Positions 1 through 64,000 of a stretch of DNA of 64,000 nucleotides are shown here, piece after piece; within the stretch, counting starts at the first letter, position 1, and the number at the start of each line of letters is the position of its first letter. The notes below the pieces were generated by a model that worked only from the letters and a program-made list of their open reading frames with translations, was not told the origin of the DNA and made no database searches. The stretch lies in contig NZ_QXTF01000001.1 in assembly GCF_003583725.1 (NCBI RefSeq), positions 186,001 to 250,000 on the forward strand, given 5' to 3'. Origin of the DNA: Sphingomonas edaphi. GTDB taxonomy: Bacteria; Pseudomonadota; Alphaproteobacteria; Sphingomonadales; Sphingomonadaceae. Position numbers and translations under genes: made by a program.

Positions 1-1
1 G

Positions 2-718
2 CTGACGCCAATCCAATTAGCCGCCGAACGGCTCCAGCGCCGCTACGGTAGCGAGATCGGCTCGGATCCCGAGACCTTCTCACGGCTGACCGACACGATC
101 GTTCGGCAGGTGGGCGACCTACGGCGCATGGTCGATGAGTTCTCAAACTTCGCGAGGATGCCCAAGCCTGTTTTCCGTCAGGAGAATGTGCACGACATCG
201 CCCGCGCGGCGCTCTTCCTGCATGAAGTTGCTCATCCAGGCATTTCTTTCTCACTAGACCCGGCAACCGGCCCAATTCCACTGGTTTGCGATCGCAGACA
301 GTTGGGCCAGGCCTTGACCAATGTCGTCAAGAATGCGGTCGAAGCTATCGAAGCCCGACGCAAGTCCGGAGATGGTAATCCTGACGGGGATCGGATTGAT
401 CTCGCGATCAGCCGCGACGACGAGCAGCTGGTGCTCGACATCACTGACACCGGCATTGGCCTGCCGCAGGACCGAGAGCGGCTGACCGAGCCGTATATGA
501 CGACGCGCGTTCGCGGAACCGGGCTGGGCCTCGCAATCGTTAAGAAGATCGTCGAAGAACATCTCGGCGAAATAGCGTTTCTCGACCGGCCCGGGGGAGG
601 AACGAGAGTGCGGATTGCCTTCGATGCCGACCGATTGGCGGCATTGGAAACTGAAGGCCCTGCGGCGCTCCGCACCAAGGGTGACGACGACGAATATGAT
701 GAGGAGGAGCCAAGCTAA
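2..718 (+). CDS. ntrY: Nitrogen regulation sensor histidine kinase NtrY, C-terminal part
   Basis: This is the C-terminal end of a membrane sensor kinase that phosphorylates NtrX; the gene begins upstream of the window. The open frame runs from base 2 and opens with LTPIQLAAERL, the residues that directly follow the phosphoacceptor His in the NtrY H-box, so the His itself lies just outside. The N-box (VVKNAVEAIE), the G1 box (DTGIGLP) and the G2 box (GTGLGLAIV) of the HATPase domain follow in order. The last 25 or so residues are acidic (DDDEYDEEE). Its TAA stop overlaps the ntrX start by one base (TAATG), which implies translational coupling. The identification is firm because of the pairing with ntrX. 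Confidence 0.93.
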   Translation: MTPIQLAAERLQRRYGSEIGSDPETFSRLTDTIVRQVGDLRRMVDEFSNFARMPKPVFRQENVHDIARAALFLHEVAHPGISFSLDPATGPIPLVCDRRQLGQALTNVVKNAVEAIEARRKSGDGNPDGDRIDLAISRDDEQLVLDITDTGIGLPQDRERLTEPYMTTRVRGTGLGLAIVKKIVEEHLGEIAFLDRPGGGTRVRIAFDADRLAALETEGPAALRTKGDDDEYDEEEPS

Positions 719-2097
719 TGGCGCTCGAAGTGCTGGTAGTGGACGATGAAGCCGACATTCGGGAGCTCGTTGCAGGCGTCCTAGAAGATGAGGGCTACGC
801 GGTCCGCTCAGCTGCAGATAGCACCAGCGCGCTTGATGCGATCGATGACCGGCGGCCCAGCCTAGTCCTGCTCGATGTCTGGCTTCAGGGCTCAAAGCTC
901 GACGGGCTGCAACTGCTTGAACAGATCAAGGGTCGCGACCCGACACTGCCGGTGCTGATGATCAGCGGCCACGGAAATCTAGACACCGCCGTTGCCGCTA
1001 TCCGAGAGGGAGCCGTCGATTTCATTGAGAAGCCGTTCAAGGCAGACAGGCTGCTGCACCTGGTCGGGCGGGCAACCGAAACCGACCGGCTGCGCCGGGA
1101 AAATGCCAACCTTCGAATGCAGGTCGGCCCGGACGATCAGCTCGATGGCACGTCGGTTGCGATCAATACGGTCCGGGCGACCCTCAAACGCGTCGCCCCG
1201 ACGGGCAGCCGCGTAATGATCACCGGACCCGCGGGCGTCGGCAAGGAAATCGCTGCCCGGATGATCCATAACTGGAGTCCGCGGTCGGCAGCGCCGTTCA
1301 TCGTGCTCTCTGCCGCAATGATGACTCCGGAGCGGGTGGAAGAGGAGCTGTTCGGGATCGAACAGAACGGCGTTTCACGACCGGGGCTGCTGGAACAAGC
1401 CCACGGCGGAACGCTGTTCCTCGATGAAATCGCGGACATGCCGGCGACGACGCAAGCCAAGATCCTGCGGGTACTGACCGATCAAAGTTACACTCGCGTC
1501 GGCGGCCAAAGACCTGTGAAGGTTGATGTCCGCGTGCTGTCCGCAACATCCCGGAACTTAGCGGACGAAATCAGCGAGGGGCGGTTCCGCGAAGACCTAT
1601 ACTACCGGCTGAACGTCGTCCCCGTGCGAATTCCCCCGCTGCGCGAGCGCCGTGAGGACATTCCAGAGCTGGTCAACCACTTCCTGGCTCGCTTCGCTGC
1701 CGAACGGCGCATCCAGACACCGGAGCTCTCAAAGGATGCGATGGCCGCGTTGCAGGCGCATGATTGGCCGGGGAATGTCCGCCAGCTCCGGAATATTATC
1801 GAGCGCACCCTAATCCTCACGCCCGGGGATCGCGTTGGATGCATCGAGGTCGATCTACTGCCGCAAGAGATCATCGATTCACAAGGCTCTGCGGGCCTCG
1901 GGGGTGCATCGATGGCGATTATGGGCTCGCCTTTACGGGAAGCACGGGAGAGTTTCGAGCGGGAGTATCTGAAAATCCAGATCCGCCGCTTTTCCGGCAA
2001 CATCTCTCGAACAGCATCGTTCATCGGTATGGAACGCTCGGCGCTCCACCGAAAGCTGAAGGCGCTTGGACTCGGCGATAAGCGTGATGAGGAATAG
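718..2097 (+). CDS. ntrX: NtrX-family response regulator, AAA+ type, without GAFTGA
   Basis: 459-residue partner of NtrY. It has an N-terminal receiver domain with acidic pair D9/D10, phosphoacceptor D53 and conserved K105; then an AAA+ domain with Walker A GPAGVGK (about 170-176) and Walker B GGTLFLDE (about 230-237); and a C-terminal Fis-type helix-turn-helix (GNISRTASFIGMERSALHRKL). The segment that carries GAFTGA in sigma-54 activators reads FGIEQNGVSRPGLLEQ here (about 212-227), so the sigma-54 contact loop is missing or replaced. Loss of this loop is known for some alphaproteobacterial NtrC/NtrX proteins that act with other sigma factors or as repressors. It is one base into ntrY and 8 bases before hfq. 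Confidence 0.95.
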   Translation: MALEVLVVDDEADIRELVAGVLEDEGYAVRSAADSTSALDAIDDRRPSLVLLDVWLQGSKLDGLQLLEQIKGRDPTLPVLMISGHGNLDTAVAAIREGAVDFIEKPFKADRLLHLVGRATETDRLRRENANLRMQVGPDDQLDGTSVAINTVRATLKRVAPTGSRVMITGPAGVGKEIAARMIHNWSPRSAAPFIVLSAAMMTPERVEEELFGIEQNGVSRPGLLEQAHGGTLFLDEIADMPATTQAKILRVLTDQSYTRVGGQRPVKVDVRVLSATSRNLADEISEGRFREDLYYRLNVVPVRIPPLRERREDIPELVNHFLARFAAERRIQTPELSKDAMAALQAHDWPGNVRQLRNIIERTLILTPGDRVGCIEVDLLPQEIIDSQGSAGLGGASMAIMGSPLREARESFEREYLKIQIRRFSGNISRTASFIGMERSALHRKLKALGLGDKRDEE

Positions 2098-2105
2098 TCT
2101 AAGCA

Positions 2106-2600
2106 ATGGCTGAAAAGACGCTGAGTTTGCAGGATCAATTCCTAAACTCGATCCGCCGATCCAAGACACCTGTGACCATTTTCCTGGTCAAGGGTGTTAA
2201 GCTCCAGGGGATCGTGACCTGGTTCGACGCCTTTTCGCTGCTGCTCCGGCGCGACGGAAGCAGCCAGCTCGTATATAAGCATGCGATCTCCACAATCATG
2301 CCCGCCGAACCGCCAGCGGACCTCGTTATTTCAAGCGTCGGGGAGGGGGGCAATGGTCGAAGGCCTGCCCTGCAGGACATTTTTCTGCAGGCCGCCGGAC
2401 GCCAGCAGGAACTGATGACGATCTTCTTGGTGAATGGCGTAATGCTTCAAGGGGTTGTCGGTGCTTTCGACCAATTTTCCTTGCTCCTTGAGCGAGGAGG
2501 GCAAGTCCAGTTGGTGTACAAGCACGCAATATCGACCATGCAGCCTCATGAGGCGCTCCGATTGGGCGAAGACGAGTCAGGCGCGGGAGATGATAGCTGA
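2106..2600 (+). CDS. hfq: RNA chaperone Hfq with two tandem Sm domains
   Basis: 164 residues, about twice the usual core. Residues 6-66 form a complete Hfq Sm fold ([13 protein letters not shown] ... LVYKHAIST), and residues 88-148 form a second one ([13 protein letters not shown] ... LVYKHAIST). They are joined by a linker of about 20 residues and followed by a short acidic tail. Both copies keep the Sm2 signature YKHAIS (57-62 and 138-143) and the FDxFSLLL strand. The first keeps the basic lateral rim (RRSK) that binds U-rich RNA, while the second has GRQQE there, so the halves have diverged in function. Double-Sm Hfq is known in Zymomonas and other sphingomonads. A ring of six Sm folds would need three chains, which is an inference. 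Confidence 0.95.
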
Positions 2601-3895
2601 GCGTTTTTAATCGCAATGACGACAGCGGCGTAACGCGTGGGGAGCGAGCTTTGCTCGTCGTACCCGAACGCGTCGGGGAGGGAGGACTGCGGTCGATCGA
2701 AGCCCGGGTCGAGGAGGCAGCCGGTCTCGCGGCGGCGATCGGCATCGACGTCGTGGCGAAGAGGTCCTACCGGCTTCGCCAGGTTCGCCCAGCAAGCTTG
2801 TTCGGCAAAGGGCAAGCCGAGGAAATCGCAACGATCGCCGAAGAAAATGAGGCAACGCTGCTGCTCGTCGACGCGGCATTGTCACCTGTCCAGCAGAAGA
2901 CCCTCGAAGAATTGACCAAGTGCAAGGTCATTGATCGCACTGGCCTGATTCTGGAGATCTTCGGCGAGCGTGCCGCGACGGCCGAAGGGCGGCTTCAAGT
3001 CGAGCTGGCCCACCTAGATTATCAGGCAGGCCGGCTGGTTCGCAGCTGGACCCACCTTGAGCGTCAGCGCGGCGGCTTCGGCTTCCTCGGCGGGCCTGGT
3101 GAAACGCAGATCGAGGCCGACAGGCGAATGATCCGTGACCGGATGGCACGGATTCGGAAGGAACTCGCCCAAGTCACGCGAACGCGGGGACTTCACCGTG
3201 ACCGACGTCAAAAAGCGCCTTGGCCCGTCATCGCGCTGGTCGGCTATACGAACGCCGGGAAGTCCACGCTCTTCAACCGTATGACGCAGGCTTCAGTGAT
3301 GGCCGAGGATTTGCTGTTCGCAACGCTTGATCCGACCATGCGGCACGTGAAAATACCGGGCTTTGACAAAGCGATCCTTTCAGACACCGTCGGTTTTGTC
3401 TCAAATCTTCCAACTGAATTGGTCGCCGCGTTTCGTGCAACGCTGGAAGAGGTGGAGTCCGCTGACTTGATCCTGCACGTCCGCGATATCTCCCATCCTG
3501 ACTCAGAAGCTCAGGCAGCCGATGTCGAGGCAGTTTTGGCGTCTCTGGGCTTGGACAAGGATGAGTCGCCGCCGCGGATCGAAGTCTGGAACAAGATCGA
3601 TGCACTCGACGACGAAAACCGGGCGCGAATTTTGACAGAAGCTGCGCGGAAAGAGCGCGTCGTGCCCGTATCGGCAATTACCGGTGATGGAATCGACGAC
3701 CTGCGCGAAGTGATTGCGGGCGAACTCCACTCAGGCGCGCAAACACATCAACTAACGCTGGAGGCGGGCGACGGGACCAGGGCGGCGTGGCTTCATGCGC
3801 GTGGAGAGGTTGTCGAGCAGCGAAGCGAGGGAGACCGGTTACATCTGGCCGTGAAGCTTAGTCCCGAGAACTGGGCTCGCTTCCAGCGCCTTTAG
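2597..3895 (+). CDS. hflX: Ribosome-associated GTPase HflX
   Basis: GTPase that splits stalled ribosomes. It has the N-terminal HflX domain ([18 protein letters not shown], with the [15 protein letters not shown] motif) and a TrmE/Era-like G domain with G1 [10 protein letters not shown]3 DTVGF and G4 NKID. The first ATG/GTG/TTG in frame is TTG at 2651, but the frame is open back to 2594 and encodes the family-like N-terminus [19 protein letters not shown] place the start at CTG 2597, overlapping the hfq stop as CTGA, with GGAGA at 2586-2590 six bases upstream; that gives 432 residues. TTG 2651 is the conventional alternative. The 3' end overlaps mazG (convergent) by 38 bases. Confidence 0.9.
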
Positions 3896-4682
3896 CTGAT
3901 TTGGCGGCGATCCATAGCTGCTCCATCTGCTCAAGTGAAAGGTCACTAAAGCCTGGGGTTGCCTCGATCGCCCGGAAGCGCTCCTCGAATTTCCGGTTAG
4001 CCTTTCGCAAGGCCTCTTCCGGGTCGATCTTCAGATGCCGTGCGAAGTTTACGGCGGCAAATAGGAGGTCGCCGACCTCCTCCTCGAGCTCCTCCGGAGG
4101 TGCCGCAGCAATTTCGTCGAGCTCCTCGCGAATTTTTGCTTTCGGCCCTTCAATGTCCGGCCAGTCAAATCCGGCCCTGGCTGCACGTTTTTGAAGCTTT
4201 GCGGCACGCTCAAGGGCTGGGAGGGCGAGGGCAACGCCGCTCAGAGCGCTCTTGTCCGGGTGGCTGGCTCGTTCTTCGGCTTTGATGACCTCCCACAGGT
4301 GATGACCACCATCGGCCGCATCGCCAAAGATGTGAGGATGGCGCCGCTCAAGTTTGTCGCAGACGGCAGTCAGCACGTCTGCGATCGAGAAATGGCCGAG
4401 TTCTTCAGCCATGCGTGAATGGAAAACGACCTGTAGTTGCAGGTCTCCCAACTCGTCGGCCAACTGAGCCATGTCCCGACGATGGATGGCGTCCGCCACT
4501 TCATAGGCTTCCTCGATCGTGAACGGAGCGATCGTATCGAACGTCTGTACACGGTCCCATTCGCACCCAGTTGCAGGGTCCCGTAGGCGAGCCATGATCT
4601 GCACAAGGCGATGTAGGGCCGCACCGTCACGGCCTTGGCGATCAGTGACATCCGATTCCTGAGGGAAGTGCTCATATTCCAT
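3858..4682 (-). CDS. mazG: Nucleoside triphosphate pyrophosphohydrolase MazG
   Basis: Hydrolyses (d)NTPs to the monophosphate and pyrophosphate, clearing aberrant nucleotides. About 274 residues with two MazG helical repeats: the first carries CEWDRVQTFDTIAPFTIEEAYE with the metal-binding EExxE pattern, and the second EELDEIAAAPPEELEEEVGDLL. The start is taken as ATG 4682; a GTG at 4697 is also in frame. Transcription converges on hflX and the coding regions overlap. Upstream (4683-4764) is an unusually A+T-rich stretch that could hold the promoter. The fusion of two MazG domains and the length fit the family. Confidence 0.93.
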   Translation of the reverse strand: MEYEHFPQESDVTDRQGRDGAALHRLVQIMARLRDPATGCEWDRVQTFDTIAPFTIEEAYEVADAIHRRDMAQLADELGDLQLQVVFHSRMAEELGHFSIADVLTAVCDKLERRHPHIFGDAADGGHHLWEVIKAEERASHPDKSALSGVALALPALERAAKLQKRAARAGFDWPDIEGPKAKIREELDEIAAAPPEELEEEVGDLLFAAVNFARHLKIDPEEALRKANRKFEERFRAIEATPGFSDLSLEQMEQLWIAAKSAKGAGSEPSSRD

Positions 4683-4764
4683 TGCAGATCTCAGCACACC
4701 TTGAAGTATGATAATATGTATTATGTTAAATGCGAACAGCTAATAGCAGAGCGATTTCATGGGA
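4683..4764 (-). promoter_or_regulatory. A+T-rich intergenic spacer, probable mazG promoter region
   Basis: 82 bases between mazG and the retropepsin-like gene. The stretch around 4705-4735 is far richer in A+T than its surroundings and contains TATTAT-like hexamers on the minus strand. I cannot fix a -35/-10 pair with confidence. Confidence 0.3.
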
Positions 4765-5352
4765 TTAGCTTACTAGCACAAGCCATCGTCCCTCGACTCC
4801 CCAGCGCCGCAGCGACGACAGGTAATTCATGCCCAGAACATTCAAGTCTTCATGGTCTGCGACATGAATGCCAACATCCGTCCGCTCGATCGGCCCAACT
4901 GCAAGGCTATCCGCTTTTCCTGTTGAGACACGAAGCATCCCGTTGCCAGTGCGGACAACCTGGTTGCGGGTTAAACTGATCGGAACGCCTGCAGCCTTCG
5001 CCGTTTCTCGACCAATCGTGGTCATTGTGGCTCCGCTGTCGACGAGGAATTTGACCGGGCTGCCGTTCAACGAGCCCTCAACCCAGAAATGGCCGTCGAT
5101 GGACATCGGGATCCGCACTTCCTGGTCCTCAACGACCGGATCACCAGTCGCTTCGGCCTTGATGCGTTGCGCCACATAGCCAAGGTCATCTCTGAACGTA
5201 AAAAGCACGAAGCCGGCGCCGAAAATGCCAATCCATGCGAGCGCCATAGTGAGCAGTTTGGCGAAGGGTTCTCGACGAGAAATCAATGATCCACCGACCA
5301 GCATCATGGCGATCAGCAGGTAAAGGCTGCCGAGCATCCAGTCGTTCGTCAC
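4765..5352 (-). CDS. Retropepsin-like aspartic protease, membrane-anchored
   Basis: 195 residues. Two N-terminal hydrophobic segments (about 7-22 and 34-52) precede a soluble domain with the single-lobe aspartic protease motif VDSGATMTTI (about 105-114) and the later hydrophobic strand VLGMNYL. This matches the clan AA retropepsin-like family common in alphaproteobacteria, which acts as a homodimer because each chain supplies one Asp. The active domain is probably periplasmic. Substrates are unknown. It is the last gene of the minus-strand chain, and its start overlaps the end of the metallo-hydrolase gene by 4 bases. Confidence 0.85.
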   Translation of the reverse strand: MTNDWMLGSLYLLIAMMLVGGSLISRREPFAKLLTMALAWIGIFGAGFVLFTFRDDLGYVAQRIKAEATGDPVVEDQEVRIPMSIDGHFWVEGSLNGSPVKFLVDSGATMTTIGRETAKAAGVPISLTRNQVVRTGNGMLRVSTGKADSLAVGPIERTDVGIHVADHEDLNVLGMNYLSSLRRWGVEGRWLVLVS

Positions 5353-6113
5353 AAAAGGAACTCCTGTCCGTCGAACGCAGGCGCTGCCCAGTCGGGCAAG
5401 ACCGAAATAAGCGTGGCATAATCCATGCTCTTGTCGAGATGCGTCAGCAACAATTGCCCGACATTTAGAGACCTGGCCCAGCCGAGTACGGCATCAAGAT
5501 GGGCATGCGTTGGATGTGGCTCAAGCCGCTGGCAATCACAAATCCACAGATCAACGCCTTGATACAAACGCGCCATATCATCGGTTAAGTCGTGGAAATC
5601 GATGGCGTAAGCTGCAGTAGCCTGACCCTCGTCAATGCGAATACCGAGCGAGGTAATTCCGCCGTGAGGTTGATCGGTGAAACTCAGCTGCGCAGTTCCC
5701 AACAGATATTCTTTGCCAATTTCGACTGGCATCACGACTGCCGGATAAAGTGGCGATCCATCAAAGGCATAGGCAAATCGCTTACCAAGTCGCCGCAGTG
5801 TTTCCGACCGGGCCAGCAACGGCACCGGCCGCCCGATGAGATGGGAAAGTTGCCGCACATCGTCGATGCCGTGACAATGGTCCGCATGGTCGTGCGTCAC
5901 CAGGACGGCATCAATCGCATCGACGTCCGCCGCTATGAGCTGCTCGCGCATGTCCGGTCCGCAGTCGACCAGCAGCCGCTCGCCTGCGCTTTCCACTAAG
6001 ATTGAAGATCGCGTGCGACGATTCTTGGGCTCTGATGGATCGCAATCGCCCCAATCATTCCCGATCCGCGGCACGCCGGAAGAGGTACCGCAGCCGAGGA
6101 TCCTGATCTTCAC
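5349..6113 (-). CDS. Metallo-beta-lactamase-fold hydrolase, PhnP-like
   Basis: 254 residues. It has the MBL metal site THDHADH (73-79), an upstream LLVDCGPDMREQL strand and a late LLLTHLDKSMDY His motif. The N-terminal ILGCGTSSGVPRIG loop is typical of the PhnP-like/phosphodiesterase branch. The family includes cyclic phosphate diesterases and RNase Z relatives; no phosphonate genes are nearby, so a general phosphodiesterase role is the safest reading. It overlaps the tatD-like gene by 4 bases. Confidence 0.88.
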   Translation of the reverse strand: MKIRILGCGTSSGVPRIGNDWGDCDPSEPKNRRTRSSILVESAGERLLVDCGPDMREQLIAADVDAIDAVLVTHDHADHCHGIDDVRQLSHLIGRPVPLLARSETLRRLGKRFAYAFDGSPLYPAVVMPVEIGKEYLLGTAQLSFTDQPHGGITSLGIRIDEGQATAAYAIDFHDLTDDMARLYQGVDLWICDCQRLEPHPTHAHLDAVLGWARSLNVGQLLLTHLDKSMDYATLISVLPDWAAPAFDGQEFLL

Positions 6114-6889
6114 GCGGCGGCTTTATCAAACAGTCTGAAGAAGTTGGCGGTAGTTGCGGCGGAAAGCTCATCAAGCGGCTCGTCGCGCAGGTCCGACAGG
6201 AAAGCAGCCGTATCGGCAACGAAAGCGGGCTCGCACGTCTGGCCACGATGAGGCACCGGCGCAAGGAATGGCGCATCCGTCTCGACCAGCAGCCGGTCCC
6301 GCGGGATGATTTTCGCCGTTTCTTGAAGTTCCTTGGCGTTCTTGAACGTCACTATCCCTGACAAGGAAACATAAAAGCCCAAGTCCAAGGCAGTCCGGGC
6401 AAGGCTCGCGCTTCCGGTAAAGCAGTGCAGCACACCGGCGACGCCCCCCTTCCCGACTTCGCGGGTCAGAATGTCTGCCGTATCCTCCTCAGCGTCGCGG
6501 GTGTGGACGACCAAAGGCAGACCCGTTGCCCGGGCGGCCTCGATGTGCGCCTGAAACCGCTCACGCTGCGCCGCTCGATCCGACTTGTCGTAATAATAGT
6601 CCAGTCCGCACTCCCCGATCGCAACCACACGCGGGTGACCGGCCGCTTCTATCAGCATGGCGGCGCCTAGGTCTGGGTGCGTGTCGGCCTCGTGGGGATG
6701 CACACCAATGCTCGCCCAGACGTCATCATTGCGCTCGGCAACGCCGACCACATTTGACCATTCTTTCTGCTTGGTCGAAATGTTGAGAAAGCCCCGAACG
6801 CCGCGCGATCTTGCCGCTTGGAGGACTTCGTCCTGACGCTCCGCGAGACCCTCGTAATTGAGGTGACAATGACTGTCGATCAGGCTCAT
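6110..6889 (-). CDS. tatD: TatD-family metal-dependent deoxyribonuclease
   Basis: 259 residues with the amidohydrolase-type TIM-barrel ligands: DSHCHLNY near the N-terminus, IGECGLDYYYDKS around 90, HTRDAEEDT around 130, LHCFTGS around 155 and ETDAPFLAPVPHRG around 205. These are the family signatures. The activity is expected to be 3'-5' exonuclease/deadenylase-like nuclease action. The position directly after metG is a widely conserved pairing, and the coding regions overlap by 4 bases. Which TatD paralogue this is cannot be told. Confidence 0.93.
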   Translation of the reverse strand: MSLIDSHCHLNYEGLAERQDEVLQAARSRGVRGFLNISTKQKEWSNVVGVAERNDDVWASIGVHPHEADTHPDLGAAMLIEAAGHPRVVAIGECGLDYYYDKSDRAAQRERFQAHIEAARATGLPLVVHTRDAEEDTADILTREVGKGGVAGVLHCFTGSASLARTALDLGFYVSLSGIVTFKNAKELQETAKIIPRDRLLVETDAPFLAPVPHRGQTCEPAFVADTAAFLSDLRDEPLDELSAATTANFFRLFDKAAA

Positions 6890-8388
6890 GCCGCCTCCTC
6901 TTCGAGCTCCAACCGCGGGAACAACGGGACGGGCTGGTCAATGGGCGCGCCGTCTTTTCCGCTGTCAATCAGGTGGATGATCTTGCCGGCAGACTCTGGG
7001 ATCACAGGCGCGACCGCCTCGGCGAGCCTCCGAATGGCGGAAATCAACGTGCCAAGTACCGCCGCCATTCGCTCGGGGTCAGTCTTGCGAAGTGTCCAAG
7101 GGGCGGCCTCGTCAATATAAGCATTGCAGGCGAATACCGCCCCCATCCAGGCATCGAGGCCGACCGAGAACGCAAAGCGGTCGAATTCCTTGGCTAGATT
7201 TTCACATGCGTGATCGACGCGATCGAGCAACTCCCGGTCTTGATAGAGTTCACCAGCCGGAGGAAGTACCCCGCCCAGATTCTTGAAAACCATCGATAAA
7301 CTGCGCTGCGCTAGGTTCCCGAAGCTGTTTGCTAGCTCACTGTTCACTCGATTGACGATCGCCTCGTGGCTGTACGCTCCATCCTGCCCGAAGCTAACTT
7401 CTCGAAGGAGGAAATATCGGAGCGCGTCGACGCCGTAGCGATCTGCCATTTCCATCGGATCCACCACATTGCCGAGCGATTTCGACATCTTCTCACCGCC
7501 CTTGGCAAGAATGAAGCCGTGGCCGAACACCTGCCGCGGCAGGGGCAATCCCGCCGACATCAGGAACGCCGGCCAATACACCGCGTGGAAGCGAACAATG
7601 TCTTTCCCGATGAGATGGACGTCGGCTGGCCAGTACCGCGCAAAATCTCCGCCCATGTCCGGGTAGCCCAAACCACTCATGTAAGTCGTGAGTGCGTCGA
7701 CCCAGACGTACATCACGTGGCCTGGCGAGCCCGGCACGGGGACACCCCAATCAAAGCTGGTCCGTGAGACGCTCAGATTCTTGAGGCCGCCTTCGACAAA
7801 TCGAACAACTTCGTTTCGGCGCCCCTCCGGCATGATGAAGCCCGGCTGTTCGTTGTACAGCTTGAGGAGCGGCTCCTGATATTTCGAAAGGCGGAAGAAC
7901 CAGGTCTCTTCGGCCGTCCACTCAACGGGGGTTCCTTGCGGAGAAAGCTTTTCGCCCCCCTCCCCGGCGACGAGCTCGCTTTCGTCGTAGAACGCTTCGT
8001 CGCGAACCGAGTACCAGCCCTCATAGCGATCAAGGTACAAGTCCCCGGCCGCTTCCATCGCTTGCCAGATCGCTTGGCTGGCCTTGTGATGAGGGGCGTC
8101 ACTAGTCCGCATGAAACAATCATAGGAAATGTTAAGTCGGGCGCACATTTCCTTGAAATAAGCAGACATTTCGGTCGCAAAATCGAGCGTATCCCGCCCT
8201 GCGGCGCGAGCCGTCTGAACCATTTTTAGTCCATGCTCGTCCGTTCCGGTCACGAAACGCACGTCGCGGCCCTGTGCGCGGCGAAATCGCGCCATGGCGT
8301 CGGCAGCGATCGCCTCGTAGGCGTGGCCGATATGGGGTCGACCATTGGGATAGCTGATAGCGGTAGTGATGTAGAAGGGCTCGGCCAT
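6886..8388 (-). CDS. metG: Methionyl-tRNA synthetase, short form
   Basis: 500 residues. It charges tRNA-Met and initiator tRNA. The class I signature HIGH lies at about 19-22 and KMSKS in GEKMSKSLGNV near 300. The knuckle region between them lacks the Cys pairs of the zinc-binding E. coli type, and the C-terminal tRNA-binding dimerisation domain is absent, as is normal for alphaproteobacteria. The start is ATG 8388 with AGGG eight bases upstream; an in-frame TTG lies two codons earlier. It sits between holB (18-25 base gap) and tatD in the tmk-holB-metG-tatD order seen across the class. Confidence 0.96.
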   Translation of the reverse strand: MAEPFYITTAISYPNGRPHIGHAYEAIAADAMARFRRAQGRDVRFVTGTDEHGLKMVQTARAAGRDTLDFATEMSAYFKEMCARLNISYDCFMRTSDAPHHKASQAIWQAMEAAGDLYLDRYEGWYSVRDEAFYDESELVAGEGGEKLSPQGTPVEWTAEETWFFRLSKYQEPLLKLYNEQPGFIMPEGRRNEVVRFVEGGLKNLSVSRTSFDWGVPVPGSPGHVMYVWVDALTTYMSGLGYPDMGGDFARYWPADVHLIGKDIVRFHAVYWPAFLMSAGLPLPRQVFGHGFILAKGGEKMSKSLGNVVDPMEMADRYGVDALRYFLLREVSFGQDGAYSHEAIVNRVNSELANSFGNLAQRSLSMVFKNLGGVLPPAGELYQDRELLDRVDHACENLAKEFDRFAFSVGLDAWMGAVFACNAYIDEAAPWTLRKTDPERMAAVLGTLISAIRRLAEAVAPVIPESAGKIIHLIDSGKDGAPIDQPVPLFPRLELEEEAA

Positions 8389-8412
8389 GGGCAAGGCCCT
8401 AGCCGCCCGCCC

Positions 8413-9384
8413 CTAGCGCTTCAAGGAGGCGGACGCGAGAATGCCGCCGATATGAAACACCGTCGCCGCCGGATCGAGGGACAATCTGGGCGCAATTGCG
8501 CTGGTTTCACGCGCTTGGGAATAAGCCTCGAGGATTCGCGCCAGGCTGTCGCCTTCCCGATCCACCGCTTCCTTGGCGATAAGCGGCGGAACAAGGGAGA
8601 GAAATGCAGCATAACGTTCGGCCGCTGCCTTCCCGGACAGGGTACTCGCGAGTTTCGAGCGGCGGCCATTATCGGGATCACCGTCGCGAAGAATGGTCAG
8701 CGCCTCGGCTGCCAACGGCGCAAGGTCGAGCGCGGCCATTTCCATGGCAGCCCCAATCGATCCTTGCGCAACGTCGACCAGCGCCTGGACATCTTTACAA
8801 TTTTTGCTTTCGTCCCAATGATTTATAAGTGACGTCATGACGTCATCGCTAAGGCGATGAAATTCAAGCCGCCGGCATCTCGACCGGATGGTCGGAAGCA
8901 ATCGTCCCGGTGAATGGCTAACCAGAAAAAACAGGCTGTTAGGCGGCGGCTCTTCCAGCATCTTGAGCAGGGCATTCGCCGCGGGGCCCTCCAGATCATC
9001 TACGCTGTCGATTACCACGGCTCGCCACGGCGACTGCGATGGCACCACCGAGAATAGCTTCCATAACTCTCTGATCTGCTTGATCGAGATGTTGCGGGCT
9101 AATCCGTCACCCCGGGCATTCTCAAGGCGCTCGATCCAGCGAAAATCGGGGTGCGATCCCGCCGCTAACAACCGCGAGACGGGGTGATCCGTCGGTGTTT
9201 CGGGCCACGGCGATGAAACAGCAGGCCCCGCGGCCTCTGCGAGGCAACGGAGCGCGGCAGCTCGCGCGAAGCTTGCCTTGCCGACTCCTTTAGGACCGGC
9301 CAGCAGCCACGCATGATGAACGCGCCCGGAGCGCCATGCCGATGCGAATTGGTCGACCGCCGTGTCTTGGCCCATGAGTGTCAC
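8413..9384 (-). CDS. holB: DNA polymerase III subunit delta'
   Basis: Clamp-loader subunit, 323 residues. An AAA+ N-terminal domain carries a P-loop GPKGVGKASFA near residue 30 and the conserved ALLKMLEEPPPNSLFFL sensor region around 125-145, with SRCRRLEF following. It starts with GTG at 9384, overlapping the tmk stop as GTGA. The Cys cluster usual for zinc-binding delta' is not evident. The gene order with tmk and metG supports the call. Confidence 0.93.
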   Translation of the reverse strand: MTLMGQDTAVDQFASAWRSGRVHHAWLLAGPKGVGKASFARAAALRCLAEAAGPAVSSPWPETPTDHPVSRLLAAGSHPDFRWIERLENARGDGLARNISIKQIRELWKLFSVVPSQSPWRAVVIDSVDDLEGPAANALLKMLEEPPPNSLFFLVSHSPGRLLPTIRSRCRRLEFHRLSDDVMTSLINHWDESKNCKDVQALVDVAQGSIGAAMEMAALDLAPLAAEALTILRDGDPDNGRRSKLASTLSGKAAAERYAAFLSLVPPLIAKEAVDREGDSLARILEAYSQARETSAIAPRLSLDPAATVFHIGGILASASLKR

Positions 9385-10013
9385 GGCAACAGATCACCCA
9401 GTGCGTAAAGCAGCCGCGCAGTCACGGTCGCCGCCGTTCCGCCAGCATCGATTAGCTTCACCCGATCGGGTTCCTTGCTTGCTATCGCACGAAAGCCTGC
9501 ATCTACTGCGGCATGGTAGGTCGGGGGCCGCGATCCGATGCGGTCGCCCGGATTTCCATCGCGGACCCGCGCACGCGCCGCTCCTTCCGCATCGTCTTCG
9601 AGTCTCAGGACAAGTGTACGATCGGGAAGGAAATCCTGGCTCCCGAACCGGTGAAGGTCACGCACGGCATCGATGCCGAGCCCCCCAGCCTCCCCTTGGT
9701 AGGCCAGCGAACTATCGAGAAACCGGTCCGACAACACCCACTCGCCGCGCTCCAGGGCCGGAACGATGGTCTTCTCGATATGGTCCGATCGCGCTGCCGC
9801 GAACAGCAGGGCTTCCGAACGCGGATTCCAGCGCTTTTCATCGCCTTCCAGGAGTAGTTTGCGGATCGCCTCGGCGCCGGGACTTCCCCCGGGTTCTCGT
9901 GTGACGACGACTTTCAGACCGCGACCCTCGAGCGCCTGCGCAAGCGCTGTCAGTTGGGTGGACTTTCCCACCCCTTCCCCACCTTCCAGGCTGATAAAGC
10001 GACCACGCGCCAC
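9381..10013 (-). CDS. tmk: Thymidylate kinase
   Basis: 210 residues. It phosphorylates dTMP to dTDP. The P-loop EGGEGVGKST lies at 10-19, followed by the TREPGGS dTMP-binding motif near 39, the DRFLDSSLAYQG lid-flanking segment around 95-106, and a C-terminal LIDAGG. The start is GTG 10013. It is preceded by the carboxypeptidase gene with a 10-base gap and overlaps holB by 4 bases. Confidence 0.96.
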   Translation of the reverse strand: MARGRFISLEGGEGVGKSTQLTALAQALEGRGLKVVVTREPGGSPGAEAIRKLLLEGDEKRWNPRSEALLFAAARSDHIEKTIVPALERGEWVLSDRFLDSSLAYQGEAGGLGIDAVRDLHRFGSQDFLPDRTLVLRLEDDAEGAARARVRDGNPGDRIGSRPPTYHAAVDAGFRAIASKEPDRVKLIDAGGTAATVTARLLYALGDLLP

Positions 10014-10023
10014 CCGATTTGCC

Positions 10024-11199
10024 TCAGGCCATGCCGAATAGCTGTTTCAGGCCGATCCACATCCGGCCGAAAAATCCTGCCTGATCGACGGCATTTGCTG
10101 CGACCAACGGCATTACCTGCTCACCGTCGGGCATGGCGACGACGAGATCCGCAATATGCTGTCCCTTTGCGATGGGTGCCTTGACGGGTCCTTGGTAACG
10201 AATCTTCATTCCGCCCACCTTGGACAGGACGCCAGCAGGGATCGTCACCGCGAGATCGCGGGGCGCGATGAGCGAGACTTCGCTGTCGCTCCCCAGCTGG
10301 ACCTTAGCGTTACCCACAGAGGTGCCAGCCTTGAACAGTGGCTTGAGTTGCCAGGCGTTGAAGCCCCACTCCATGAGCCGGACGGATTCGTTAATGCGTC
10401 CCGTGAAGCTATCGACACCGGCGAGAACCATGATCAGGCGTCGGCCATTTTGTTCGGCCGACCCGGTGAAGCCATAGCCGGCCTCCTCGGTGTGCCCCGT
10501 CTTCAGGCCGTCCGCACCGGCAACCTTGCCGAGCAGCGGGTTGCGGTTTGCCTGAGTGATCGCGGCGCCAGAGCCGAGCGTCTTGCCCCAAGTGAAGCTC
10601 GTTTGCCCGTAGAACTGCTTGTACAATTTCGGGTGATTTTCGATTTCAGCCCGAGCAAGGGTCGCGAGATCGCGCGCCGTGACATACGTCCGTCCTTCAT
10701 CGGGCCAGCCGTTTGAGTTTCCAAAGCGGCTATTGGTGAGGCCGAGGCGGCGGGCATTTTCATTCATCACATTGACGAATGCCTCCTCGGTTCCCGCGAT
10801 GCATTCCGCGAGAACCACGGAAGCGTCATTGCCCGAAAGCGTGACGATGCCATGCAGCAGGTTTTCGACGCTGACCTGTTCGTTTGGCGAAAGGAACATG
10901 GTCGATCCGGCCTGCGGCCCGTGCCACTTCTGCCATGTCTCCGGCCGGACGGTGCACATTTTGTTCAGAGGCAATTCGCCCCGGTCGATCAACTCGAACG
11001 CGACGTTGGTCGTCATCATTTTGGCCATGGACGCTGGCGGGATGCGCCGGTCTGCATCCTTGGAAAGAAGGACCGCCCCCGATGACAGGTCGAGCAAATA
11101 GGCAATGGGGGCTGCCGTATCGAACGGCGGCGCTTTGGCGGGTGCGGCCGAGGTGACAACGAGGGAGGCTGCAGCGATGAACAAGGTAGCACGGATCAT
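10024..11199 (-). CDS. D-alanyl-D-alanine carboxypeptidase (PBP5/DacC type)
   Basis: 391 residues, secreted by a cleavable signal peptide (MIRATLFIAAASLVVTSAAPAKA). It has the penicillin-binding triad: SMAK at 57-60 (nucleophile S57), SGN at 122-124 and KTG at 233-235, then the C-terminal beta-rich PBP5-associated domain and a final amphipathic helix (about 378-391, MWIGLKQLFGMA) that would anchor it to the inner membrane. It trims pentapeptide stems of peptidoglycan. It is paired with a transglycosylase upstream, so the operon carries two cell-wall enzymes ahead of DNA replication genes. Confidence 0.95.
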   Translation of the reverse strand: MIRATLFIAAASLVVTSAAPAKAPPFDTAAPIAYLLDLSSGAVLLSKDADRRIPPASMAKMMTTNVAFELIDRGELPLNKMCTVRPETWQKWHGPQAGSTMFLSPNEQVSVENLLHGIVTLSGNDASVVLAECIAGTEEAFVNVMNENARRLGLTNSRFGNSNGWPDEGRTYVTARDLATLARAEIENHPKLYKQFYGQTSFTWGKTLGSGAAITQANRNPLLGKVAGADGLKTGHTEEAGYGFTGSAEQNGRRLIMVLAGVDSFTGRINESVRLMEWGFNAWQLKPLFKAGTSVGNAKVQLGSDSEVSLIAPRDLAVTIPAGVLSKVGGMKIRYQGPVKAPIAKGQHIADLVVAMPDGEQVMPLVAANAVDQAGFFGRMWIGLKQLFGMA

Positions 11200-11259
11200 T
11201 GGGGTCGACGGCTCCGGACTGGATGGAGGAACAGCGTGAGGGTCTAGCGCGCCCCGCGC

Positions 11260-12363
11260 TCAATCGCCAGCGATTGCATCGGCCAGCAACCCAACCGAAA
11301 GCGCATAAAAATTTGAACAGTTATAATCGAGGATCGCGCGGTAATTGGTCGAGAGAAGATAGGCGGTCGCATTTGGCCCGTCGGGCTCAATGAGCGTTGC
11401 CATTTCGTTGTCTGGTAGCGTGCGCCGAACCGGCCGGACCCCTAGCGCCCGCCACTCCCGCATTGTTTTCCATTGGCTATGGCGCTTGTAAACGGCCTCG
11501 CAGCGCGGCGCAGTCAAGCGAGTGACGATTGCCGCGCGGTTGAGCGTGGACGGTACCCGGACTGGAATTCCCCAGTGCACGTTCGGCTTCCAACCCGCGT
11601 CGCGCAGGTAATTGGCGATTGACGCCAGCCCGTCTGGCTCGCTCGACCAGATATTTGCGTAACCGTCCCCGTCCCCGTCGACTGCAAGCCGAAGAACGTT
11701 CGACGGCATGAACTGAGGAAAACCCGTGGCGCCGGCCCAGCTACCCTTCAAGCGAGACCTAGGTGTTCCGCGGTCAAGCAACTGGAGCGCAGCAACAAAC
11801 TCATCTTCGAAGAATGATCGACGGCGACCTTCATATGCGAGCGTCGCGAGAGCATTGAGCAGATCGAAACCGCCAGTGACCGCACCATAGCTGGTCTCAT
11901 GGCCGTAGATTGCCATTAAAACTTGCGGCTCAACTCCATATCGCCGGTCGATGTCGACCAGCCGGCTGTAGTTGGCCCGATAGCGCGCCTTGCCCCGGCT
12001 GATCAGCGACGATGTCACGTGGCGGCGGCGATAGGGCTCGAAAGGCGGAATAGCGTTGGGATTGTTGACGCCGCCCGGTTGCGCGCGATCCAGACGAATA
12101 ACGCGGTCATTGAGTGCCAGATACGGGATTGTTGCCTGGATAGTTGCTTCGCGCACTCGGGCTGCGCGTGCTTTGCTGCTCAGATACTGCTTGTAACCGG
12201 CGAATCCCGTGACAATCGGCGTCGGTAATGCCGGTTGTGCGAATGGTGCCTGCACGGCAGCTTGAGTTACCCGGCGATCGGGCAAAGGCGCCAAGGGGTC
12301 AGCCTGGGCCGCAAGACTGCTGCCTGCCAAGCCTATCGTAAGCAACGCCACACGCGAAATCAT
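11260..12363 (-). CDS. Lytic murein transglycosylase, MltB family
   Basis: 367 residues from ATG 12363, chosen because AAGGGG lies six bases upstream (another ATG two codons earlier would have no spacing) and because this start gives the clean signal peptide MISRVALLTIGLAGSSLAAQA. The SLT_2 domain contains the catalytic Glu in IYGHETSYGAVTGGFD, the FFEDEFVAAL helix and the ATGFPQFMPSNVLR substrate motif. A peptidoglycan-binding-like tail covers about the last 80 residues (ECNF-like VRRTLPDNEMATLIEPDG ... NCSNFYALSVGLLADAI). It cleaves glycan strands in the periplasm. Confidence 0.92.
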   Translation of the reverse strand: MISRVALLTIGLAGSSLAAQADPLAPLPDRRVTQAAVQAPFAQPALPTPIVTGFAGYKQYLSSKARAARVREATIQATIPYLALNDRVIRLDRAQPGGVNNPNAIPPFEPYRRRHVTSSLISRGKARYRANYSRLVDIDRRYGVEPQVLMAIYGHETSYGAVTGGFDLLNALATLAYEGRRRSFFEDEFVAALQLLDRGTPRSRLKGSWAGATGFPQFMPSNVLRLAVDGDGDGYANIWSSEPDGLASIANYLRDAGWKPNVHWGIPVRVPSTLNRAAIVTRLTAPRCEAVYKRHSQWKTMREWRALGVRPVRRTLPDNEMATLIEPDGPNATAYLLSTNYRAILDYNCSNFYALSVGLLADAIAGD

Positions 12364-12497
12364 CACCATCCCCTTTACCGTTGGCCAAAGGCTAGCGGTG
12401 GACATCGCCGACGCCCATTGCATTCATCCCGCGACTTGCACAGCCCATCGCCCTGCCTTAGGCGGGCTTGTCTGAAGCCAGCATGACCGTGCTTCGC

Positions 12498-12587
<90 letters not shown>

Positions 12588-12687
12588 TTCATCGCCCGGT
12601 CGAACCGTTTGTCGATTGATCGAACGCGGCTCCTCTCGCCAATCAAACCCGAATAGCCCGACCGAAAGTTTTCAAGGGGGAGTTTTT

Positions 12688-14820
12688 ATGCGTCGCGTCC
12701 GACATGGGCTGAGCCTGTTCGCACTATCCATAGGAATCGCGGCGCCTGCGACGGCGCAAGATGGCGGCAACCTGTCCGCTGTAACCGCGGCGTCCGCCCG
12801 GACGACCGGCTATGACTCTGCCTTTTTCAATCAATATGCTCCGCGGAACGCGCTCGATATCGCGCGGCAGGTGCCAGGTTTTGCCTTGGACCTCGGCAAT
12901 CTCGACACCCGCGGATTCTCCGGCGCAGCGGGCAACGTCGTCATCAACGGGGCTCGCCCAAGTTCTAAATCTGAAACGCTGGAAACGACCCTTGCACGCA
13001 TTCCAGCCAGCCGCGTCGCGCGGGTCGAGGTTGGGCCGGGCGATTTATTTGGCGCTGAGTATGCCACGCGCAGCCAGGTCCTAAACGTCATCCTGTCATC
13101 CGATGGCGGCATCGATGGCAATGTGACGGGATCGGTTCGTCGCCTTTACACGGGCCGCGTTGTTCCTGACGTTTCCGCGTCCGCTCTCATTCGCCGGGGC
13201 GCATCGACAATCAACCTTTCGGCCGGGACCGGCAATGTGCTGAACCTGGAAGAAGGCACTGACACGCTGACTGATCCCGAGACCGGCGACCTGATCGAGT
13301 TCCGCCGGAAGTATAACAGCTACCGCGACTTCAATCCCTACGTTTCGGCTAGTTGGGCACTAGAACAAGCGCAGGACAAGGCGATCCGCCTCAACGGCCG
13401 GTGGTCACCGGGCAAATTCTACCTGACGCAGCGCAACCATGTGACGCCGTCCGGCGACGACGAGCGCGACGACGATCTGCTGCAAGACTTCAAGAACCCG
13501 GTGTTCGAGATTGGTGGAGACGTCACGCGCCCGCTAGCGGGTGGCGCAATCAAGCTCGTCGGTCTGGCAACGCGTCGCGAGCGCGACTACCTGGAGCGTT
13601 ATCGCTTCCGAACTGACGGTGGCGGCGAGCTGTTGGGCGGTTTCGAGCAATTACAGGACGCCCAGCGCAATGAATCCATTTTGCGCCTCAATTGGACACG
13701 GTCGAATCTCTCCGGGTTTTCGGTTGAGACGGGCGTCGAGGGAGCACTGAACACGCTCGACCACCAGGTCCAGTTCTTCGAATTCCTCGCAGGCGGCGAT
13801 CCCGTCCAGATCGACCTGCCGATCGACGACGCAACCGTGAAGGAAAAGCGCGCCGAAGCCTATGTCCGAGTTGGTCGCCAATTATCGAGCGCAATCCGCC
13901 TCGATGCCGGCCTTAATTACGAATATTCGCATATCAGCGTTCGCGGCGACACGACCGATGATCGCACGCTCCGGTTCTGGAAGCCCAGTCTGACCCTCGA
14001 CTGGAAGGGCGGCAATGGATGGCATGGACAGCTTTCGGTCCGCCGGAACGTCGCCCAACTCGACTTTTACGACTTCATCAGCACGGCCGAACTGTCGGTC
14101 GACCGAGTCAATGGCGGCAATCCCAACCTCGTTCCGCAACAGACCTGGGAATTCCGTGGTACGCTCGAACATCCCATTCTCGGCGACGGCCTGGCCAAAC
14201 TCGATCTCGGCTACGACCTGGTCAACGACCTGCAGGACCGTGTCTTGCTCTTTGACGATGAGGGCAACGGCTTTGATGCACCGGGCAACCTCGGCACTGG
14301 CAAGCGCTATTTTGCGCGATTGACCCTTGATGCGCCGCTGACCAAGCTAGGCCTCAAAGGCGTTAGGGTGAAATTCAATGGGCAATTGCAGCGCACCCGC
14401 GTGGAAGACCCAATCAGCGGCCGGAACCGTAACTTCTCCGGCTTCTTCCCTGACTGGGAATGGAGCGTCGATGTCCGTCACGACCTCAAGGATTTCTCCT
14501 ACGGCATCGTGATAAATGATCGCGATCGATTTACCTTTTTCCGGACGGACGAGTTCGACACCAACTACAATGGTGGTCCCTTTGGGTCGGCCTTCGTCGA
14601 GTATCGCCCGCGTCCGGGCACGACTATCACCTTTGACGTCGACAATGCCTTTGACACGTCGGGCAACCGAAACCGCCTGATATTCTTCCCAAACCGTGCA
14701 ACACCGGTTGGGAGCATCAACGAATTTCGGGAGCGGAACCGTCACCTGAATTTGGGACTGACCCTGAAACAGAGCTTCGGCGGCGGCGGCAACGGCGGTG
14801 GGGTGGCGCAGCCCAGTTAG
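12688..14820 (+). CDS. TonB-dependent receptor-like outer-membrane protein
   Basis: 710 residues from ATG 12688, with AAGGGGGA seven to fourteen bases upstream and a signal peptide ending near ATAQDGG. A plug domain follows (RNALDIARQVPGFALDLGNLDTRGF ... VVINGARPSSKSETLETTL ... RVEVGPGDLFGAEYA), then about 500 residues of alternating beta-strands typical of a 22-stranded barrel (for example DRVNGGNPNLVPQQTWEFRGTLEH). The last barrel strand ends LNLGLTLKQSF and is followed by a glycine-rich tail of about 14 residues (GGGGNGGGVAQPS), which is odd because such barrels normally end on the aromatic residue. The substrate is unknown; there is no nearby transporter. It lies 100 bases after tRNA-Ser. 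Confidence 0.88.
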   Translation: MRRVRHGLSLFALSIGIAAPATAQDGGNLSAVTAASARTTGYDSAFFNQYAPRNALDIARQVPGFALDLGNLDTRGFSGAAGNVVINGARPSSKSETLETTLARIPASRVARVEVGPGDLFGAEYATRSQVLNVILSSDGGIDGNVTGSVRRLYTGRVVPDVSASALIRRGASTINLSAGTGNVLNLEEGTDTLTDPETGDLIEFRRKYNSYRDFNPYVSASWALEQAQDKAIRLNGRWSPGKFYLTQRNHVTPSGDDERDDDLLQDFKNPVFEIGGDVTRPLAGGAIKLVGLATRRERDYLERYRFRTDGGGELLGGFEQLQDAQRNESILRLNWTRSNLSGFSVETGVEGALNTLDHQVQFFEFLAGGDPVQIDLPIDDATVKEKRAEAYVRVGRQLSSAIRLDAGLNYEYSHISVRGDTTDDRTLRFWKPSLTLDWKGGNGWHGQLSVRRNVAQLDFYDFISTAELSVDRVNGGNPNLVPQQTWEFRGTLEHPILGDGLAKLDLGYDLVNDLQDRVLLFDDEGNGFDAPGNLGTGKRYFARLTLDAPLTKLGLKGVRVKFNGQLQRTRVEDPISGRNRNFSGFFPDWEWSVDVRHDLKDFSYGIVINDRDRFTFFRTDEFDTNYNGGPFGSAFVEYRPRPGTTITFDVDNAFDTSGNRNRLIFFPNRATPVGSINEFRERNRHLNLGLTLKQSFGGGGNGGGVAQPS

Positions 14821-14865
14821 CGAGGCTAAAGGGCGCCCCAACAACCTCTTCACGCGGAGAATAAC

Positions 14866-16056
14866 GTGGGCGAGCCTGCCATCCTGCCGTTCAACTGGGC
14901 CGATCCGTTCGATCTTGACCATCAGCTGACCGACGAAGAGCGTATGGTCCGCGATACGGCGGAATCATACGCGCAGGAGAAACTGCAGCCGCGGGTCACC
15001 GAGGCCTATCTCAACGAAAACTTCGATCGTGAGATCATGCGCGAAATGGGTTCGTTGGGCCTCATCGGCGCGACCATCCCTGAAGAATTCGGTGGCGCGG
15101 GGCTCGGTTACGTAAGCTACGGCCTCATTGCCCGGGCGGTTGAGCGCGTGGATTCGGGATATCGGTCGGCGATGTCGGTGCAAAGCTCCTTGGTGATGCA
15201 TCCAATCAACGCCTACGGATCTGACGAACAGCGCCGCAAATATTTGCCTGGCTTGGCCAAGGGTGAATTGGTCGGCTGTTTCGGCCTGACCGAACCAGAC
15301 GCGGGCTCGGACCCCGGCGGCATGCGGACACGGGCCGAGAAGACCGCGAGCGGCTACAAGCTGACCGGCACCAAAATGTGGATCACCAACTCACCCATCG
15401 CCGACGTGTTCGTCGTTTGGGCTAAGTCGGAAGAGCATGGCGGCGCGATCCGCGGCTTTATCCTGGAAAAAGGTATGAAGGGCCTCAGCGCCCCCAAGAT
15501 CAAAGATAAGCTCTCGCTTCGCGCGTCGATCACCGGTGAGATTGTGATGGATGGCGTCGAAGTCGGGGAGGACGCTTTGCTGCCAAACGTCAGCGGCCTC
15601 AAGGGTCCCTTCGGTTGCTTGAACCGAGCCCGCTACGGTATTGGCTGGGGCGCGATGGGCGCGGCAGAGGCCTGCTACGCCGCGGCACGCCAGTATACGC
15701 TTGATCGCAAGCAGTTCGGCCGTCCCCTCGCCGCCACTCAGCTAGTGCAACTCAAGCTCGCCAATATGGTGACGGAAATCACGTTGGGTCTGCAGGCCGT
15801 GCTGCGCATCGGCCGACGCCTGGAAGAAGGCAAGCTGATCCCGGAAACGATCAGCATGGTGAAGCGCAATAACTGCGGCAAGGCGTTGGATATTGCCCGC
15901 GTCGCCCGCGACATGCACGGCGGCAATGGCATCAGTGCAGAATTCCAGGTCATGCGGCACGCCGCCAATCTGGAAACCGTCAATACATATGAAGGTACGC
16001 ACGACGTGCATGCGCTGATTCTGGGCCGGGCGATCACGGGGATTGCGGCCTTCTAG
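14866..16056 (+). CDS. gcdH: Glutaryl-CoA dehydrogenase (acyl-CoA dehydrogenase family)
   Basis: 396 residues, GTG start with GGAGA five bases upstream. All three acyl-CoA dehydrogenase domains are present: FAD-binding [16 protein letters not shown] and [18 protein letters not shown], the [15 protein letters not shown] helix, and the catalytic Glu E376 in [16 protein letters not shown]. The Arg and polar residues around [11 protein letters not shown] match glutaryl-CoA dehydrogenases, which oxidise and decarboxylate glutaryl-CoA to crotonyl-CoA in lysine and tryptophan breakdown. It stands alone, facing a GNAT gene. Confidence 0.9.
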
Positions 16057-16071
16057 CCGCTACCCCAGCCT

Positions 16072-16599
16072 TCAGGCCCAGGCCGGGCGTTGCAGCACCA
16101 CCGTTGGATCGCCGTGATACTCGGTATCGGCCGTCTTCGTGAAGCCAAGGCGCTCGGCTAGTTTCAGTGACGGGATGTTTTCAGGGGCAATGATAGCCCA
16201 AATCGGCGTCGGGGCGAGGTTCGCCTCGGCCCACTGGAGGACCGCGCGGCAGGCTTCTCCAGCGAAGCCTTGCCCATGGACTTCGCTCGAAAAAATCCAT
16301 CCCATCTCGGGCTGCTCGCCGAATTCCGGTTCCAGCGCCCGCCAGGCGGTGAATAATCCGGCATTTCCGATGAGCTTGCCGTCGCTAATGCGTTCGACCG
16401 CCCACGTGCCGAACCCGTTGAATTGCCAGCCGCCAACGGCTGCCAACATCCGGCGCCAACACTCCTCGGCGCCGATTGGCTCGGGACCGAAATGACGATG
16501 GACGTCGGGATGCTTCATGATTTCATGGTAAGGCCTGAAGTCAGCCTTCTGCCACGAACGCAAACGCAGGCGCTCGGTCTCGATGACCGGCGCCTGCAT
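16072..16599 (-). CDS. GNAT-family N-acetyltransferase, RimJ/RimL-like
   Basis: About 175 residues from ATG 16599 (an in-frame ATG at 16641 would add 14 residues without family similarity). It begins with the typical VIETERLRLRSWQKADFRPY and has the acetyl-CoA-binding stretch GQGFAGEACRAVLQWA, then IIAPENIPSLKLAERLGFTK. Members acetylate protein N-termini or small amines; the substrate cannot be named. It converges on gcdH, 15 bases apart, and lies 47 bases downstream of rpmE. Confidence 0.85.
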   Translation of the reverse strand: MQAPVIETERLRLRSWQKADFRPYHEIMKHPDVHRHFGPEPIGAEECWRRMLAAVGGWQFNGFGTWAVERISDGKLIGNAGLFTAWRALEPEFGEQPEMGWIFSSEVHGQGFAGEACRAVLQWAEANLAPTPIWAIIAPENIPSLKLAERLGFTKTADTEYHGDPTVVLQRPAWA

Positions 16600-16646
16600 C
16601 ACTATGGGGGATCCCGGGGCGTGCCCGGGATGCCCGCTCATACCGC

Positions 16647-16877
16647 TTACTTCTTGCCGAGCGTAAGGCCGCCGAAACGCTTGTTGAAGCGCGCGACCTG
16701 GCCGCCAGCGTCAAGCATCTGGCCGCGGCCACCGGTCCAGGCCGGATGGGCCTTCGGATCGATTTCGAGCTGCAGCGTATCGCCTTCCTGACCCCACGTC
16801 GATCGGGTCTGGTAGGTCGTGCCGTCCGTCATCTGGACAGTGATGAAGTGATAATCGGGGTGCGTCCCGCTCTTCAT
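16647..16877 (-). CDS. rpmE: 50S ribosomal protein L31, zinc-free form
   Basis: 76 residues. It begins [19 protein letters not shown] and ends with the L31 signature [14 protein letters not shown]. It lacks the CxxC...CxxC zinc ligands of E. coli L31 (positions occupied by M, T, I, A), so this is a C-minus L31 that does not need zinc. The start at ATG 16877 has GGAAACTGATC upstream. It is divergent from the cobalamin riboswitch operon. Confidence 0.95.
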
Positions 16878-16953
16878 GATCAGTTTCCTTTGGAATGGCT
16901 GGTTTCCGACCAGCCGGAAAAGTACGAGGCGCCCCTAGCGGACGTGGCCCGCC

Positions 16954-16994
16954 TTGACAAGGCATCCTCCCCGGCTGCAGTCGCAACAACGGAC
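16954..16994 (+). promoter_or_regulatory. Possible promoter of the B12 uptake operon
   Basis: A perfect -35 hexamer TTGACA lies at 16954-16959. The expected -10 position about 17 bases on (near 16977-16982) is GC-rich and poor, as is usual in high-G+C alphaproteobacteria. A transcript from here would start at about 16990, at the 5' edge of the riboswitch. This is inference. Confidence 0.35.
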
Positions 16995-17104
16995 TAGGGT
17001 TCCGGCGGTGTAATGCCGCCGGCGAAGGGGGAAGCCGGCGAACATCCGGCACTGTGCCCGCAACTGTGACTTCGGCGCCAGTCGAAGGAAGTCAGATACC
17101 CGCC
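16995..17104 (+). promoter_or_regulatory. Cobalamin riboswitch
   Basis: The conserved core is readable in order: GGTTCC, the hairpin CCGGCGG-TGTAAT-GCCGCCGG (about 17002-17022), AAGGGGGAAGCCGG, ATCCGGCACTGTGCCCGC, CAACTGTGA, and a B12 box AGTCAGATACCCGCC ending at 17104. The aptamer is short but complete. It sits 96 bases before the btuB start and would reduce expression of the import operon when cobalamin is bound. No clear terminator follows, so control at the ribosome-binding site is more likely than at transcription termination. Confidence 0.92.
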
Positions 17105-17200
17105 TTGGCCGTCGTCCGTTTCCCGGCCGGGACCAGCCGCGGGACGTGGGCAGGCGCGCCTTCCCTCCGTGACGACATGTCATGGAACGGAAGGATTGAA

Positions 17201-19024
17201 ATGCCCGACTTACCTCTGCCAGACCAGCCCGCGATCGTCGTCACTGCGTCGAGGTCGCCCGAAACCGTCCAATCCAGCTTCGCCGGCGTGACCGTCATTC
17301 ACGCGGAGCGCATCGAACGGCTCGGTAGCCCTTTAGCGATCGACGTCATTCGATTGGCGCCATCCGCTGCCGTATCGGAAAGTGGTCCGACCGGTTCGCA
17401 GGCTCAGCTGCGTATCCGGGGCGCGGAGGCCAATCACAGTCTTCTTTTCGTCGACGGCATCAGGGCGAACGATCCCGCAGCGGGTAATGAACCCCGCTTC
17501 GAGTTGCTCAACGCCGATCTCGCTGATCGCATCACCCTGGTTAGGGGACCGCAGTCCGCCTTGTGGGGGTCAGAAGCCATCGGCGGCGTGGTGTCAGTGG
17601 ACGGAAAGCCCGCCGGGACTGGGACGACTCAGGGGCAGGTGGAAGCTGGCAGCCATTCCAGTTGGCGAGCTTCCCTTAGTTCGGCGGTCGGCACCGCAGA
17701 TCGGGGTCTGGCATTTGGCCTGGCGGGCCAGGGCAGCGACGGCGTCGACGCTTATCAGGGTGATGGCGAGCGCGACGGGTATCGCAACCTCTCCATGCGC
17801 GCGTCCGGTCGGTTCGGCATATCACCGGCGTTCGTATTGGGCGGGTCTGCCTTTGCGACCGCTGGTTACAGCCAGTTCGATGGTTATGATCCGGACACCT
17901 TTCAGCGGGCTGACACGCTGGACGAAAGCCGCAACCGCATTGCCGCCGGTCGGCTCTATGCCGAATATGGCCGACGCGACGCCGGTTATGCTGCGCTATC
18001 CGCGAGCCTGCTTGGATCGTCGAACCGCAACATGTTGGACGGCTCGCTCATCAACAAAAGCTGGGCTGATCGGCGATCCATTACTCTGGAGAGCGGCTAT
18101 CGGTTTGGAAAGCATCGATTCATTGCAGCGCTGGAAACGGAAACGGAGAAATTCCATGCGCGCGACGAGAATAGTTTTGGCCTGACAAACCAGGACCGTT
18201 CACGCCGCCATCATTCGCTTACGGCCGAGTGGCGGGGCGGCAGTTTTGGTCCGATTTCGGCCGACGTTGCCGTGCGACATGACCAATTTTCCCGGTTCAA
18301 GGACGCAACAAGTCTTCGCGCCGCGATGAAGGTCAACTTTACAGAGGGCATGACAGTAATCGCGACTTATGGAGAAGGGATCGCTCAGCCGACCTTCTTC
18401 GACCTATATGGGTATTTCCCGGGATTTTTCGTGGGCAATCCGTCGTTGAGGCCGGAGAAGTCGCGCGGCTGGGAGATTGCCGGGCGAGTGGCACGCGGTC
18501 ATTTTTCTGCTGCTGCCACCTATTTCCATCAGCGCCTCAAGGATGAGATCGTCGACAGTTCCGATTTCTCCAGCACCCTCAACGCGAATGGTGTCAGCCG
18601 TCGGCACGGCGTGGAGTTCGAAGCGAACTGGGCTCCCTCCCCGTTGGCACGACTGTCAGCCAACTACTCTTACCTCGATGCGACCGAGCGCAAATTCCAT
18701 TCAATGCCCGCGACGATCGAGCAGCGTCGGCCAAAACATAGCGGTTCTATCTCGGCGGACGGAGAGGCGGGCCGGTGGACCTATGGGGCATCTCTCACCT
18801 TCGTCGGCCGTCATCGCGATCGACGCGACAGCGCGCCATATGACCTCGTCAATCTCCAAAGCTACTGGCTCGCAAATGCGCGAGCGGCTTATGCGATCAA
18901 CGAGACGGTTCAGCTGAGCGTTCGCCTGGCCAACATGATCGGCAACCAGAACCAGGATCTGGTTGGCTATCGAACTGAAGGAAGGACCATTCATGCCGGT
19001 CTCCGTTTCGCTCTCGATCGCTAG
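17201..19024 (+). CDS. btuB: TonB-dependent vitamin B12 receptor BtuB
   Basis: 607 residues from ATG 17201, where AAGGA (17191-17195) is five bases upstream. A TonB-box-like segment AIVVTASRSPETVQ is followed by the plug (GVTVIHAERIERLG ... LRIRGAEANHSLLFVDGIRANDP ... LVRGPQSALWGSEAIGGVVSV) and a barrel ending in GLRFALDR. The size matches mature E. coli BtuB. Oddly, no signal peptide is encoded: the chain begins MPDLPLPDQPAIVV, and no hydrophobic leader exists in the three forward frames back to the riboswitch. An in-frame ATG at 17177 adds only MSWNGRIE. The cobalamin riboswitch upstream and btuCD downstream give the substrate. Confidence 0.9.
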   Translation: MPDLPLPDQPAIVVTASRSPETVQSSFAGVTVIHAERIERLGSPLAIDVIRLAPSAAVSESGPTGSQAQLRIRGAEANHSLLFVDGIRANDPAAGNEPRFELLNADLADRITLVRGPQSALWGSEAIGGVVSVDGKPAGTGTTQGQVEAGSHSSWRASLSSAVGTADRGLAFGLAGQGSDGVDAYQGDGERDGYRNLSMRASGRFGISPAFVLGGSAFATAGYSQFDGYDPDTFQRADTLDESRNRIAAGRLYAEYGRRDAGYAALSASLLGSSNRNMLDGSLINKSWADRRSITLESGYRFGKHRFIAALETETEKFHARDENSFGLTNQDRSRRHHSLTAEWRGGSFGPISADVAVRHDQFSRFKDATSLRAAMKVNFTEGMTVIATYGEGIAQPTFFDLYGYFPGFFVGNPSLRPEKSRGWEIAGRVARGHFSAAATYFHQRLKDEIVDSSDFSSTLNANGVSRRHGVEFEANWAPSPLARLSANYSYLDATERKFHSMPATIEQRRPKHSGSISADGEAGRWTYGASLTFVGRHRDRRDSAPYDLVNLQSYWLANARAAYAINETVQLSVRLANMIGNQNQDLVGYRTEGRTIHAGLRFALDR

Positions 19025-19742
19025 CCAGATCATCCGGGTGACGTCACTGAACCTGTGCACGGACGAATATCTACTGCTGCTTGCCCGGCCTTACGAAATC
19101 GCTAGCCTCAGCAGATTGGCCGGCGACCGGTTGGATTCCGTTCTGTGGCGCCGCGCAAATGGCATCGCCTCAAATAGCGGCGACCTCGAAAGCGCAATTT
19201 CGACACGGCCGACTATCGTCCTAACAATGAGCGGCGGTGGGAAGGCAAGCGCTGAGATTGCCAGCCGCATGGGGCTTCGATCTATCGATCTCCCCACCCC
19301 GCAATCTCCGGCAGACGTTGCGCGCAACATGGAACGTGTTGCGGGGCTGCTCGGTCACCCAGAGCGCGCCCGACCGTGGTTGCAGCGGTTTCACAAGCTG
19401 TCAGCCGCCCGGCAGGCGCAGCTTGACGCCATCCTCCTCAATCAGGGTGGTTACAGTACCGGACCTGATACCCTCGCAGGCAAATGGATGAAGCTTGCGG
19501 GCCTGCGACAGCGTCCGCTTCCCGGCGGCAGGGCAACGTTAGAAATGATGGCGATCCACCCGCCATCCGTTGTGCTGCTTTCCAATTATCGTCGGCGGCA
19601 GGCATCACTGGGGCAGAGATGGCTGGCACATCCACTTGCAAGCCCGGCTGGTTCAAAAATCGTCGAAACCGATGGCAGGCCTTGGACCTGCGCTGGCCCA
19701 ATAATGCTTGACGAAATCGATCGCCTCAGGGCCAGACTGTGA
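18993..19742 (+). CDS. B12 ABC transporter substrate-binding protein (BtuF-like)
   Basis: About 249 residues from ATG 18993, with GAAGGA six bases upstream, overlapping the end of btuB by 32 bases. It is a class III periplasmic-binding fold: IIRVTSLNLCTDEYLLLLA begins the first lobe, followed by SNSGDLESAISTRPTIVLTMSGGG and a long linking helix (ARNMERVAGLLGHPERARPWLQRFHKL). The export signal is weak: only MPVSVSLSIASQ precedes the first core strand, with no positive n-region. It delivers cobalamin to BtuCD. The role is set by context and fold. Confidence 0.85.
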   Translation: MPVSVSLSIASQIIRVTSLNLCTDEYLLLLARPYEIASLSRLAGDRLDSVLWRRANGIASNSGDLESAISTRPTIVLTMSGGGKASAEIASRMGLRSIDLPTPQSPADVARNMERVAGLLGHPERARPWLQRFHKLSAARQAQLDAILLNQGGYSTGPDTLAGKWMKLAGLRQRPLPGGRATLEMMAIHPPSVVLLSNYRRRQASLGQRWLAHPLASPAGSKIVETDGRPWTCAGPIMLDEIDRLRARL

Positions 19743-20695
19743 AGAAAATCATAGCCTTGGCAGCCATTCTTGCAGTCGCACTGCATCTCGCGCTACCATG
19801 GCATTCCCTTCGAGCTGCATGGGACATCGATCCTGATCTCGGCCGATTGCTTCTGCTCGAATTGCGACTGCCCCGAGTCCTGCTCGCCCTCGGATATGGG
19901 GCGGCCCTCGGCGTTGCCGGTGCCGCCCTGCAAGCCGTCTTCGCAAATCCGCTCGCCTCACCCGATATCAGCGGAGCATCGACCGGTGCCGCTCTGGGGG
20001 CAGTCCTGGGTGGTTATTGGCTGGGCCTCACCCAGCCGCTCGCGTTGGCCGCCTGTGGCGCCGCTGGCGCTCTTGCGGCGCTGGCACTCCTGATTGTGCT
20101 CGCTGGCAGACGGGCGGAGCCTGCGACGCTTTTGCTGGCGGGTCTGGCAATCTCTTTGGCGGCCGGGGCAGTTACCAGTCTCGCGCTTGCGCTTGCCCCA
20201 TCCCCGTTCGCTTTTTACGACTCGTTCGACTGGTTGATGGGCAGCTTCGTCGATCGCAGTTTTGGCCAAGTGGCCGCTGCCCTTCTCCCCGCGACCGTCG
20301 CTGTCCTTCTTTTGCTTCGCCGGGCATCAGCACTCGACCTGTTCGCCTTGGGCGAAGACGTGGCGGCGTCGAGCGGTCTTCGACCTCGGAAGCTTTCCTT
20401 GGAAGTCATTGCATTGTCCGCCGTCGCCGTCGGTGCGTGCGTTGCGGTTGCAGGCGCGATCGGCTTCGTGGGCCTTATCGCACCCGTCCTTGCCCGCAAA
20501 CTCAGTCGCGGACACCCGGGACGAGCGATGGCGCCAGCCGCCATCATCGGGGCGCTCCTGTTGGTTTGCGCGGATCTGATTGTCCGCGCCGTGCCGCTTG
20601 ATCGCCCCATACCGGTCGGCGTTCTGACAGCGCTGCTTGGAACGCCCTTGTTCATCTGGCTAGTCGTCGGAATGCGTCGGAGTATGACGGCATGA
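19739..20695 (+). CDS. btuC: Cobalamin ABC transporter permease BtuC (FecCD family)
   Basis: 318 residues with about eight to ten hydrophobic helices and the FecCD signatures RLPRVLLALGYGAALGVAGAALQ, NPLASPDISGASTGAALGAVLGG and GAIGFVGLIAPVLARKL (the coupling helix that contacts the ATPase). The start is GTG 19739, overlapping the previous stop as GTGA. It forms the inner-membrane channel with BtuD. Confidence 0.93.
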   Translation: MKKIIALAAILAVALHLALPWHSLRAAWDIDPDLGRLLLLELRLPRVLLALGYGAALGVAGAALQAVFANPLASPDISGASTGAALGAVLGGYWLGLTQPLALAACGAAGALAALALLIVLAGRRAEPATLLLAGLAISLAAGAVTSLALALAPSPFAFYDSFDWLMGSFVDRSFGQVAAALLPATVAVLLLLRRASALDLFALGEDVAASSGLRPRKLSLEVIALSAVAVGACVAVAGAIGFVGLIAPVLARKLSRGHPGRAMAPAAIIGALLLVCADLIVRAVPLDRPIPVGVLTALLGTPLFIWLVVGMRRSMTA

Positions 20696-21420
20696 CGTCA
20701 TTGGTCGCCCGAGGGCTGGCGCTTGCAACCCGGCTTCACCCGACAGATCTTGTCATTAGTGACCCAAGCCTGGTTGCCCTTGTCGGTCCCAACGGCGGCG
20801 GCAAAACGAGCTTGCTGCGATCCATTGCTCGTGTCGAAAATGCCGCCGGCAATGTATTTGTCGATGGAGAATGCGTCGATGGGACACCACCGGCGCGTCG
20901 GCGCCGTCTGCTGTCCTTCATGCCGGCTTCGCGTGATATTACATGGCCCATACCCGTCCGCGATCTGCTCGGCTTGGGTGCAGACGCAGAAGATCCAAGT
21001 CGAATTGAGGCGTTGCTGCATACCTTGGAACTGGACCTTCTCGCTGATCGTCCCGTCAATCAGCTGTCAACCGGCGAGAGGGCACGAGTGCTAATGGCGC
21101 GGGCAATGGCTTCCCACCCCAAGCTCATTCTCCTTGATGAACCCCTGTCGAACCTCGATCCTTACTGGGTCATTCGCTTTCTGGAGATTTTCAGGCAGGC
21201 GGTGCATGCCGGGAAAATCCTGATCGTTTCCGTGCACGACCTTTCGCAATTGCGGCACTTCGACCGTGCGATCTTGGTTGCGGACGGCGCCGTTCAACTA
21301 GACAAAGCGCCCGCCGAACTGCTGTCCGACGAGCGCTTTGAGAATATTTTTCGGATTACCTTGGCAGGCGCCGATGAATGGACCGTCAAGCAGCCGGCGG
21401 ATCAGCGATCATTGCGGTGA
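20692..21420 (+). CDS. btuD: Cobalamin ABC transporter ATPase BtuD
   Basis: 242 residues. Walker [10 protein letters not shown] lies at 32-40, the signature [14 protein letters not shown] near 124, Walker [13 protein letters not shown] near 145, and the switch His in VSVHDLSQ near 180. The ATG overlaps the btuC stop by 4 bases. It powers uptake through BtuC. Its 3' end overlaps fabZ on the other strand by 35 bases, so the two operons converge with no spacer for a terminator. Confidence 0.93.
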
Positions 21421-21862
21421 AGTTAGCTTCTGCCGCGAGCTTTCCGTTCACCGACGCCCGTCCAGCGAACTTGCAGACACTTGATCGTTTCTGGACGAAT
21501 TCGACGTCGAGCTGAAGAAGGCATCCGGGCTCCACAGGTGTGCGGAACTTAGCGCCGTCGATCGCCATGAAATATACCAGCTTCCCGCTGTTCGCGAGGC
21601 CAAGACTTTCGACCGCAAGCACACCTGCGGCCTGCGCAAGCGCTTCGACGATCAACACGCCCGGCATGATCGGCCTTCCGGGGAAATGCCCCTGGAAGAA
21701 GCCTTCATTCATGCTGACCGCCTTGATAGCTGAGATCGACTTGTCGACGACCAAGCTCTCGACCCGGTCCACCAGCAGCATCGGGTACCGATGCGGCAAC
21801 GCCGCCATCACCCGCCGAACGTCCAGCGGTCCAATGGCGGCGTCAGAAGCAGCTTCGATCAT
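21386..21862 (-). CDS. fabZ: 3-hydroxyacyl-ACP dehydratase FabZ
   Basis: 158 residues. Hot-dog fold enzyme that dehydrates 3-hydroxyacyl-ACP in fatty acid elongation. The catalytic His H59 lies in [16 protein letters not shown] and Glu E73 in [22 protein letters not shown] near 22 is the family N-terminal motif. It is the last gene of the bamA operon and overlaps the skp-like gene by 4 bases. Lipid A genes often follow in other bacteria, but here btuD meets it head-on. Confidence 0.96.
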
Positions 21863-22443
21863 CGGCCCTGCGGCGTCTGCTGCGCGGGCTGCGCCGGAGC
21901 CGTCGTTACAACACTAGTCAGAGCCGAGTTGAGTGCGGCGAGTACATCGTTCGTGATATCGAGCGTCGTGGCGTAGCGAAGTGCCGCTCCGCTATCCATC
22001 AGCACGTTGGCGCCGCGGCGTTCCATCGCTGGCTGAAGCAGCGGGACGAGCTTCGCGTTAACCTGCTGGCTGATGTAGGCCTGGTTACGCTGTATCTGCG
22101 CCTGCTGACGCTCCAACTCCTGCGCTGCACTGGCCTCTTTCTGCTGGAACGCCTGGATCCGGGCGGTGAGCGCGGCGTCAGGCTGCTTTCCCTTGAGCGC
22201 CTGCACTGCCGTTGTCAGCGACTGCCGTTCCGGCTGCAGCTGCTGAGTCAGCGTGTTGCGACGGTTGGTGAAGGCCGTCACCTGCGATTGAAGAGCAGTC
22301 GCGGCAGTACGGCAGGCGTTACACTCCCGACCGACGCGATCGAGGTCGACAACCGCGATTGCGGCCGCCGGAACACGTTGCGCCAATGCCGGAGTGGCAA
22401 GGACGGTTGCTGCGACAAGCGCAGCTGCAAGACGGGTCATCAT
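21859..22443 (-). CDS. OmpH/Skp-family periplasmic chaperone
   Basis: 194 residues. Signal peptide [21 protein letters not shown], then a short strand ([18 protein letters not shown]) and a long Gln/Ala-rich coiled coil (about 45-130), as in the tentacles of Skp. Such proteins hold unfolded outer-membrane proteins for BamA, which is the gene directly upstream (one-base overlap). A Cys pair (ECNAC, about 40-44) at the start of the helix is unusual. The C-terminal tail is Gln/Pro/Ala-rich. Confidence 0.9.
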
Positions 22444-25088
22444 CAGAATTGGGTCCCTACGTTGAATGAGAAGAGCTTGGTTTCATCGCCCTTCTGGGTG
22501 ACGAGCGCCTTGGCCAGATCGAGGCGTAGCGGGCCGAAAGGCGAAACCCAGTTGACACCGATACCGACCGAAACGCGTGGCTTGGGTGAGTTGCCGCGGA
22601 AAAACTCCTTGAAACCGCCGACAAACGTCGTCCCATCGGGGCACGGCACGCCAAGCACAGCGTCCGGGTCAGTGTCGTCCGTCGCAGGCGTGACGCAGAG
22701 GCCCAGCCTTTCCCCAGCCAGCTCGGGCGTCTTGAGACCCCATACGGAGCCGATGTCGAGAAATGCTGACGGCCTGAGGCCGAGGCTCTTGAGTCCGGAA
22801 CTGGTCGGGAACTCAACTTCTAGGCGCCCCATATAATAAGCGCGACCACCTAGCGAATCGCTGACCACATTATCGTCCGACGTGTCGAGGTTTCCGTCGG
22901 TGTCAGCGTAGCGATAGCGCTGGATCCTGGGCCCGATGCCGCGAATATCGAAACCACGCATTTGGGCCCCGAAAAACCGATCGTTCAACCTGATAGCGTC
23001 GCGGAACGGCCCCGGAGAATCCTGCAGCGGATGGATATAGCCACCCTCTAGGTGAGCGGACAGCACGAAACCTTTTGGCAGGGCAATGTACTTGGTCGCA
23101 TCTGCCTGGGTACGCAGATACTTCACGTCGCCGCCAAGACCCGCAAACTGTTGGGACAGCACAAGCCGCTGACCCCGCGTCGCCCGAATGCTGTTCGTGT
23201 TGTCGAAGGCTAGCGTATAGCCAATCGACGAAGTCACACGGCTTCCGAGTTCGTCGCAGAGATACTGGCTGGACAGGTTGGGATTGCACTCACGGTCGCC
23301 ATCGCCGTCGGTATCAGAAAAGAACGTATCCTTGTTCAGTGTAATATTGTCGAGAACAAGCGAGTAGCGCGTCCCGAACGTCACATATTCCGTGACCGGG
23401 AAGCCGAGCCGTATTCCGCCGCCCGTCGACGTTTGGCCGTAGGTGCGGTTGCGCTCGTTACCGATAAAATTGAAGCTGTTGTAATCGCGCCGGTAAATCT
23501 CGCCACCCAGCAGGATCGCCTTGTCGAAGAGGTAGGGCTCGGTGAAACCGAGCTGGATGGACTTCGAATAGCGGGAGTAGTTGACCCCGGCCGAAAGCTG
23601 CTGCCCCTTACCCATGAAATTGCGCTGGGCGATGGACGCGGAAACGATGAAACGTTCCAGGCTTGAATAACCAGCTGAAAGCTGGAGTTCACCGGTCGAT
23701 TTCTCCTCGACGTCCAAGTTGAGAACGACGCGGTCGGCAGATGAGCCCTGCGCCTGCTTGATCTCGAGGTTTTCCTGGAAGAAACCGAGGCTCTGGATAC
23801 GATCCTGGCTACGCTTCACCTTGAAAGAGTTGAAGGCATCCCCCTCGTTGAGACGAAACTCCCGCCGGATCACCTTGTCCCGCGTGACGGTGTTGCCCTG
23901 GATGTTGATCCGCTCGACGTAGACGCGCGGCGACTCCGCTACGCGCAGCGTCAGATTCATCAGCTTCTTTTCGGCGTCACGATCATAGGACGGCGAAACG
24001 TCCGCGAACGCATAGCCCTGCGCGCCCGCTACTTCGTTCAGTCCGGTGACAGTGTCTTCGACGAGCTTGGCGTTGAACCAATCGCCCGGCCGGATTTTTA
24101 CCAGCGACAGGACCCGCGCGTCGTTGAAGTCGCGAAGTTGGCTCTCGGCTTCAACCGTGCCGAACTTATACCGAGGCCCTTCTTCAACCACGTAAGTGAT
24201 GATGAAATCCTGACGGTCAGGAGTAAGCTCTGCCAGCGCCGACACGACGCGGAAGTCAGCATATCCCTCGGTCAGATAGAAAGCGCGCAGCTTCTGCTGG
24301 TCAGCAGCCAGCCGGTCCGGGTCATAGCTGTCATTCGACTTGATGAACCCGAGCAAGCCGCCTGCCTGCTTTGTAAACATCTCCTTGCGAAGCCGGCCGT
24401 CGTCATACTGCTCGTTACCAATGATGTTGATCGCACGAACCTTGGACTTGTCGCCTTCGGTGATTTCAAACACCAGATCGACGCGGTTCTGGTCCAATTG
24501 GACGATCTTCGGCTCGACCCGGGCAGCAAATCGCCCCTGCCGCCGATAAAGTTCGATGATCCGGTCAACGTCCGCCCGGACCTTCGAGCGCGTAAAGATC
24601 TGGCGAGGCGCGAGCTTTATTTCCGGCGTGATCTTGTCCGCCTTGATGCGCTTGTTGCCCTCAAGCACGATGCGGTTGATCACCGGATTTTCGCGAATGG
24701 TAATGACGAGGTTACCGGTGTCGGCACCACTGATGACGACATCGGCGAACAGTTCAGTCGCGTACAGGTCTTTCAGGGCCTGATCGAGGGTCTCGGTCGT
24801 ATATTCCTGGCCCGGAACGAGATTTGCGTAGCTACGGATCGTTTCTGGCTCGAGACGCTCAGCGCCGTCGACGCGAATGGACCGGATAGTGCCGGCTGAC
24901 TGAGCAGCCACCGTAACCGGTGTCGCCTGGGGTGCTGCCGGAGCAGGCGCCGCGGGAGCAGGCGTCGTAGGAGCTGGCGCCGCGGATGTTTCCTGAGCCC
25001 AGACCGGGGCCGCCCAGCCGCCGAGGATGGTTCCCGCGAGGAGCAGACTGCCCATCCGCTTGCTGACTACCGAATTGCTGAAAATCAC
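22443..25088 (-). CDS. bamA: Outer-membrane assembly factor BamA
   Basis: 881 residues from GTG 25088, with GGGGA about five bases upstream. The signal peptide ends near VWAQETSA. A Pro/Ala-rich spacer is followed by five POTRA domains (about 60-470; the first begins GTIRSIRVDGAERLEPETIRSY) and a 16-stranded Omp85 barrel. The conserved loop motif RGFDIRGIGPR appears here as MRGFDIRGIGPRI. The chain ends on phenylalanine (FSFNVGTQF), as a BAM substrate should. It inserts beta-barrel proteins into the outer membrane. It lies between rseP and the Skp-like chaperone. Confidence 0.97.
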   Translation of the reverse strand: MIFSNSVVSKRMGSLLLAGTILGGWAAPVWAQETSAAPAPTTPAPAAPAPAAPQATPVTVAAQSAGTIRSIRVDGAERLEPETIRSYANLVPGQEYTTETLDQALKDLYATELFADVVISGADTGNLVITIRENPVINRIVLEGNKRIKADKITPEIKLAPRQIFTRSKVRADVDRIIELYRRQGRFAARVEPKIVQLDQNRVDLVFEITEGDKSKVRAINIIGNEQYDDGRLRKEMFTKQAGGLLGFIKSNDSYDPDRLAADQQKLRAFYLTEGYADFRVVSALAELTPDRQDFIITYVVEEGPRYKFGTVEAESQLRDFNDARVLSLVKIRPGDWFNAKLVEDTVTGLNEVAGAQGYAFADVSPSYDRDAEKKLMNLTLRVAESPRVYVERINIQGNTVTRDKVIRREFRLNEGDAFNSFKVKRSQDRIQSLGFFQENLEIKQAQGSSADRVVLNLDVEEKSTGELQLSAGYSSLERFIVSASIAQRNFMGKGQQLSAGVNYSRYSKSIQLGFTEPYLFDKAILLGGEIYRRDYNSFNFIGNERNRTYGQTSTGGGIRLGFPVTEYVTFGTRYSLVLDNITLNKDTFFSDTDGDGDRECNPNLSSQYLCDELGSRVTSSIGYTLAFDNTNSIRATRGQRLVLSQQFAGLGGDVKYLRTQADATKYIALPKGFVLSAHLEGGYIHPLQDSPGPFRDAIRLNDRFFGAQMRGFDIRGIGPRIQRYRYADTDGNLDTSDDNVVSDSLGGRAYYMGRLEVEFPTSSGLKSLGLRPSAFLDIGSVWGLKTPELAGERLGLCVTPATDDTDPDAVLGVPCPDGTTFVGGFKEFFRGNSPKPRVSVGIGVNWVSPFGPLRLDLAKALVTQKGDETKLFSFNVGTQF

Positions 25089-25189
25089 GCGCGTCCCCGC
25101 CCTATGCTGATGGGCGACACCACAAAACAATGGCGCCGCAGATGATGTTCTAGCCCTGCCCCAACGCTTTCAACCAATCAAGCGCCACG

Positions 25190-26299
25190 TCACCGGAACA
25201 GTCCGAAAGAAGCCAGATCGTTGAACGTGGTAAAGACCAGCAATGCCAAGAGCATCGCCAGTCCGCCACGAAATGCCCATTCTTGCGCCCGGATGCTGAC
25301 AGGTTTCCGCCTGACCGCCTCGGCCGCGTAAAAAACAAGATGGCCGCCATCGAGCATAGGAACTGGCAAGAGGTTGATGAATCCCAGATTAATTGAAAAC
25401 AGCGCAACAAGCTGAATGAATTCGAAAAGACCGAGGCTTGCCTGCTGGCCGGCGATCTGGGCCATTTTAAGCGGCCCGCCGAGATCCTTGGTCGACCGTC
25501 GCCCGCTAATGATTTGCCAAAGTCCGTCGATCATCGAGCGAGTGAGCGCAAAGGTATAGCCCGTTGCCGCGGGAATGGCCTCAACGACGCCAACTTTCTC
25601 GAATTCCCTGCGCTCCTGGCCGATTCCCAGTCGGCCAATTCGGAAGCTCTGCCCAAACTGGTCCTTGACCTCTTCGACCTGGAGCAATGCGTCGGTTGAG
25701 GCGATTGCTTCGCCTCTCTGGTAGCGGATCGTAACCTGCTCGCCCGGACGGATCGACACGATACGCGCGATATCCTCCAGGGAGTCCGTCCCCTGCCCCG
25801 CAACGTCGAGGATGCGATCGCCAACGCGGATGCCAGCCATTTCGGCAGCGCTGCCGGGCGTTACAACCTGCGCGACGGGATTGGTCGCTGGCCGCCCAAG
25901 CGCCACGAAAAATGCGGCGAATATTGCGATCGCCAGCAGAAAGTTCGCGGCCGGACCTGCCAACACAATGAGGAATCGCTGCCACCACGGCTTGTTGTGG
26001 AACGCCACGGAGCGCTGCCCCGCGGACAGCTCAGCATCAGCGTCGGCCTGGCTCGCAGCATTCATGTCGCCGACGAATTTGACGTAGCCGCCCAGCGGCA
26101 GCCAACCGACCTTCCAGCGAGTGCCGCGCTTGTCCGACCATCCAGCGACCTCGCGGCCAAAGCCAATTGAGAACTGCTCGGCGCCCACGCCGAACCAGCG
26201 AGCGACCAGATAATGGCCAAGCTCATGGATGAAGACGAGCGGGCCAATCGCGCACAGGAAGGCGACGGCGATGAACCACAGCGGAGGCTGGTCGAACAT
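25190..26299 (-). CDS. rseP: Site-2 intramembrane protease RseP (M50)
   Basis: 369 residues. The zinc motif HELGH lies at 25-29 in the first transmembrane helix, a PDZ domain covers about 120-200 (VTPGSAAEMAGIRVGDRIL), and the second metal motif is in NLLPVPMLDGGHLVFY near 320. Hydrophobic helices flank both ends. It cleaves anti-sigma factors and leftover signal peptides inside the membrane. The ATG overlaps the dxr stop by one base (TGATG). It has a single PDZ domain where E. coli RseP has two, which is common in alphaproteobacteria. Confidence 0.96.
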   Translation of the reverse strand: MFDQPPLWFIAVAFLCAIGPLVFIHELGHYLVARWFGVGAEQFSIGFGREVAGWSDKRGTRWKVGWLPLGGYVKFVGDMNAASQADADAELSAGQRSVAFHNKPWWQRFLIVLAGPAANFLLAIAIFAAFFVALGRPATNPVAQVVTPGSAAEMAGIRVGDRILDVAGQGTDSLEDIARIVSIRPGEQVTIRYQRGEAIASTDALLQVEEVKDQFGQSFRIGRLGIGQERREFEKVGVVEAIPAATGYTFALTRSMIDGLWQIISGRRSTKDLGGPLKMAQIAGQQASLGLFEFIQLVALFSINLGFINLLPVPMLDGGHLVFYAAEAVRRKPVSIRAQEWAFRGGLAMLLALLVFTTFNDLASFGLFR

Positions 26300-27462
26300 C
26301 AGGCGGCCAATTCAGTCATCAGATGCTGCGCCAATGCCCTTGCCGAACGGTCGATGTCGATGACATCGGCGATGGAACGGGGCGCGGATGCGCTGGTTCG
26401 AGCCATTGCCTCCTCCACTGTGCGCGCAATATCGAGGAAACCGATCCGCCCCCCGAGAAATGCAGTCACCGCCTCCTCGTTGGCGGCGTTGAGTACAACG
26501 GGCGCGCTGCCCCCCTCCTCCAACGCCGCGCGCGCAAGCCTCAGGGCAGGAAAGCGCTCCGGATCCGGACTTTCAAAAGTCAGCGTTGCAACCTTCGAAA
26601 GATCGAGGCGCTCGACGCCCGTGTCGACACGGTCCGGATAGGACAGCGCGAAGGCGATGGGGATTCGCATGTCGGGACTGCCAAGCTGCGCAATGACCGA
26701 CCCATCGATAAATTCCACCATCGAATGAACGACGGATTGCGGATGAACGAGGATGTCGATCTGGCCGGACGGACAGCCGAACAGATGATGCGCCTCGATT
26801 AGTTCAAGGCCCTTGTTCATCATCGTCGCGGAATCGACGCTGATCTTGGCGCCCATCGACCAATTCGGGTGGGCGACCGCGGCACGGGCATCCATCGATG
26901 CCATTTCCTGGACCGACTTCGTGCGGAACGGACCCCCGCTTGCGGTCAGGATGAGTTTTGATACCTGCTTGCAATCATTACCTGCAAGGCACTGGAAAAT
27001 AGCATTATGCTCGCTGTCTACCGGCAAGATTACCGATCCGCTACGAGCAGCAGCCCCCGTCATCAGGTCGCCCGCCGTGACAAGCGCTTCCTTGTTTGCA
27101 AGTGCGAGCGTTTTGCCGGCTTCGACAGCCGCCATGGCGGGCTCCAGCCCGGCGCAGCCAACAATGGCTGCGACAACTAGCTCCGCATCGCCGGAAGCTG
27201 CCTCCGCTAAAGCATCTCGCCCGGTTTCGGCACGGCAGCCGGTGTCCACCAGTCGGGATCGCAATTCCTCGAGCAACGAGGGATCGTCGATAACGGCCAG
27301 CTTCGCCGAGGTTCGCCTGGCGGCGTCGGCAAGCGCCTCTACATTGCGGGCCGCCGTCAGAGCGATCACCTCGAAGCGGTCTGGATAGCGCTCGACCAGA
27401 TCGAGGGTCGACGTGCCAACCGATCCGGTAGCGCCAAGGATCGAGACCTTCCGGGGAGTCAT
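26299..27462 (-). CDS. dxr: 1-deoxy-D-xylulose 5-phosphate reductoisomerase
   Basis: 387 residues. Second step of the MEP isoprenoid pathway, making MEP with NADPH. The Rossmann motif is SILGATGSVGTSTLDLV, followed by ALANKEALVTAG, the substrate and metal site PVDSEHNAIFQCL, LTASGGPFR, and HPNWSMGAKISVDSATMMNKGLE. I use ATG 27462; TTG 27468 is two codons earlier and equally open. It overlaps the cdsA end by 4-10 bases. It supplies precursors for UppS encoded two genes upstream. Confidence 0.97.
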   Translation of the reverse strand: MTPRKVSILGATGSVGTSTLDLVERYPDRFEVIALTAARNVEALADAARRTSAKLAVIDDPSLLEELRSRLVDTGCRAETGRDALAEAASGDAELVVAAIVGCAGLEPAMAAVEAGKTLALANKEALVTAGDLMTGAAARSGSVILPVDSEHNAIFQCLAGNDCKQVSKLILTASGGPFRTKSVQEMASMDARAAVAHPNWSMGAKISVDSATMMNKGLELIEAHHLFGCPSGQIDILVHPQSVVHSMVEFIDGSVIAQLGSPDMRIPIAFALSYPDRVDTGVERLDLSKVATLTFESPDPERFPALRLARAALEEGGSAPVVLNAANEEAVTAFLGGRIGFLDIARTVEEAMARTSASAPRSIADVIDIDRSARALAQHLMTELAA

Positions 27463-28106
27463 AGCCAATCCGTTACCATGAAGCTCGCTGTCAGCAGCGC
27501 GACCGGCACAAGACCGTCCAGCCGATCGAGCAGCCCACCATGGCCGGGCAGCCAGGTCCCGCTATCCTTCACGCCCGCCTTTCGCTTCAGGCCGCTTTCG
27601 AAAAGGTCGCCCATTTGCGCCGCAACCGCAAATGGCGCCGCGAGCCAAAGCAGAATTGGCGGAAGATCGGTGGAAACCGCCCATGCGCCCGCAACAACTG
27701 CGGCACTGATGACTCCGCCCGCCAGTCCCGCAATGGTCTTGTTTGGGCTCACCGACGGAGCCAGTTTCGGGCCGCCGATCGCCCGTCCGGCGAAGTAGGC
27801 TCCGATGTCGGTCGACCAGACAACCAGGAAGACCCACATCAGAAGGTCGAACCCGGTACCGATGCCTTCAAATTCTGCGCGCTCGCGGATCCACAGCAGG
27901 GAGACGGCTGGCAAAAGACAGTAAGCAAAGCCGAAAATCTTCCACAGAACACCCCATCCCGCCACGATCCTGGACCATTCAAGGTACATGATGGTGGCAA
28001 TGAGGGCGACCATGACGGCGAACGGCCAGCCGCCCAGAATCGCTTCGACCAGGGCGACGACGATCAGGACGACGCCAACCACTGTTCGAGTCAGTAATTC
28101 CTTCAT
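27459..28106 (-). CDS. cdsA: Phosphatidate cytidylyltransferase
   Basis: 215 residues, mostly hydrophobic, with about six membrane helices. It makes CDP-diacylglycerol from phosphatidic acid and CTP. The family signature is near the C-terminus: QMGDLFESGLKRKAGVKDSG followed by LPGHGGLLDRLDGL, which together form the metal and substrate site. It is shorter at the N-terminus than E. coli CdsA, which is normal for this group. The ATG overlaps the uppS stop (ATGA). Confidence 0.95.
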   Translation of the reverse strand: MKELLTRTVVGVVLIVVALVEAILGGWPFAVMVALIATIMYLEWSRIVAGWGVLWKIFGFAYCLLPAVSLLWIRERAEFEGIGTGFDLLMWVFLVVWSTDIGAYFAGRAIGGPKLAPSVSPNKTIAGLAGGVISAAVVAGAWAVSTDLPPILLWLAAPFAVAAQMGDLFESGLKRKAGVKDSGTWLPGHGGLLDRLDGLVPVALLTASFMVTDWL

Positions 28107-28855
28107 CGGCCTCCGAAGCGCCGTTGGCGCGCAGAAAATTCTTCAAGCGCGGCTTTAAACGCCCGCTCGTCGAAGTCAGGCCAGAGCGTATCGACAAACA
28201 CCAGCTCCGAATAAGCCACCTGCCACAGCAGGAAGTTCGACAACCGCTTTTCGCCCGACGTTCGAATGAGCAGATCCAGGTCGGGCCACTCGCTGGTCAT
28301 CAGCTCCGCGCCAAACATTTGCTCGTCGATCGCGCCTACGTCGATTTCACCGGAAGTGGCTTTGGCCGCCAACCGCTTGGCAGCGGCAGCAATTTCCAAC
28401 CTCGAACCATAATTGAGCGCGATAACCAGCGTGAGCCGCCGATTGTGAGCAGTTCGCTTGACGGCCTTTTCCAGCCGCTGCGCAAGATCACTGCCGAACG
28501 CACTATGGTCGCCGATCAGCCGGAGTTGCACGCCTTCCCGTTCCAACTCCGCAAGCTCACGCTCGAGGTAGAAACCAAGAAGTCCTTTAAGGTCGCTGAC
28601 TTCCTCTTCCGATCGGCGCCAGTTTTCGGACGAAAAGGCATAAAGCGTAAGGACTTCGACGCCCATCTCGACGGCCGAGCGCAAGGTACGACGCACCGCC
28701 TCCGCACCGGCACGATGGCCCGCAACACGCGGCAGTCCCCGCTTTGCCGCCCAGCGCCCATTTCCGTCCATGATAATGGCGACGTGCCGGGGTACGGCTC
28801 CGCTCCCGCCGGCGCGGGGGGGCGCCCCATCGGTCGCGGCGGGAATTGCACTCAC
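28103..28855 (-). CDS. uppS: Undecaprenyl diphosphate synthase (isoprenyl transferase)
   Basis: 250 residues. It makes the C55 lipid carrier for peptidoglycan. The catalytic Asp D30 lies in [38 protein letters not shown], the RLIGDHSAF region, and the C-terminal [19 protein letters not shown] and FVDTLWPDF all match the cis-prenyltransferase family. The start is GTG 28855, overlapping the frr stop. The first 20 residues are Ala/Gly/Pro-rich and probably disordered. Confidence 0.97.
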
Positions 28856-29409
28856 TTGCCGAGGATTTCCTGTTCCTTCGAATGAGCGGCGGCATCGATT
28901 TCCTTAATGGTGTCGTCGGTCATTTTCTGGACTTCGGCGTCGAGACGCTTGTGCTCGTCCTCGCTGATTTCCTTTTTCTTCTCGTCGGTCTTAAGCGCAT
29001 CCATGCCATCGCGGCGCACGTTGCGGACCGCGATGCGCGCCTTCTCCGCATATTGGCCGGCGAGCTTCGCCAATTCCTTGCGGCGCTCCTCGGTCAAGTC
29101 AGGAATAGGCAGGCGGATCAGCTGACCATCCACAATCGGGTTGATGCCGAGGCCGGCATTGCGGATCGCCTTTTCAACAGACGTAATGTTGCTGCGATCC
29201 CAGACCTGAACCGAGATTGTGCGCGGCTCGGGCACAGAAACCGTCGCCACCTGATTGATCGGCATGTTGGCGCCATATACCTCGACCTGGATGGGATCGA
29301 GCAGTGCGGTCGAGGCGCGCCCGGTGCGCAGTCCGGCCAGGTCGTGCTTGAGGTTCTCGACCGCGCCGGTCATGCGGCGCTGAATGTCATTCTTGTCGTA
29401 CGAAGGCAT
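28852..29409 (-). CDS. frr: Ribosome recycling factor
   Basis: 185 residues from ATG 29409, with AGGAG nine bases upstream (a GTG three codons earlier is in frame but too close to that site). The three-helix bundle has [21 protein letters not shown] and [29 protein letters not shown], which are RRF signatures. It splits post-termination ribosomes together with EF-G. It follows pyrH by 5 bases. Confidence 0.97.
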
Positions 29410-29414
29410 ACCTC

Positions 29415-30137
29415 TCACTCCTCGTTCATTACGACCGTTGCCGTTCCGCTGCCGGCGAGGACCTTTGCAAGGTTGCCAGGTTCGCGAATGTTAAACACAA
29501 CGATCGGGATATTATTGTCGCGGCAAAGCGCAACCGCGCTTGCATCCATGACCTTCAGGTCGTCGGCCAGCACCCGGTCAAAACCGATGACGTCATAACG
29601 CGACGCTTTGGGATTGATCTTGGGATCGCTGTCGTAGACGCCATCGACACTGGTGCCCTTAAAGAGTGCATCGCACTTCATCTCGGCCGCCCGCAGCGCC
29701 GCGCCGGTGTCGGTAGTGAAATAGGGGCTGCCGACGCCCGCTGCGAAAATAACGACGCGGCCCTTCGCAAGGTGCCGCTCGGCGCGACGGCGGATGACCG
29801 GCTCGCAGACCTGGTCCATCTTGATTGCCGACTGGACGCGCGTTTCGACGCCCATTTGCTCCAGCGCGTTCTGAACCGCGAGCGCGTTCATCACGGTTGC
29901 GAGCATGCCCATATAGTCGGCTTGGGCACGATCCATGCCCTTCGCGGCGCCGGCCATACCGCGGAAAATGTTCCCGCCGCCGATAACGAGGCAGATTTCC
30001 AGGCCCTGCTCTTTCGCCGCCTTCACTTCTGCGGCCATGTTGGCGACCGTGTCGGGATCGATGCCGAACTGGCCGGGCCCCATCAACGCCTCCCCCGACA
30101 GCTTCAGCAGGATGCGGTCGAAGCGGGGTCGGGTCAT
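29415..30137 (-). CDS. pyrH: UMP kinase
   Basis: 240 residues, amino acid kinase fold, converting UMP to UDP. It contains [13 protein letters not shown] at the N-terminus, IGGGNIFRG, the [14 protein letters not shown] helix, [19 protein letters not shown] and [10 protein letters not shown]. It lies between tsf and frr, the usual position. A stem-loop at 30175-30207 separates it from tsf. Confidence 0.97.
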
Positions 30138-30174
30138 CTGCGGTCATTCCTTTGGCGAATAGCGGATATGCGAA

Positions 30175-30207
30175 GGGGCGGATGCGCTCTTACGGCGCAC
30201 CCGCCCC
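30175..30207 (-). terminator. Stem-loop between tsf and pyrH
   Basis: On the minus strand GGGGCGGGTGCGC and GCGCATCCGCCCC form a 13-bp stem with one G-U pair and a 7-base loop. No T-run follows, so it may attenuate, mark a processing site, or protect the upstream mRNA rather than terminate fully. Confidence 0.5.
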
Positions 30208-30243
30208 TCTGCCAACCGCCTTTAATGGCGGCGAGCGGCGCTT

Positions 30244-31188
30244 TTAGGCGACCGGCTCGTCCTTCTTGACACCGGCGGCAGCCGCGACTTCCGCCGCGAA
30301 ATCGCTTTCGGCCTTTTCAATGCCTTCGCCGAGCTGGAAACGCTCGAAAGCGACCAACTTGACCGGCGAACCGGCTTCCTTGCCAGCCTGCGCCACGACG
30401 TCGGCGACGGGGGTCTTGTTGTCCATCACGAACAGCTGGCTCAGCAGGGCGTTTTCCTTGCGGAACTTTGCCATCGATCCTTCGACCATCTTTTCGACGA
30501 TGTTCGCGGGCTTGCCGCTCTCATTCGCCTTTTCGATGGCGATCGCGCGCTCGCGCTCGATCAAACCGGCGTCCAGGCCGTCGGCGTCCAGAGCCAGCGG
30601 GTTGGCGGCCGCGATATGCATCGCGATCTGCTTGCCAAGCGCGTTGAGCGTATCGGCCGATGCCGCGCTTTCCAGCGCAACCAACACGCCGATCTTGCCC
30701 ATGCCTGCCGCAACCGAGTTATGAACATAACTCACAACGACACCTTCCGGCACTTCCAGGACGGTCGTGCGGCGGAGAGACTGGTTTTCACCGATTGTGG
30801 CAATGTTGTTGGTCAGCGCTTCTTCGACGGTGCCGCCGCCCGGGAAGGACGCAGCCTTCAGGGCCTCGATGTCACCACCGGCATTCAACGCGAGCTTCGC
30901 AACTTCCGCGACGAACGACTGGAACTGCTCGTTCTTGGCGACGAAGTCGGTTTCCGAGTTGACCTCGACGACGGAACCCTTCGTGCCGTCAACGGCAACC
31001 CCGACCAGGCCTTCTGCGGCCGTACGGCCTGCCTTCTTGGCGGCCGCGGCAAGACCCTTGGCGCGCAGCCAGTCGACCGACGCTTCCAGGTCGCCATTAT
31101 TTTCGGCCAGCGCCTTCTTGCAGTCCATCATGCCGGCGCCAGTGCGCTCGCGCAGTTCCTTCACCGAAGCGGCGGTGATCTCAGCCAT
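30244..31188 (-). CDS. tsf: Elongation factor Ts
   Basis: 314 residues from ATG 31188, with GGAGGA six bases upstream; the frame continues open upstream, but that part is not EF-Ts-like. It begins [19 protein letters not shown] and continues [23 protein letters not shown], the UBA-like domain and EF-Tu-contact motif; [17 protein letters not shown] is the second signature. It exchanges GDP for GTP on EF-Tu. It is cotranscribed with rpsB, 88 bases upstream. Confidence 0.97.
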
Positions 31189-31212
31189 GTCAAATCCTCC
31201 AAATGGGAATAT

Positions 31213-31253
31213 GGGGCGCGTCGCGGGAAGCCCAAGCCCCCGCGACACGCCCC
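31213..31253 (-). terminator. Long stem-loop between rpsB and tsf
   Basis: Arms 31213-31227 and 31239-31253 form a 15-bp stem with one G-U pair (minus-strand reading) around an 11-base loop. It lacks a T-run. The location between rpsB and tsf suggests partial termination or RNA processing that sets the S2 to EF-Ts ratio. It resembles the tsf-pyrH hairpin in having a GGGGCG base. Confidence 0.5.
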
Positions 31254-31276
31254 CGAAAAGTCGTTCGTGTTGGGGC

Positions 31277-32032
31277 TTATGCCTCGAGCGCGGCTTCCAC
31301 CGGCGGCTCTGCCATCGCGCCGATGTCTTCGCCACGCGATGCAGCGTTGCCCGACTTGCCGGCCGACGCTGCACTGGCGACGGCTTCGCAGTAAAGGCGG
31401 ATGGCGCGGCTCGCATCGTCGTTGCCCGGAACCGGGAAGGCGATGCCCTGCGGATTCGAGTTGCTGTCGAGGATCGCGATGACCGGAATGCCAAGGACGT
31501 TGGCTTCCTTGATCGCCAGCTCTTCCTTGTTGGTGTCGACAACGAACATAACGTCCGGAAGGCCGCCCATATCGCGGATGCCGCCCAAACTGTTTTCCAG
31601 CTTGTCGCGCTCGCGGGTCAGCTGAAGAACTTCCTTCTTGGTAAGGCCGGCGGTGTCGCCTGACAGCTGCTCTTCGAGGCTCTTGAAGCGCTTGATCGAG
31701 TTAGAAATCGTCTTCCAGTTGGTCAGCATGCCGCCCAGCCAGCGGTGGTTGACGAAATGCTGGCCCGAGGCGCGGGCAGCCTCAGCCACGGCGTCCTGCG
31801 CCTGGCGCTTCGTGCCGACGAACAGGACCTTGCCGCCGCGGGCAACGGTCTGCTGGACGAAGTCGAGCGCGCGGGCAAATAGCGGAACGCTTTGCGAAAG
31901 GTCGATGATGTGAACGCCGTTGCGGTCGCCGAAGATGTACGGCTTCATCCGCGGGTTCCAACGGTGGGTCTGGTGGCCGAAGTGCGCTCCGGCTTCGAGC
32001 AATTGCTGCATCGTGACGACGGTGGTCGCCAT
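31277..32032 (-). CDS. rpsB: 30S ribosomal protein S2
   Basis: 251 residues. It begins [21 protein letters not shown] and carries [36 protein letters not shown] and [19 protein letters not shown], which are S2 signatures. AAGGAG precedes the ATG by about ten bases. The C-terminal 30 residues are Ala/Glu-rich. It is the first gene of the long operon that ends with fabZ. Confidence 0.98.
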
Positions 32033-32200
32033 AGGGATAGTCTCCTTGCGGTTATGCCTCGACGGACCCGAGTAACCGGTCGTTGACCGGCACCGCTATG
32101 GTGAGTCCGCCTGTGGGATGGCGGGGCACCTACTGGATGATGCCAGATTATTCAAGCACTTCGCGCAGCCACTATTCCAGTTGGAACATAGCAAGAACGA
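32033..32200 (-). promoter_or_regulatory. rpsB upstream region with a small stem-loop
   Basis: This non-coding stretch should hold the promoter and leader of the rpsB operon. A perfect 6-bp stem-loop CCGGTC-AAC-GACCGG (32076-32090) would lie in the leader about 45 bases before the start codon. S2 is known to autoregulate in other bacteria, but I cannot match this leader to a described structure. Confidence 0.35.
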
Positions 32201-32317
32201 AATTGCTTGACACTCATAGAACGTTTGCAGAACATCGGTCGAATTGAAGCCAATGCCGACCAGTTTGGAACGAATTCGTTCTTGAACTGTTCAGCGCGAA
32301 CGGAAGGAAAACCGCCG

Positions 32318-32539
32318 ATGCTCGCCACTGTCGCAACCATCGCCCTGTTTGGATTTGCTGTTGCCATGCTCGCACGGTTCGCCCGGAACGATGGCGGCAA
32401 GATCCTAGCCGCGCTGTCCGGCAACAGCTGGCTTGCTCAACCTCCTGCTTCGGTACGGCCAGTGACGGTACGATTTAGCCAACGCTATCCGGCGTCGCGG
32501 CCGATGCGTGTACGGCCGGCGATGCGCGCCGCCGCTTGA
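32318..32539 (+). CDS. Small membrane protein, hypothetical
   Basis: 73 residues from ATG 32318, with GGAAGGAA (32302-32309) nine bases upstream. One N-terminal hydrophobic helix (LATVATIALFGFAVAMLA, about 2-19) is followed by a basic, Arg/Pro-rich tail ([19 protein letters not shown]). A TTGACA hexamer lies at 32207-32212. The last 65 bases overlap the end of pssA on the other strand. I recognise no family. The ribosome-binding site, promoter-like hexamer and use of an otherwise empty spacer argue that it is real. Confidence 0.55.
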   Translation: MLATVATIALFGFAVAMLARFARNDGGKILAALSGNSWLAQPPASVRPVTVRFSQRYPASRPMRVRPAMRAAA

Positions 32540-33269
32540 CCCGGCTGTAGCTGGCGATGCTGAAGGGGAGCATCGCCAAGTAAAGCAGCGATACCACCAG
32601 CAACGTGATCCAAGGCTCGTTGATTAGTGCGGCGCCAAGCAGAGCCACGCCCGCAAGCGCAAACAGCCGCCAGCCCTGCCTGATGCGGATCGATGACCAA
32701 CTATAGGTCGGCAGGCTGCTGATCATCAAAAGGGCGATGAACAGCGTCCAGGGAAGGACCAAGGTCCAACTCCGGAACAACTCGCTGCCGGTAATAAGCC
32801 ACAGGAAAATCGGCACGAATGCCAAGCCAGCCCCCGCCGGCGCCGGCACGCCGGTGTTGAAGCCCGCCGACTTGTGCGGCTGGTCGTCGGCGTCGATTCG
32901 TGCATTGAAACGTGCAAGCCGCAGCGCGCAGCACACCGCCAGCGCGAGCGCAGCGGTCCAGCCGAACTTTGGCGCGAACTGAAGCGACCAAAGGAATACA
33001 ATCAAAGCGGGCGCCGTTCCAAAGGCGATATTGTCGGACAAGCTATCGAGTTCAGCACCGAACTTGCTCTGCGCCCTCAATGCCCGGGCGATGCGCCCGT
33101 CCATGCCATCGAGTACGCCGGCCACAACGATCGCCGCGAGCGCCTTTTCCCACTCTTCGCCGATCGCGAAACGCACGCCGGTAAGACCGAAGCAAAGGGC
33201 CAAAGCCGTAACCGCATTGGGCACAAACGCTCGAAACGGCAGGCCGCGGCGCTCGGGAAAGTCGCTCAC
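32475..33269 (-). CDS. pssA: CDP-diacylglycerol-serine O-phosphatidyltransferase
   Basis: 264 residues, polytopic. It makes phosphatidylserine from CDP-DAG and serine. The CDP-alcohol phosphotransferase signature DGxxAR...GxxxDxxxD is [26 protein letters not shown] (about 54-79). About eight hydrophobic helices follow. The start overlaps the psd stop by 4 bases (ATGA), so both steps of phosphatidylethanolamine synthesis are coupled. Confidence 0.95.
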
Positions 33270-33997
33270 TGGCTGGTTCCGGCCCGCTGCGGGTCGATGC
33301 CGATCTGCCCGAGGATGGTTTCGCCGGCGATCGTCCGCTGGCCAAGCAGCACTTGCGTCCCCGTCCCGGCCGGCAGGTAGACGTCAACCCGGCTCCCAAA
33401 GCGGATCAGGCCAACGCGTTCGCCGGCCACAACGCGGTCGCCTTCCTTGACGAACGACATGATGCGCCGCGCCACGAGACCCGCGATCTGCGTAAACCCG
33501 ATCTTCAGCCCGTCTTCGCGTTCTACCAAGAAGTGCTGGCGCTCATTGTCCTCGCTCGCCTTGTCGAGGTCCGCGTTCAGGAATTTGCCCGGAACATAGG
33601 CGATTCGCCGCACGGTTCCCGCGATGGGCGTCCGGTTGATGTGAACGTCGAACACGCTCATGAAAATCGAAACGCGAGTGAATTCCCCGGCTAGACCGCC
33701 GTCGCCCGCCAATTCAACCGGCGCGCTGACGCGAGTTATCATCGTTACCAAGCCATCGGCCGGCGCGACAATCAGATCGGGGTCCTGCGGCGTGGTCCGG
33801 ATGGGGTCACGAAAGAAGGCCGCGACCCAGATCGTCAGGCCGACCAGCAGCCAGCCGAAGATGTTCGGCAGCGTAGTGAATCCGACCAGCGTCAGGAAGG
33901 CAGCGATCAGGGTGAACTTGCGTCCTTCGGGATGAACCGATGGGAAGCGCCACTTGACGGCGGTTACGTGGCTATCGGGCTTTTCTATAACGGCCAT
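33266..33997 (-). CDS. psd: Phosphatidylserine decarboxylase proenzyme
   Basis: 243 residues from ATG 33997, with AAGGA seven bases upstream; the frame is open further upstream, but without family similarity. It is the short alphaproteobacterial type. Two N-terminal hydrophobic stretches (about 35-65) precede the catalytic part with [22 protein letters not shown] and [13 protein letters not shown], where the Gly-Ser bond is the autocleavage site that makes the pyruvoyl cofactor. It converts phosphatidylserine to phosphatidylethanolamine. It is divergent from icd. Confidence 0.95.
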
Positions 33998-34109
33998 GGC
34001 AGCGTCCTTAGGGACAAGCGAAGCGCCGGGCAATCCGCCCGGTTGCCTATCCCTGCCCGCTTGCCTAAGGCGCGGCCCATCCAAATTTTGCGCGCACAGG
34101 ACATTAGAA

Positions 34110-35342
34110 ATGGCCAAGATCAAGGTGAAGAACCCGGTCGTCGAGCTCGACGGCGACGAGATGACCCGCATCATCTGGCAGTGGATTCGCGAACGGCTGA
34201 TCCTCCCTTACCTCGATATCGACCTCAAATATTATGACTTGGGCATCGAGAAGCGCGACGAGACCGACGATCAGATCACGATCGACGCTGCAAACGCGAT
34301 CAAACAATACGGTGTAGGCGTGAAGTGCGCGACGATCACCCCTGACGAACAGCGCGTCGAGGAATTCGGCCTGAAGAAGATGTGGAAGTCGCCGAACGGC
34401 ACGATCCGCAACATCCTGGGCGGCGTCGTCTTCCGTGAGCCAATCGTCATCCAGAACGTCCCGCGGTTGATCCCCGGCTGGACCGATCCGATCGTTGTGG
34501 GCCGTCACGCATTCGGTGATCAGTACAAGGCGACCGACTTCAAGGTTCCTGGCCCGGGTAAGCTGACCATCAAGTTTGTCGGCGAAGATGGCGAGACGAT
34601 CGAGCATGAAGTGTTCGATTTCCCGTCAGCCGGTGTAGCGATGGGCATGTACAATCTCGACGCGTCGATCCGCGACTTCGCCCGCGCTTGCCTGAACTAC
34701 GGGCTGCAGCGGAACTGGCCTGTTTATCTGTCGACCAAGAACACGATCCTCAAGGCTTACGACGGTCGCTTCAAGGATATCTTCCAGGAAATCTACGAGG
34801 CCGAGTTCAAGGCAGCGTTCGAAAAGGCCGGCATCGAATATCAGCACCGTCTGATCGACGACATGGTCGCATCCGCGCTCAAGTGGAGCGGCAAATTCAT
34901 CTGGGCCTGCAAGAATTATGACGGCGACGTCCAGTCGGACCAGGTCGCGCAGGGCTTCGGCTCGCTGGGCCTTATGACGTCAGTGCTGATGACCCCGGAC
35001 GGCAAGACGGTCGAGGCCGAAGCGGCGCACGGCACCGTCACCCGTCACTATCGTCAGCACCAGCAGGGTAAGGCGACGTCGACCAACCCGATCGCGTCGA
35101 TCTTCGCCTGGACCGGTGGTCTCAAGTTCCGCGGAAAACTGGACGAGACCCCGGAAGTGGTAGCGTTCGCTGAAACGCTGGAGCGCGTCTGCGTCGAGAC
35201 CGTCGAAAGCGGCAAGATGACCAAGGATCTCGCGATTCTCGTCGGGCCGGAACAGCCGTGGATGACGACGGAGCAGTTCTTTGAAGCGATCCGAGAGAAC
35301 CTGGAATCGGCGATGGCCGAGCAGGGCTTGGTTCAGGCGTAA
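34110..35342 (+). CDS. icd: NADP-dependent isocitrate dehydrogenase, eukaryote-like type
   Basis: 410 residues from ATG 34110 (the frame is open upstream but the family begins [23 protein letters not shown]). It has [33 protein letters not shown], the substrate loop, [35 protein letters not shown] (metal Asp residues) and [18 protein letters not shown] (NADP site). This is the homodimeric type II enzyme, distinct from E. coli Icd. It is a TCA cycle enzyme and stands alone on the plus strand. It overlaps the flavin monooxygenase by 10 bases at the 3' end. Confidence 0.97.
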
Positions 35343-36541
35343 GCTTTAGGCGACTTTACCCGCTCACGGCGGATGCCAAGGCCGATGATGCGGCCCGGTA
35401 TCCGCCGCAGCAACGGGTAACGGTCCAATAATCTGATCAGTGCCGGCACTTGGATTGGCCCGCCGCGCAGCACGCGGCCGATGATATTGTCCTGGGCAGC
35501 CTTCTGGCCTGACTGGATGATCCGGGTCGGAAACAGCCGGCGCTCCTGAACACGCGGCAGCAATGTGTCGACGGACTGACCGCTCGCAAGCGGTTTCGCT
35601 AGGATGTTAGCGGCCGCAACAGCGTCCTGAATTGCAAGGTTGATGCCGATCCCGCCTATCGGTGACATTGCATGGGCCGCATCGCCGATCGCCAATAGTC
35701 CCGGCCGGCTCCACTCGGTCAGCCGGTCCAAGGCAACGCTGAGCAGCTTTAAGTCGTCATCGCTCGTCAGAAACTCACCGGACAGTTGCATGTCTGGAAA
35801 TGCTTTTTGGACTTCCAACCTGAGCCAACCCAAGCCTTTAGACCGAACCGCAACTTCCTGGCCCTTGGGTATAAGGAAGGCCGCCTGCCAATAGTCGTCC
35901 CGATCAATCAGCACGACCATTCGGTTGGGTTCCACCGAGCCCCGCAGCGCATCGCCACCGTCATCGATCTTGGGAACCTTGAACCACAATACGTCCATCG
36001 GCGCGCCAAGCGATTCGACCGGCAACATGTCGAGCGTGCGGACCAGCGAACCCCGGCCGTCCGCCGCGATCACCAACCTCCCGGCTCGCTCTTCCCGCCC
36101 ACTTCTGTATCGAACGCCGTCGACGCGGCCATTGCTCTGCGTGAAGGCTTCGACCGGTTCCTCCATGGCCAGCACGAAGCCGGGATAGCCGCACGCCTCA
36201 TCGCGCAGGAAGTCGAGGAACTCCCATTGCGGCATCATCGCGATAAAGGGGGCCGGCGTGTCGAGGTGCGACAGATCGCCGATCGTCCATTCGCGCCCGC
36301 CAATGCGGATGCGCGCGCTGTGCACGCGATTGTGCGGACGGTCTAGAAAACGATCGAGCAAACCCAGTTGCGCGAGCACTTCCATGGTGGAGGGATGGAC
36401 CGTGTCACCCCGGAAATCGCGAAAAAAGTCCCCATGCTTCTCGATGACCTTCACGCGGATGCCGGCCCGGGCAAAAAGCAGGCCAGCCATCATTCCGGCC
36501 GGGCCGCCGCCAACGATCAGTACGTCATGGGGCTGTTCCAT
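35333..36541 (-). CDS. FAD-dependent aromatic monooxygenase (UbiH/PHBH fold)
   Basis: 402 residues. The Rossmann motif [18 protein letters not shown] (10-27) with VKVIEKH binds FAD; the middle motif [14 protein letters not shown] is the DG box; [29 protein letters not shown] is the second FAD motif of group A flavoprotein monooxygenases. Members hydroxylate ubiquinone precursors or other aromatics. No ubi or catabolic genes are near, so the substrate is open. It converges on icd. Confidence 0.88.
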
Positions 36542-36823
36542 CAGTTGACGTCATGACGCCGCGCTCGCGACTTGGTCAAGGATTCCGGCTTGTGCGTTCC
36601 CAACGATATACTGTGCCTCTTCCTTCGTCGTGGCGATTGATGTGGATCGTGGATATTACCATTTTCACGTCCGAACCCTTGGAACGGCCGCCGCTGGAAT
36701 CCCGCTCGACCTTTTCGCCTCCGCGCAAGATATTCGGCGTCGTCCTGTCCTTCCTAAGCTCGAACGCGCAAATGCTCGCGACGATGCGGTGACAATGTTG
36801 TGTCCCCATGCTTCAAGGCGCGC
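36542..36823. other. Non-coding spacer, nothing definite
   Basis: 282 bases between the divergent monooxygenase and antiporter genes. Several short frames are open on both strands, but none has a good ribosome-binding site or a recognisable product. It presumably contains both promoters. I see no repeat or RNA gene. Confidence 0.5.
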
Positions 36824-38584
36824 ATGGCCAGCGAAATGACGATCACTCCCGCGCTCAGCGATGCCCTGACGATCCTCGCTGCGGCCGGTATCGTCATTCC
36901 GACATTCGCCCGGTTTCGGATTAACCCGGTGATCGGTTTCATCATCGTGGGCATTATCGCAGGTCCGTTCGGTCTTGGGTCGCTGACGAGCCGCTACGAA
37001 TGGCTGCAATGGATTTCGATTACGGACGAGGCTGTCGTCGAGCCCTTCGCGGAACTCGGGATTGTCCTCCTTCTCTTCTCGATTGGACTGGAACTTAGTT
37101 TCCGGCGCCTGATCGCGATGCGCCGCCAGGTTTTCGGAATCGGCGCGGCCGAGATGGTGCTGACGGCCGTTTTGATTGGCGGCTCTCTCTGGCTCGTTGG
37201 CTGGCAGCCACAAAGTGCCCTTTGGCTTGGCCTGGCGCTCGCCATGTCGTCTACAGCACTGGTTCTTCCGATTTCCGGAACTCAAAGCGCAGTTGGCCGT
37301 GCAGCGCTCGCAATGCTCCTCTTCGAAGATCTTGCACTCGTGCCCATGCTCTTTCTCATTGGAGCCGCTAGCGGATCGGCCGCGGCAGGACTCGGCTCAG
37401 TTGCCATCAAGGGCGCAATCGTCTTGGCCGTCATATGGCTGGTTGGCCGGTTCGCTTTGCCCGCACTGTTCGCGCAGGCCGCCCGGTCCAAGAAGCCGGA
37501 GTTGTTCCTTGCGATTTCGCTGCTTGTCGTGATCCTGGCGGCAACCGCCACGGCTTCTGTCGGCCTTTCCCCGATCCTGGGCGCGCTCGTTGCAGGCCTC
37601 GTCATCGCCGAAACGGAATATCGAAGCGAAGTCGAAGTCGTGACCGAGCCGTTTAAGGGGCTGGCGCTGGGCGTCTTCCTGATCGCCGTCGGGATGCGGA
37701 TCGACGTTCGGGCGCTTGTTGAAGACTGGCCGTCTCTGCTTGGTGCGTTGGCCGCGGTTATCCTCGTCAAATCCCTAGTGACCGGCATGCTGCTACGGAT
37801 GGCAGGTGCGAGGCGAGGCGTTGCAGCCGAGACTGGAGTCCTGATGGCTAGCCCATCGGAAACGACGCTCATCGTTTTGGGAGCGGCAGGCGTTGCTGGG
37901 ATCCTTCGGCCTGATACCGTTGCGTTCTGGTCCGCGGTGACTGCCATCGGACTTACCGTGACGCCCTTGCTGGCCAGCCTCGGCCGATTGGCGGCGCGCC
38001 GTGTGGACCATGCCGCCGCCGCCAGCGAGGAGGACCCGCCGATCGAAGGCCGAACCGTCATCTTTGGCTTTGGCCGCGTTGGCCGGATGGTCGCCGATAT
38101 GCTGGATGAACATGATCGGCCTTATCTGGCGATCGACAGCGATGTCGACGGGTTCATGGAAGCGAGAAGATCAGGCTATTCAGTGCTATACGGCGATGTG
38201 TCTCGACGGGAACTGATCGGGAAGCTCGACCTCGACAAAGCCAGGGCCGTGGTTCTGACGATGGATGATCCCGTGCTGACAGCCCGGATTGCAAAGCGCC
38301 TTCGCGAAGAGCACCCCGCCCTCCCGATCATAGCCCGCGCCCGTGATGCCGAGCACGCTGGTGCGCTTTACCGAGCAGGTGTTACGGATGCCGTGCCCGA
38401 AGCGCTGGAAGCGTCCTTACAGCTATCCGAGGCTGTGCTGGTCGATATTGGCGTCGCCATGGGTCCGGTCATTGCCTCGATCCATGAGAAACGGAGCGAG
38501 TTGCGCGCCGAGATCATGGAATCGGGACAGCTTGACGTTGAGCCAAGCCTCGGTCGCCGACGTGTGCGCGATTCCTTGGCCTAA
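36824..38584 (+). CDS. CPA2-type cation:proton antiporter with TrkA-N domain (KefB/C-like)
   Basis: About 586 residues from ATG 36824 (an ATG four codons later is also possible). Residues about 10-390 form a 12-helix Na+/H+ exchanger domain ([67 protein letters not shown]). Residues about 415-530 are a TrkA-N Rossmann domain with [16 protein letters not shown] and IDSDVDGF. KefB/C proteins extrude K+ under control of NAD(H) or glutathione adducts; which regulator applies here is unknown. Its end overlaps alaS by 4 bases (convergent). Confidence 0.92.
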
Positions 38585-41238
38585 GCCGCGACGGCTGCCA
38601 GCGCATCCTTGATCACACTCAAGGCTTCCTGCGCCTTGTCGCCATCCGGCCCGCCGCCTTGCGCCATGTCGGGCCTTCCGCCGCCGCCCTGGCCGCCGAG
38701 AGCCCCGACTGCCGCCTTGACCAGATCGACGGCGGAGACCGTGCCGACAAGGTCTTCGGTTACGCCCACGGCAACACTAGCCCGACCGTCATTGACCGCG
38801 ATCAAGGCAGCAATGCCGCTACCGATGCGCTGCTTCATTGAGTCAACTTCACCCCGCAAGCCCTTGGGATCGAGGCCTTCCACGACTTGTCCAAGGAAGC
38901 CGAAGCCCCCGACCTGCTCCGGTCCAGCCGCCTGACCTTGCGAGCCGCCGCCCATCGCTAGCGCCTTCTTCGCATCCGCTAGCTCGCGCTCTAGGCGCCG
39001 CGCGTTGTCCACCAAGGCAGCAATCCGCGCGGGAACCTCGTCGGGCGACGCCTTGAGGGTCGCCGCAGCATCCTTTAGGCGCTGGTCACGGGCGTTAAGC
39101 CACGCCAATGCGCCTTCGCCCGTCAGCGCTTCGATGCGGCGAACGCCGGAGCTGACCGCGCTTTCACCGATTATCTTGAACAGAGCGATGTCTCCAGTGG
39201 CGTTGACGTGCGTTCCGCCGCACAGCTCCACCGAATAGCGGCGTGTATCCGCGTCACGTCCCATGCTGAGCACCCGGACTTCATCGCCATATTTCTCACC
39301 GAAAAGCGCCAGTGCGCCTGCGGCCACGGCATCATCCGGCGTCATCAGCCGCGTCGAAACCGGCTCGTTTGCTCGAATCTCGGCATTCACCTCCGCCTCG
39401 ATTGTTGCAATTTCTTCGGTGGTCAGCGCCTTGGGATGCGAAAAGTCGAACCGCAACCGATCGGGCGCGACCAAGCTGCCCTTCTGCGTCACATGGCCGC
39501 CAAGGACGTTGCGAAGCGCGGAGTGCAGCAGATGTGTCGCGCTATGATTAGCGCGGGTCGCCGAGCGCCGATCCACGTCAACCGACTGTTGAAGCGTCTC
39601 GCCGACCGACACGTTCCCCTTTGTCACGGTCGTCCGGAGCGCATGGAGCCTTCCAAGCGGCTTAGACGTATCCTGAACATCACCCTCGAAACCTTTGAGC
39701 GACGTAAGCTTTCCGGAGTCACCGACCTGTCCGCCGCTCTCACCGTAAAATGGGGTCTGGTTCAGGACGATGGTAACGGTTTCGCCTTCGTTCGCTTCAT
39801 TTACCCGCGCTCCGTCCTTGACAATCGCCCGGACCACGCCTTCCCCGTCATGGCCCGCATAGCCGGTGAATTCGGTCGAGCCGACTTCCTCGGCGAGGTC
39901 GAACCATAATTCATCACTGGCCTTCTCGCCCGAGCCTTTCCAGGCCGCGCGAGCCGCGGCCTTTTGCTCGGCCATCGCCGCATCAAAGCCTTGCCGGTCG
40001 ACCTTTAAGCCGCGCGCCCGAAGCGCATCCTCGGTCAGGTCGTAGGGGAAGCCAAACGTGTCGTAGAGCTTGAAGGCCGTCGCGCCTGGCAGCGTCCCGC
40101 CGTCAGCCATCCCACCGGTCGCTTCGTCCAGCAGCTTCAGGCCATTGGCCAGAGTCTGGCGAAAGCGGGTCTCTTCCTGCAGCAGCGTCGCTTCGATCAG
40201 CGGCTGCGCGCGGACCAGTTCGGGGAATGCCTGCCCCATTTCCGCAACCAGCTGCGGCACCAGCCGGTGCATGAGCGGATCTTTGGCACCCAACAAGTGG
40301 GCATGGCGCATGGCGCGGCGCATAATACGTCGCAGCACATAGCCTCTGCCCTCGTTCGCAGGAAGGACGCCATCAGCAACCAGGAAGCCGGATGAACGGA
40401 GGTGATCGGCAATGACGCGATGCGAGGCCATCTGATCGCCGACCGCATTGGTATGGGTCAATTCCTCCGATGCCTCGATCAGCGCTTTGAAAGTGTCCGT
40501 GTCGTAATTGTCGTGGACACCCTGCAGCACCGCCGCCAGCCGCTCCAGCCCCATGCCGGTGTCGATACTCTTCTTTGGCAGTTCGGCGACGATCTCGTCG
40601 TTCGCCTGCTCGAACTGCATGAAAACCAGATTCCAGATCTCCACGAAGCGGTCGCCATCTTCATCCGGACTGCCCGGAGGTCCGCCGTAAAGGTGGTCAC
40701 CATGGTCGTAGAAAATCTCAGAACAGGGACCGCAGGGCCCGTCTGAGCCCATTGCCCAGAAATTGTCCTTGGTGGGGATGCGGATGATCTTTTCGTCCGC
40801 GAACCCCGTAACCTTTTTCCAAATGTCGAAGGCTTCGTCGTCCGTATGATAAACGGTGATCGTCAGCCGCTCAGGCGAAAGGCCCCACTCCTTCGTCAGT
40901 AGGGTCCACGCGTGATGAATTGCCTGATCCTTGAAATAATCTCCGAAGGAGAAATTCCCGAGCATCTCGAAAAAGGTGTGATGCCGCGCCGTGTACCCGA
41001 CGTTGTCGAGGTCGTTATGCTTCCCACCCGCGCGAACACACTTCTGAGACGAGGTCGCGGTGGAATAGGGCCGGCTTTCTAGGCCCGTGAAGACATTCTT
41101 GAACGGCACCATTCCCGCGTTGACGAACATCAGCGTCGGGTCGTTGTGCGGCACCAGTGGCGCGGATTGGACGCGCGCGTGACCGTTCTTCTCGAAATAG
41201 TCGAGGAAGCTACGGCGAATGTCGTTGGTCGATGTCAT
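38581..41238 (-). CDS. alaS: Alanyl-tRNA synthetase
   Basis: 885 residues from ATG 41238. Class II catalytic domain ([19 protein letters not shown] ... [25 protein letters not shown]), an editing domain with [17 protein letters not shown] (HxxxH) and CGGTHV (zinc ligands), and a C-terminal domain with Gly-rich [20 protein letters not shown] and RPDMAQGGG. It is full length and the domains are in the standard order. It stands alone between a converging antiporter gene and a 277-base spacer. Confidence 0.97.
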
Positions 41239-41515
41239 GCCGCCCAGATATGGGAGTTGCTGCATTGCGGCAAGAAGCAGCGTTGGGTAGCGAAATCACC
41301 GCGCCCTACTCGACCGCTCCGCCACCTCCCTGAACGGCGGAAGGGTCTGGCTGCCGGCTGGGATCGACCAGGATGCTCGGCTCCGCGACATCTTTTACCA
41401 ATCTAAGCGCCTTGTGCAGCGGGCGCGCTGCCCAACGCCTCAAGGTAGTTCTCACGATTGGCACAGATGCGTGGTTTCGGCGATGCTAGCCTCGCAGCCA
41501 GAGGACGCCAGCGAC
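41239..41515. other. Spacer between alaS and the SpoIIAA-like gene
   Basis: 277 bases between divergent genes. They should contain both promoters. Short open frames have no support. No hairpin or repeat stands out. Confidence 0.5.
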
Positions 41516-41899
41516 ATGCACAGATTCATCGACAGCCCCGACGATGTGCTCGCGCTGGAAATCAGCGGCACCATCACAGGAGACGACCTCTACGCCATCA
41601 TGAACCGGACTGACGCGATCATGGCGCGGCCTGGCAAGGTCCATGTCTTCGTTGAGACTCAGGGTATCGGGGGAATGCAACTGTCGGCCCTTCCCCATCA
41701 CCTGTCCCGCGCCTTGCCCCTGTTTGGCAAGCTCGACCGCTTCGGCCGCGTAGCCGTGGTCGCGGACCAGGCGTGGATGCGCGCCGGAAGCCGCCTGGAG
41801 AGCGCGATGCTGCCAAACATCAGCTATTGAGTGGTCGGCCCTGAAGAATGGGATGAGGCCTTAGCTTGGGTTGTGGCGAGCGAAGCCGCGAGCGCCTGA
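41516..41899 (+). pseudogene. SpoIIAA-like (STAS-fold) gene with an in-frame TGA
   Basis: From ATG 41516 the frame encodes MHRFIDSPDDVLALEISGTI, a SpoIIAA-like/STAS-fold protein, through RVAVVADQAWMRAGSRLESAMLPNISY to a TGA at 41828-41830. The same frame then continues without a shift for 22 codons as VVGPEEWDEALAWVVASEAASA and ends at a second TGA (41897-41899). That continuation is the expected C-terminal helix of the family (ExWDEALAWV). So the gene is either truncated by one point mutation (CGA to TGA is the simplest), read through, or affected by a base-call error. The truncated product would be 104 residues. The related family is found on membranes, function unclear. Confidence 0.75.
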
Positions 41900-41974
41900 C
41901 GCCGCAGGAGGCCGCGAAAGGAAACGGCCCGATCCTTCGACCGGGCCGATCCTCTTTCTACTAATTCAACAGTG

Positions 41975-43843
41975 TTACCAGCCGCACTGCTTGCCCTGGT
42001 TCTGCTGCTTCAGCCACGCCTGCAGCGGCGCGAAATATTCAAGCATCGGCTTGCCCGAGATTTCGCGGTTGCCGGTGAAGGCTTCCAGTGCATCCGGCCA
42101 CGGCTTCGACGCGCCCATTTGCATCATGGCGTTCAACCGGGCGCCGACTTCCTTGTTGCCGTAGAAGCTGCAGCGGTGGAGCGGACCCTTCCAGCCTGCC
42201 ATGTCGCAGGCCGCCTTGTAGAACTGGAACTGCAGCAGCCGCGCGAGGAAGTAGCGGGCGTAGGGCGTGTTGCCCGGGATGTGGAACTTGGCGCCCGGGT
42301 CGAAGTCCTGTTCCGACCGCGCGACCGGTGGCGTGATGCCCTGGTACTGCTTCTTCAGGTCAACCCAGGCCTGATTGTAATTGGCCGGCGTGATCGATCC
42401 GTTGAATACGCCCCAACGCCACTTGTCGACCATCAGGCCAAACGGAAGGAAGGCGACCTTGTCCATGCCCTGGCGGAGCAGCAGGCCGATGTCCTTGTCG
42501 GCCGACGGCACCTTCGAACGGTCTAGAAGGCCGATCTGCACCAGATATTCGGGCGTAATCGACAAGGCTACGAAATCGCCGATCGCTTCGTGGAAGCCGT
42601 CGTTCGCACCGTTGAGATACAGGTAAGGCTGCTGATTATAGGCCCGCTGGTAATAGTTGTGGCCCAGTTCGTGATGGATGGTGACGAAGTCGTCGCCATT
42701 TACCTTGGTGCACATCTTGATGCGCAGGTCGTCCTTGTTGTCTAAATCCCACGCCGATGCATGGCAGACGACCTCGCGGTCACGCGGGCGAGTAATTTGG
42801 CTACGCTCCCAAAAGCTAGCCGGCAGCGGGGCGAGGCCGAGCGAGGTGTAGAAGCCTTCGCCGATCTTCACCATGTCGGTGGGGCTCTTCTTTTTCGCGA
42901 CGAGCAGGTCCGTCACGTCATACCCGAGGTCGCCCGCCCCCTTCGGGGCCACGACGTCGTAGATGTTACCCCACTCCTGCGCCCACATGTTGCCAAGCAG
43001 GTCGGCACGGATCGGGCCGGTCGCCGGCTGGACGCCATTGCCGTACTTCTGGTTAAGCTTGGTCCGCGTGTAACAGTGGAGATCGTCGTAGAGCGGCTTT
43101 ACTTCGGACCAGAGCCGGTCATAGGTCGCCGCAAACTCGTCGGGCGTCATGTCATAGTTGGAACGCCACATCGCGCCCGTGTCGGCATAGCCAAGTTCCT
43201 GGGCACCCGAATTCGCGATTTCTACCATGCGCGTATAGTCGTTCCGCATCGGGCGGCCGACATTCTCGTGCCAGGTTTTCCACATTTCGGCCAGTTCGGC
43301 CGGGTTGCGGTTGGTACCCATCAGTGCTTCTACGTCATCGCCCGTCAGCACCTTGCCGTTGAGGCTGGCGCGACCCTTGCCGTAAGTCGACTGAAGGCGG
43401 GTTGCGATCGTGTTGAGTTCAGCCGCCGCACCCGGCGTGTTCGGGGCCGACAGAACCAGCGCGCCGCGCAGGATGTTGAGCTTGCGCGCCGTGTCGAAAT
43501 CCAGACCCTGCACCCGGGCGTAGCGGGCGGCCTCGGAAGCGTATTTGACGCCCTTTTCCGTGCCGATTGTGCCGAAATAGGCGGCAAGCGCGTCCGTATC
43601 GTCGTTGATGTAGGTCGAATTGACCCACTGCGCGCGGCCCGAAATGATACTGAGGTCGAACAGGTCTTTCTCGACAGCCGCGACGAAGGCACGAGCGCCT
43701 TCCGGCGTCAGCGGATAATCGGCGTTAGCTGCGGCAGCAGAATCGGCGGTCGGCGCCGTCGCGGCCATCTGGGCAGGCGGCGTAGTGGCACAACCGGCGA
43801 GCGCCAACGCGGCAAGGGATACGGAAGCAGCAAGATTCTTCAC
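41975..43843 (-). CDS. M2-family (ACE-like) peptidyl-dipeptidase lipoprotein
   Basis: 622 residues from GTG 43843, with GAGGA eight bases upstream. The first residues MKNLAASVSLAALALAGC form a lipoprotein signal with the lipobox Cys at 18. The zinc motif is HHELGHNYYQRAY near 390, followed by the third-ligand Glu in NDGFHEAIGDFVAL. Arg/Tyr substrate residues appear in RYFLARLLQFQFYKA. This is a bacterial relative of angiotensin-converting enzyme that removes C-terminal dipeptides, probably in the periplasm attached to a membrane. Family members are common in sphingomonads and xanthomonads. Confidence 0.93.
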   Translation of the reverse strand: MKNLAASVSLAALALAGCATTPPAQMAATAPTADSAAAANADYPLTPEGARAFVAAVEKDLFDLSIISGRAQWVNSTYINDDTDALAAYFGTIGTEKGVKYASEAARYARVQGLDFDTARKLNILRGALVLSAPNTPGAAAELNTIATRLQSTYGKGRASLNGKVLTGDDVEALMGTNRNPAELAEMWKTWHENVGRPMRNDYTRMVEIANSGAQELGYADTGAMWRSNYDMTPDEFAATYDRLWSEVKPLYDDLHCYTRTKLNQKYGNGVQPATGPIRADLLGNMWAQEWGNIYDVVAPKGAGDLGYDVTDLLVAKKKSPTDMVKIGEGFYTSLGLAPLPASFWERSQITRPRDREVVCHASAWDLDNKDDLRIKMCTKVNGDDFVTIHHELGHNYYQRAYNQQPYLYLNGANDGFHEAIGDFVALSITPEYLVQIGLLDRSKVPSADKDIGLLLRQGMDKVAFLPFGLMVDKWRWGVFNGSITPANYNQAWVDLKKQYQGITPPVARSEQDFDPGAKFHIPGNTPYARYFLARLLQFQFYKAACDMAGWKGPLHRCSFYGNKEVGARLNAMMQMGASKPWPDALEAFTGNREISGKPMLEYFAPLQAWLKQQNQGKQCGW

Positions 43844-43914
43844 AGGCAGGGTCCTCGTCCTGGATCGTTTCTGTTTTTCGCGTGGGCGTTTGGTGGGACG
43901 ATGCGCCGCGAAGG

Positions 43915-44670
43915 TCAAGGCGCGGCGAGAAATTCCGCTAGGGCCATGCCGAATTCGGGCTTGGTTACGCTCGACATGTGCGTGCCCGGAATAGCGACGT
44001 ATCGTCCGTCCGGCAGGGCATTGGCCAGCTGCGGCGCCGACCCATTGTCCTCATCCTCGGTCCCGCACAGCACCATCGTTGGCATGGTGAAGGCCTGCAG
44101 CCATTCGGGGTGCGCGTCTTCGAATGTGCGTAGCAGGTGACCGGCGGCGACCCGGTCTATCTTCATCGTCTTCATGAACTGGATGGCCATCCACCAAGGG
44201 TCACCACGTCGGGCGAGGTCGAACTGGGCGATCGCTTCATGAAAGAACGCCTGCCGGCGGTTCCAGTCGCTCAAGCCCTCGATGCCCATTCCTGCCAGCA
44301 CAGCGCGGCGCGGCGCGCCCCCCTCGCCGACCGCCTGCACGGTGGTTCGCGCGCCGAGAGAAAAACCGCCGAGGTCGAAGTCGGTCAGGGCGAGATGCGC
44401 GACGAGTTCGTGGAGGTCACGCGCGAGAATCCCGCGCGGATAGGCCGACGCATCCTGTGGCTTGTCGCTGAGCCCGTGGGCGCGAAGGTCCGGCATGATG
44501 ACCCGGAAGCCCTTCCCTGCCACGGTCTGAGCGGCACCGAACTTCAACCAGTTGGTCTGCCCGTCGCTAAATAACCCGTGGAGCAGGACGACCGGCCTCC
44601 CCTCGCCCAACTCGCGCCACGCGAGCCGCACGCCGTCTGACGCCTCGAAATAGTGCGTGGCGAACTCCAT
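43915..44670 (-). CDS. Alpha/beta-fold hydrolase
   Basis: 251 residues. Oxyanion strand VVLLHGLFSDG near 30, nucleophile elbow GGFSLGARTT near 103 (Ser), a late Asp in VLCGTEDEDNGS and His in IPGTHMSSV near 233 complete the triad. No signal peptide. The substrate is unknown. It overlaps the GFA-family gene by one base (TGATG) and precedes the M2 peptidase by 71 bases. Confidence 0.88.
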   Translation of the reverse strand: MEFATHYFEASDGVRLAWRELGEGRPVVLLHGLFSDGQTNWLKFGAAQTVAGKGFRVIMPDLRAHGLSDKPQDASAYPRGILARDLHELVAHLALTDFDLGGFSLGARTTVQAVGEGGAPRRAVLAGMGIEGLSDWNRRQAFFHEAIAQFDLARRGDPWWMAIQFMKTMKIDRVAAGHLLRTFEDAHPEWLQAFTMPTMVLCGTEDEDNGSAPQLANALPDGRYVAIPGTHMSSVTKPEFGMALAEFLAAP

Positions 44671-45119
44671 CAGTCAGGCATCTTGCCCGTGGCGGCGATC
44701 CACTTGTTGACGAGGGGCTGATGTTCCTCGGTCTTCATTTCCTTCAAGCCGGTCGTGTTGATCCACTGCCGGTGCATCGACTCCGCGCCGAAATGCGACG
44801 TCGGTCTGAACCGGCCCGGCTTATCGAAGGAGGCCACGGTCAGGTCCATGTTCGGACCTTCCTTGAACTGGAAGCCCAGCGACGTTCCGCAGGACGCGCA
44901 GAAGCTGCGCCTGGCAATTGGCGAGCTGTCGTACCAATCGGGGCCTGACAACCAGTTAACCTTCGACTGAGGCACGTTCTTGAAAGCGATGGATATGCTG
45001 CCGGTTGCACGCTGGCACATCCGGCAGTGACACAGATAGGCGTCGTCATTCTCGACCTCCGCCTCGTAGCGCACCTTTCCGCATGCGCAGCCGCCGGTCA
45101 TCTTATCCGCTTGCTTCAT
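44670..45119 (-). CDS. GFA/CENP-V-family zinc protein
   Basis: 149 residues with the Cys-rich zinc pattern of the glutathione-dependent formaldehyde-activating (GFA) family: GGCACGKVRYEA, YLCHCRMCQRATG, and SFCASCGTSLGFQ. GGGG precedes the ATG by six bases. Most members of this wide family are not proven to act on formaldehyde, so I call only the fold. Translation is coupled with the hydrolase downstream. Confidence 0.9.
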   Translation of the reverse strand: MKQADKMTGGCACGKVRYEAEVENDDAYLCHCRMCQRATGSISIAFKNVPQSKVNWLSGPDWYDSSPIARRSFCASCGTSLGFQFKEGPNMDLTVASFDKPGRFRPTSHFGAESMHRQWINTTGLKEMKTEEHQPLVNKWIAATGKMPD

Positions 45120-45196
45120 CGGTTACCCCTGAAAGCTACGCGCAGCGCCTTGCCGAGATTAACCCAGATTGCAAGCCATGGTCAGTTTACCACGGC

Positions 45197-46225
45197 TCAT
45201 GCCGCCTTCTTCAGGTGGCGGCGCCCCAGCAGTTCCGCGATCTGCACCGCGTTCAGCGCGGCACCCTTGCGCAGATTGTCACTGACGACCCACATGCTGA
45301 GCCCGCTGTCGACGGTAGAATCGTCGCGGACGCGGCTGACGAAGGTCGCATAGTCACCGACGCACTCGACAGGCGTTACATATCCACCGTCCTCGCGCTT
45401 ATCGATGAGCATGATGCCCGGCGCCTCGCGAAGGATGGCCTGTGCCTCCTCCGCGCTGATTTCTTCCTCGAATTCGACGTTGATCGCTTCGCTGTGGCCG
45501 ACAAAGACGGGCACGCGGACGCAGGTCGCGGTTACCTTGATTCTGGGATCGAGGATCTTCTTAGTTTCGGCGACCATCTTCCATTCTTCCTTGGTCGATC
45601 CGTCTTCGAGGAAGCTGTCGATGTGCGGGATCACGTTGAACGCGATCTGCTTTGTAAACTTTTTCGGCTCGTTGGGATCACCGACGAAGATATTGCGGCT
45701 CTGCTCGAACAGCTCGTTCATGCCGGCCTTACCGGCGCCTGAAACCGACTGGTACGTCGCTACGACCACGCGCTTGATGCGCGCGACGTCGTGCAGCGGC
45801 TTCAGCGCAACAACCATTTGGGCGGTGGAGCAGTTGGGGTTGGCGATGATGTTTTTGGCGCGATAGCCGTCGATCGCGTGGGCATTTACTTCCGGCACGA
45901 TCAGCGGGACGTCCGGGTCCATCCGGTACAGCGAGCTATTGTCAATGACCGTGCAGCCCGCGCCGGCGGCGCGAGGCACGTGGAGTTTACTGATCTCCGA
46001 CCCCGCCGCAAATAGCGCCATGTCCCAGCCTTCGAAGTCAAAATGCTCGAGGTTCTTGACCTTGAGCTCTTCGCCATTCTCGCCGAAATCGATGATATCG
46101 CCGGTCGAACGCGGGCTGGCCACCGCTGCCACTTCCGCTAGCGGAAACTGCCGCTCGCTCAGGATGTTCAAGATTTCCCGCCCGACGTTGCCGGTAGCGC
46201 CGACGACCGCGACCCGATAGCCCAT
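45197..46225 (-). CDS. asd: Aspartate-semialdehyde dehydrogenase
   Basis: 342 residues from ATG 46225; the open frame extends further, but the family begins MGYRVAVVGATGNVGREIL. The catalytic Cys C132 is in ANPNCSTAQMV, and the later ATCVRVPVFVGHSEAINVEFE and GGYVTPVECVGDYATFVSRVR are family signatures. It reduces aspartyl phosphate in lysine, threonine and methionine synthesis, feeding the DAP branch used by DapF later in this window. It is divergent from the M28 peptidase. Confidence 0.97.
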   Translation of the reverse strand: MGYRVAVVGATGNVGREILNILSERQFPLAEVAAVASPRSTGDIIDFGENGEELKVKNLEHFDFEGWDMALFAAGSEISKLHVPRAAGAGCTVIDNSSLYRMDPDVPLIVPEVNAHAIDGYRAKNIIANPNCSTAQMVVALKPLHDVARIKRVVVATYQSVSGAGKAGMNELFEQSRNIFVGDPNEPKKFTKQIAFNVIPHIDSFLEDGSTKEEWKMVAETKKILDPRIKVTATCVRVPVFVGHSEAINVEFEEEISAEEAQAILREAPGIMLIDKREDGGYVTPVECVGDYATFVSRVRDDSTVDSGLSMWVVSDNLRKGAALNAVQIAELLGRRHLKKAA

Positions 46226-46318
46226 GGCTTGTCCAACTTTCGATTGTGTGATCCCCATTGCACCTAGGTAACGAGCCTGCAAAGTCAACGACTTTGGCCG
46301 GACCGGGGGGAATGCGCG

Positions 46319-48529
46319 ATGAAGCTTCAGGCGGCGCGAGTGCTGGGCGTTTTCCTGCTGCTGATGTGCGCGTTCGCGATCAAGGGCTCGCTGGTCGCGC
46401 CGCCTAGCGCGTCGGCGCAGATAGCGGCAGGGCAATTCGATACTTTCCGCGCACTTGCACGCCTCCAGCGCATCCTGGGTGACCAGCGGCCGCACTCCGT
46501 CGACACGGGGGCAAACGACGCAGTCCGTGAGCGACTGGTCGCGGAACTTCGGGCCATTGGCCTGACGCCACAGGTCCGCGAGGCCGACGATTGCCAAGCC
46601 AGCCCGCGGCACCGCACCGTCAGCTGCAGCCATGTCCGCAATGTGGTCGCGTCGATCGGTCCAGCGACGGGCAGACGCCTGCTATTGAATGCACATTACG
46701 ATAGCTCGCCCGCCGGACCGGGCGCCTCCGACGACGGCATTGGCATCGCGACCTTGCTCGAGGTCGCCGCCGTCCTGAAGGTTCAGCCCCCGGCGCGTCC
46801 CGTCACCTTCCTGTTCAACGAAGGAGAAGAGTTTGGGCTGAACGGGGCGGGAGCATTCGCGGCGCAGGACCCGCTGGCATCTTCCGTCGATGCGCTGATC
46901 AATATCGAGGCGCGCGGCGTTTCCGGCCCGGCGACGATGTTCGAAACGAACGTGCCCAACGGCCCCGCGATCATCGCCTATGCCCAATCAAGCCAGCGGC
47001 CCAACGCCAACTCCATCGCGACCGATATGGCGACGCTAATTCCCAACACGACCGATGTCGAAGTGTTCAAGGCGCGCGGGTGGAAGACGCTAAGCTATGC
47101 GATCATCGGCAACGAAACCCGCTACCACACGTCCGGCGACACGGTCGAAGCGCTCAACCGAGCGAGCCTGTTCCAGATGGGTAGCGAAGTGCTTGCTGCG
47201 ACGCGCGTCATGGCCCGGGCTGACCCTGATGCCGACGGTGGCAGGATGGTTTTCACCGACATTGCCGGCCGGCTGTTCGTGGCCCTGCCCCTTCAGGTCT
47301 CTCTTTCGGCGCTTGGTGTACTTGCGATTGCCGCACTAGCAGTCAGCTGGAAGATCGGCGCGTTGAAGCGTCCGCTCGCGACCGTCGTCCTCGCTTGGGT
47401 CGCCGGCGTCGCCTTGGCTGTGCTGGTCGGCTGGCTCTTTGGCCTGATCCGTCCGGGCGCCTTCTGGCGCGCAAGTCCGTTGCTGCCTTATCTTACCATT
47501 TACGCCGTGGTTCTGACCGCTCAAATGGCGGTCCTGGCGCGAATGACCGGCGGGATCAAACGTCACCGCCTTCGCGCTGCAACATGGCTTCTGACACTGG
47601 TTCTCGGCTGCGTCGCAACCATTGTCCTCCCGGGCGCCTCTATCTTTTTCATCGCGGCACCGGCCGTCGCTATCGGCGGACTGCTCGCCAACCGCAAGAC
47701 GCCACAAGTTGCAACGATGCTCTTCTGGCTTGCCGCCGCGATCCAATTGCTGATGTTCTCCCAGCTGCTCGCCATGCTCGAATTGCTGCTGGTCGATGGT
47801 CCACTATGGGCAGTCGCGCCACTGGCCGGTCTCGCCGCGCTGCCGTTCCTTATAGAGGTGACCGACGCCGTCGACCGCTGGATACTCAGCGCTGTTGGAG
47901 TGATCGCCGGCGCGGTCGTGTTGGGCGCGATGCTCGTCCCGCGGACGACCGCGGAAAGACCAGGCCGGCTCACTCTCGACTATCTGCGCGACGATGTGGC
48001 CGCCAGAAGGCAGTGGTCCGTGTCGAACGGACTGGCACCCCTTCCCGACGGCTGGTCGCGGTTCGGCCGATGGAAACAATCGACGCTCCGCAATTCAACC
48101 GCGAAGCGCTGGTTGGCTCCCGCCCCAACGATCGACCTGCCCGCGCCCCGCATCGCCGTGCTCTCTTCGGTTGCGCAGGGCAGAAAGCGGACGGTGCGGC
48201 TTTCGATCGATCCGGCAGGGGCGGACACCGTCGGCCTGCGCTTTGCCAAGGATGTTCCAGTGCTTGCCATGGGCATCGCCGGGCAAGCGCGCGCTATTCC
48301 AGCTTCCGCGGGCAAAGGTACGATCATGCTGCGCTGTTCCGGCCGGTCGTGCGGCCGCATGGTCTTTGAAGTTCGGTTGGGCACGGCGAAGCCGGTCGTG
48401 GCCGACCTGATCCGTACCCGCTACGCCATGGTGCCGCAGGGCAAACCGCTCATTGATGCCCGGCCATCGAGCCATATTCCGCAATATCTGCCCGACAGCA
48501 GCGTCCGGATCGTTCCTGCCCGACTGTGA
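46319..48529 (+). CDS. Membrane-bound M28-family metallopeptidase
   Basis: 736 residues. N-terminal hydrophobic anchor (ARVLGVFLLLMCAFAIKG), then an M28 aminopeptidase domain: LLLNAHYDSSPAGPGASDDGIGIATLLE with His and Asp ligands, FNEGEEFGLNGAGAF with Glu residues, and RYHTSGDTVEAL with the last His. From about residue 315 there are roughly nine hydrophobic helices (to about 560) and then a soluble C-terminal beta-rich domain. This layout resembles eukaryotic ER metallopeptidase 1-like proteins and a bacterial branch of them. The catalytic domain is probably periplasmic. Confidence 0.9.
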   Translation: MKLQAARVLGVFLLLMCAFAIKGSLVAPPSASAQIAAGQFDTFRALARLQRILGDQRPHSVDTGANDAVRERLVAELRAIGLTPQVREADDCQASPRHRTVSCSHVRNVVASIGPATGRRLLLNAHYDSSPAGPGASDDGIGIATLLEVAAVLKVQPPARPVTFLFNEGEEFGLNGAGAFAAQDPLASSVDALINIEARGVSGPATMFETNVPNGPAIIAYAQSSQRPNANSIATDMATLIPNTTDVEVFKARGWKTLSYAIIGNETRYHTSGDTVEALNRASLFQMGSEVLAATRVMARADPDADGGRMVFTDIAGRLFVALPLQVSLSALGVLAIAALAVSWKIGALKRPLATVVLAWVAGVALAVLVGWLFGLIRPGAFWRASPLLPYLTIYAVVLTAQMAVLARMTGGIKRHRLRAATWLLTLVLGCVATIVLPGASIFFIAAPAVAIGGLLANRKTPQVATMLFWLAAAIQLLMFSQLLAMLELLLVDGPLWAVAPLAGLAALPFLIEVTDAVDRWILSAVGVIAGAVVLGAMLVPRTTAERPGRLTLDYLRDDVAARRQWSVSNGLAPLPDGWSRFGRWKQSTLRNSTAKRWLAPAPTIDLPAPRIAVLSSVAQGRKRTVRLSIDPAGADTVGLRFAKDVPVLAMGIAGQARAIPASAGKGTIMLRCSGRSCGRMVFEVRLGTAKPVVADLIRTRYAMVPQGKPLIDARPSSHIPQYLPDSSVRIVPARL

Positions 48530-48537
48530 CAGGCACG

Positions 48538-48570
48538 AAAAAGGGCGGCCCGCTCCTAGCGGACCGCCCC
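48538..48570 (-). terminator. Intrinsic terminator after rplS
   Basis: On the minus strand GGGCGGTCCGCT and AGCGGGCCGCCC form a 12-bp stem with one G-U pair and a 3-base loop (stem 48543-48569), followed by TTTTT (48538-48542). It ends the rplS transcript 25 bases after the stop codon and may also serve the convergent M28 gene, though the T-run on that side is short. Confidence 0.88.
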
Positions 48571-48594
48571 GTTTCTCGTCGACAGGCGTGAAGC

Positions 48595-48990
48595 TTAGGC
48601 TTCCTTGCCTTCGCTGCCCTTCGCGGGACGCGTGTCGCGGCGCTCGGCGATACGCGCCGACTTACCGCGGCGGCCGCGCAGGTAGTAGAGCTTTGCGCGG
48701 CGCACGGCGCCACGGCGAACGACCTCGATCGAATCCAGCGCCGGCGAATAGAGCGGGAAGACGCGCTCGACGCCTTCGCCGAACGAAATCTTGCGGACAG
48801 TGAAGTTCGAATTCACGCCCTTGTTGGCGCGGGCGATGCAAACGCCTTCGTACATCTGCACGCGGCTGCGCTCGCCTTCCGTGACTTTCACGCCGACGCG
48901 CAATGTGTCACCGGGACGAAATTCGGGAATGGGGCGGAGTTTCTCGAGCTCGGCGACTTGCTCGGCTTCGAGCATCTGGATCAGGTTCAT
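48595..48990 (-). CDS. rplS: 50S ribosomal protein L19
   Basis: 131 residues from ATG 48990 (the frame is open into trmD, but the family begins [12 protein letters not shown]). [54 protein letters not shown] and [20 protein letters not shown] are L19 signatures. It is the last gene of the ffh-rpsP-rimM-trmD-rplS set, 13 bases after trmD, and is followed by an intrinsic terminator. Confidence 0.98.
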
Positions 48991-49003
48991 TGTCTTAAAG
49001 ACC

Positions 49004-49726
49004 CTATTTTTTCCGTTGCGCACCAGAGGGCGACGCCTCCCGAGCACCCCCATGGCACTCGATCAGGTCCGGCCGCCGTAGCCGTGTATCGTCGATCGAG
49101 CGCTGCTTTCGCCACGCCGCGATCTTCGCATGATCCCCCGATCGCAACACTTCGGGGATCGTGCGTCCTTCCCATTCAACGGGTCGGGTATAGTGCGGAT
49201 ATTCCAGGAGCCCTTCTTCGAAGCTCTCCTCCTCTCCGCTGGAGGCCGCGCCCATTATCCCGGGAAGCAGTCGAACGCAAGCGTCTAGCAGCACCATAGC
49301 GCCTAGTTCGCCCCCCGACAGCACATAATCGCCGATGCTGACTGGTTCGACCGTCCTCGCCTCGAATATGCGCTCGTCGAAGCCTTCAAAGCGGCCGCAT
49401 AGGATGATCGCACCCTCGCCCGCCGCAAGCTCCCGGACCCGACCTTGGGTCAGCGGCGCCCCGCGCGGCGTCATTGCCAGCATCGGCCGCCCGTCCGCGA
49501 CGGCATCAAGCGCGGCGGCAATAACGTCGCAGCGAAGCACCATCCCCGCACCGCCACCAGCGGGCGTGTCGTCGACCGTCCGATGCTTGTCGATCGCATG
49601 GTCGCGAATATTGCGCGCTTCGAGCGACCATGCGCCCTCGCTCAGTCCGCGCCCCGCAAGGCTTTGGCCCAGCGGCCCGGGAAACATGTCAGGATAAAGG
49701 GTCAACACGGTCGCGCGGAATGTCAT
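49004..49726 (-). CDS. trmD: tRNA (guanine-N1)-methyltransferase TrmD
   Basis: 240 residues. It methylates G37 next to the anticodon, with SAM bound in a trefoil knot. Motifs are [48 protein letters not shown] and [27 protein letters not shown], all diagnostic. It lies between rplS and the inserted plus-strand flavoprotein gene. Confidence 0.97.
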
Positions 49727-49780
49727 GCCGCGCCGTTAGCTTAAGCGGAACTTGCGCGCCATGCCTGGCATTGAGAGCAG

Positions 49781-50704
49781 ATGGAAGAGGAGCCTCTCGA
49801 CTGTCTGGTGATTGGAGGTGGCCCGGCTGGGCTGACCGCCGCGATCTACCTTTCACGCTATCATCTCGACATCATGGTTGTGGATGGAGGCAAAAGCCGC
49901 GCCGCCTGGATTCCGCGCACCCACAACCACGCCGGATATCCCGAAGGCATCAAGGGAACCGACTTGCTCGACCGGATGAAGGAGCAGGCCCGGCGCTACG
50001 GCACCCGCATCGAGGACGGGCAAGTCACGCGGATCGAGCGCGACGCGGAAAGCGGCCTGTTCAACGCCGAGTGGGGTTCTGGCCCCGTCACAGCGCGAAC
50101 GGTCCTGCTCGCCACTGGTGTCACCAACCGCCGCCCGCCGATGGATGTTGAAGCCCACGACGACGCACTGGCCCGGGGCCTCATCCGCTATTGCCCGATC
50201 TGCGATGGTTATGAAATCACCGACAAGCGCGTCGGAATTATCGGTACGGGCGAACGCGGCGCTGGCGAGGCGATCTTCCTCAGAAGTTACACAAGCGACC
50301 TTACATTGGTCGCTCCTGATGGCGCCCATGCACTAGACGACGCCGAGCTCGAACGGCTCGCTGAAGCAGGCGTCAAACTTGTCGACGGCCCGGTCGAGGC
50401 AATCGAGCCGGGCGACGATGACATCACCCTAAGCGCAAGCGGCCAGCACATCACCGTCGACAGCATCTACCCCGCGCTTGGTAGCGACACCCACACGCAA
50501 TTAGCGGAAATGCTGGGTGCGGCGCAGGCTGGCGATGACTGCATCCGCGTTGATAGCCACCAGCGGACCAGCGTCCCTGGGCTCTATGCCGCCGGTGATG
50601 TCGTCCACGGCCTGGACCAGATCAGTCATGCGATGGGTGAAGGCGGTGTCGCTTCGACGACGATCCGCAATGACCTTGCGCAGCGGGAGCCGCTGCGGCG
50701 TTAA
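49781..50704 (+). CDS. Thioredoxin reductase-like FAD/NAD(P) oxidoreductase
   Basis: 307 residues. FAD motif VIGGGPAGLTAAIYLSR (10-26), a second dinucleotide motif VGIIGTGERGAGEA near 151-164, and the redox pair in CPICDGYE (C138, C141), as in thioredoxin reductases. GLYAAGDVVHGLDQISHAMGEGG is the last FAD motif. It may reduce thioredoxin, a bacilliredoxin or another disulfide partner. It is oriented against its neighbours and splits rimM from trmD; its stop overlaps the rimM stop by 4 bases. Confidence 0.9.
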   Translation: MEEEPLDCLVIGGGPAGLTAAIYLSRYHLDIMVVDGGKSRAAWIPRTHNHAGYPEGIKGTDLLDRMKEQARRYGTRIEDGQVTRIERDAESGLFNAEWGSGPVTARTVLLATGVTNRRPPMDVEAHDDALARGLIRYCPICDGYEITDKRVGIIGTGERGAGEAIFLRSYTSDLTLVAPDGAHALDDAELERLAEAGVKLVDGPVEAIEPGDDDITLSASGQHITVDSIYPALGSDTHTQLAEMLGAAQAGDDCIRVDSHQRTSVPGLYAAGDVVHGLDQISHAMGEGGVASTTIRNDLAQREPLRR

Positions 50705-51198
50705 GCCAGAAACTCCGGGTCGAGCATGATACGGTCTTCATCAAAAGTGGCGATCGGGTCGCGGAACGGAATCAGCGCCTTACGACCGTCCGCCTTTTCG
50801 ATTTCCAGCAAATCACCGGCCCCGAAATTCTCGACCGCAGCGACTGTGCCGACCGGGTGGCCGGCTTCGTCAAAGCACGGCAGTCCCACTAGGTCGGCGT
50901 GATAATATTCGCCCTCTTCCAAGGGAGGCAGTTCAGAACGATCGATCTCGACCAACTGCCCGCGCAGCGCCTCGGCGGCGCTCCGGTCGGAAATGCCCTC
51001 GAACCGGGCGATGGCGGTCTTACCGCCTTCGCGGATGTCACAAAGCTTTACGTCGCGATCGCCCACGATGAATCGCGAATGGCGAGCGAGGCTCTCGACA
51101 CTGTCGCTAAACAGCTTGAGCCTCAACTCGCCCCTCACTCCATGCGCCCCGGCAACGGCGGCCAGCGCCACGCGCTTCCCGGTTGCCGGTGACGTCAT
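50701..51198 (-). CDS. rimM: Ribosome maturation factor RimM
   Basis: 165 residues. N-terminal RimM domain (ALAAVAGAHGVRGELRLKLFSDS) and C-terminal PRC barrel (YYHADLVGLPCFDEAGHPVGTV, LIPFRDPIATFDEDRIMLDPEFLA). It assists 30S head maturation through S19. It directly follows rpsP (2-base gap) in the usual order. Confidence 0.96.
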   Translation of the reverse strand: MTSPATGKRVALAAVAGAHGVRGELRLKLFSDSVESLARHSRFIVGDRDVKLCDIREGGKTAIARFEGISDRSAAEALRGQLVEIDRSELPPLEEGEYYHADLVGLPCFDEAGHPVGTVAAVENFGAGDLLEIEKADGRKALIPFRDPIATFDEDRIMLDPEFLA

Positions 51199-51200
51199 GA

Positions 51201-51776
51201 TTACTCGGCCTTGGCGGCTTCGTCAGAAGCAGCGCCTTCGGCCGGTTCCTGAGCGCTTTCGCCCGTCGCTTCACCGGCTTCGTCGCCAGCGTCGCTGTTC
51301 GGGGTCGCTTCGTTGGCTTCTTCGGCCGGGGCTTCGCCAGCGGCTTCTTCGGCTGCCGGAGCTTCCGCGGTCACTTCCTCAGTCGCCGGAGCTTCTTCAG
51401 CCGGGGCTGCAGCGGCGGCAGCCTTCGCTTCTTCGGCCTCGGCCAGCTTGGCGGCACGCTCTTCGGCGCGCTCTTTGGCCTTCTCGCCCGGTTCGGCCTT
51501 CTTCGGGTTGTTGCGGGCGGCGCGCTCCTTGATGCCGGCGGCATCAAGGAAGCGGGCGACGCGATCCGACGGCTGTGCGCCGACGCTCAACCAATGGGAC
51601 ACGCGGTCGGCGTCCAGCTTCACGCGCTCGGGTGAGTCCTTCGCCAGCAGCGGGTTGTAGGTGCCGACCTTCTCGATGAAACGGCCATCGCGCGAGTTGC
51701 GGCTGTCCGCAACGACGATGCGGTAATAGGGACGCTTCTTGGAGCCACCACGGGCCAGACGGATTGCAACTGCCAT
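51201..51776 (-). CDS. rpsP: 30S ribosomal protein S16 with a long acidic tail
   Basis: 191 residues, while the family core is about 80-85. Residues 1-85 are a normal S16 ([56 protein letters not shown]). About residues 90-191 form an Ala/Glu-rich, low-complexity tail ([20 protein letters not shown], then repeated PAEEA and EAPA units) that should be disordered or a long single helix. Extended S16 tails occur in alphaproteobacteria, but this one is longer than the ribosomal domain. Confidence 0.96.
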
Positions 51777-51802
51777 TTTTATAGTCCTTTCAGAATATTA
51801 CG

Positions 51803-53269
51803 CTATTTCTTTGAAAACTTGTTGAATCCCGGCGGAAGGTTGAACGGGGCCGCCCCGCCCGGCATGCCGGGCAGCTGAGGCATCTGGCCGCCAGGGAGGC
51901 CGCCTCCCGCCTGCAGGTCGCCCAGTGCCTTTTCCATGCCCCCGCCGGAGAACATCGCGGCGAGCTTGCCGAAGCCGCCAAGCTTTTTCAGCCGCTTCAT
52001 TGCGTTCGCCATCTCCTGGTGCATCTTCAGCAGCTTGTTGACCTCCTGAACGGTGGTTCCGCTGCCCTTCGCAACGCGAATCTTGCGCTTGGCATTGATG
52101 ATTTCCGGCTTGGCGCGCTCCTTGGCGGTCATCGAACTCATCATCGCCTCAAGCCGAACCAGCGCCTTCTCATCGATATTTGCCGCACCCTTCATGCCCT
52201 TCATACCAGGAAGCATATTGGCCAGCGCACCGAGGCCGCCCATCCGTTGCATCTGACTGATCTGGAGGCGCAAATCGTCGAGGTCGAACTTGCCCTTCTC
52301 CATCTTGCGGGCGAGTTTTTCGGCATCCTCAATCTTGACTGTCTCAGCCGCCCGCTCAACCAGCGATACGACGTCGCCCATGCCCAGGATGCGTCCCGCG
52401 ACACGGTTCGGGTGGAAAGCTTCCAGTGCCTCCAGCCCCTCGCCAACGCCAGCGAACTTGATCGGCTTGCCGGTGACCGCGCGCATCGACAGCGCCGCAC
52501 CGCCGCGTGCATCGCCGTCCATCCGGGTGAGGATCACGCCCGACAGGTCAACTTCGCCGGCAAAGCCCTTGGCAACGTTGACGGCGTCCTGACCGGTCAG
52601 ACTGTCGACTACCAACAGCGTTTCGACCGGGCGCGAAGCCGCGGCGACCGACTTCATCTCGCTCATCAGCGCATCGTCGACGTGTAGGCGACCCGCCGTG
52701 TCGAGCATCAACACGTCATAGCCCTGCAGCTTCGCCGACTGCAGCGCGCGCTCGGCGATCTGCACCGGCGTCTGGCCCGCGACGATCGGCAGCGTATCGA
52801 CATTCGCCTGGCGTCCAAGCACGGCCAGCTGCTCCTGCGCGGCCGGACGGGCGACGTCGAGTGACGCCATCAGCACCCGCTTGCGCTCCCGCTCGCTCAG
52901 GCGCTTCGCCAGCTTGGCGGTCGTCGTGGTCTTACCGGAACCCTGAAGGCCAACCATCATGATGACGGCGGGCGGATTGACGTCGAGGTTCAGCTCGGCC
53001 GTCTCGCTGCCCAGCATCTCGACCAGCGCGTCGTTGACGATCTTGACGACCATCTGGCCCGGCGTGACCGATCGGATCACCTCGGCGCCGACCGCGCGTT
53101 CTGTCACCTGCTCGACGAAGTCACGCGCTACAGGTAGTGCCACGTCGGCCTCCAGCAGCGCGACGCGAACCTCGCGCATCGCACCGCGCACGTCGTCCTC
53201 CGACAGCGCCCCGCGGCCGCGAAGCTTGTCGAAGACGCCGGCAAGGCGATCGCTAAGGCTGTCGAACAT
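51803..53269 (-). CDS. ffh: Signal recognition particle protein Ffh
   Basis: 488 residues from ATG 53269 with AGGAG six bases upstream; the frame is open further upstream. NG domain: MFDSLSDRLAGVFDKLRGRG, G1 GLQGSGKTTTTAKLAKRL, DVARPAAQEQLAVLG, DTAGRLHVDDALM, TRMDGDARGGAALSM. The C-terminal M domain is Met/Gly-rich (MHQEMANAMKRLKKLGG ... GGQMPQLPGMPGG) and binds signal sequences and 4.5S RNA. Its receptor FtsY is encoded 3.2 kb away on the other strand. Confidence 0.97.
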   Translation of the reverse strand: MFDSLSDRLAGVFDKLRGRGALSEDDVRGAMREVRVALLEADVALPVARDFVEQVTERAVGAEVIRSVTPGQMVVKIVNDALVEMLGSETAELNLDVNPPAVIMMVGLQGSGKTTTTAKLAKRLSERERKRVLMASLDVARPAAQEQLAVLGRQANVDTLPIVAGQTPVQIAERALQSAKLQGYDVLMLDTAGRLHVDDALMSEMKSVAAASRPVETLLVVDSLTGQDAVNVAKGFAGEVDLSGVILTRMDGDARGGAALSMRAVTGKPIKFAGVGEGLEALEAFHPNRVAGRILGMGDVVSLVERAAETVKIEDAEKLARKMEKGKFDLDDLRLQISQMQRMGGLGALANMLPGMKGMKGAANIDEKALVRLEAMMSSMTAKERAKPEIINAKRKIRVAKGSGTTVQEVNKLLKMHQEMANAMKRLKKLGGFGKLAAMFSGGGMEKALGDLQAGGGLPGGQMPQLPGMPGGAAPFNLPPGFNKFSKK

Positions 53270-53440
53270 CAAAAACTCCTCATGCCGACCGACGAAAACG
53301 CAAGAAACGCCGGCGGGCGAAAACTCGCCGGCCAGCGTGTCCCGAGGGACGCCCATCGATGTATGTCCGTAAAGACGAGGCGCGCCCTACGGGAGAGAGG
53401 CACGGAGGTCAAGGTGGCACAGGGGAGCGGCCGAAGGTCG

Positions 53441-53995
53441 TCAGAAAATTTCGCCGCGATCAATGATGTCCCGCTCGTGTTTTGTGCTCACCCTTCCCAA
53501 TGCCTTGTTTCGGCCCGGAAACCGGCCGAAGCGGTCGATTTGGTCGCGATGCATAACAGCGAAATCCAGCGCTTCCTGCTGACCGAGCCGCCGGAACTCC
53601 GCGACCGAGCGTTCCTGGTCCTTGGCGTCTTCGCTATGCATCAGAGGCATAAGCAGGAATTGCTGCCAGTCCTCGGGAGCGGCCTGTGTCCATCCCCGCG
53701 CCAGCGACAACTTGGCAAGGTCAAGAGCCAGCTTATCGGCCTCGAACGCCCGCGCCGACCCACGATGAATATTTCTGCTGCACTGGTCGAGTAGCAGGAT
53801 CGCGCCCAGCAGATGTTCCGGCGAGTCCCGCCATCCCTCGGCCTCGGCCGCCAGCACCGCCTCGCGCGCATCAGCAAACCGCCGCTTTATCTCGGCATCT
53901 AGCGCCGCGTCCTTGGCGAACCAGCGATCCTTGCCAACCTCGCCGAACCAGAACTGGATGAGCGCCGGCGCAAGCTCCGACGGACCAGGAATCAT
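53441..53995 (-). CDS. DUF924-family protein
   Basis: 184 residues, all-helical, with the family patterns IQFWFGEVGKDRWFAKDAALDAEIKRRF, GAILLLDQCSRNIHRGSARAFEAD, LMPLMHSEDAKDQERSVAEF and GRFPGRNKALGR. It is a tetratricopeptide-like fold with no established function. The start overlaps the stop of the small upstream gene by 4 bases (ATGA). Confidence 0.9.
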   Translation of the reverse strand: MIPGPSELAPALIQFWFGEVGKDRWFAKDAALDAEIKRRFADAREAVLAAEAEGWRDSPEHLLGAILLLDQCSRNIHRGSARAFEADKLALDLAKLSLARGWTQAAPEDWQQFLLMPLMHSEDAKDQERSVAEFRRLGQQEALDFAVMHRDQIDRFGRFPGRNKALGRVSTKHERDIIDRGEIF

Positions 53996-54426
53996 TTCGT
54001 TGGCTTGCCTCGCGGCGGACCACCCGGCCTCGGTCCCTTGCCGGCGGGACCGCCCGGGCGCTCGCCATCGCGGCGGCCCGGGCCCTTGCGGACAATGCGC
54101 CGGTCGGCCGGTCCGCGACGGTCGCCTGGACCACTACGCTGGCGTTCCGGCACGCGGTCCATCGGCCTAGATTGCTGGACCTGGCCCTTGGGGCCGACCG
54201 CATAGCCTTCCTTCAGCAGCTCATTGAACGCGGCACGGACGCTTATTCCGATGGAATCCTGAACCGCCTTTGGCAAGTCGGCATAGGCGGCATTTCGATG
54301 CAGGCTCTGCAGGTCACGCAGCATCGCGTTCGGGACACCGCCGGATGACGCCTTGAGCGCCTCTACCGCGTCGACGACCGCCGCGAAGATGATCGATTGC
54401 ATGACGTCTGACGCAGCTTTGGGCAC
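53992..54426 (-). CDS. Hypothetical protein with a basic Arg/Gly/Pro-rich tail
   Basis: 144 residues from GTG 54426, where AAAGGAGAGG lies 4-13 bases upstream. Residues about 1-80 are folded and helical (MQSIIFAAVVDAVEALKASSGG ... LHRNAAYADLPKAVQDSIGISVRAAFNELLKEG). About residues 85-144 are low complexity and strongly basic (GDRRGPADRRIVRKGPGRR ... PRPGGPPRGKPTK), like the disordered tails of RNA-binding proteins. I recognise no family. It is divergent from dapF and coupled with the DUF924 gene. Confidence 0.75.
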   Translation of the reverse strand: MPKAASDVMQSIIFAAVVDAVEALKASSGGVPNAMLRDLQSLHRNAAYADLPKAVQDSIGISVRAAFNELLKEGYAVGPKGQVQQSRPMDRVPERQRSGPGDRRGPADRRIVRKGPGRRDGERPGGPAGKGPRPGGPPRGKPTK

Positions 54427-54492
54427 TTTTCCTCTCCTTTTGCGGGCAAGCCCCAGTGGACTCGCCGCGACGCGCTCCCTAAGTCCCGCGGC

Positions 54493-55293
54493 GTGACGCG
54501 GCAATTCCACAAGATGCACGGCCTCGGCAACGACTTCGTCATTCTTGACGGTCGGACACAGGCGGTCGCCATGACCGCTGAGTTGGCCCGGGCGCTCGCC
54601 GACCGCCAGCTGGGCATTGGCTGCGACCAGCTGATCCTGCTCGAACCGTCGACCATCGCCGATGTGAAGATGCGAATCTGGAACCACGATGGGGGCGAAG
54701 TCGAAAGTTGCGGCAACGCCTCGCGCTGCGTCGTCGCGCTGACGGGCGCGGAGACGCTGGAAACTAGCGGTGGGATCGTCGCGGGATCGAGCAAGGGAAG
54801 CGGGGTCGAGGTCGACCTGCCGGCGCCAAGGTTCGGCTGGGACGACATTCCGCTCAGCTATCCTATGGACACCGCGCGTTTGCCGATGGCGTGGGGGCCG
54901 CTGACACACCCCCTGGCGCTTAGCGTTGGCAACCCTCATGTCGTGTTCTTCGTGCCCGACGAACGGATCATAGAGCTCGACGAACTTGGTCCGTCGATCG
55001 AGCACGACCCCGCCTTTCCCGATCGGATTAACGTCAACGTCGCTGCCTTGCGCGAAGGCGACATCTACCTGCGCACCTGGGAGCGCGGCTCCGGCCTCAC
55101 CCTCGCGTGCGGAACGGGCGCCTGTGCCACCGCGGTCGCCGCCATCGTCCAGAAAATGGTCACGTCACCGGTACGCGTCCACATGCGGGGCGGTGAGCTG
55201 ACCATTACGTGGGCGCCGGGGGAGACGATCCGGATGCAGGGTCCGGCCACTCACGTTTTCAAAGGCGAGATCGAACTGGAGCAGTTTGCCTGA
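54493..55293 (+). CDS. dapF: Diaminopimelate epimerase
   Basis: 266 residues, GTG start. It converts LL- to meso-diaminopimelate for lysine and peptidoglycan. The two active-site cysteines are C73 in VESCGNASRC and C206 in TLACGTGACATA; KMHGLGNDFVILDGR and GNPHVVFFV are family motifs. It overlaps mtaB by one base (TGATG), starting a plus-strand chain that runs to the ABC exporter. Confidence 0.97.
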   Translation: MTRQFHKMHGLGNDFVILDGRTQAVAMTAELARALADRQLGIGCDQLILLEPSTIADVKMRIWNHDGGEVESCGNASRCVVALTGAETLETSGGIVAGSSKGSGVEVDLPAPRFGWDDIPLSYPMDTARLPMAWGPLTHPLALSVGNPHVVFFVPDERIIELDELGPSIEHDPAFPDRINVNVAALREGDIYLRTWERGSGLTLACGTGACATAVAAIVQKMVTSPVRVHMRGGELTITWAPGETIRMQGPATHVFKGEIELEQFA

Positions 55294-56489
55294 TGCCGGC
55301 CGAGACCATCACGCTCGGCTGCCGACTGAACTTCGCGGAAAGCGAGGCGATGCGGGCCCACGCAGGTGATGACGCCATCATCGTCAATAGCTGCGCGGTG
55401 ACGAACGAGGCGGTTCGCCAGACTAGGCAGGCCATCCGCCGTGCCCACCGCGAGGCACCGGACAAGCGCATCATCGTCACCGGCTGCGCTGCCCAGCTCG
55501 ACCCTAGCAGCTTTGCGGCCATGCCCGAGGTCGCCAAGGTCATCGGCAATGCCGACAAATATCACGTCGACGCTTTCTTCAATGAAAACAAGGTAGTTGT
55601 CAGTGACGTCATGACGGCGCCTGTGCCTCCCGTCGCGGCTGGCTTCCTGTCACGCGTGCGCAGTTTCGTTGCCGTCCAGACCGGATGCGATCATCGCTGC
55701 ACATTCTGTTCCATCTGGCAGGCACGTGGGGCGAGCCGCTCGCTTCCCTACGAAGCCGTCCGCGATGCCGTTGATTGCGAATTGCATTCAGGCGCGAAGG
55801 AGATCGTCCTAACCGGCGTCGACATCACCAGCTACGAAACGGGCCTAGGCCTGCTATGCCAGCGCCTCCTCGCTGATCTGCCAGCGCTGAAGCGTCTCCG
55901 TCTCTCCTCGCTCGACAGCATCGAGATCGACGAGGCGCTGATGGAATTGGTTGCCGGTGAGCATCGCCTCCTCCCCCACTTCCACCTTTCGCTGCAGGCC
56001 GGCGACGATTTGATCCTCAAGCGGATGAAACGCCGCCATAGCCGCGCGGAAGCCGTGCGGACGGTGGAACGGCTCAAGGCCGCGAGGAGTGAGGTCACTA
56101 TCGGTGCCGACCTCATTGCGGGTTTCCCGACGGAAACGGAGGAGGCGGCAATGAACAGCCTCGCCCTGCTCGACGATTGCGACATTATCGCCGCGCATAT
56201 TTTCCCCTTCTCGCCCCGCCCCGGCACGCCGGCGGCCCGGATGCCGCAACTGGAGCGGGAAACGGTCAAGGCCCGCGCTGCTCGGATGCGCGATGCCGCC
56301 GCCATCCGCCGCAACCGCTGGCTCGACGGCCTCGTGGGTAGTCGACAGTGCGTGCTGGTCGAGAACAGGGAAAAAGGGCACAGCGACGGTTTCGCGCCGG
56401 TTCAAATCGCCGGATCCGCGCGGGGGAACATCGGCACCGCGTTCATCACTGCGCGCCAGAAAGAAACACTAACCGGGATTTTTGAATGA
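55293..56489 (+). CDS. mtaB: tRNA t6A37 methylthiotransferase (MtaB-like)
   Basis: 398 residues from ATG 55293. The N-terminal UPF0004 domain has the three cluster cysteines in TLGCRLNFAES, VNSCAVTNEAV and VTGCAAQLD; the radical SAM motif is GCDHRCTFCSI (CxxxCxxC) near 130. RLSSLDSIEIDEAL and HFHLSLQAGDDLILKRMKRRHSR are typical for methylthiotransferases. It adds a methylthio group to t6A37 in tRNAs. It overlaps dapF and ftsY. Confidence 0.93.
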   Translation: MPAETITLGCRLNFAESEAMRAHAGDDAIIVNSCAVTNEAVRQTRQAIRRAHREAPDKRIIVTGCAAQLDPSSFAAMPEVAKVIGNADKYHVDAFFNENKVVVSDVMTAPVPPVAAGFLSRVRSFVAVQTGCDHRCTFCSIWQARGASRSLPYEAVRDAVDCELHSGAKEIVLTGVDITSYETGLGLLCQRLLADLPALKRLRLSSLDSIEIDEALMELVAGEHRLLPHFHLSLQAGDDLILKRMKRRHSRAEAVRTVERLKAARSEVTIGADLIAGFPTETEEAAMNSLALLDDCDIIAAHIFPFSPRPGTPAARMPQLERETVKARAARMRDAAAIRRNRWLDGLVGSRQCVLVENREKGHSDGFAPVQIAGSARGNIGTAFITARQKETLTGIFE

Positions 56490-57400
56490 GTTGGCTCGAA
56501 CGCCTCACAGGCGGTTTCAAGAAGACGGCGGACCGCCTGGGGGAAAATATCTCGGGGCTGACGAGCAAGGCCGCCCTCGACACCGCGACTCTCGACGACA
56601 TTGAGGAAGCCCTGATCGCCTCAGACCTGGGACCCGAAGCTTCGCGTCGGATCAGGGATGCCATTTCCGCCCGCCGCTACGAGCAACTGGACGAACGCGG
56701 CCTGCGCACCATCCTAGCGGAGGAAATCGAGAAGATCCTGGCCCCCGTCGCAAAGCCGCTCGACGTCTGGGGCTTTCCACGGCCGCACGTGATACTCGTG
56801 ATCGGGGTCAACGGATCAGGCAAGACGACGACAATCGGTAAGCTGGGGCACCTGCTGAAGGAACAGGATTATGGCGTCATGCTGGCGGCCGGCGACACGT
56901 TTCGCGCAGCCGCGATCGAGCAACTCAGGATCTGGGGCAACCGGATCGGCGCGCCGGTCATCTCGGGCAAGGAAGGTGGCGATGCGGCAGGCATCGTCTA
57001 TGACGGAGTCAAGCAGGCGACCGCTACCGGCATCGACGCGCTGATCGTGGATACTGCCGGCCGGCTCCAGAACAAATCGCACCTGATGGAAGAATTGTCG
57101 AAAGTGCGGCGCGTGCTCGGGCGGCTGAACCCTGAAGCACCGCACGATGTTCTCCTCGTCCTTGACGCTACAACCGGACAAAATGCCTTGAACCAGATCG
57201 AAGTCTTCGGCCGCGACGCTGGTGTCACCGGCCTGATCATGACCAAGCTTGACGGGACCGCGCGCGGCGGTGTGCTTGTTGCAGCCGCCGAGCGGTTCGG
57301 CCTCCCAATCCACGCCATCGGTGTCGGCGAAGGCATAGAAGACCTTCGGCCCTTCGATCCGCGCGCTGTCGCGCGGGCTATTGCGGGGCTCCCGGCATGA
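56486..57400 (+). CDS. ftsY: Signal recognition particle receptor FtsY
   Basis: 304 residues. It is the short form without the acidic A domain: it starts MSWLERLTGGFKKTADRLGENISGL, close to the NG domain. G1 GVNGSGKTTTIGKLGHLLK, AGDTFRAAAIEQLRIWG, DTAGRLQNKSHLMEEL and TKLDGTARGGVLVAAAERFGLP are diagnostic. It docks SRP-ribosome complexes at the membrane. The ATG overlaps the mtaB stop by 4 bases. Confidence 0.97.
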   Translation: MSWLERLTGGFKKTADRLGENISGLTSKAALDTATLDDIEEALIASDLGPEASRRIRDAISARRYEQLDERGLRTILAEEIEKILAPVAKPLDVWGFPRPHVILVIGVNGSGKTTTIGKLGHLLKEQDYGVMLAAGDTFRAAAIEQLRIWGNRIGAPVISGKEGGDAAGIVYDGVKQATATGIDALIVDTAGRLQNKSHLMEELSKVRRVLGRLNPEAPHDVLLVLDATTGQNALNQIEVFGRDAGVTGLIMTKLDGTARGGVLVAAAERFGLPIHAIGVGEGIEDLRPFDPRAVARAIAGLPA

Positions 57401-58023
57401 ACGCCGCCGCACAGAAGCAGGAACCCGGCAGCGGCGCGCGTCTCCTCATCGATATCGGCCCGCTGCTCGTCTTTTTCCTTGTCAACTTCTTCGCGCCCGT
57501 CCCGGGAGCGCTGAAGGTATTTGTCGCGACCGGCGCTTTTATGGTCGCAATGATGGCGGCGCTGATCTTCTCGGCAATCAGATACAAGCATGTCTCGCCC
57601 CTCCTCCTTTTCTCAGGCGTGATGGTTCTGGTGCTCGGCGGCCTTACGATCTGGCTCCACAACGAAACCTTCATCAAGGTGAAGCCGACGATCTATTATG
57701 CTCTGGTCGCAGCGCTGCTGGGCTTCGGCCTGGCGACTGGACGGCCGCTGCTGAAGGCCGTGCTCGGCAGTGCGTATCCGGGTTTGAGCGAGGAAGGCTG
57801 GAGCAAGCTGACCCGCAACTGGGCTCTGTTTTTCGCCGTCATGGCTGTCGTCAACGAGGCGGTCTGGCGCAACAGCACAACCGATTTCTGGATCGGGTTC
57901 AAGCTGTGGGGAGCAATCCCCGCGACTTTGCTGTTCGCGCTGGCTAACGTGCCGATGCTTGTCCGCCACGGCCTGTCGACCGACGATGAACCCAAGGCCG
58001 CCGAGCCGGGACCGATCGAATGA
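57397..58023 (+). CDS. yciB: Inner-membrane septation protein A (YciB/IspZ family)
   Basis: 208 residues, about five to six hydrophobic helices (for example [36 protein letters not shown]). Family motifs are the [17 protein letters not shown] region, [17 protein letters not shown] and ANEAVW-like [19 protein letters not shown]. Implicated in cell envelope growth and septation; the precise role is unclear. It overlaps ftsY and the ABC ATPase by 4 bases each. Confidence 0.94.
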
Positions 58024-58955
58024 CCGACGCCATCCTCAGCATCCGTGGACTCCGCAAGGCATACGCCAGCGGCACGGAGGCGCTGAAGGCGGTCGATCTC
58101 GACATCCGGCGCGGCGAGATATTCGCGCTGCTCGGCCCGAACGGCGCGGGCAAGACTACGTTGATCAACATCGTCTGCGGCATCGTCACGCCGTCTGGGG
58201 GAACGGTGCTGGTCGATGGCAAGGACCATCTGGAAGACTATCGCCACGCGCGCAGCCGCATTGGGCTGGTCCCCCAGGAACTCACCACCGACGCCTTCGA
58301 AAGCGTGCTGTCGACCGTCACCTTCAGCCGCGGGCTATTCGGCAAGCGGCGCGATCCGGCGAAGATCGAGACGCTGTTGAAGCGCCTTTCGCTGTGGGAC
58401 AAGCGCAAGGCGAAGATGATGGAGCTGTCAGGCGGCATGAAGCGCCGGGTGATGATCGCCAAGGCACTGAGCCACGAGCCCGACATCCTGTTTCTCGACG
58501 AACCCACTGCGGGGGTCGACGTCGAGCTTCGCCGGGACATGTGGGACATCGTTCGTAAGCTGAAGTCCGACGGTACGACCATCATCCTGACAACCCATTA
58601 TATCGAGGAAGCCGAGGAAATGGCCGACCGCGTCGGCGTCATCAGCCGCGGCGAGCTAATCGCGGCTGAAGACAAGCACGTCCTGATGCAGAAGCTCGGT
58701 CGCAAGACGCTCAAGCTGACTCTTGCCGAGCCAATGGCGGAAATCCCGGGCGAGCTCGCCGAATGGAACCTTGAGCTCGAGGATGAAGGTCACATCCTCT
58801 GCTACAGATTCGATACGAATGCCGAGAAGACGGGCGTTCCTTCCCTGCTTCGCAGGGTCAGCGACCTCGGCATCGGCTTCAAGGACTTGTCCACCCGCCA
58901 ATCGAGCCTGGAAGATATCTTCGTCGGGCTGGTGCATGAGGAGCGAGCCAAATGA
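58020..58955 (+). CDS. ABC exporter ATPase, YadG-like
   Basis: 311 residues. Walker [13 protein letters not shown] near 38-49, signature [15 protein letters not shown] near 138, Walker [14 protein letters not shown] near 158, and switch His in [12 protein letters not shown] regulatory-looking C-terminal domain of about 90 residues follows. The pairing with a YadH-like permease and the size match the E. coli YadG/YadH pair of unknown substrate. It overlaps both neighbours by 4 bases. Confidence 0.9.
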
Positions 58956-59728
58956 CGAATGGCGGTTTCAACGGCGAAGGCGTCTACGCCATCTATCGTT
59001 TCGAAATGGCCCGCGCGCTTCGAACGTTGTGGCAGAGCCTCGTTACGCCGGTCATCACGACCGCGCTCTACTTCGTGGTGTTTGGCGCAGCCATCGGCAG
59101 CCGGATGACCGACATGGACGGCATCAGCTTCGGCGCATTTATCGTGCCAGGCCTGACGCTGCTGTCCGTCTTCATGCAGTCAATTTTCAACGCCAGTTTC
59201 GGCATTTATTTTCCGAAGTTTACCGGCACAATCTACGAACTCCTCTCAGCACCAATCTCTAGCCTCGAAACCGTGCTCGCCTATGTAGGCGCGGCGGTAA
59301 CGAAAAGCATGGTTTTGGCACTGGTCACCCTCGCCACCGCAACCTTGTTCGTCGATGTGCGGGTCGAACACCCGTTGCTGATGCTGATGTTCTTGTTCTT
59401 GATCACGACCGCATTCTGCCTGCTCGGCTTCGTGATCGGCATCTGGGCGCAGAATTTCGAGCAGCTCCAGATCATTCCCATGCTGATCGTGACGCCCCTC
59501 ACCTTCCTCGGCGGAGCCTTCTATTCGATCAGCGCGCTAGCGGAGCCTTGGCGGACTGTGACGCTGTTCAATCCGGTAGTTTACCTGATCAGCGGATTCA
59601 GGTGGACATTCTTTGGCGTCGCGGACGTGCCCGTCTGGGCCAGCGTGGCGGTGATGCTGGCGATTATAGCCGCCTGCCTCACCGCCATCATATGGGTCTT
59701 CAGGACCGGCTATCGCCTCAAGCAGTAG
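58952..59728 (+). CDS. ABC-2 type exporter permease, YadH-like
   Basis: 258 residues with six hydrophobic helices and the ABC-2 motifs [44 protein letters not shown] and [21 protein letters not shown]. It works with the ATPase just upstream (4-base overlap). The substrate is unknown. The end overlaps sodB by 11 bases in convergent orientation. Confidence 0.9.
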
Positions 59729-60359
59729 CGCTCGCGGTCTGCTGCTGATCGGCGCGGTCGAGGCCCTTGCCGTCCAGATTTTGGGCGACGAAGTCCCAGT
59801 TGATGATGTTTTCGAGCACGGTCTTCACGAACCGCGGCCGCTCGTTACGGTAATCGATGTAATAGGCATGCTCCCACACGTCGATTGTCAGCAGCGGCGT
59901 CATGCCGTGTACGGCCGGCGTGTCCGCGTCGTGGAGCGACGTAATTTCCAGCTTGTCATTGTTAAGGATTAGCCATCCCCAGCCGCTGGCGAAATGATTG
60001 ACGCTCTCGGTTGCCAACTTTTCCAACAGCGCCTGTTCGCCGCCGAAGTCGCTGTCGATCATTTCCTTCAGCTTGCCGGAAGCGCGGGTCGAGCCCGCCG
60101 GCGCCAGGCACTGCCAGAAGAAGCTGTGGTTCCAGATCTGGGCGGTGTTGTTGAATAGGCCCTTGTTGCCTTGGTCCTTCGCCGCGCGAATGGCTTCAAT
60201 CAGCGATGCGTCGGCGAGGTTGGTGCCCTCGATCATGCCGTTCGCCTTGTCCACATAGGCCTTGTGATGCTTGCCATGGTGGAATTCCAGCGTTTCCGCC
60301 GACATGTGCGGCGCCAGCGCATCCTTGGCATAGGGAAGGTCAGGCAGCGTAAAAGCCAT
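59718..60359 (-). CDS. sodB: Iron superoxide dismutase
   Basis: 213 residues from ATG 60359 (the frame is open upstream but the family begins [15 protein letters not shown]). The metal-ligand regions are [34 protein letters not shown] and [26 protein letters not shown] and the Gln-less FALAS-type helix fit the Fe/Mn family; the Fe assignment rests on overall similarity. No signal peptide, so it is cytoplasmic. Confidence 0.93.
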
Positions 60360-60452
60360 GGCGATGCTCCATTGTTCTCGGGTGGATGAGTCGTTCGCCT
60401 CCCTTAACAACCCAACGCGCGCGATGCTCCAAATTTTCGTGGCAAAAGCGCG

Positions 60453-61514
60453 TCAGCCGGCAGCCGCGTCCATTAACTTGTGCCGCTTAAGTGCATGGCG
60501 AAGCTGGTCGTAGCTTAGCCCCAGAGCGGTCGCGGTCGCCCGCTGGTTGAAGCGATTGCGGGCCAGCGCGTCCTCCAGCAACGCGCGTTCATAGTTGGAC
60601 ACGGCGGAGCGCAGGTCGTCGGTCGAACTGGGAAACACTTGGCCATCGGGCGCGGCTGTTGCAATTGAAGGCTCTCCGTCCGCCACCGAAACATTAGCCG
60701 GCGAAGGCAACTTCGCGTCATCGCCAAGCACCCACGGCGACTGGAACGGATCGAACTGAATGGCATCGATTGGGCGCTCAGGATCTTCGGCCCGATAGAC
60801 AGCGCGCTCAATTACGTTGCGCAATTCGCGCACGTTGCCAGGCCATTGGTAACGTTCAAGTTCTGCCAGGGCTCGCTCCGAAAAACCGGGCCAGTTCGGC
60901 CAGTCCAGTTCGACCGCCATCCGTCGCCCGAAATGCTCAACGAGCAGCGGCACATCGCCCTTGCGTGCATGAAGCGGTGGCAGGGTCACGACTTCGAACG
61001 ACAGCCGGTCGAGCAGGTCGGCACGGAACCGTCCCTGCTCCACCAACTTGGGCAAATGCTCGTTGGTTGCCGCGACAATGCGCACATCGACCTGGATGGG
61101 CTTGGACGCGCCGATCCGCGTCACTTCGCCATATTCGACTGCACGAAGTAGGCGATCCTGCGCGGGCGACGACAAGGTTGCCAGTTCGTCGAGGAAAAGG
61201 GTTCCGCCGTCGGCCTCTTCAAAACGCCCGTGACGGGTCTTCGCTGCGCCGGTAAAGCTACCTGCCTCATGACCGAACAATTCGGCCTCAATCAGATTTT
61301 CCGGGAGCGCGGCGCAATTCATCGTGACCAGCGGTCCGGCCCACCGCTGCGATAAGTGGTGCAGACGCTCAGCGATCAATTCCTTGCCCGTCCCGCGCTC
61401 TCCGATTACGAGCACCGGACGATTGAGCGGCGCAGCACGGCTCGCCCGCTCGACCGCGTCGAGGAAGGCAAGACTTTGCCCGACAAATTGGTTGGTCCGC
61501 TCCACACCCAACAT
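60453..61514 (-). CDS. pspF: Phage-shock transcriptional activator PspF
   Basis: About 353 residues from ATG 61514 (ATG 61541 and GTG 61505 are alternatives). It has no receiver domain and starts directly with an AAA+ sigma-54-interaction domain: Walker A GERGTGKELIAERLH, ELFGHEAGSFTGAAKTRHGRFE with GSFTGA in place of the usual GAFTGA, Walker B GGTLFLDELATL, and YQWPGNVRELRNVIERAVYR. A Fis-type helix-turn-helix ends the protein (FNQRATATALGLSYDQLRHALKRH). It is held inactive by PspA in known systems. It is divergent from pspA. Confidence 0.95.
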   Translation of the reverse strand: MLGVERTNQFVGQSLAFLDAVERASRAAPLNRPVLVIGERGTGKELIAERLHHLSQRWAGPLVTMNCAALPENLIEAELFGHEAGSFTGAAKTRHGRFEEADGGTLFLDELATLSSPAQDRLLRAVEYGEVTRIGASKPIQVDVRIVAATNEHLPKLVEQGRFRADLLDRLSFEVVTLPPLHARKGDVPLLVEHFGRRMAVELDWPNWPGFSERALAELERYQWPGNVRELRNVIERAVYRAEDPERPIDAIQFDPFQSPWVLGDDAKLPSPANVSVADGEPSIATAAPDGQVFPSSTDDLRSAVSNYERALLEDALARNRFNQRATATALGLSYDQLRHALKRHKLMDAAAG

Positions 61515-61563
61515 CTGGTGGTAAATCCCACCATCTGGCAAGATATTTCACGCAGTCGTTGGT

Positions 61564-61592
61564 CGAAATTTGGCAGAAATGCCGGAATTTCG
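61564..61592. promoter_or_regulatory. Dyad between pspF and pspA, candidate PspF enhancer site
   Basis: Arms CGAAATT (61564-61570) and AATTTCG (61586-61592) form a perfect inverted repeat, and inside it lies TGGCA-GAAA-TGCC (61571-61583), another short repeat offset by half a base. It is in the shared control region, just upstream of the sigma-54 promoter. Its use by PspF is inference. Confidence 0.5.
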
Positions 61593-61607
61593 GTGTAACA
61601 GGAATTT

Positions 61608-61623
61608 TGGCACAAGCCCTGCA
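61608..61623 (+). promoter_or_regulatory. Sigma-54 promoter of the psp operon
   Basis: TGGCAC at 61608-61613 and CTGCA at 61619-61623 match the -24/-12 consensus TGGCAC-R-N4-TTGCW at all fixed bases except one T. The spacing between GG and GC is correct. It is 38 bases before the pspA start and opposite to pspF, the expected place for a PspF-dependent promoter. Confidence 0.88.
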
Positions 61624-61661
61624 TTAGATTTGGCAACAGGGCTATCAAGCTGGAGTGCTCG

Positions 61662-62330
61662 ATGGGTATTTTTTCCCGGACTCGGGATATTTTCGCAGCC
61701 AATATGACGGAGCTGCTCGACCGCGCCGAAGATCCGGCGCGGATGATCCGCATGATCATCCTCGAAATGGAAGAAACGCTGGTCGAGGTCCGCGCATCCG
61801 CCGCACGTTCGATTGCCGATAGTAAGGAAATGAAGCGTGCGTTGGTGCGGCTTGAAGACCTCCAGGCCAACTGGACCGAGAAGGCGGAACTCGCCCTCTC
61901 CAAGGACCGCGAGGATTTGGCCAAGGCGGCGCTGCTCGAACGGCAGAAGGCAGCCGACATGGCCGATGGCCTCCGGACGGAGCTCGCGGCGATCGAGGAC
62001 ACGCTGAAGGGCTATGAGGCCGATATCGCCAAGCTTCAGGGGAAGCTGCGCGAGGCCCGGGCACGCCAGAATGCCATCGCGACCCGGATCGAGAGCGCTG
62101 TGACCCGCGCCCGCACCCGCGAGATGCTGAACGGGGCACGGACGGAGGATGCATTTTCCCGTTTCGAACAGCTGGAGCGCCGGGCCGACTTCGCCGAAGG
62201 GCGCGCGGATGCGCTGGGAATGACCGGGCCGAAAAGCCTGGAAGAGGAAATCGCCGAGCTCAAGGCGACCGACAAGGTCGACGCAGAGTTGGAAGCAATG
62301 AAGGCCGCACTGAAGGCCAAGGGGGCATAA
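61662..62330 (+). CDS. pspA: Phage-shock protein PspA
   Basis: 222 residues, almost entirely coiled coil, as in the PspA/IM30 (ESCRT-III-like) family. It begins MGIFSRTRDIFAANMTELLDRAEDPARMIRMIILEMEE-like, the amphipathic helix and first hairpin. It supports the inner membrane under stress and in known systems represses PspF. GGAG lies upstream. The stop abuts pspB directly. Confidence 0.96.
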   Translation: MGIFSRTRDIFAANMTELLDRAEDPARMIRMIILEMEETLVEVRASAARSIADSKEMKRALVRLEDLQANWTEKAELALSKDREDLAKAALLERQKAADMADGLRTELAAIEDTLKGYEADIAKLQGKLREARARQNAIATRIESAVTRARTREMLNGARTEDAFSRFEQLERRADFAEGRADALGMTGPKSLEEEIAELKATDKVDAELEAMKAALKAKGA

Positions 62331-62603
62331 GTGGACGAAGTTTTTATTCCGTTGATCGCAATTGTTACGCTGTTCATCGGCCTCCCGTGGCTGGTGTTCC
62401 ACTACATCACGCGCTGGAAGACCGCGGCCACGCTGACCGGATCGGACGAGAAACTGCTCGATGAACTGCACGACGCGGCCCGCCGGCTCGACGATCGGCT
62501 GTGCACGATCGAGCGGATCATGACGGCCGAGAACCCCAACTGGCGCCAGCAATGCCTGCCGGAAACCAGCCGCCAGCGTCTCCTCCTGGAAGAAGAGAAG
62601 TAA
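62331..62603 (+). CDS. pspB: Phage-shock membrane protein PspB
   Basis: 90 residues, GTG start directly after the pspA stop. One N-terminal membrane helix (VFIPLIAIVTLFIGLPWLVFHYI) is followed by a cytoplasmic helix that ends RLCTIERIMTAENPNWRQQ, the PspB signature. With PspC it senses membrane stress and binds PspA. Confidence 0.93.
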   Translation: MDEVFIPLIAIVTLFIGLPWLVFHYITRWKTAATLTGSDEKLLDELHDAARRLDDRLCTIERIMTAENPNWRQQCLPETSRQRLLLEEEK

Positions 62604-62608
62604 GAGCT

Positions 62609-62998
62609 ATGCCCACGCAACCGCCAAGCCGCACGAAATTCTATCTCGACAAGCGTCACGGCAAGGTCATGGGCGTCTGCTCGGGGATTGCCGACTATAC
62701 GGGCCTCGACGTCACCCTCGTCCGCATCATGGTCGTTGGCGCCGTCTTGATGAGCGGCGGCAGCGTGCTTCCGCTATACTTCGTCGCCGGCTTCATCGCC
62801 GACGACAAGCCGCGCGAACTGGCGATCGAGGACCAGGAGCATCAACGTTTCTGGCAGGGCGTGCGCCAGTCGCCTGCCCGGACCGCTCGCGATATTCGCA
62901 GCCGCATGCGCGACATCGATCGCCGTCTTGCCGACATCGAAAGCTATGTCACGACCGAAAACCGCAGCCTAGCCAGGGAAATTGAGCAGCTGCGCTAG
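62609..62998 (+). CDS. pspC: Phage-shock membrane protein PspC
   Basis: 129 residues from ATG 62609. PspC domain: SRTKFYLDKRHGKVMGVCSG, IADYTGLDVTLVRIMVVGAVL, then a membrane helix (VVGAVLMSGGSVLPLYFVAGFI) with the D/K-rich IADDKPREL. The C-terminal helix DRRLADIESYVTTENRSLAR EIEQLR carries the same motif found in PspB and the three following proteins. It is five bases after pspB. Confidence 0.94.
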   Translation: MPTQPPSRTKFYLDKRHGKVMGVCSGIADYTGLDVTLVRIMVVGAVLMSGGSVLPLYFVAGFIADDKPRELAIEDQEHQRFWQGVRQSPARTARDIRSRMRDIDRRLADIESYVTTENRSLAREIEQLR

Positions 62999-63018
62999 AT
63001 AAGACGGGGGAAGTCATC

Positions 63019-63363
63019 ATGGATCCGGAAAAGCTGGAAACCTTTAGGTTCGTTGGAGAAATACTGCCCTACGTCGCGGTCATCGTGGCTGTCAGCGTCG
63101 GGGGCTGGGTCATGACAACCTGGCTCAGGATCAAGAATGGCTACCCGCTGGAAAATAGCTGGGGAAAGGCGCTCCACCCCCATACCGACCGGGAATCCCA
63201 GGAGCGGATCAAGCTGCTGACCACCGAGAACGCGCAGCTTCGCGCGGAGCTTGGCTCAGTCAAGGACCGGCTTGAAACGATTGAGCGGATCGTAACCGAT
63301 CAACCCTCGCGCCTCGCCCAGGAGATCGACCGGCTGGCGATGGACAAAGGAGGCCACGCCTGA
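63019..63363 (+). CDS. PspB-like small membrane protein A
   Basis: 114 residues, ATG 63019 with GGGGGAAG upstream. One membrane helix (ILPYVAVIVAVSVGGWVMTTWL, about 14-35), a linker, then a coiled coil (ERIKLLTTENAQLRAELGSVKDRLETIERIVTD-type, about 62-95) that ends RLAQEIDRLAMDKGG. The ETIERIVTD segment matches TIERIMTAE of PspB. It has no name I recognise. Its position after pspC and its layout imply a role in the same envelope-stress response. Confidence 0.8.
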   Translation: MDPEKLETFRFVGEILPYVAVIVAVSVGGWVMTTWLRIKNGYPLENSWGKALHPHTDRESQERIKLLTTENAQLRAELGSVKDRLETIERIVTDQPSRLAQEIDRLAMDKGGHA

Positions 63364-63644
63364 TGGGTCCGGGAGAAACCATTGCACTGCTAATCGTCGT
63401 CGGCATGCCGATGTTGATGATGATCATGTGGACGCGCAGTCACTTTCGCTACAAGGAAAAACAGCTGGAGGCTGAGACGTCGCTGGCTGCGGAAAAGGCC
63501 GCTCAATATGCCGCGTCGAACGCAGAGCTTGAAGCGCGGGTCAGAGTGCTGGAAAAGATCGTGACGGACGGCGGAATCGAAACCGCTGCCCAGATCGAGG
63601 CGCTGCGCACTCCCCGCCTCGCGCAAGGAGACAAGGTCCAGTGA
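63363..63644 (+). CDS. PspB-like small membrane protein B
   Basis: 93 residues, overlapping the previous gene by one base (TGATG). N-terminal membrane helix TIALLIVVGMPMLMMIMW (about 6-23), then a charged coiled coil (EKQLEAETSLAAEKAAQYAA) ending VRVLEKIVTDGGIETAAQIE. The VLEKIVTD segment again matches PspB and its neighbours. Confidence 0.8.
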   Translation: MGPGETIALLIVVGMPMLMMIMWTRSHFRYKEKQLEAETSLAAEKAAQYAASNAELEARVRVLEKIVTDGGIETAAQIEALRTPRLAQGDKVQ

Positions 63645-63886
63645 ACCCCTTTGAAATGGTTGCGATCATCGTCGTGTCGGTAATGATCGCGACGGTACTG
63701 AAAGCGAAGTACAGCCACCGCAACCGCGATGACTCGGCCCGTGTTCCTCCCCAGGAACAGGCGGAAACGCTTCGCCTTCGAGACGAGGTCAAGCAACTAA
63801 AGGAGCGCATCCACGTGCTGGAGCGGATCGCGGTGGAGAAGGAAGACACGCTTTCCCGCCAAATCGAGCAGCTGCGCGACCGTTAG
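63641..63886 (+). CDS. PspB-like small membrane protein C
   Basis: 81 residues, GTG start overlapping the previous stop (GTGA). Membrane helix FEMVAIIVVSVMIATVL (about 4-20), a basic stop-transfer patch (KAKYSHRNRDD), then a helix LRDEVKQLKERIHVLERIAV that ends TLSRQIEQLRDR. KERIHVLERI closely resembles E. coli PspB (RERIQALESI). It is the third in the series. Confidence 0.8.
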   Translation: MNPFEMVAIIVVSVMIATVLKAKYSHRNRDDSARVPPQEQAETLRLRDEVKQLKERIHVLERIAVEKEDTLSRQIEQLRDR

Positions 63887-63925
63887 ATGACAGCTTGCCC
63901 GGGTCGCGCTAGGCGCTAGCCCCCC

Positions 63926-64000
63926 ATGTCTGACCTTCCTTCCCTTTCCGACCTCGCTGAAGAATATGAGTTTCTCGACAGCGAGGACCGTTACCGCATG
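63926..64000 (+). CDS. sufE: SufE-family cysteine desulfuration protein, N-terminal part
   Basis: The last 75 bases encode the start of a protein, MSDLPSLSDLAEEYEFLDSE and on to DRYRM at the window edge. This matches the first helix of SufE-like proteins (LxDLxExYEFLDDWxDRYRxLIDLG), which accept sulfur from SufS for iron-sulfur cluster assembly. Only 25 residues are visible, and the active-site Cys is beyond the window. Confidence 0.75.
   Translation, partial: MSDLPSLSDLAEEYEFLDSEDRYRM

Follow-up and report, generated by a model that had tools for sequence, protein, structure and literature searches.

The psp locus in the window analysed here, a stretch of 64,000 nucleotides, is complete, with pspF, a sigma-54-type site, pspA, pspB and pspC, and it continues beyond pspC into three further small genes, A, B and C. 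What these additional membrane proteins contribute to the phage shock response is the question that the locus raises. The initial annotation had seen one shared C-terminal motif in PspB, PspC, A, B and C, and had taken A-C for a series of PspB paralogues coupled by overlapping starts, possibly acting as interchangeable sensors or as a hetero-oligomeric platform that binds PspA. Our analyses point to a tentative reading, to which we give slightly less than an even chance, that A, B and C are tandem small membrane anchors presenting a PspC-type tail for PspA docking. The genes pspA, pspB, pspC, A, B and C form six open reading frames on one strand, with pspF divergent, and the features of the locus are as follows.

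60453..61541, minus strand: pspF, sigma-54 enhancer-binding activator (NCBIfam TIGR02974, 484 bits, cut-off 443.55)
61607..61623, plus strand: sigma-54 (-24/-12) promoter-like site TTGGCACAAGCCCTGCA, upstream of pspA (consensus score 12/14)
61662..62330, plus strand: pspA (TIGR02977, 263.1 bits, cut-off 242.95)
62331..62603, plus strand: pspB, GTG start, PspB-type C-terminus TIERIMTAENPNWR (PF06667 88 bits, TIGR02976 85.1 bits, both above cut-off)
62609..62998, plus strand: pspC, PspC domain and C-terminal tail (TIGR02978, 126.9 bits, cut-off 104)
62912..62995, plus strand: PspC tail DIDRRLADIESYVTTENRSLAREIEQLR, the reference form of the motif (spacing as in E. coli PspC)
63019..63363, plus strand: gene A (type A2), 114 aa, with one transmembrane helix, conserved juxtamembrane segment, coiled coil and putative PspC-type tail (alignment, model)
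63136..63168, plus strand: juxtamembrane segment of gene A, NGYPLENSWGK (invariant columns in the alignment)
63256..63339, plus strand: gene A tail SVKDRLETIERIVTDQPSRLAQEIDRLA (motif register)
63363..63644, plus strand: gene B, 93 aa, with one transmembrane helix, coiled coil and putative PspC-type tail (open reading frame call)
63525..63608, plus strand: gene B tail ELEARVRVLEKIVTDGGIETAAQIEALR (register score 7/8; T at +10)
63641..63886, plus strand: gene C, 81 aa, GTG start, with one transmembrane helix, coiled coil and putative PspC-type tail (open reading frame call)
63794..63877, plus strand: gene C tail QLKERIHVLERIAVEKEDTLSRQIEQLR (A rather than V at +3, V rather than T at +4)

Gene order and regulation

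Overlapping starts join A to B (TGATG) and B to C (GTGA), but the coupling proposed for the whole series is limited to A-B-C, because gaps of 5 nt and 20 nt separate pspB from pspC and pspC from A. A sufE-like gene lies 39 nt beyond the end of C.

The score of the sigma-54 site in the window (maximum 14) was reached by 28 of 2,000 random 400-base pieces of the same window. Among relatives, a GG-N10-GC site scoring at least 12 was present in 61 of 66 pspF-pspA intergenic regions, the window included, versus 0.3% of shuffles, an observation that we count in favour of docking. A first scan, covering 250 bp upstream of pspA, had given scores of at least 11 in only 7 of 67 cases, and the E. coli control yielded no site in the sigma-54 scan, probably because the scan requires GC at -12. 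Between positions 3500 and 6400 of locus L002, no sigma-70-like promoter was found, and the sole terminator-like match lay inside pspA. The sigma-54 site and the gene layout of the psp regulon are conserved, and since this site lies between pspF and pspA, A-C are probably induced together with PspA by PspF.

Predicted topology and structure

Hydropathy and charge point to one hydrophobic helix near the N-terminus of each of A, B and C, with positive charge in excess on the side toward the C-terminus. Because of this charge distribution we infer an N-out, C-in topology for A-C, which fits that of PspB. The view of A-C as one membrane helix followed by a presumably cytoplasmic coiled coil, as in PspB, was thus borne out by hydropathy and charge, and for A and C also by structure models. 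These single-chain models had low pTM values (0.26 for A, 0.33 for C) and serve as a basis for helix limits only. Helices of A span residues 3-39, 57-94 and 96-111, with a break at 95 (pLDDT about 70-80 there) that divides the tail into two parts. In C, helices span residues 3-30 and 37-80, the latter unbroken through the tail, unlike in A, which counts against docking. Residues K39, G41, Y42, P43, L44, W48 and G49 of gene A were invariant in 17 of 17 aligned sequences, and the majority of its invariant columns fall in the predicted cytoplasmic part, spread over juxtamembrane segment, coiled coil and tail.

Relationship of A, B and C to PspB and PspC

By profile comparison, A, B and C are one family, and the types A1, A2, B and C together with the solitary C-type genes of other families matched one another at hhalign probabilities of 97.7-100%. 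Against PspB of other families (17 rows) the values were 94.8% for C, 93.1% for B, 86.5% for A1 and 52.9% for A2, the type to which gene A of the window belongs. With the C-terminus of PspC from other families (15 rows) they were 88.5% for B, 83.4% for A1, 83.1% for A2 and 44.7% for C, and with the tail of the PspC belonging to the window's family 94.3% for A2, 93.8% for C, 92.8% for A1 and 86.1% for B. Accordingly, A2 and B were similar to the PspC tail whichever PspC set was used, and C with that of its own family only; the low value of the C type with PspC of other families counts against docking. A fifth type, D, is a member of the array in relatives and absent from the window, and its similarity to PspB and PspC was weak (0.4-17.9%).

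Curated models place A-C below the PspB thresholds. With PF06667 (cut-off 25.6), B and C scored 19.0 and 20.4 bits and A had no match, and with TIGR02976 (cut-off 51.7) C scored 24.6 bits (E 2.3e-5). TIGR02976 is matched weakly by 11 of 19 C-type members, and PF06667, again weakly, by 3 of 19 and 5 of 17. Weak matches of C and A to positions 46-121 of TIGR02978 were also seen (17.0 and 16.9 bits), and at E up to 10 neither the PspC domain PF04024 nor PspD (Pfam) was among the matches of A, B and C. The profile check for PspB similarity thus gave a divided answer, since hhalign relates A-C to PspB (A2 at 52.9%) but all three stay below the PspB cut-offs. Two other candidate assignments were set aside: A as a PspB, as it has no PF06667 match and members of its alignment match generic coiled-coil families (bZIP, ZapB), and a phage origin, as there was no PHROGs match. 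The search for relatives of solved structure returned none for PspB at E up to 1, and for PspC one irrelevant match (aminolevulinate synthase, E 0.21).

In a tree of 121 proteins built from 100 columns, in which many forks are open, PspB is set apart by a fully supported branch of length 3.06, and PspB and D each lie on one side of a branch. The labels A1, A2, B and C require 3-4 changes each, and the total of 10 compares with a mean of 79.1 after shuffling. Because labels cluster on the tree, the A1/A2/B/C/D types are probably old within the window's family, with later B and C copies in some lineages. The proposal of a PspB paralogue series, as originally worded, is not supported by these comparisons, in view of the scores below the PspB cut-offs, the separate long branch of PspB and a distal tail half resembling that of PspC.

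With PspB (PF06667, TIGR02976), A-C have in common one N-terminal membrane helix, a coiled coil and a place in the pspA cluster, but they score below curated cut-offs, branch apart and appear to carry a PspC-type distal helix in place of the PxW end. With PspC (TIGR02978) they appear to share the tail register E0-V3-T4-L10-[IF]14-L17, within which E. coli V105 falls and from which B and C depart in places; they lack the PspC domain and have their single membrane helix encoded as an own gene.

The tails of A, B and C are very probably of the PspC type

The tail similarity among the five proteins exceeds what is expected from coiled-coil periodicity. We compared the best ungapped 21-residue match between cytoplasmic parts with 200 heptad-preserving shuffles, and 8 of the 10 pairs among PspB, PspC, A, B and C were reached by at most 2 of 200; the exceptions were PspB-B (40/200) and PspC-B (16/200). 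The C-terminal likeness noticed at the outset, for which an alignment check had been proposed, is therefore genuine beyond coiled-coil periodicity.

A position matrix contrasting PspB and PspC tails of other families with a coiled-coil background was tried as a means of sorting the two tail types and rejected, as it placed A-C in neither. The scores were low for both, which counts against docking (PspC matrix: A -5.3, B -5.4, C -1.6; PspB matrix: A -4.6, B -3.9, C 5.0). We then turned to profile comparison at family level, with shuffles that permuted tail columns within heptad classes while retaining the membrane helix (n=60). In the six PspC-tail comparisons of A2, B and C the observed score was reached by 0 of 60 column shuffles each, which favours docking. 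For PspB it was 0 of 60 against C and solitary C, and 1 of 60 each against B, A1 and A2, the latter being listed against docking.

Anchored on the Glu of 'LE', the consensus of PspC in other families reads MEahVTSkeF-LkReFRdLE, that of A2 VERIVTDesHRLa-EIEaLR, that of B LERIVTDKGiDVADeIEkLR and that of solitary C LERIVTDK--rL-eEIDaL, and PspB of other families reads LErILDAEaPdWR. The PspC-type tail can be summarized as LE-x-I-V-T-D-x4-L-x3-I-x2-L, from which B and C each deviate at one or two positions, and the PspB-type tail as LE-x-I-L-D-A-E-x-P-x-W-R. On account of these anchored consensus sequences, A-C appear to carry the PspC-type distal half; PspB in the window has the proximal half in common with the others and then takes the PxW form (TAENPNWR), as in most PspB of other families. 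We therefore consider it highly probable that the tail of A-C is PspC-type and that PspB shares its proximal half only. The proposal of one C-terminal motif common to five proteins stands for PspC, A, B and C, which share both halves, and for PspB in the proximal half alone.

Counts at single positions differ between the types; the register was picked partly on the counted positions, so they are biased toward the motif. Tryptophan at +8 to +11 occurs in 14 of 14 PspB of other families in the comparison and in 15 of 17 of all those fetched (of the three outside the 14-row comparison, L128 has W, and L130 and L131 are without it), in 32 of 76 PspB of the window's family, many of which have F instead, and in 0/65 A1, 0/75 A2, 0/74 B and 0/91 C; the PspB-type PxW end is thus absent from these four types. 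Hydrophobic residues at +10, +14 and +17 occur in 15 of 15 PspC of other families and in all 72 anchored PspC of the window's family (4 of 76 were unanchored), as well as in 75/75 A2, 52/74 B, 28/91 C and 19/65 A1. By eye, the low counts among these go back to inserted residues or to T at +10. When T or S at +4 is considered together with the three hydrophobic positions, A of the window has all of them, B has T at +10 and C has V at +4. D-type proteins are without the distal half, which counts against docking.

A residue linked to PspA binding lies within the shared tail

In Yersinia enterocolitica, mutation of PspC V125 abolishes the PspC-PspA interaction, and the matching change at V105 of E. 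coli PspC abolishes PspC-dependent signalling, as reported in PMC6003685. Binding of PspA in E. coli needs the leucine-zipper region of PspC (PMC3068692), which is periplasmic according to that paper and cytoplasmic according to PMC5596341; we adopt the cytoplasmic placement. In E. coli K-12, V105 is the V of ERYVTS and corresponds to +3 of the motif, which favours docking. Given that the motif equals the PspC C-terminus and includes a residue on which PspA binding or signalling reportedly depends, it is plausible by analogy that the shared tail is a PspA-binding element.

In the window, +3 is V in A, B and PspC, and A in C. Across the loci of the best 80 of 137 gene A relatives, plus the window, V was counted at +3 in 63/75 A2, 53/74 B, 10/65 A1 and 3/91 C, and alanine in 79/91 C and 53/65 A1, the alanine counts standing against docking. 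PspC of the window's family has Y at this position in 55 of 76 cases, which likewise counts against docking: V at +3 would be dispensable in this family, or PspC has lost the docking role there.

Distribution and linkage of the array

A single contig scan with gene A gave 137 relatives, of which the best 80 were kept; as all of these loci were selected for holding A, their linkage and array size are biased accordingly. Within this set, pspA, pspB and pspC were present in 75 of the 80 loci, the remaining five being cut by contig ends. The 75 complete loci contain three (n=5), four (17), five (45), six (7) or seven (1) genes of types A1, A2, B, C and D, in 19 gene orders, the commonest being A1-A2-B-C-D (34/75). 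Some lineages have added B and C copies (L005, L009), and smaller sets also exist, with two array genes in G053 and two, one C-type and one D-type, in G130.

The order sample comprised 147 genomes, 64 of the window's family and 83 of other families. C-type profile matches were found in 64/64 and 61/83 of these, respectively. The A profile matched strongly (E < 1e-10) in 60/64 and 0/83, and weakly in 40/83, while PspB above cut-off was present in 134 of the 147 and in 62 of the 64. In the class sample (n=240), the A profile matched in four genomes, three of the window's family plus a weak match of G327 to its C-type gene, and the C-type profile in 10, four of them strongly, these being the same four genomes; PspB above cut-off occurred in 21. 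At least two of the weak C-type matches in this sample are PspB itself.

In a further set of 26 genomes of the window's family, four of them also in the order sample, 86 tail matches (matches, not confirmed separate genes) were found in 25, all on the same strand and 771-2703 nt downstream of pspA, which argues for docking. The one genome without a pspA match had no tail match. One member of the window's family outside the 26 has an unlinked soluble protein bearing the tail.

Other families and natural losses

In family f8, four genomes have a psp operon with a short, tail-less PspC followed by one C-type gene (L093, L099, L159, L160), and in three cases a C-type gene directly follows rpoD (L097, L158, L161; RpoD confirmed). 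Family f5 has single or paired C-type genes away from psp (L150, L151, L154, L155; L155 by eye), several of them no more than a few kb from rpoD or a flagellin gene. Occurrence away from psp loci, named beforehand as an observation that would speak against the annotation, was thus seen for C-type genes in other families of the order and for the one unlinked tailed protein, but the tail matches in the 26 genomes were uniformly psp-linked. The placement of C-type genes outside psp loci in other families suggests that the C-type family predates the array seen in the window's family. Such solitary genes call for another explanation, which counts against docking. As a candidate unlinked PspF target comparable to pspG they were rejected: no sigma-54 site stood out in the seven upstream regions scanned, one of which was only 119 nt long.

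Outside these families, L125 (family f58) is an apparently independent case: two extra single-helix genes stand behind pspC, of which one has a PspC-type tail and the other scores above the PspB cut-off (PF06667, 39 bits). Natural losses are found in two genomes. In G053 (L102), pspA and a tail-less PspC of 88 aa are accompanied by one B-type and one C-type gene, each of which has V at +3. In G145 (L170), pspA and PspC come with three array genes, two B-like and one C-like as typed by eye. PspB was not found in either genome. Both arrangements are counted in favour of docking, and they fit a role of the array in steps performed elsewhere by PspB and the PspC tail.

Possible roles of A, B and C

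If A, B and C are docking anchors, they would be placed in the inner membrane beside PspB and PspC, and upon membrane damage, or through induction alone, their tails would bind PspA as the PspC tail does. With these added docking sites, more PspA would leave PspF for the membrane, which would amplify and spread the response. Through the differences between their membrane helices and juxtamembrane segments, one PspA pool could answer several membrane states, and a mixed platform could arise if the coiled coils of A, B, C, PspB and PspC pair with one another. The data suggest that sphingomonads may spread PspA docking over several proteins. A stronger version, in which docking has moved from PspC to variable single-helix anchors in a mixed platform of changing composition, we regard as rather unlikely. 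In most loci PspC is without the critical valine and A2 and B retain it, and G053 is without PspB and the PspC tail, observations that speak for such a move.

The main alternative, though a doubtful one, is that A-C act as PspB-like silencers, whose coiled coils would pair with the PspC tail or with each other and block PspA until a signal arrives, so that the array would set threshold and specificity and not add docking sites. Their proximal coiled coil and membrane helix are indeed PspB-like (PspB versus C 94.8%, 0/60 shuffles), the Y. enterocolitica response is silenced by interaction of the PspB and PspC cytoplasmic domains according to the title of a reference in PMC5596341, and B- and C-type genes are kept in G053 and G145, the two genomes in which PspB was not found. 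Yet at their distal ends A-C appear to carry the PspC form where PspB typically has PxW, and G053 has no PspC tail to silence. It is unlikely, in our assessment, that A-C are instead effectors made in bulk on induction, like PspB and PspC in Yersinia, stabilizing the membrane or buffering secretins without signalling or PspA contact. Tolerance of secretin stress in Yersinia needs PspB and PspC with PspA dispensable (PMC5596341), and the genes stand close behind pspC with no sigma-70-like promoter and the only terminator-like match inside pspA, all of which would suit effectors, but most invariant columns of gene A lie in its cytoplasmic part. Lineage-specific drift, with repeated duplication and copies kept in largely redundant function, seems very improbable. 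Copy number and order vary (3-7 genes and 19 orders in 75 loci), and extra B and C copies are seen in lineages such as L005 and L009, as drift would predict; against it, the five types A1, A2, B, C and D turn up again in many genera, genes of one label group together on the tree, though it has few columns and many open forks, and at least one array gene occurs in all 64 sampled genomes of the window's family.

Whereas the E. coli and Yersinia models have one PspB and one PspC each, the loci described here offer natural sets of alternative tails; these, together with loci that have lost PspB or, in one case, the PspC tail, could open the docking step to swaps and deletions. PspA recruitment may also rely on adaptors that are unnamed in the profile libraries scanned.

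Relation to described psp systems

Popp et al. 2022 (PMC9239133) described a consensus gene neighbourhood for each phylum, which in Proteobacteria surrounds PspA with PspB, PspC and PspD, and Ravi et al. 2024 (PMC11237479) described PspB duplicates in psp operons and a divergent PspB fused to PspC. The latter cases resemble ours in the extra PspB-like units within the operon, of which the PspB duplicate of L125 is an instance, and the PspB-like ends on PspC; they differ in that the parts of PMC11237479 considered here mention no multi-gene arrays, A1/A2/B/C/D types, PspC-type tail or sphingomonads. Likewise, those parts and the corresponding ones of PMC9239133 give no account of arrays, of a PspC-type tail on separate anchors or of sphingomonads, and among the open-licence papers searched, none treated phage shock proteins and pspB together with Sphingomonas, or phage shock and PspA together with Novosphingobium. 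As far as these portions go, PspB duplicates were already known, and new here are the arrays of separate, putatively PspC-tailed anchors in sphingomonads. One protein given as an example in PMC11237479, AOL22920.1, may belong to the A-C group.

Variation of the array and its flanking genes

Beyond the small single-membrane-helix genes A, B and C that follow pspC in the window, related psp arrays contain, besides types A1, A2, B and C, a fifth gene type, D, which is absent from the window. It is the last gene in 65 of the 75 complete arrays (loci with pspA, pspB and pspC among the best 80 of 137 relatives of A, and chosen for carrying A). The D-type C-terminus is a form of LKERIRKLEAIAAGVDL, and it retains the proximal half of the motif but lacks the distal half. 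The features considered here are as follows.

Features within and outside the window
Window 63136-63168: juxtamembrane segment NGYPLENSWGK of gene A, also in A2-type relatives
Window 63926 onward (L002 5926-6345): sufE-like gene, PF02657, 115.9 bits
L016 5911-6153: D-type gene, one example; 49 others besides
L020 3798-3986 and L159 3436-3690: short second PspC, a PspC domain without tail
L171 3728-4117 (genome G030, contig C6): soluble protein, DUF6487-like part, coiled coil and tail
L169 3470-4649 (genome of the window, G000, contig C2): PspA paralogue and PspC-like protein

The juxtamembrane segment of gene A is almost invariant among A2 relatives of different genera, and no counterpart was found in the family libraries scanned. 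Since the sufE-like gene starts 39 nt after the end of C, and one is also found 3′ of D at locus L149, it may be cotranscribed with the psp array. In some psp operons there is an additional, very short PspC of 62-84 aa.

Occurrence of the tail and of psp-like genes elsewhere

The soluble protein of L171 has a DUF6487-like part that scores 22.5 bits, slightly below the cut-off of 24. Its C-terminal end consists of the coiled coil and tail seen in the A-C array proteins, and no psp genes were found near it within the 8 kb fetched. This protein makes the tail look like a portable module. Outside the window's family, solitary C-type genes (L097, L158, L161, L151, L154) lie immediately 3′ of rpoD or at most a few kb away, where no connection with membrane stress is obvious. 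The genome of the window also carries a second pair, unlinked to the psp locus of the window: a PspA paralogue barely above the TIGR02977 cut-off (244.3 bits) and, after it, a PspC-like protein whose score of 55.5 bits is below the cut-off of 104 and whose C-terminus is a PspC-like tail.
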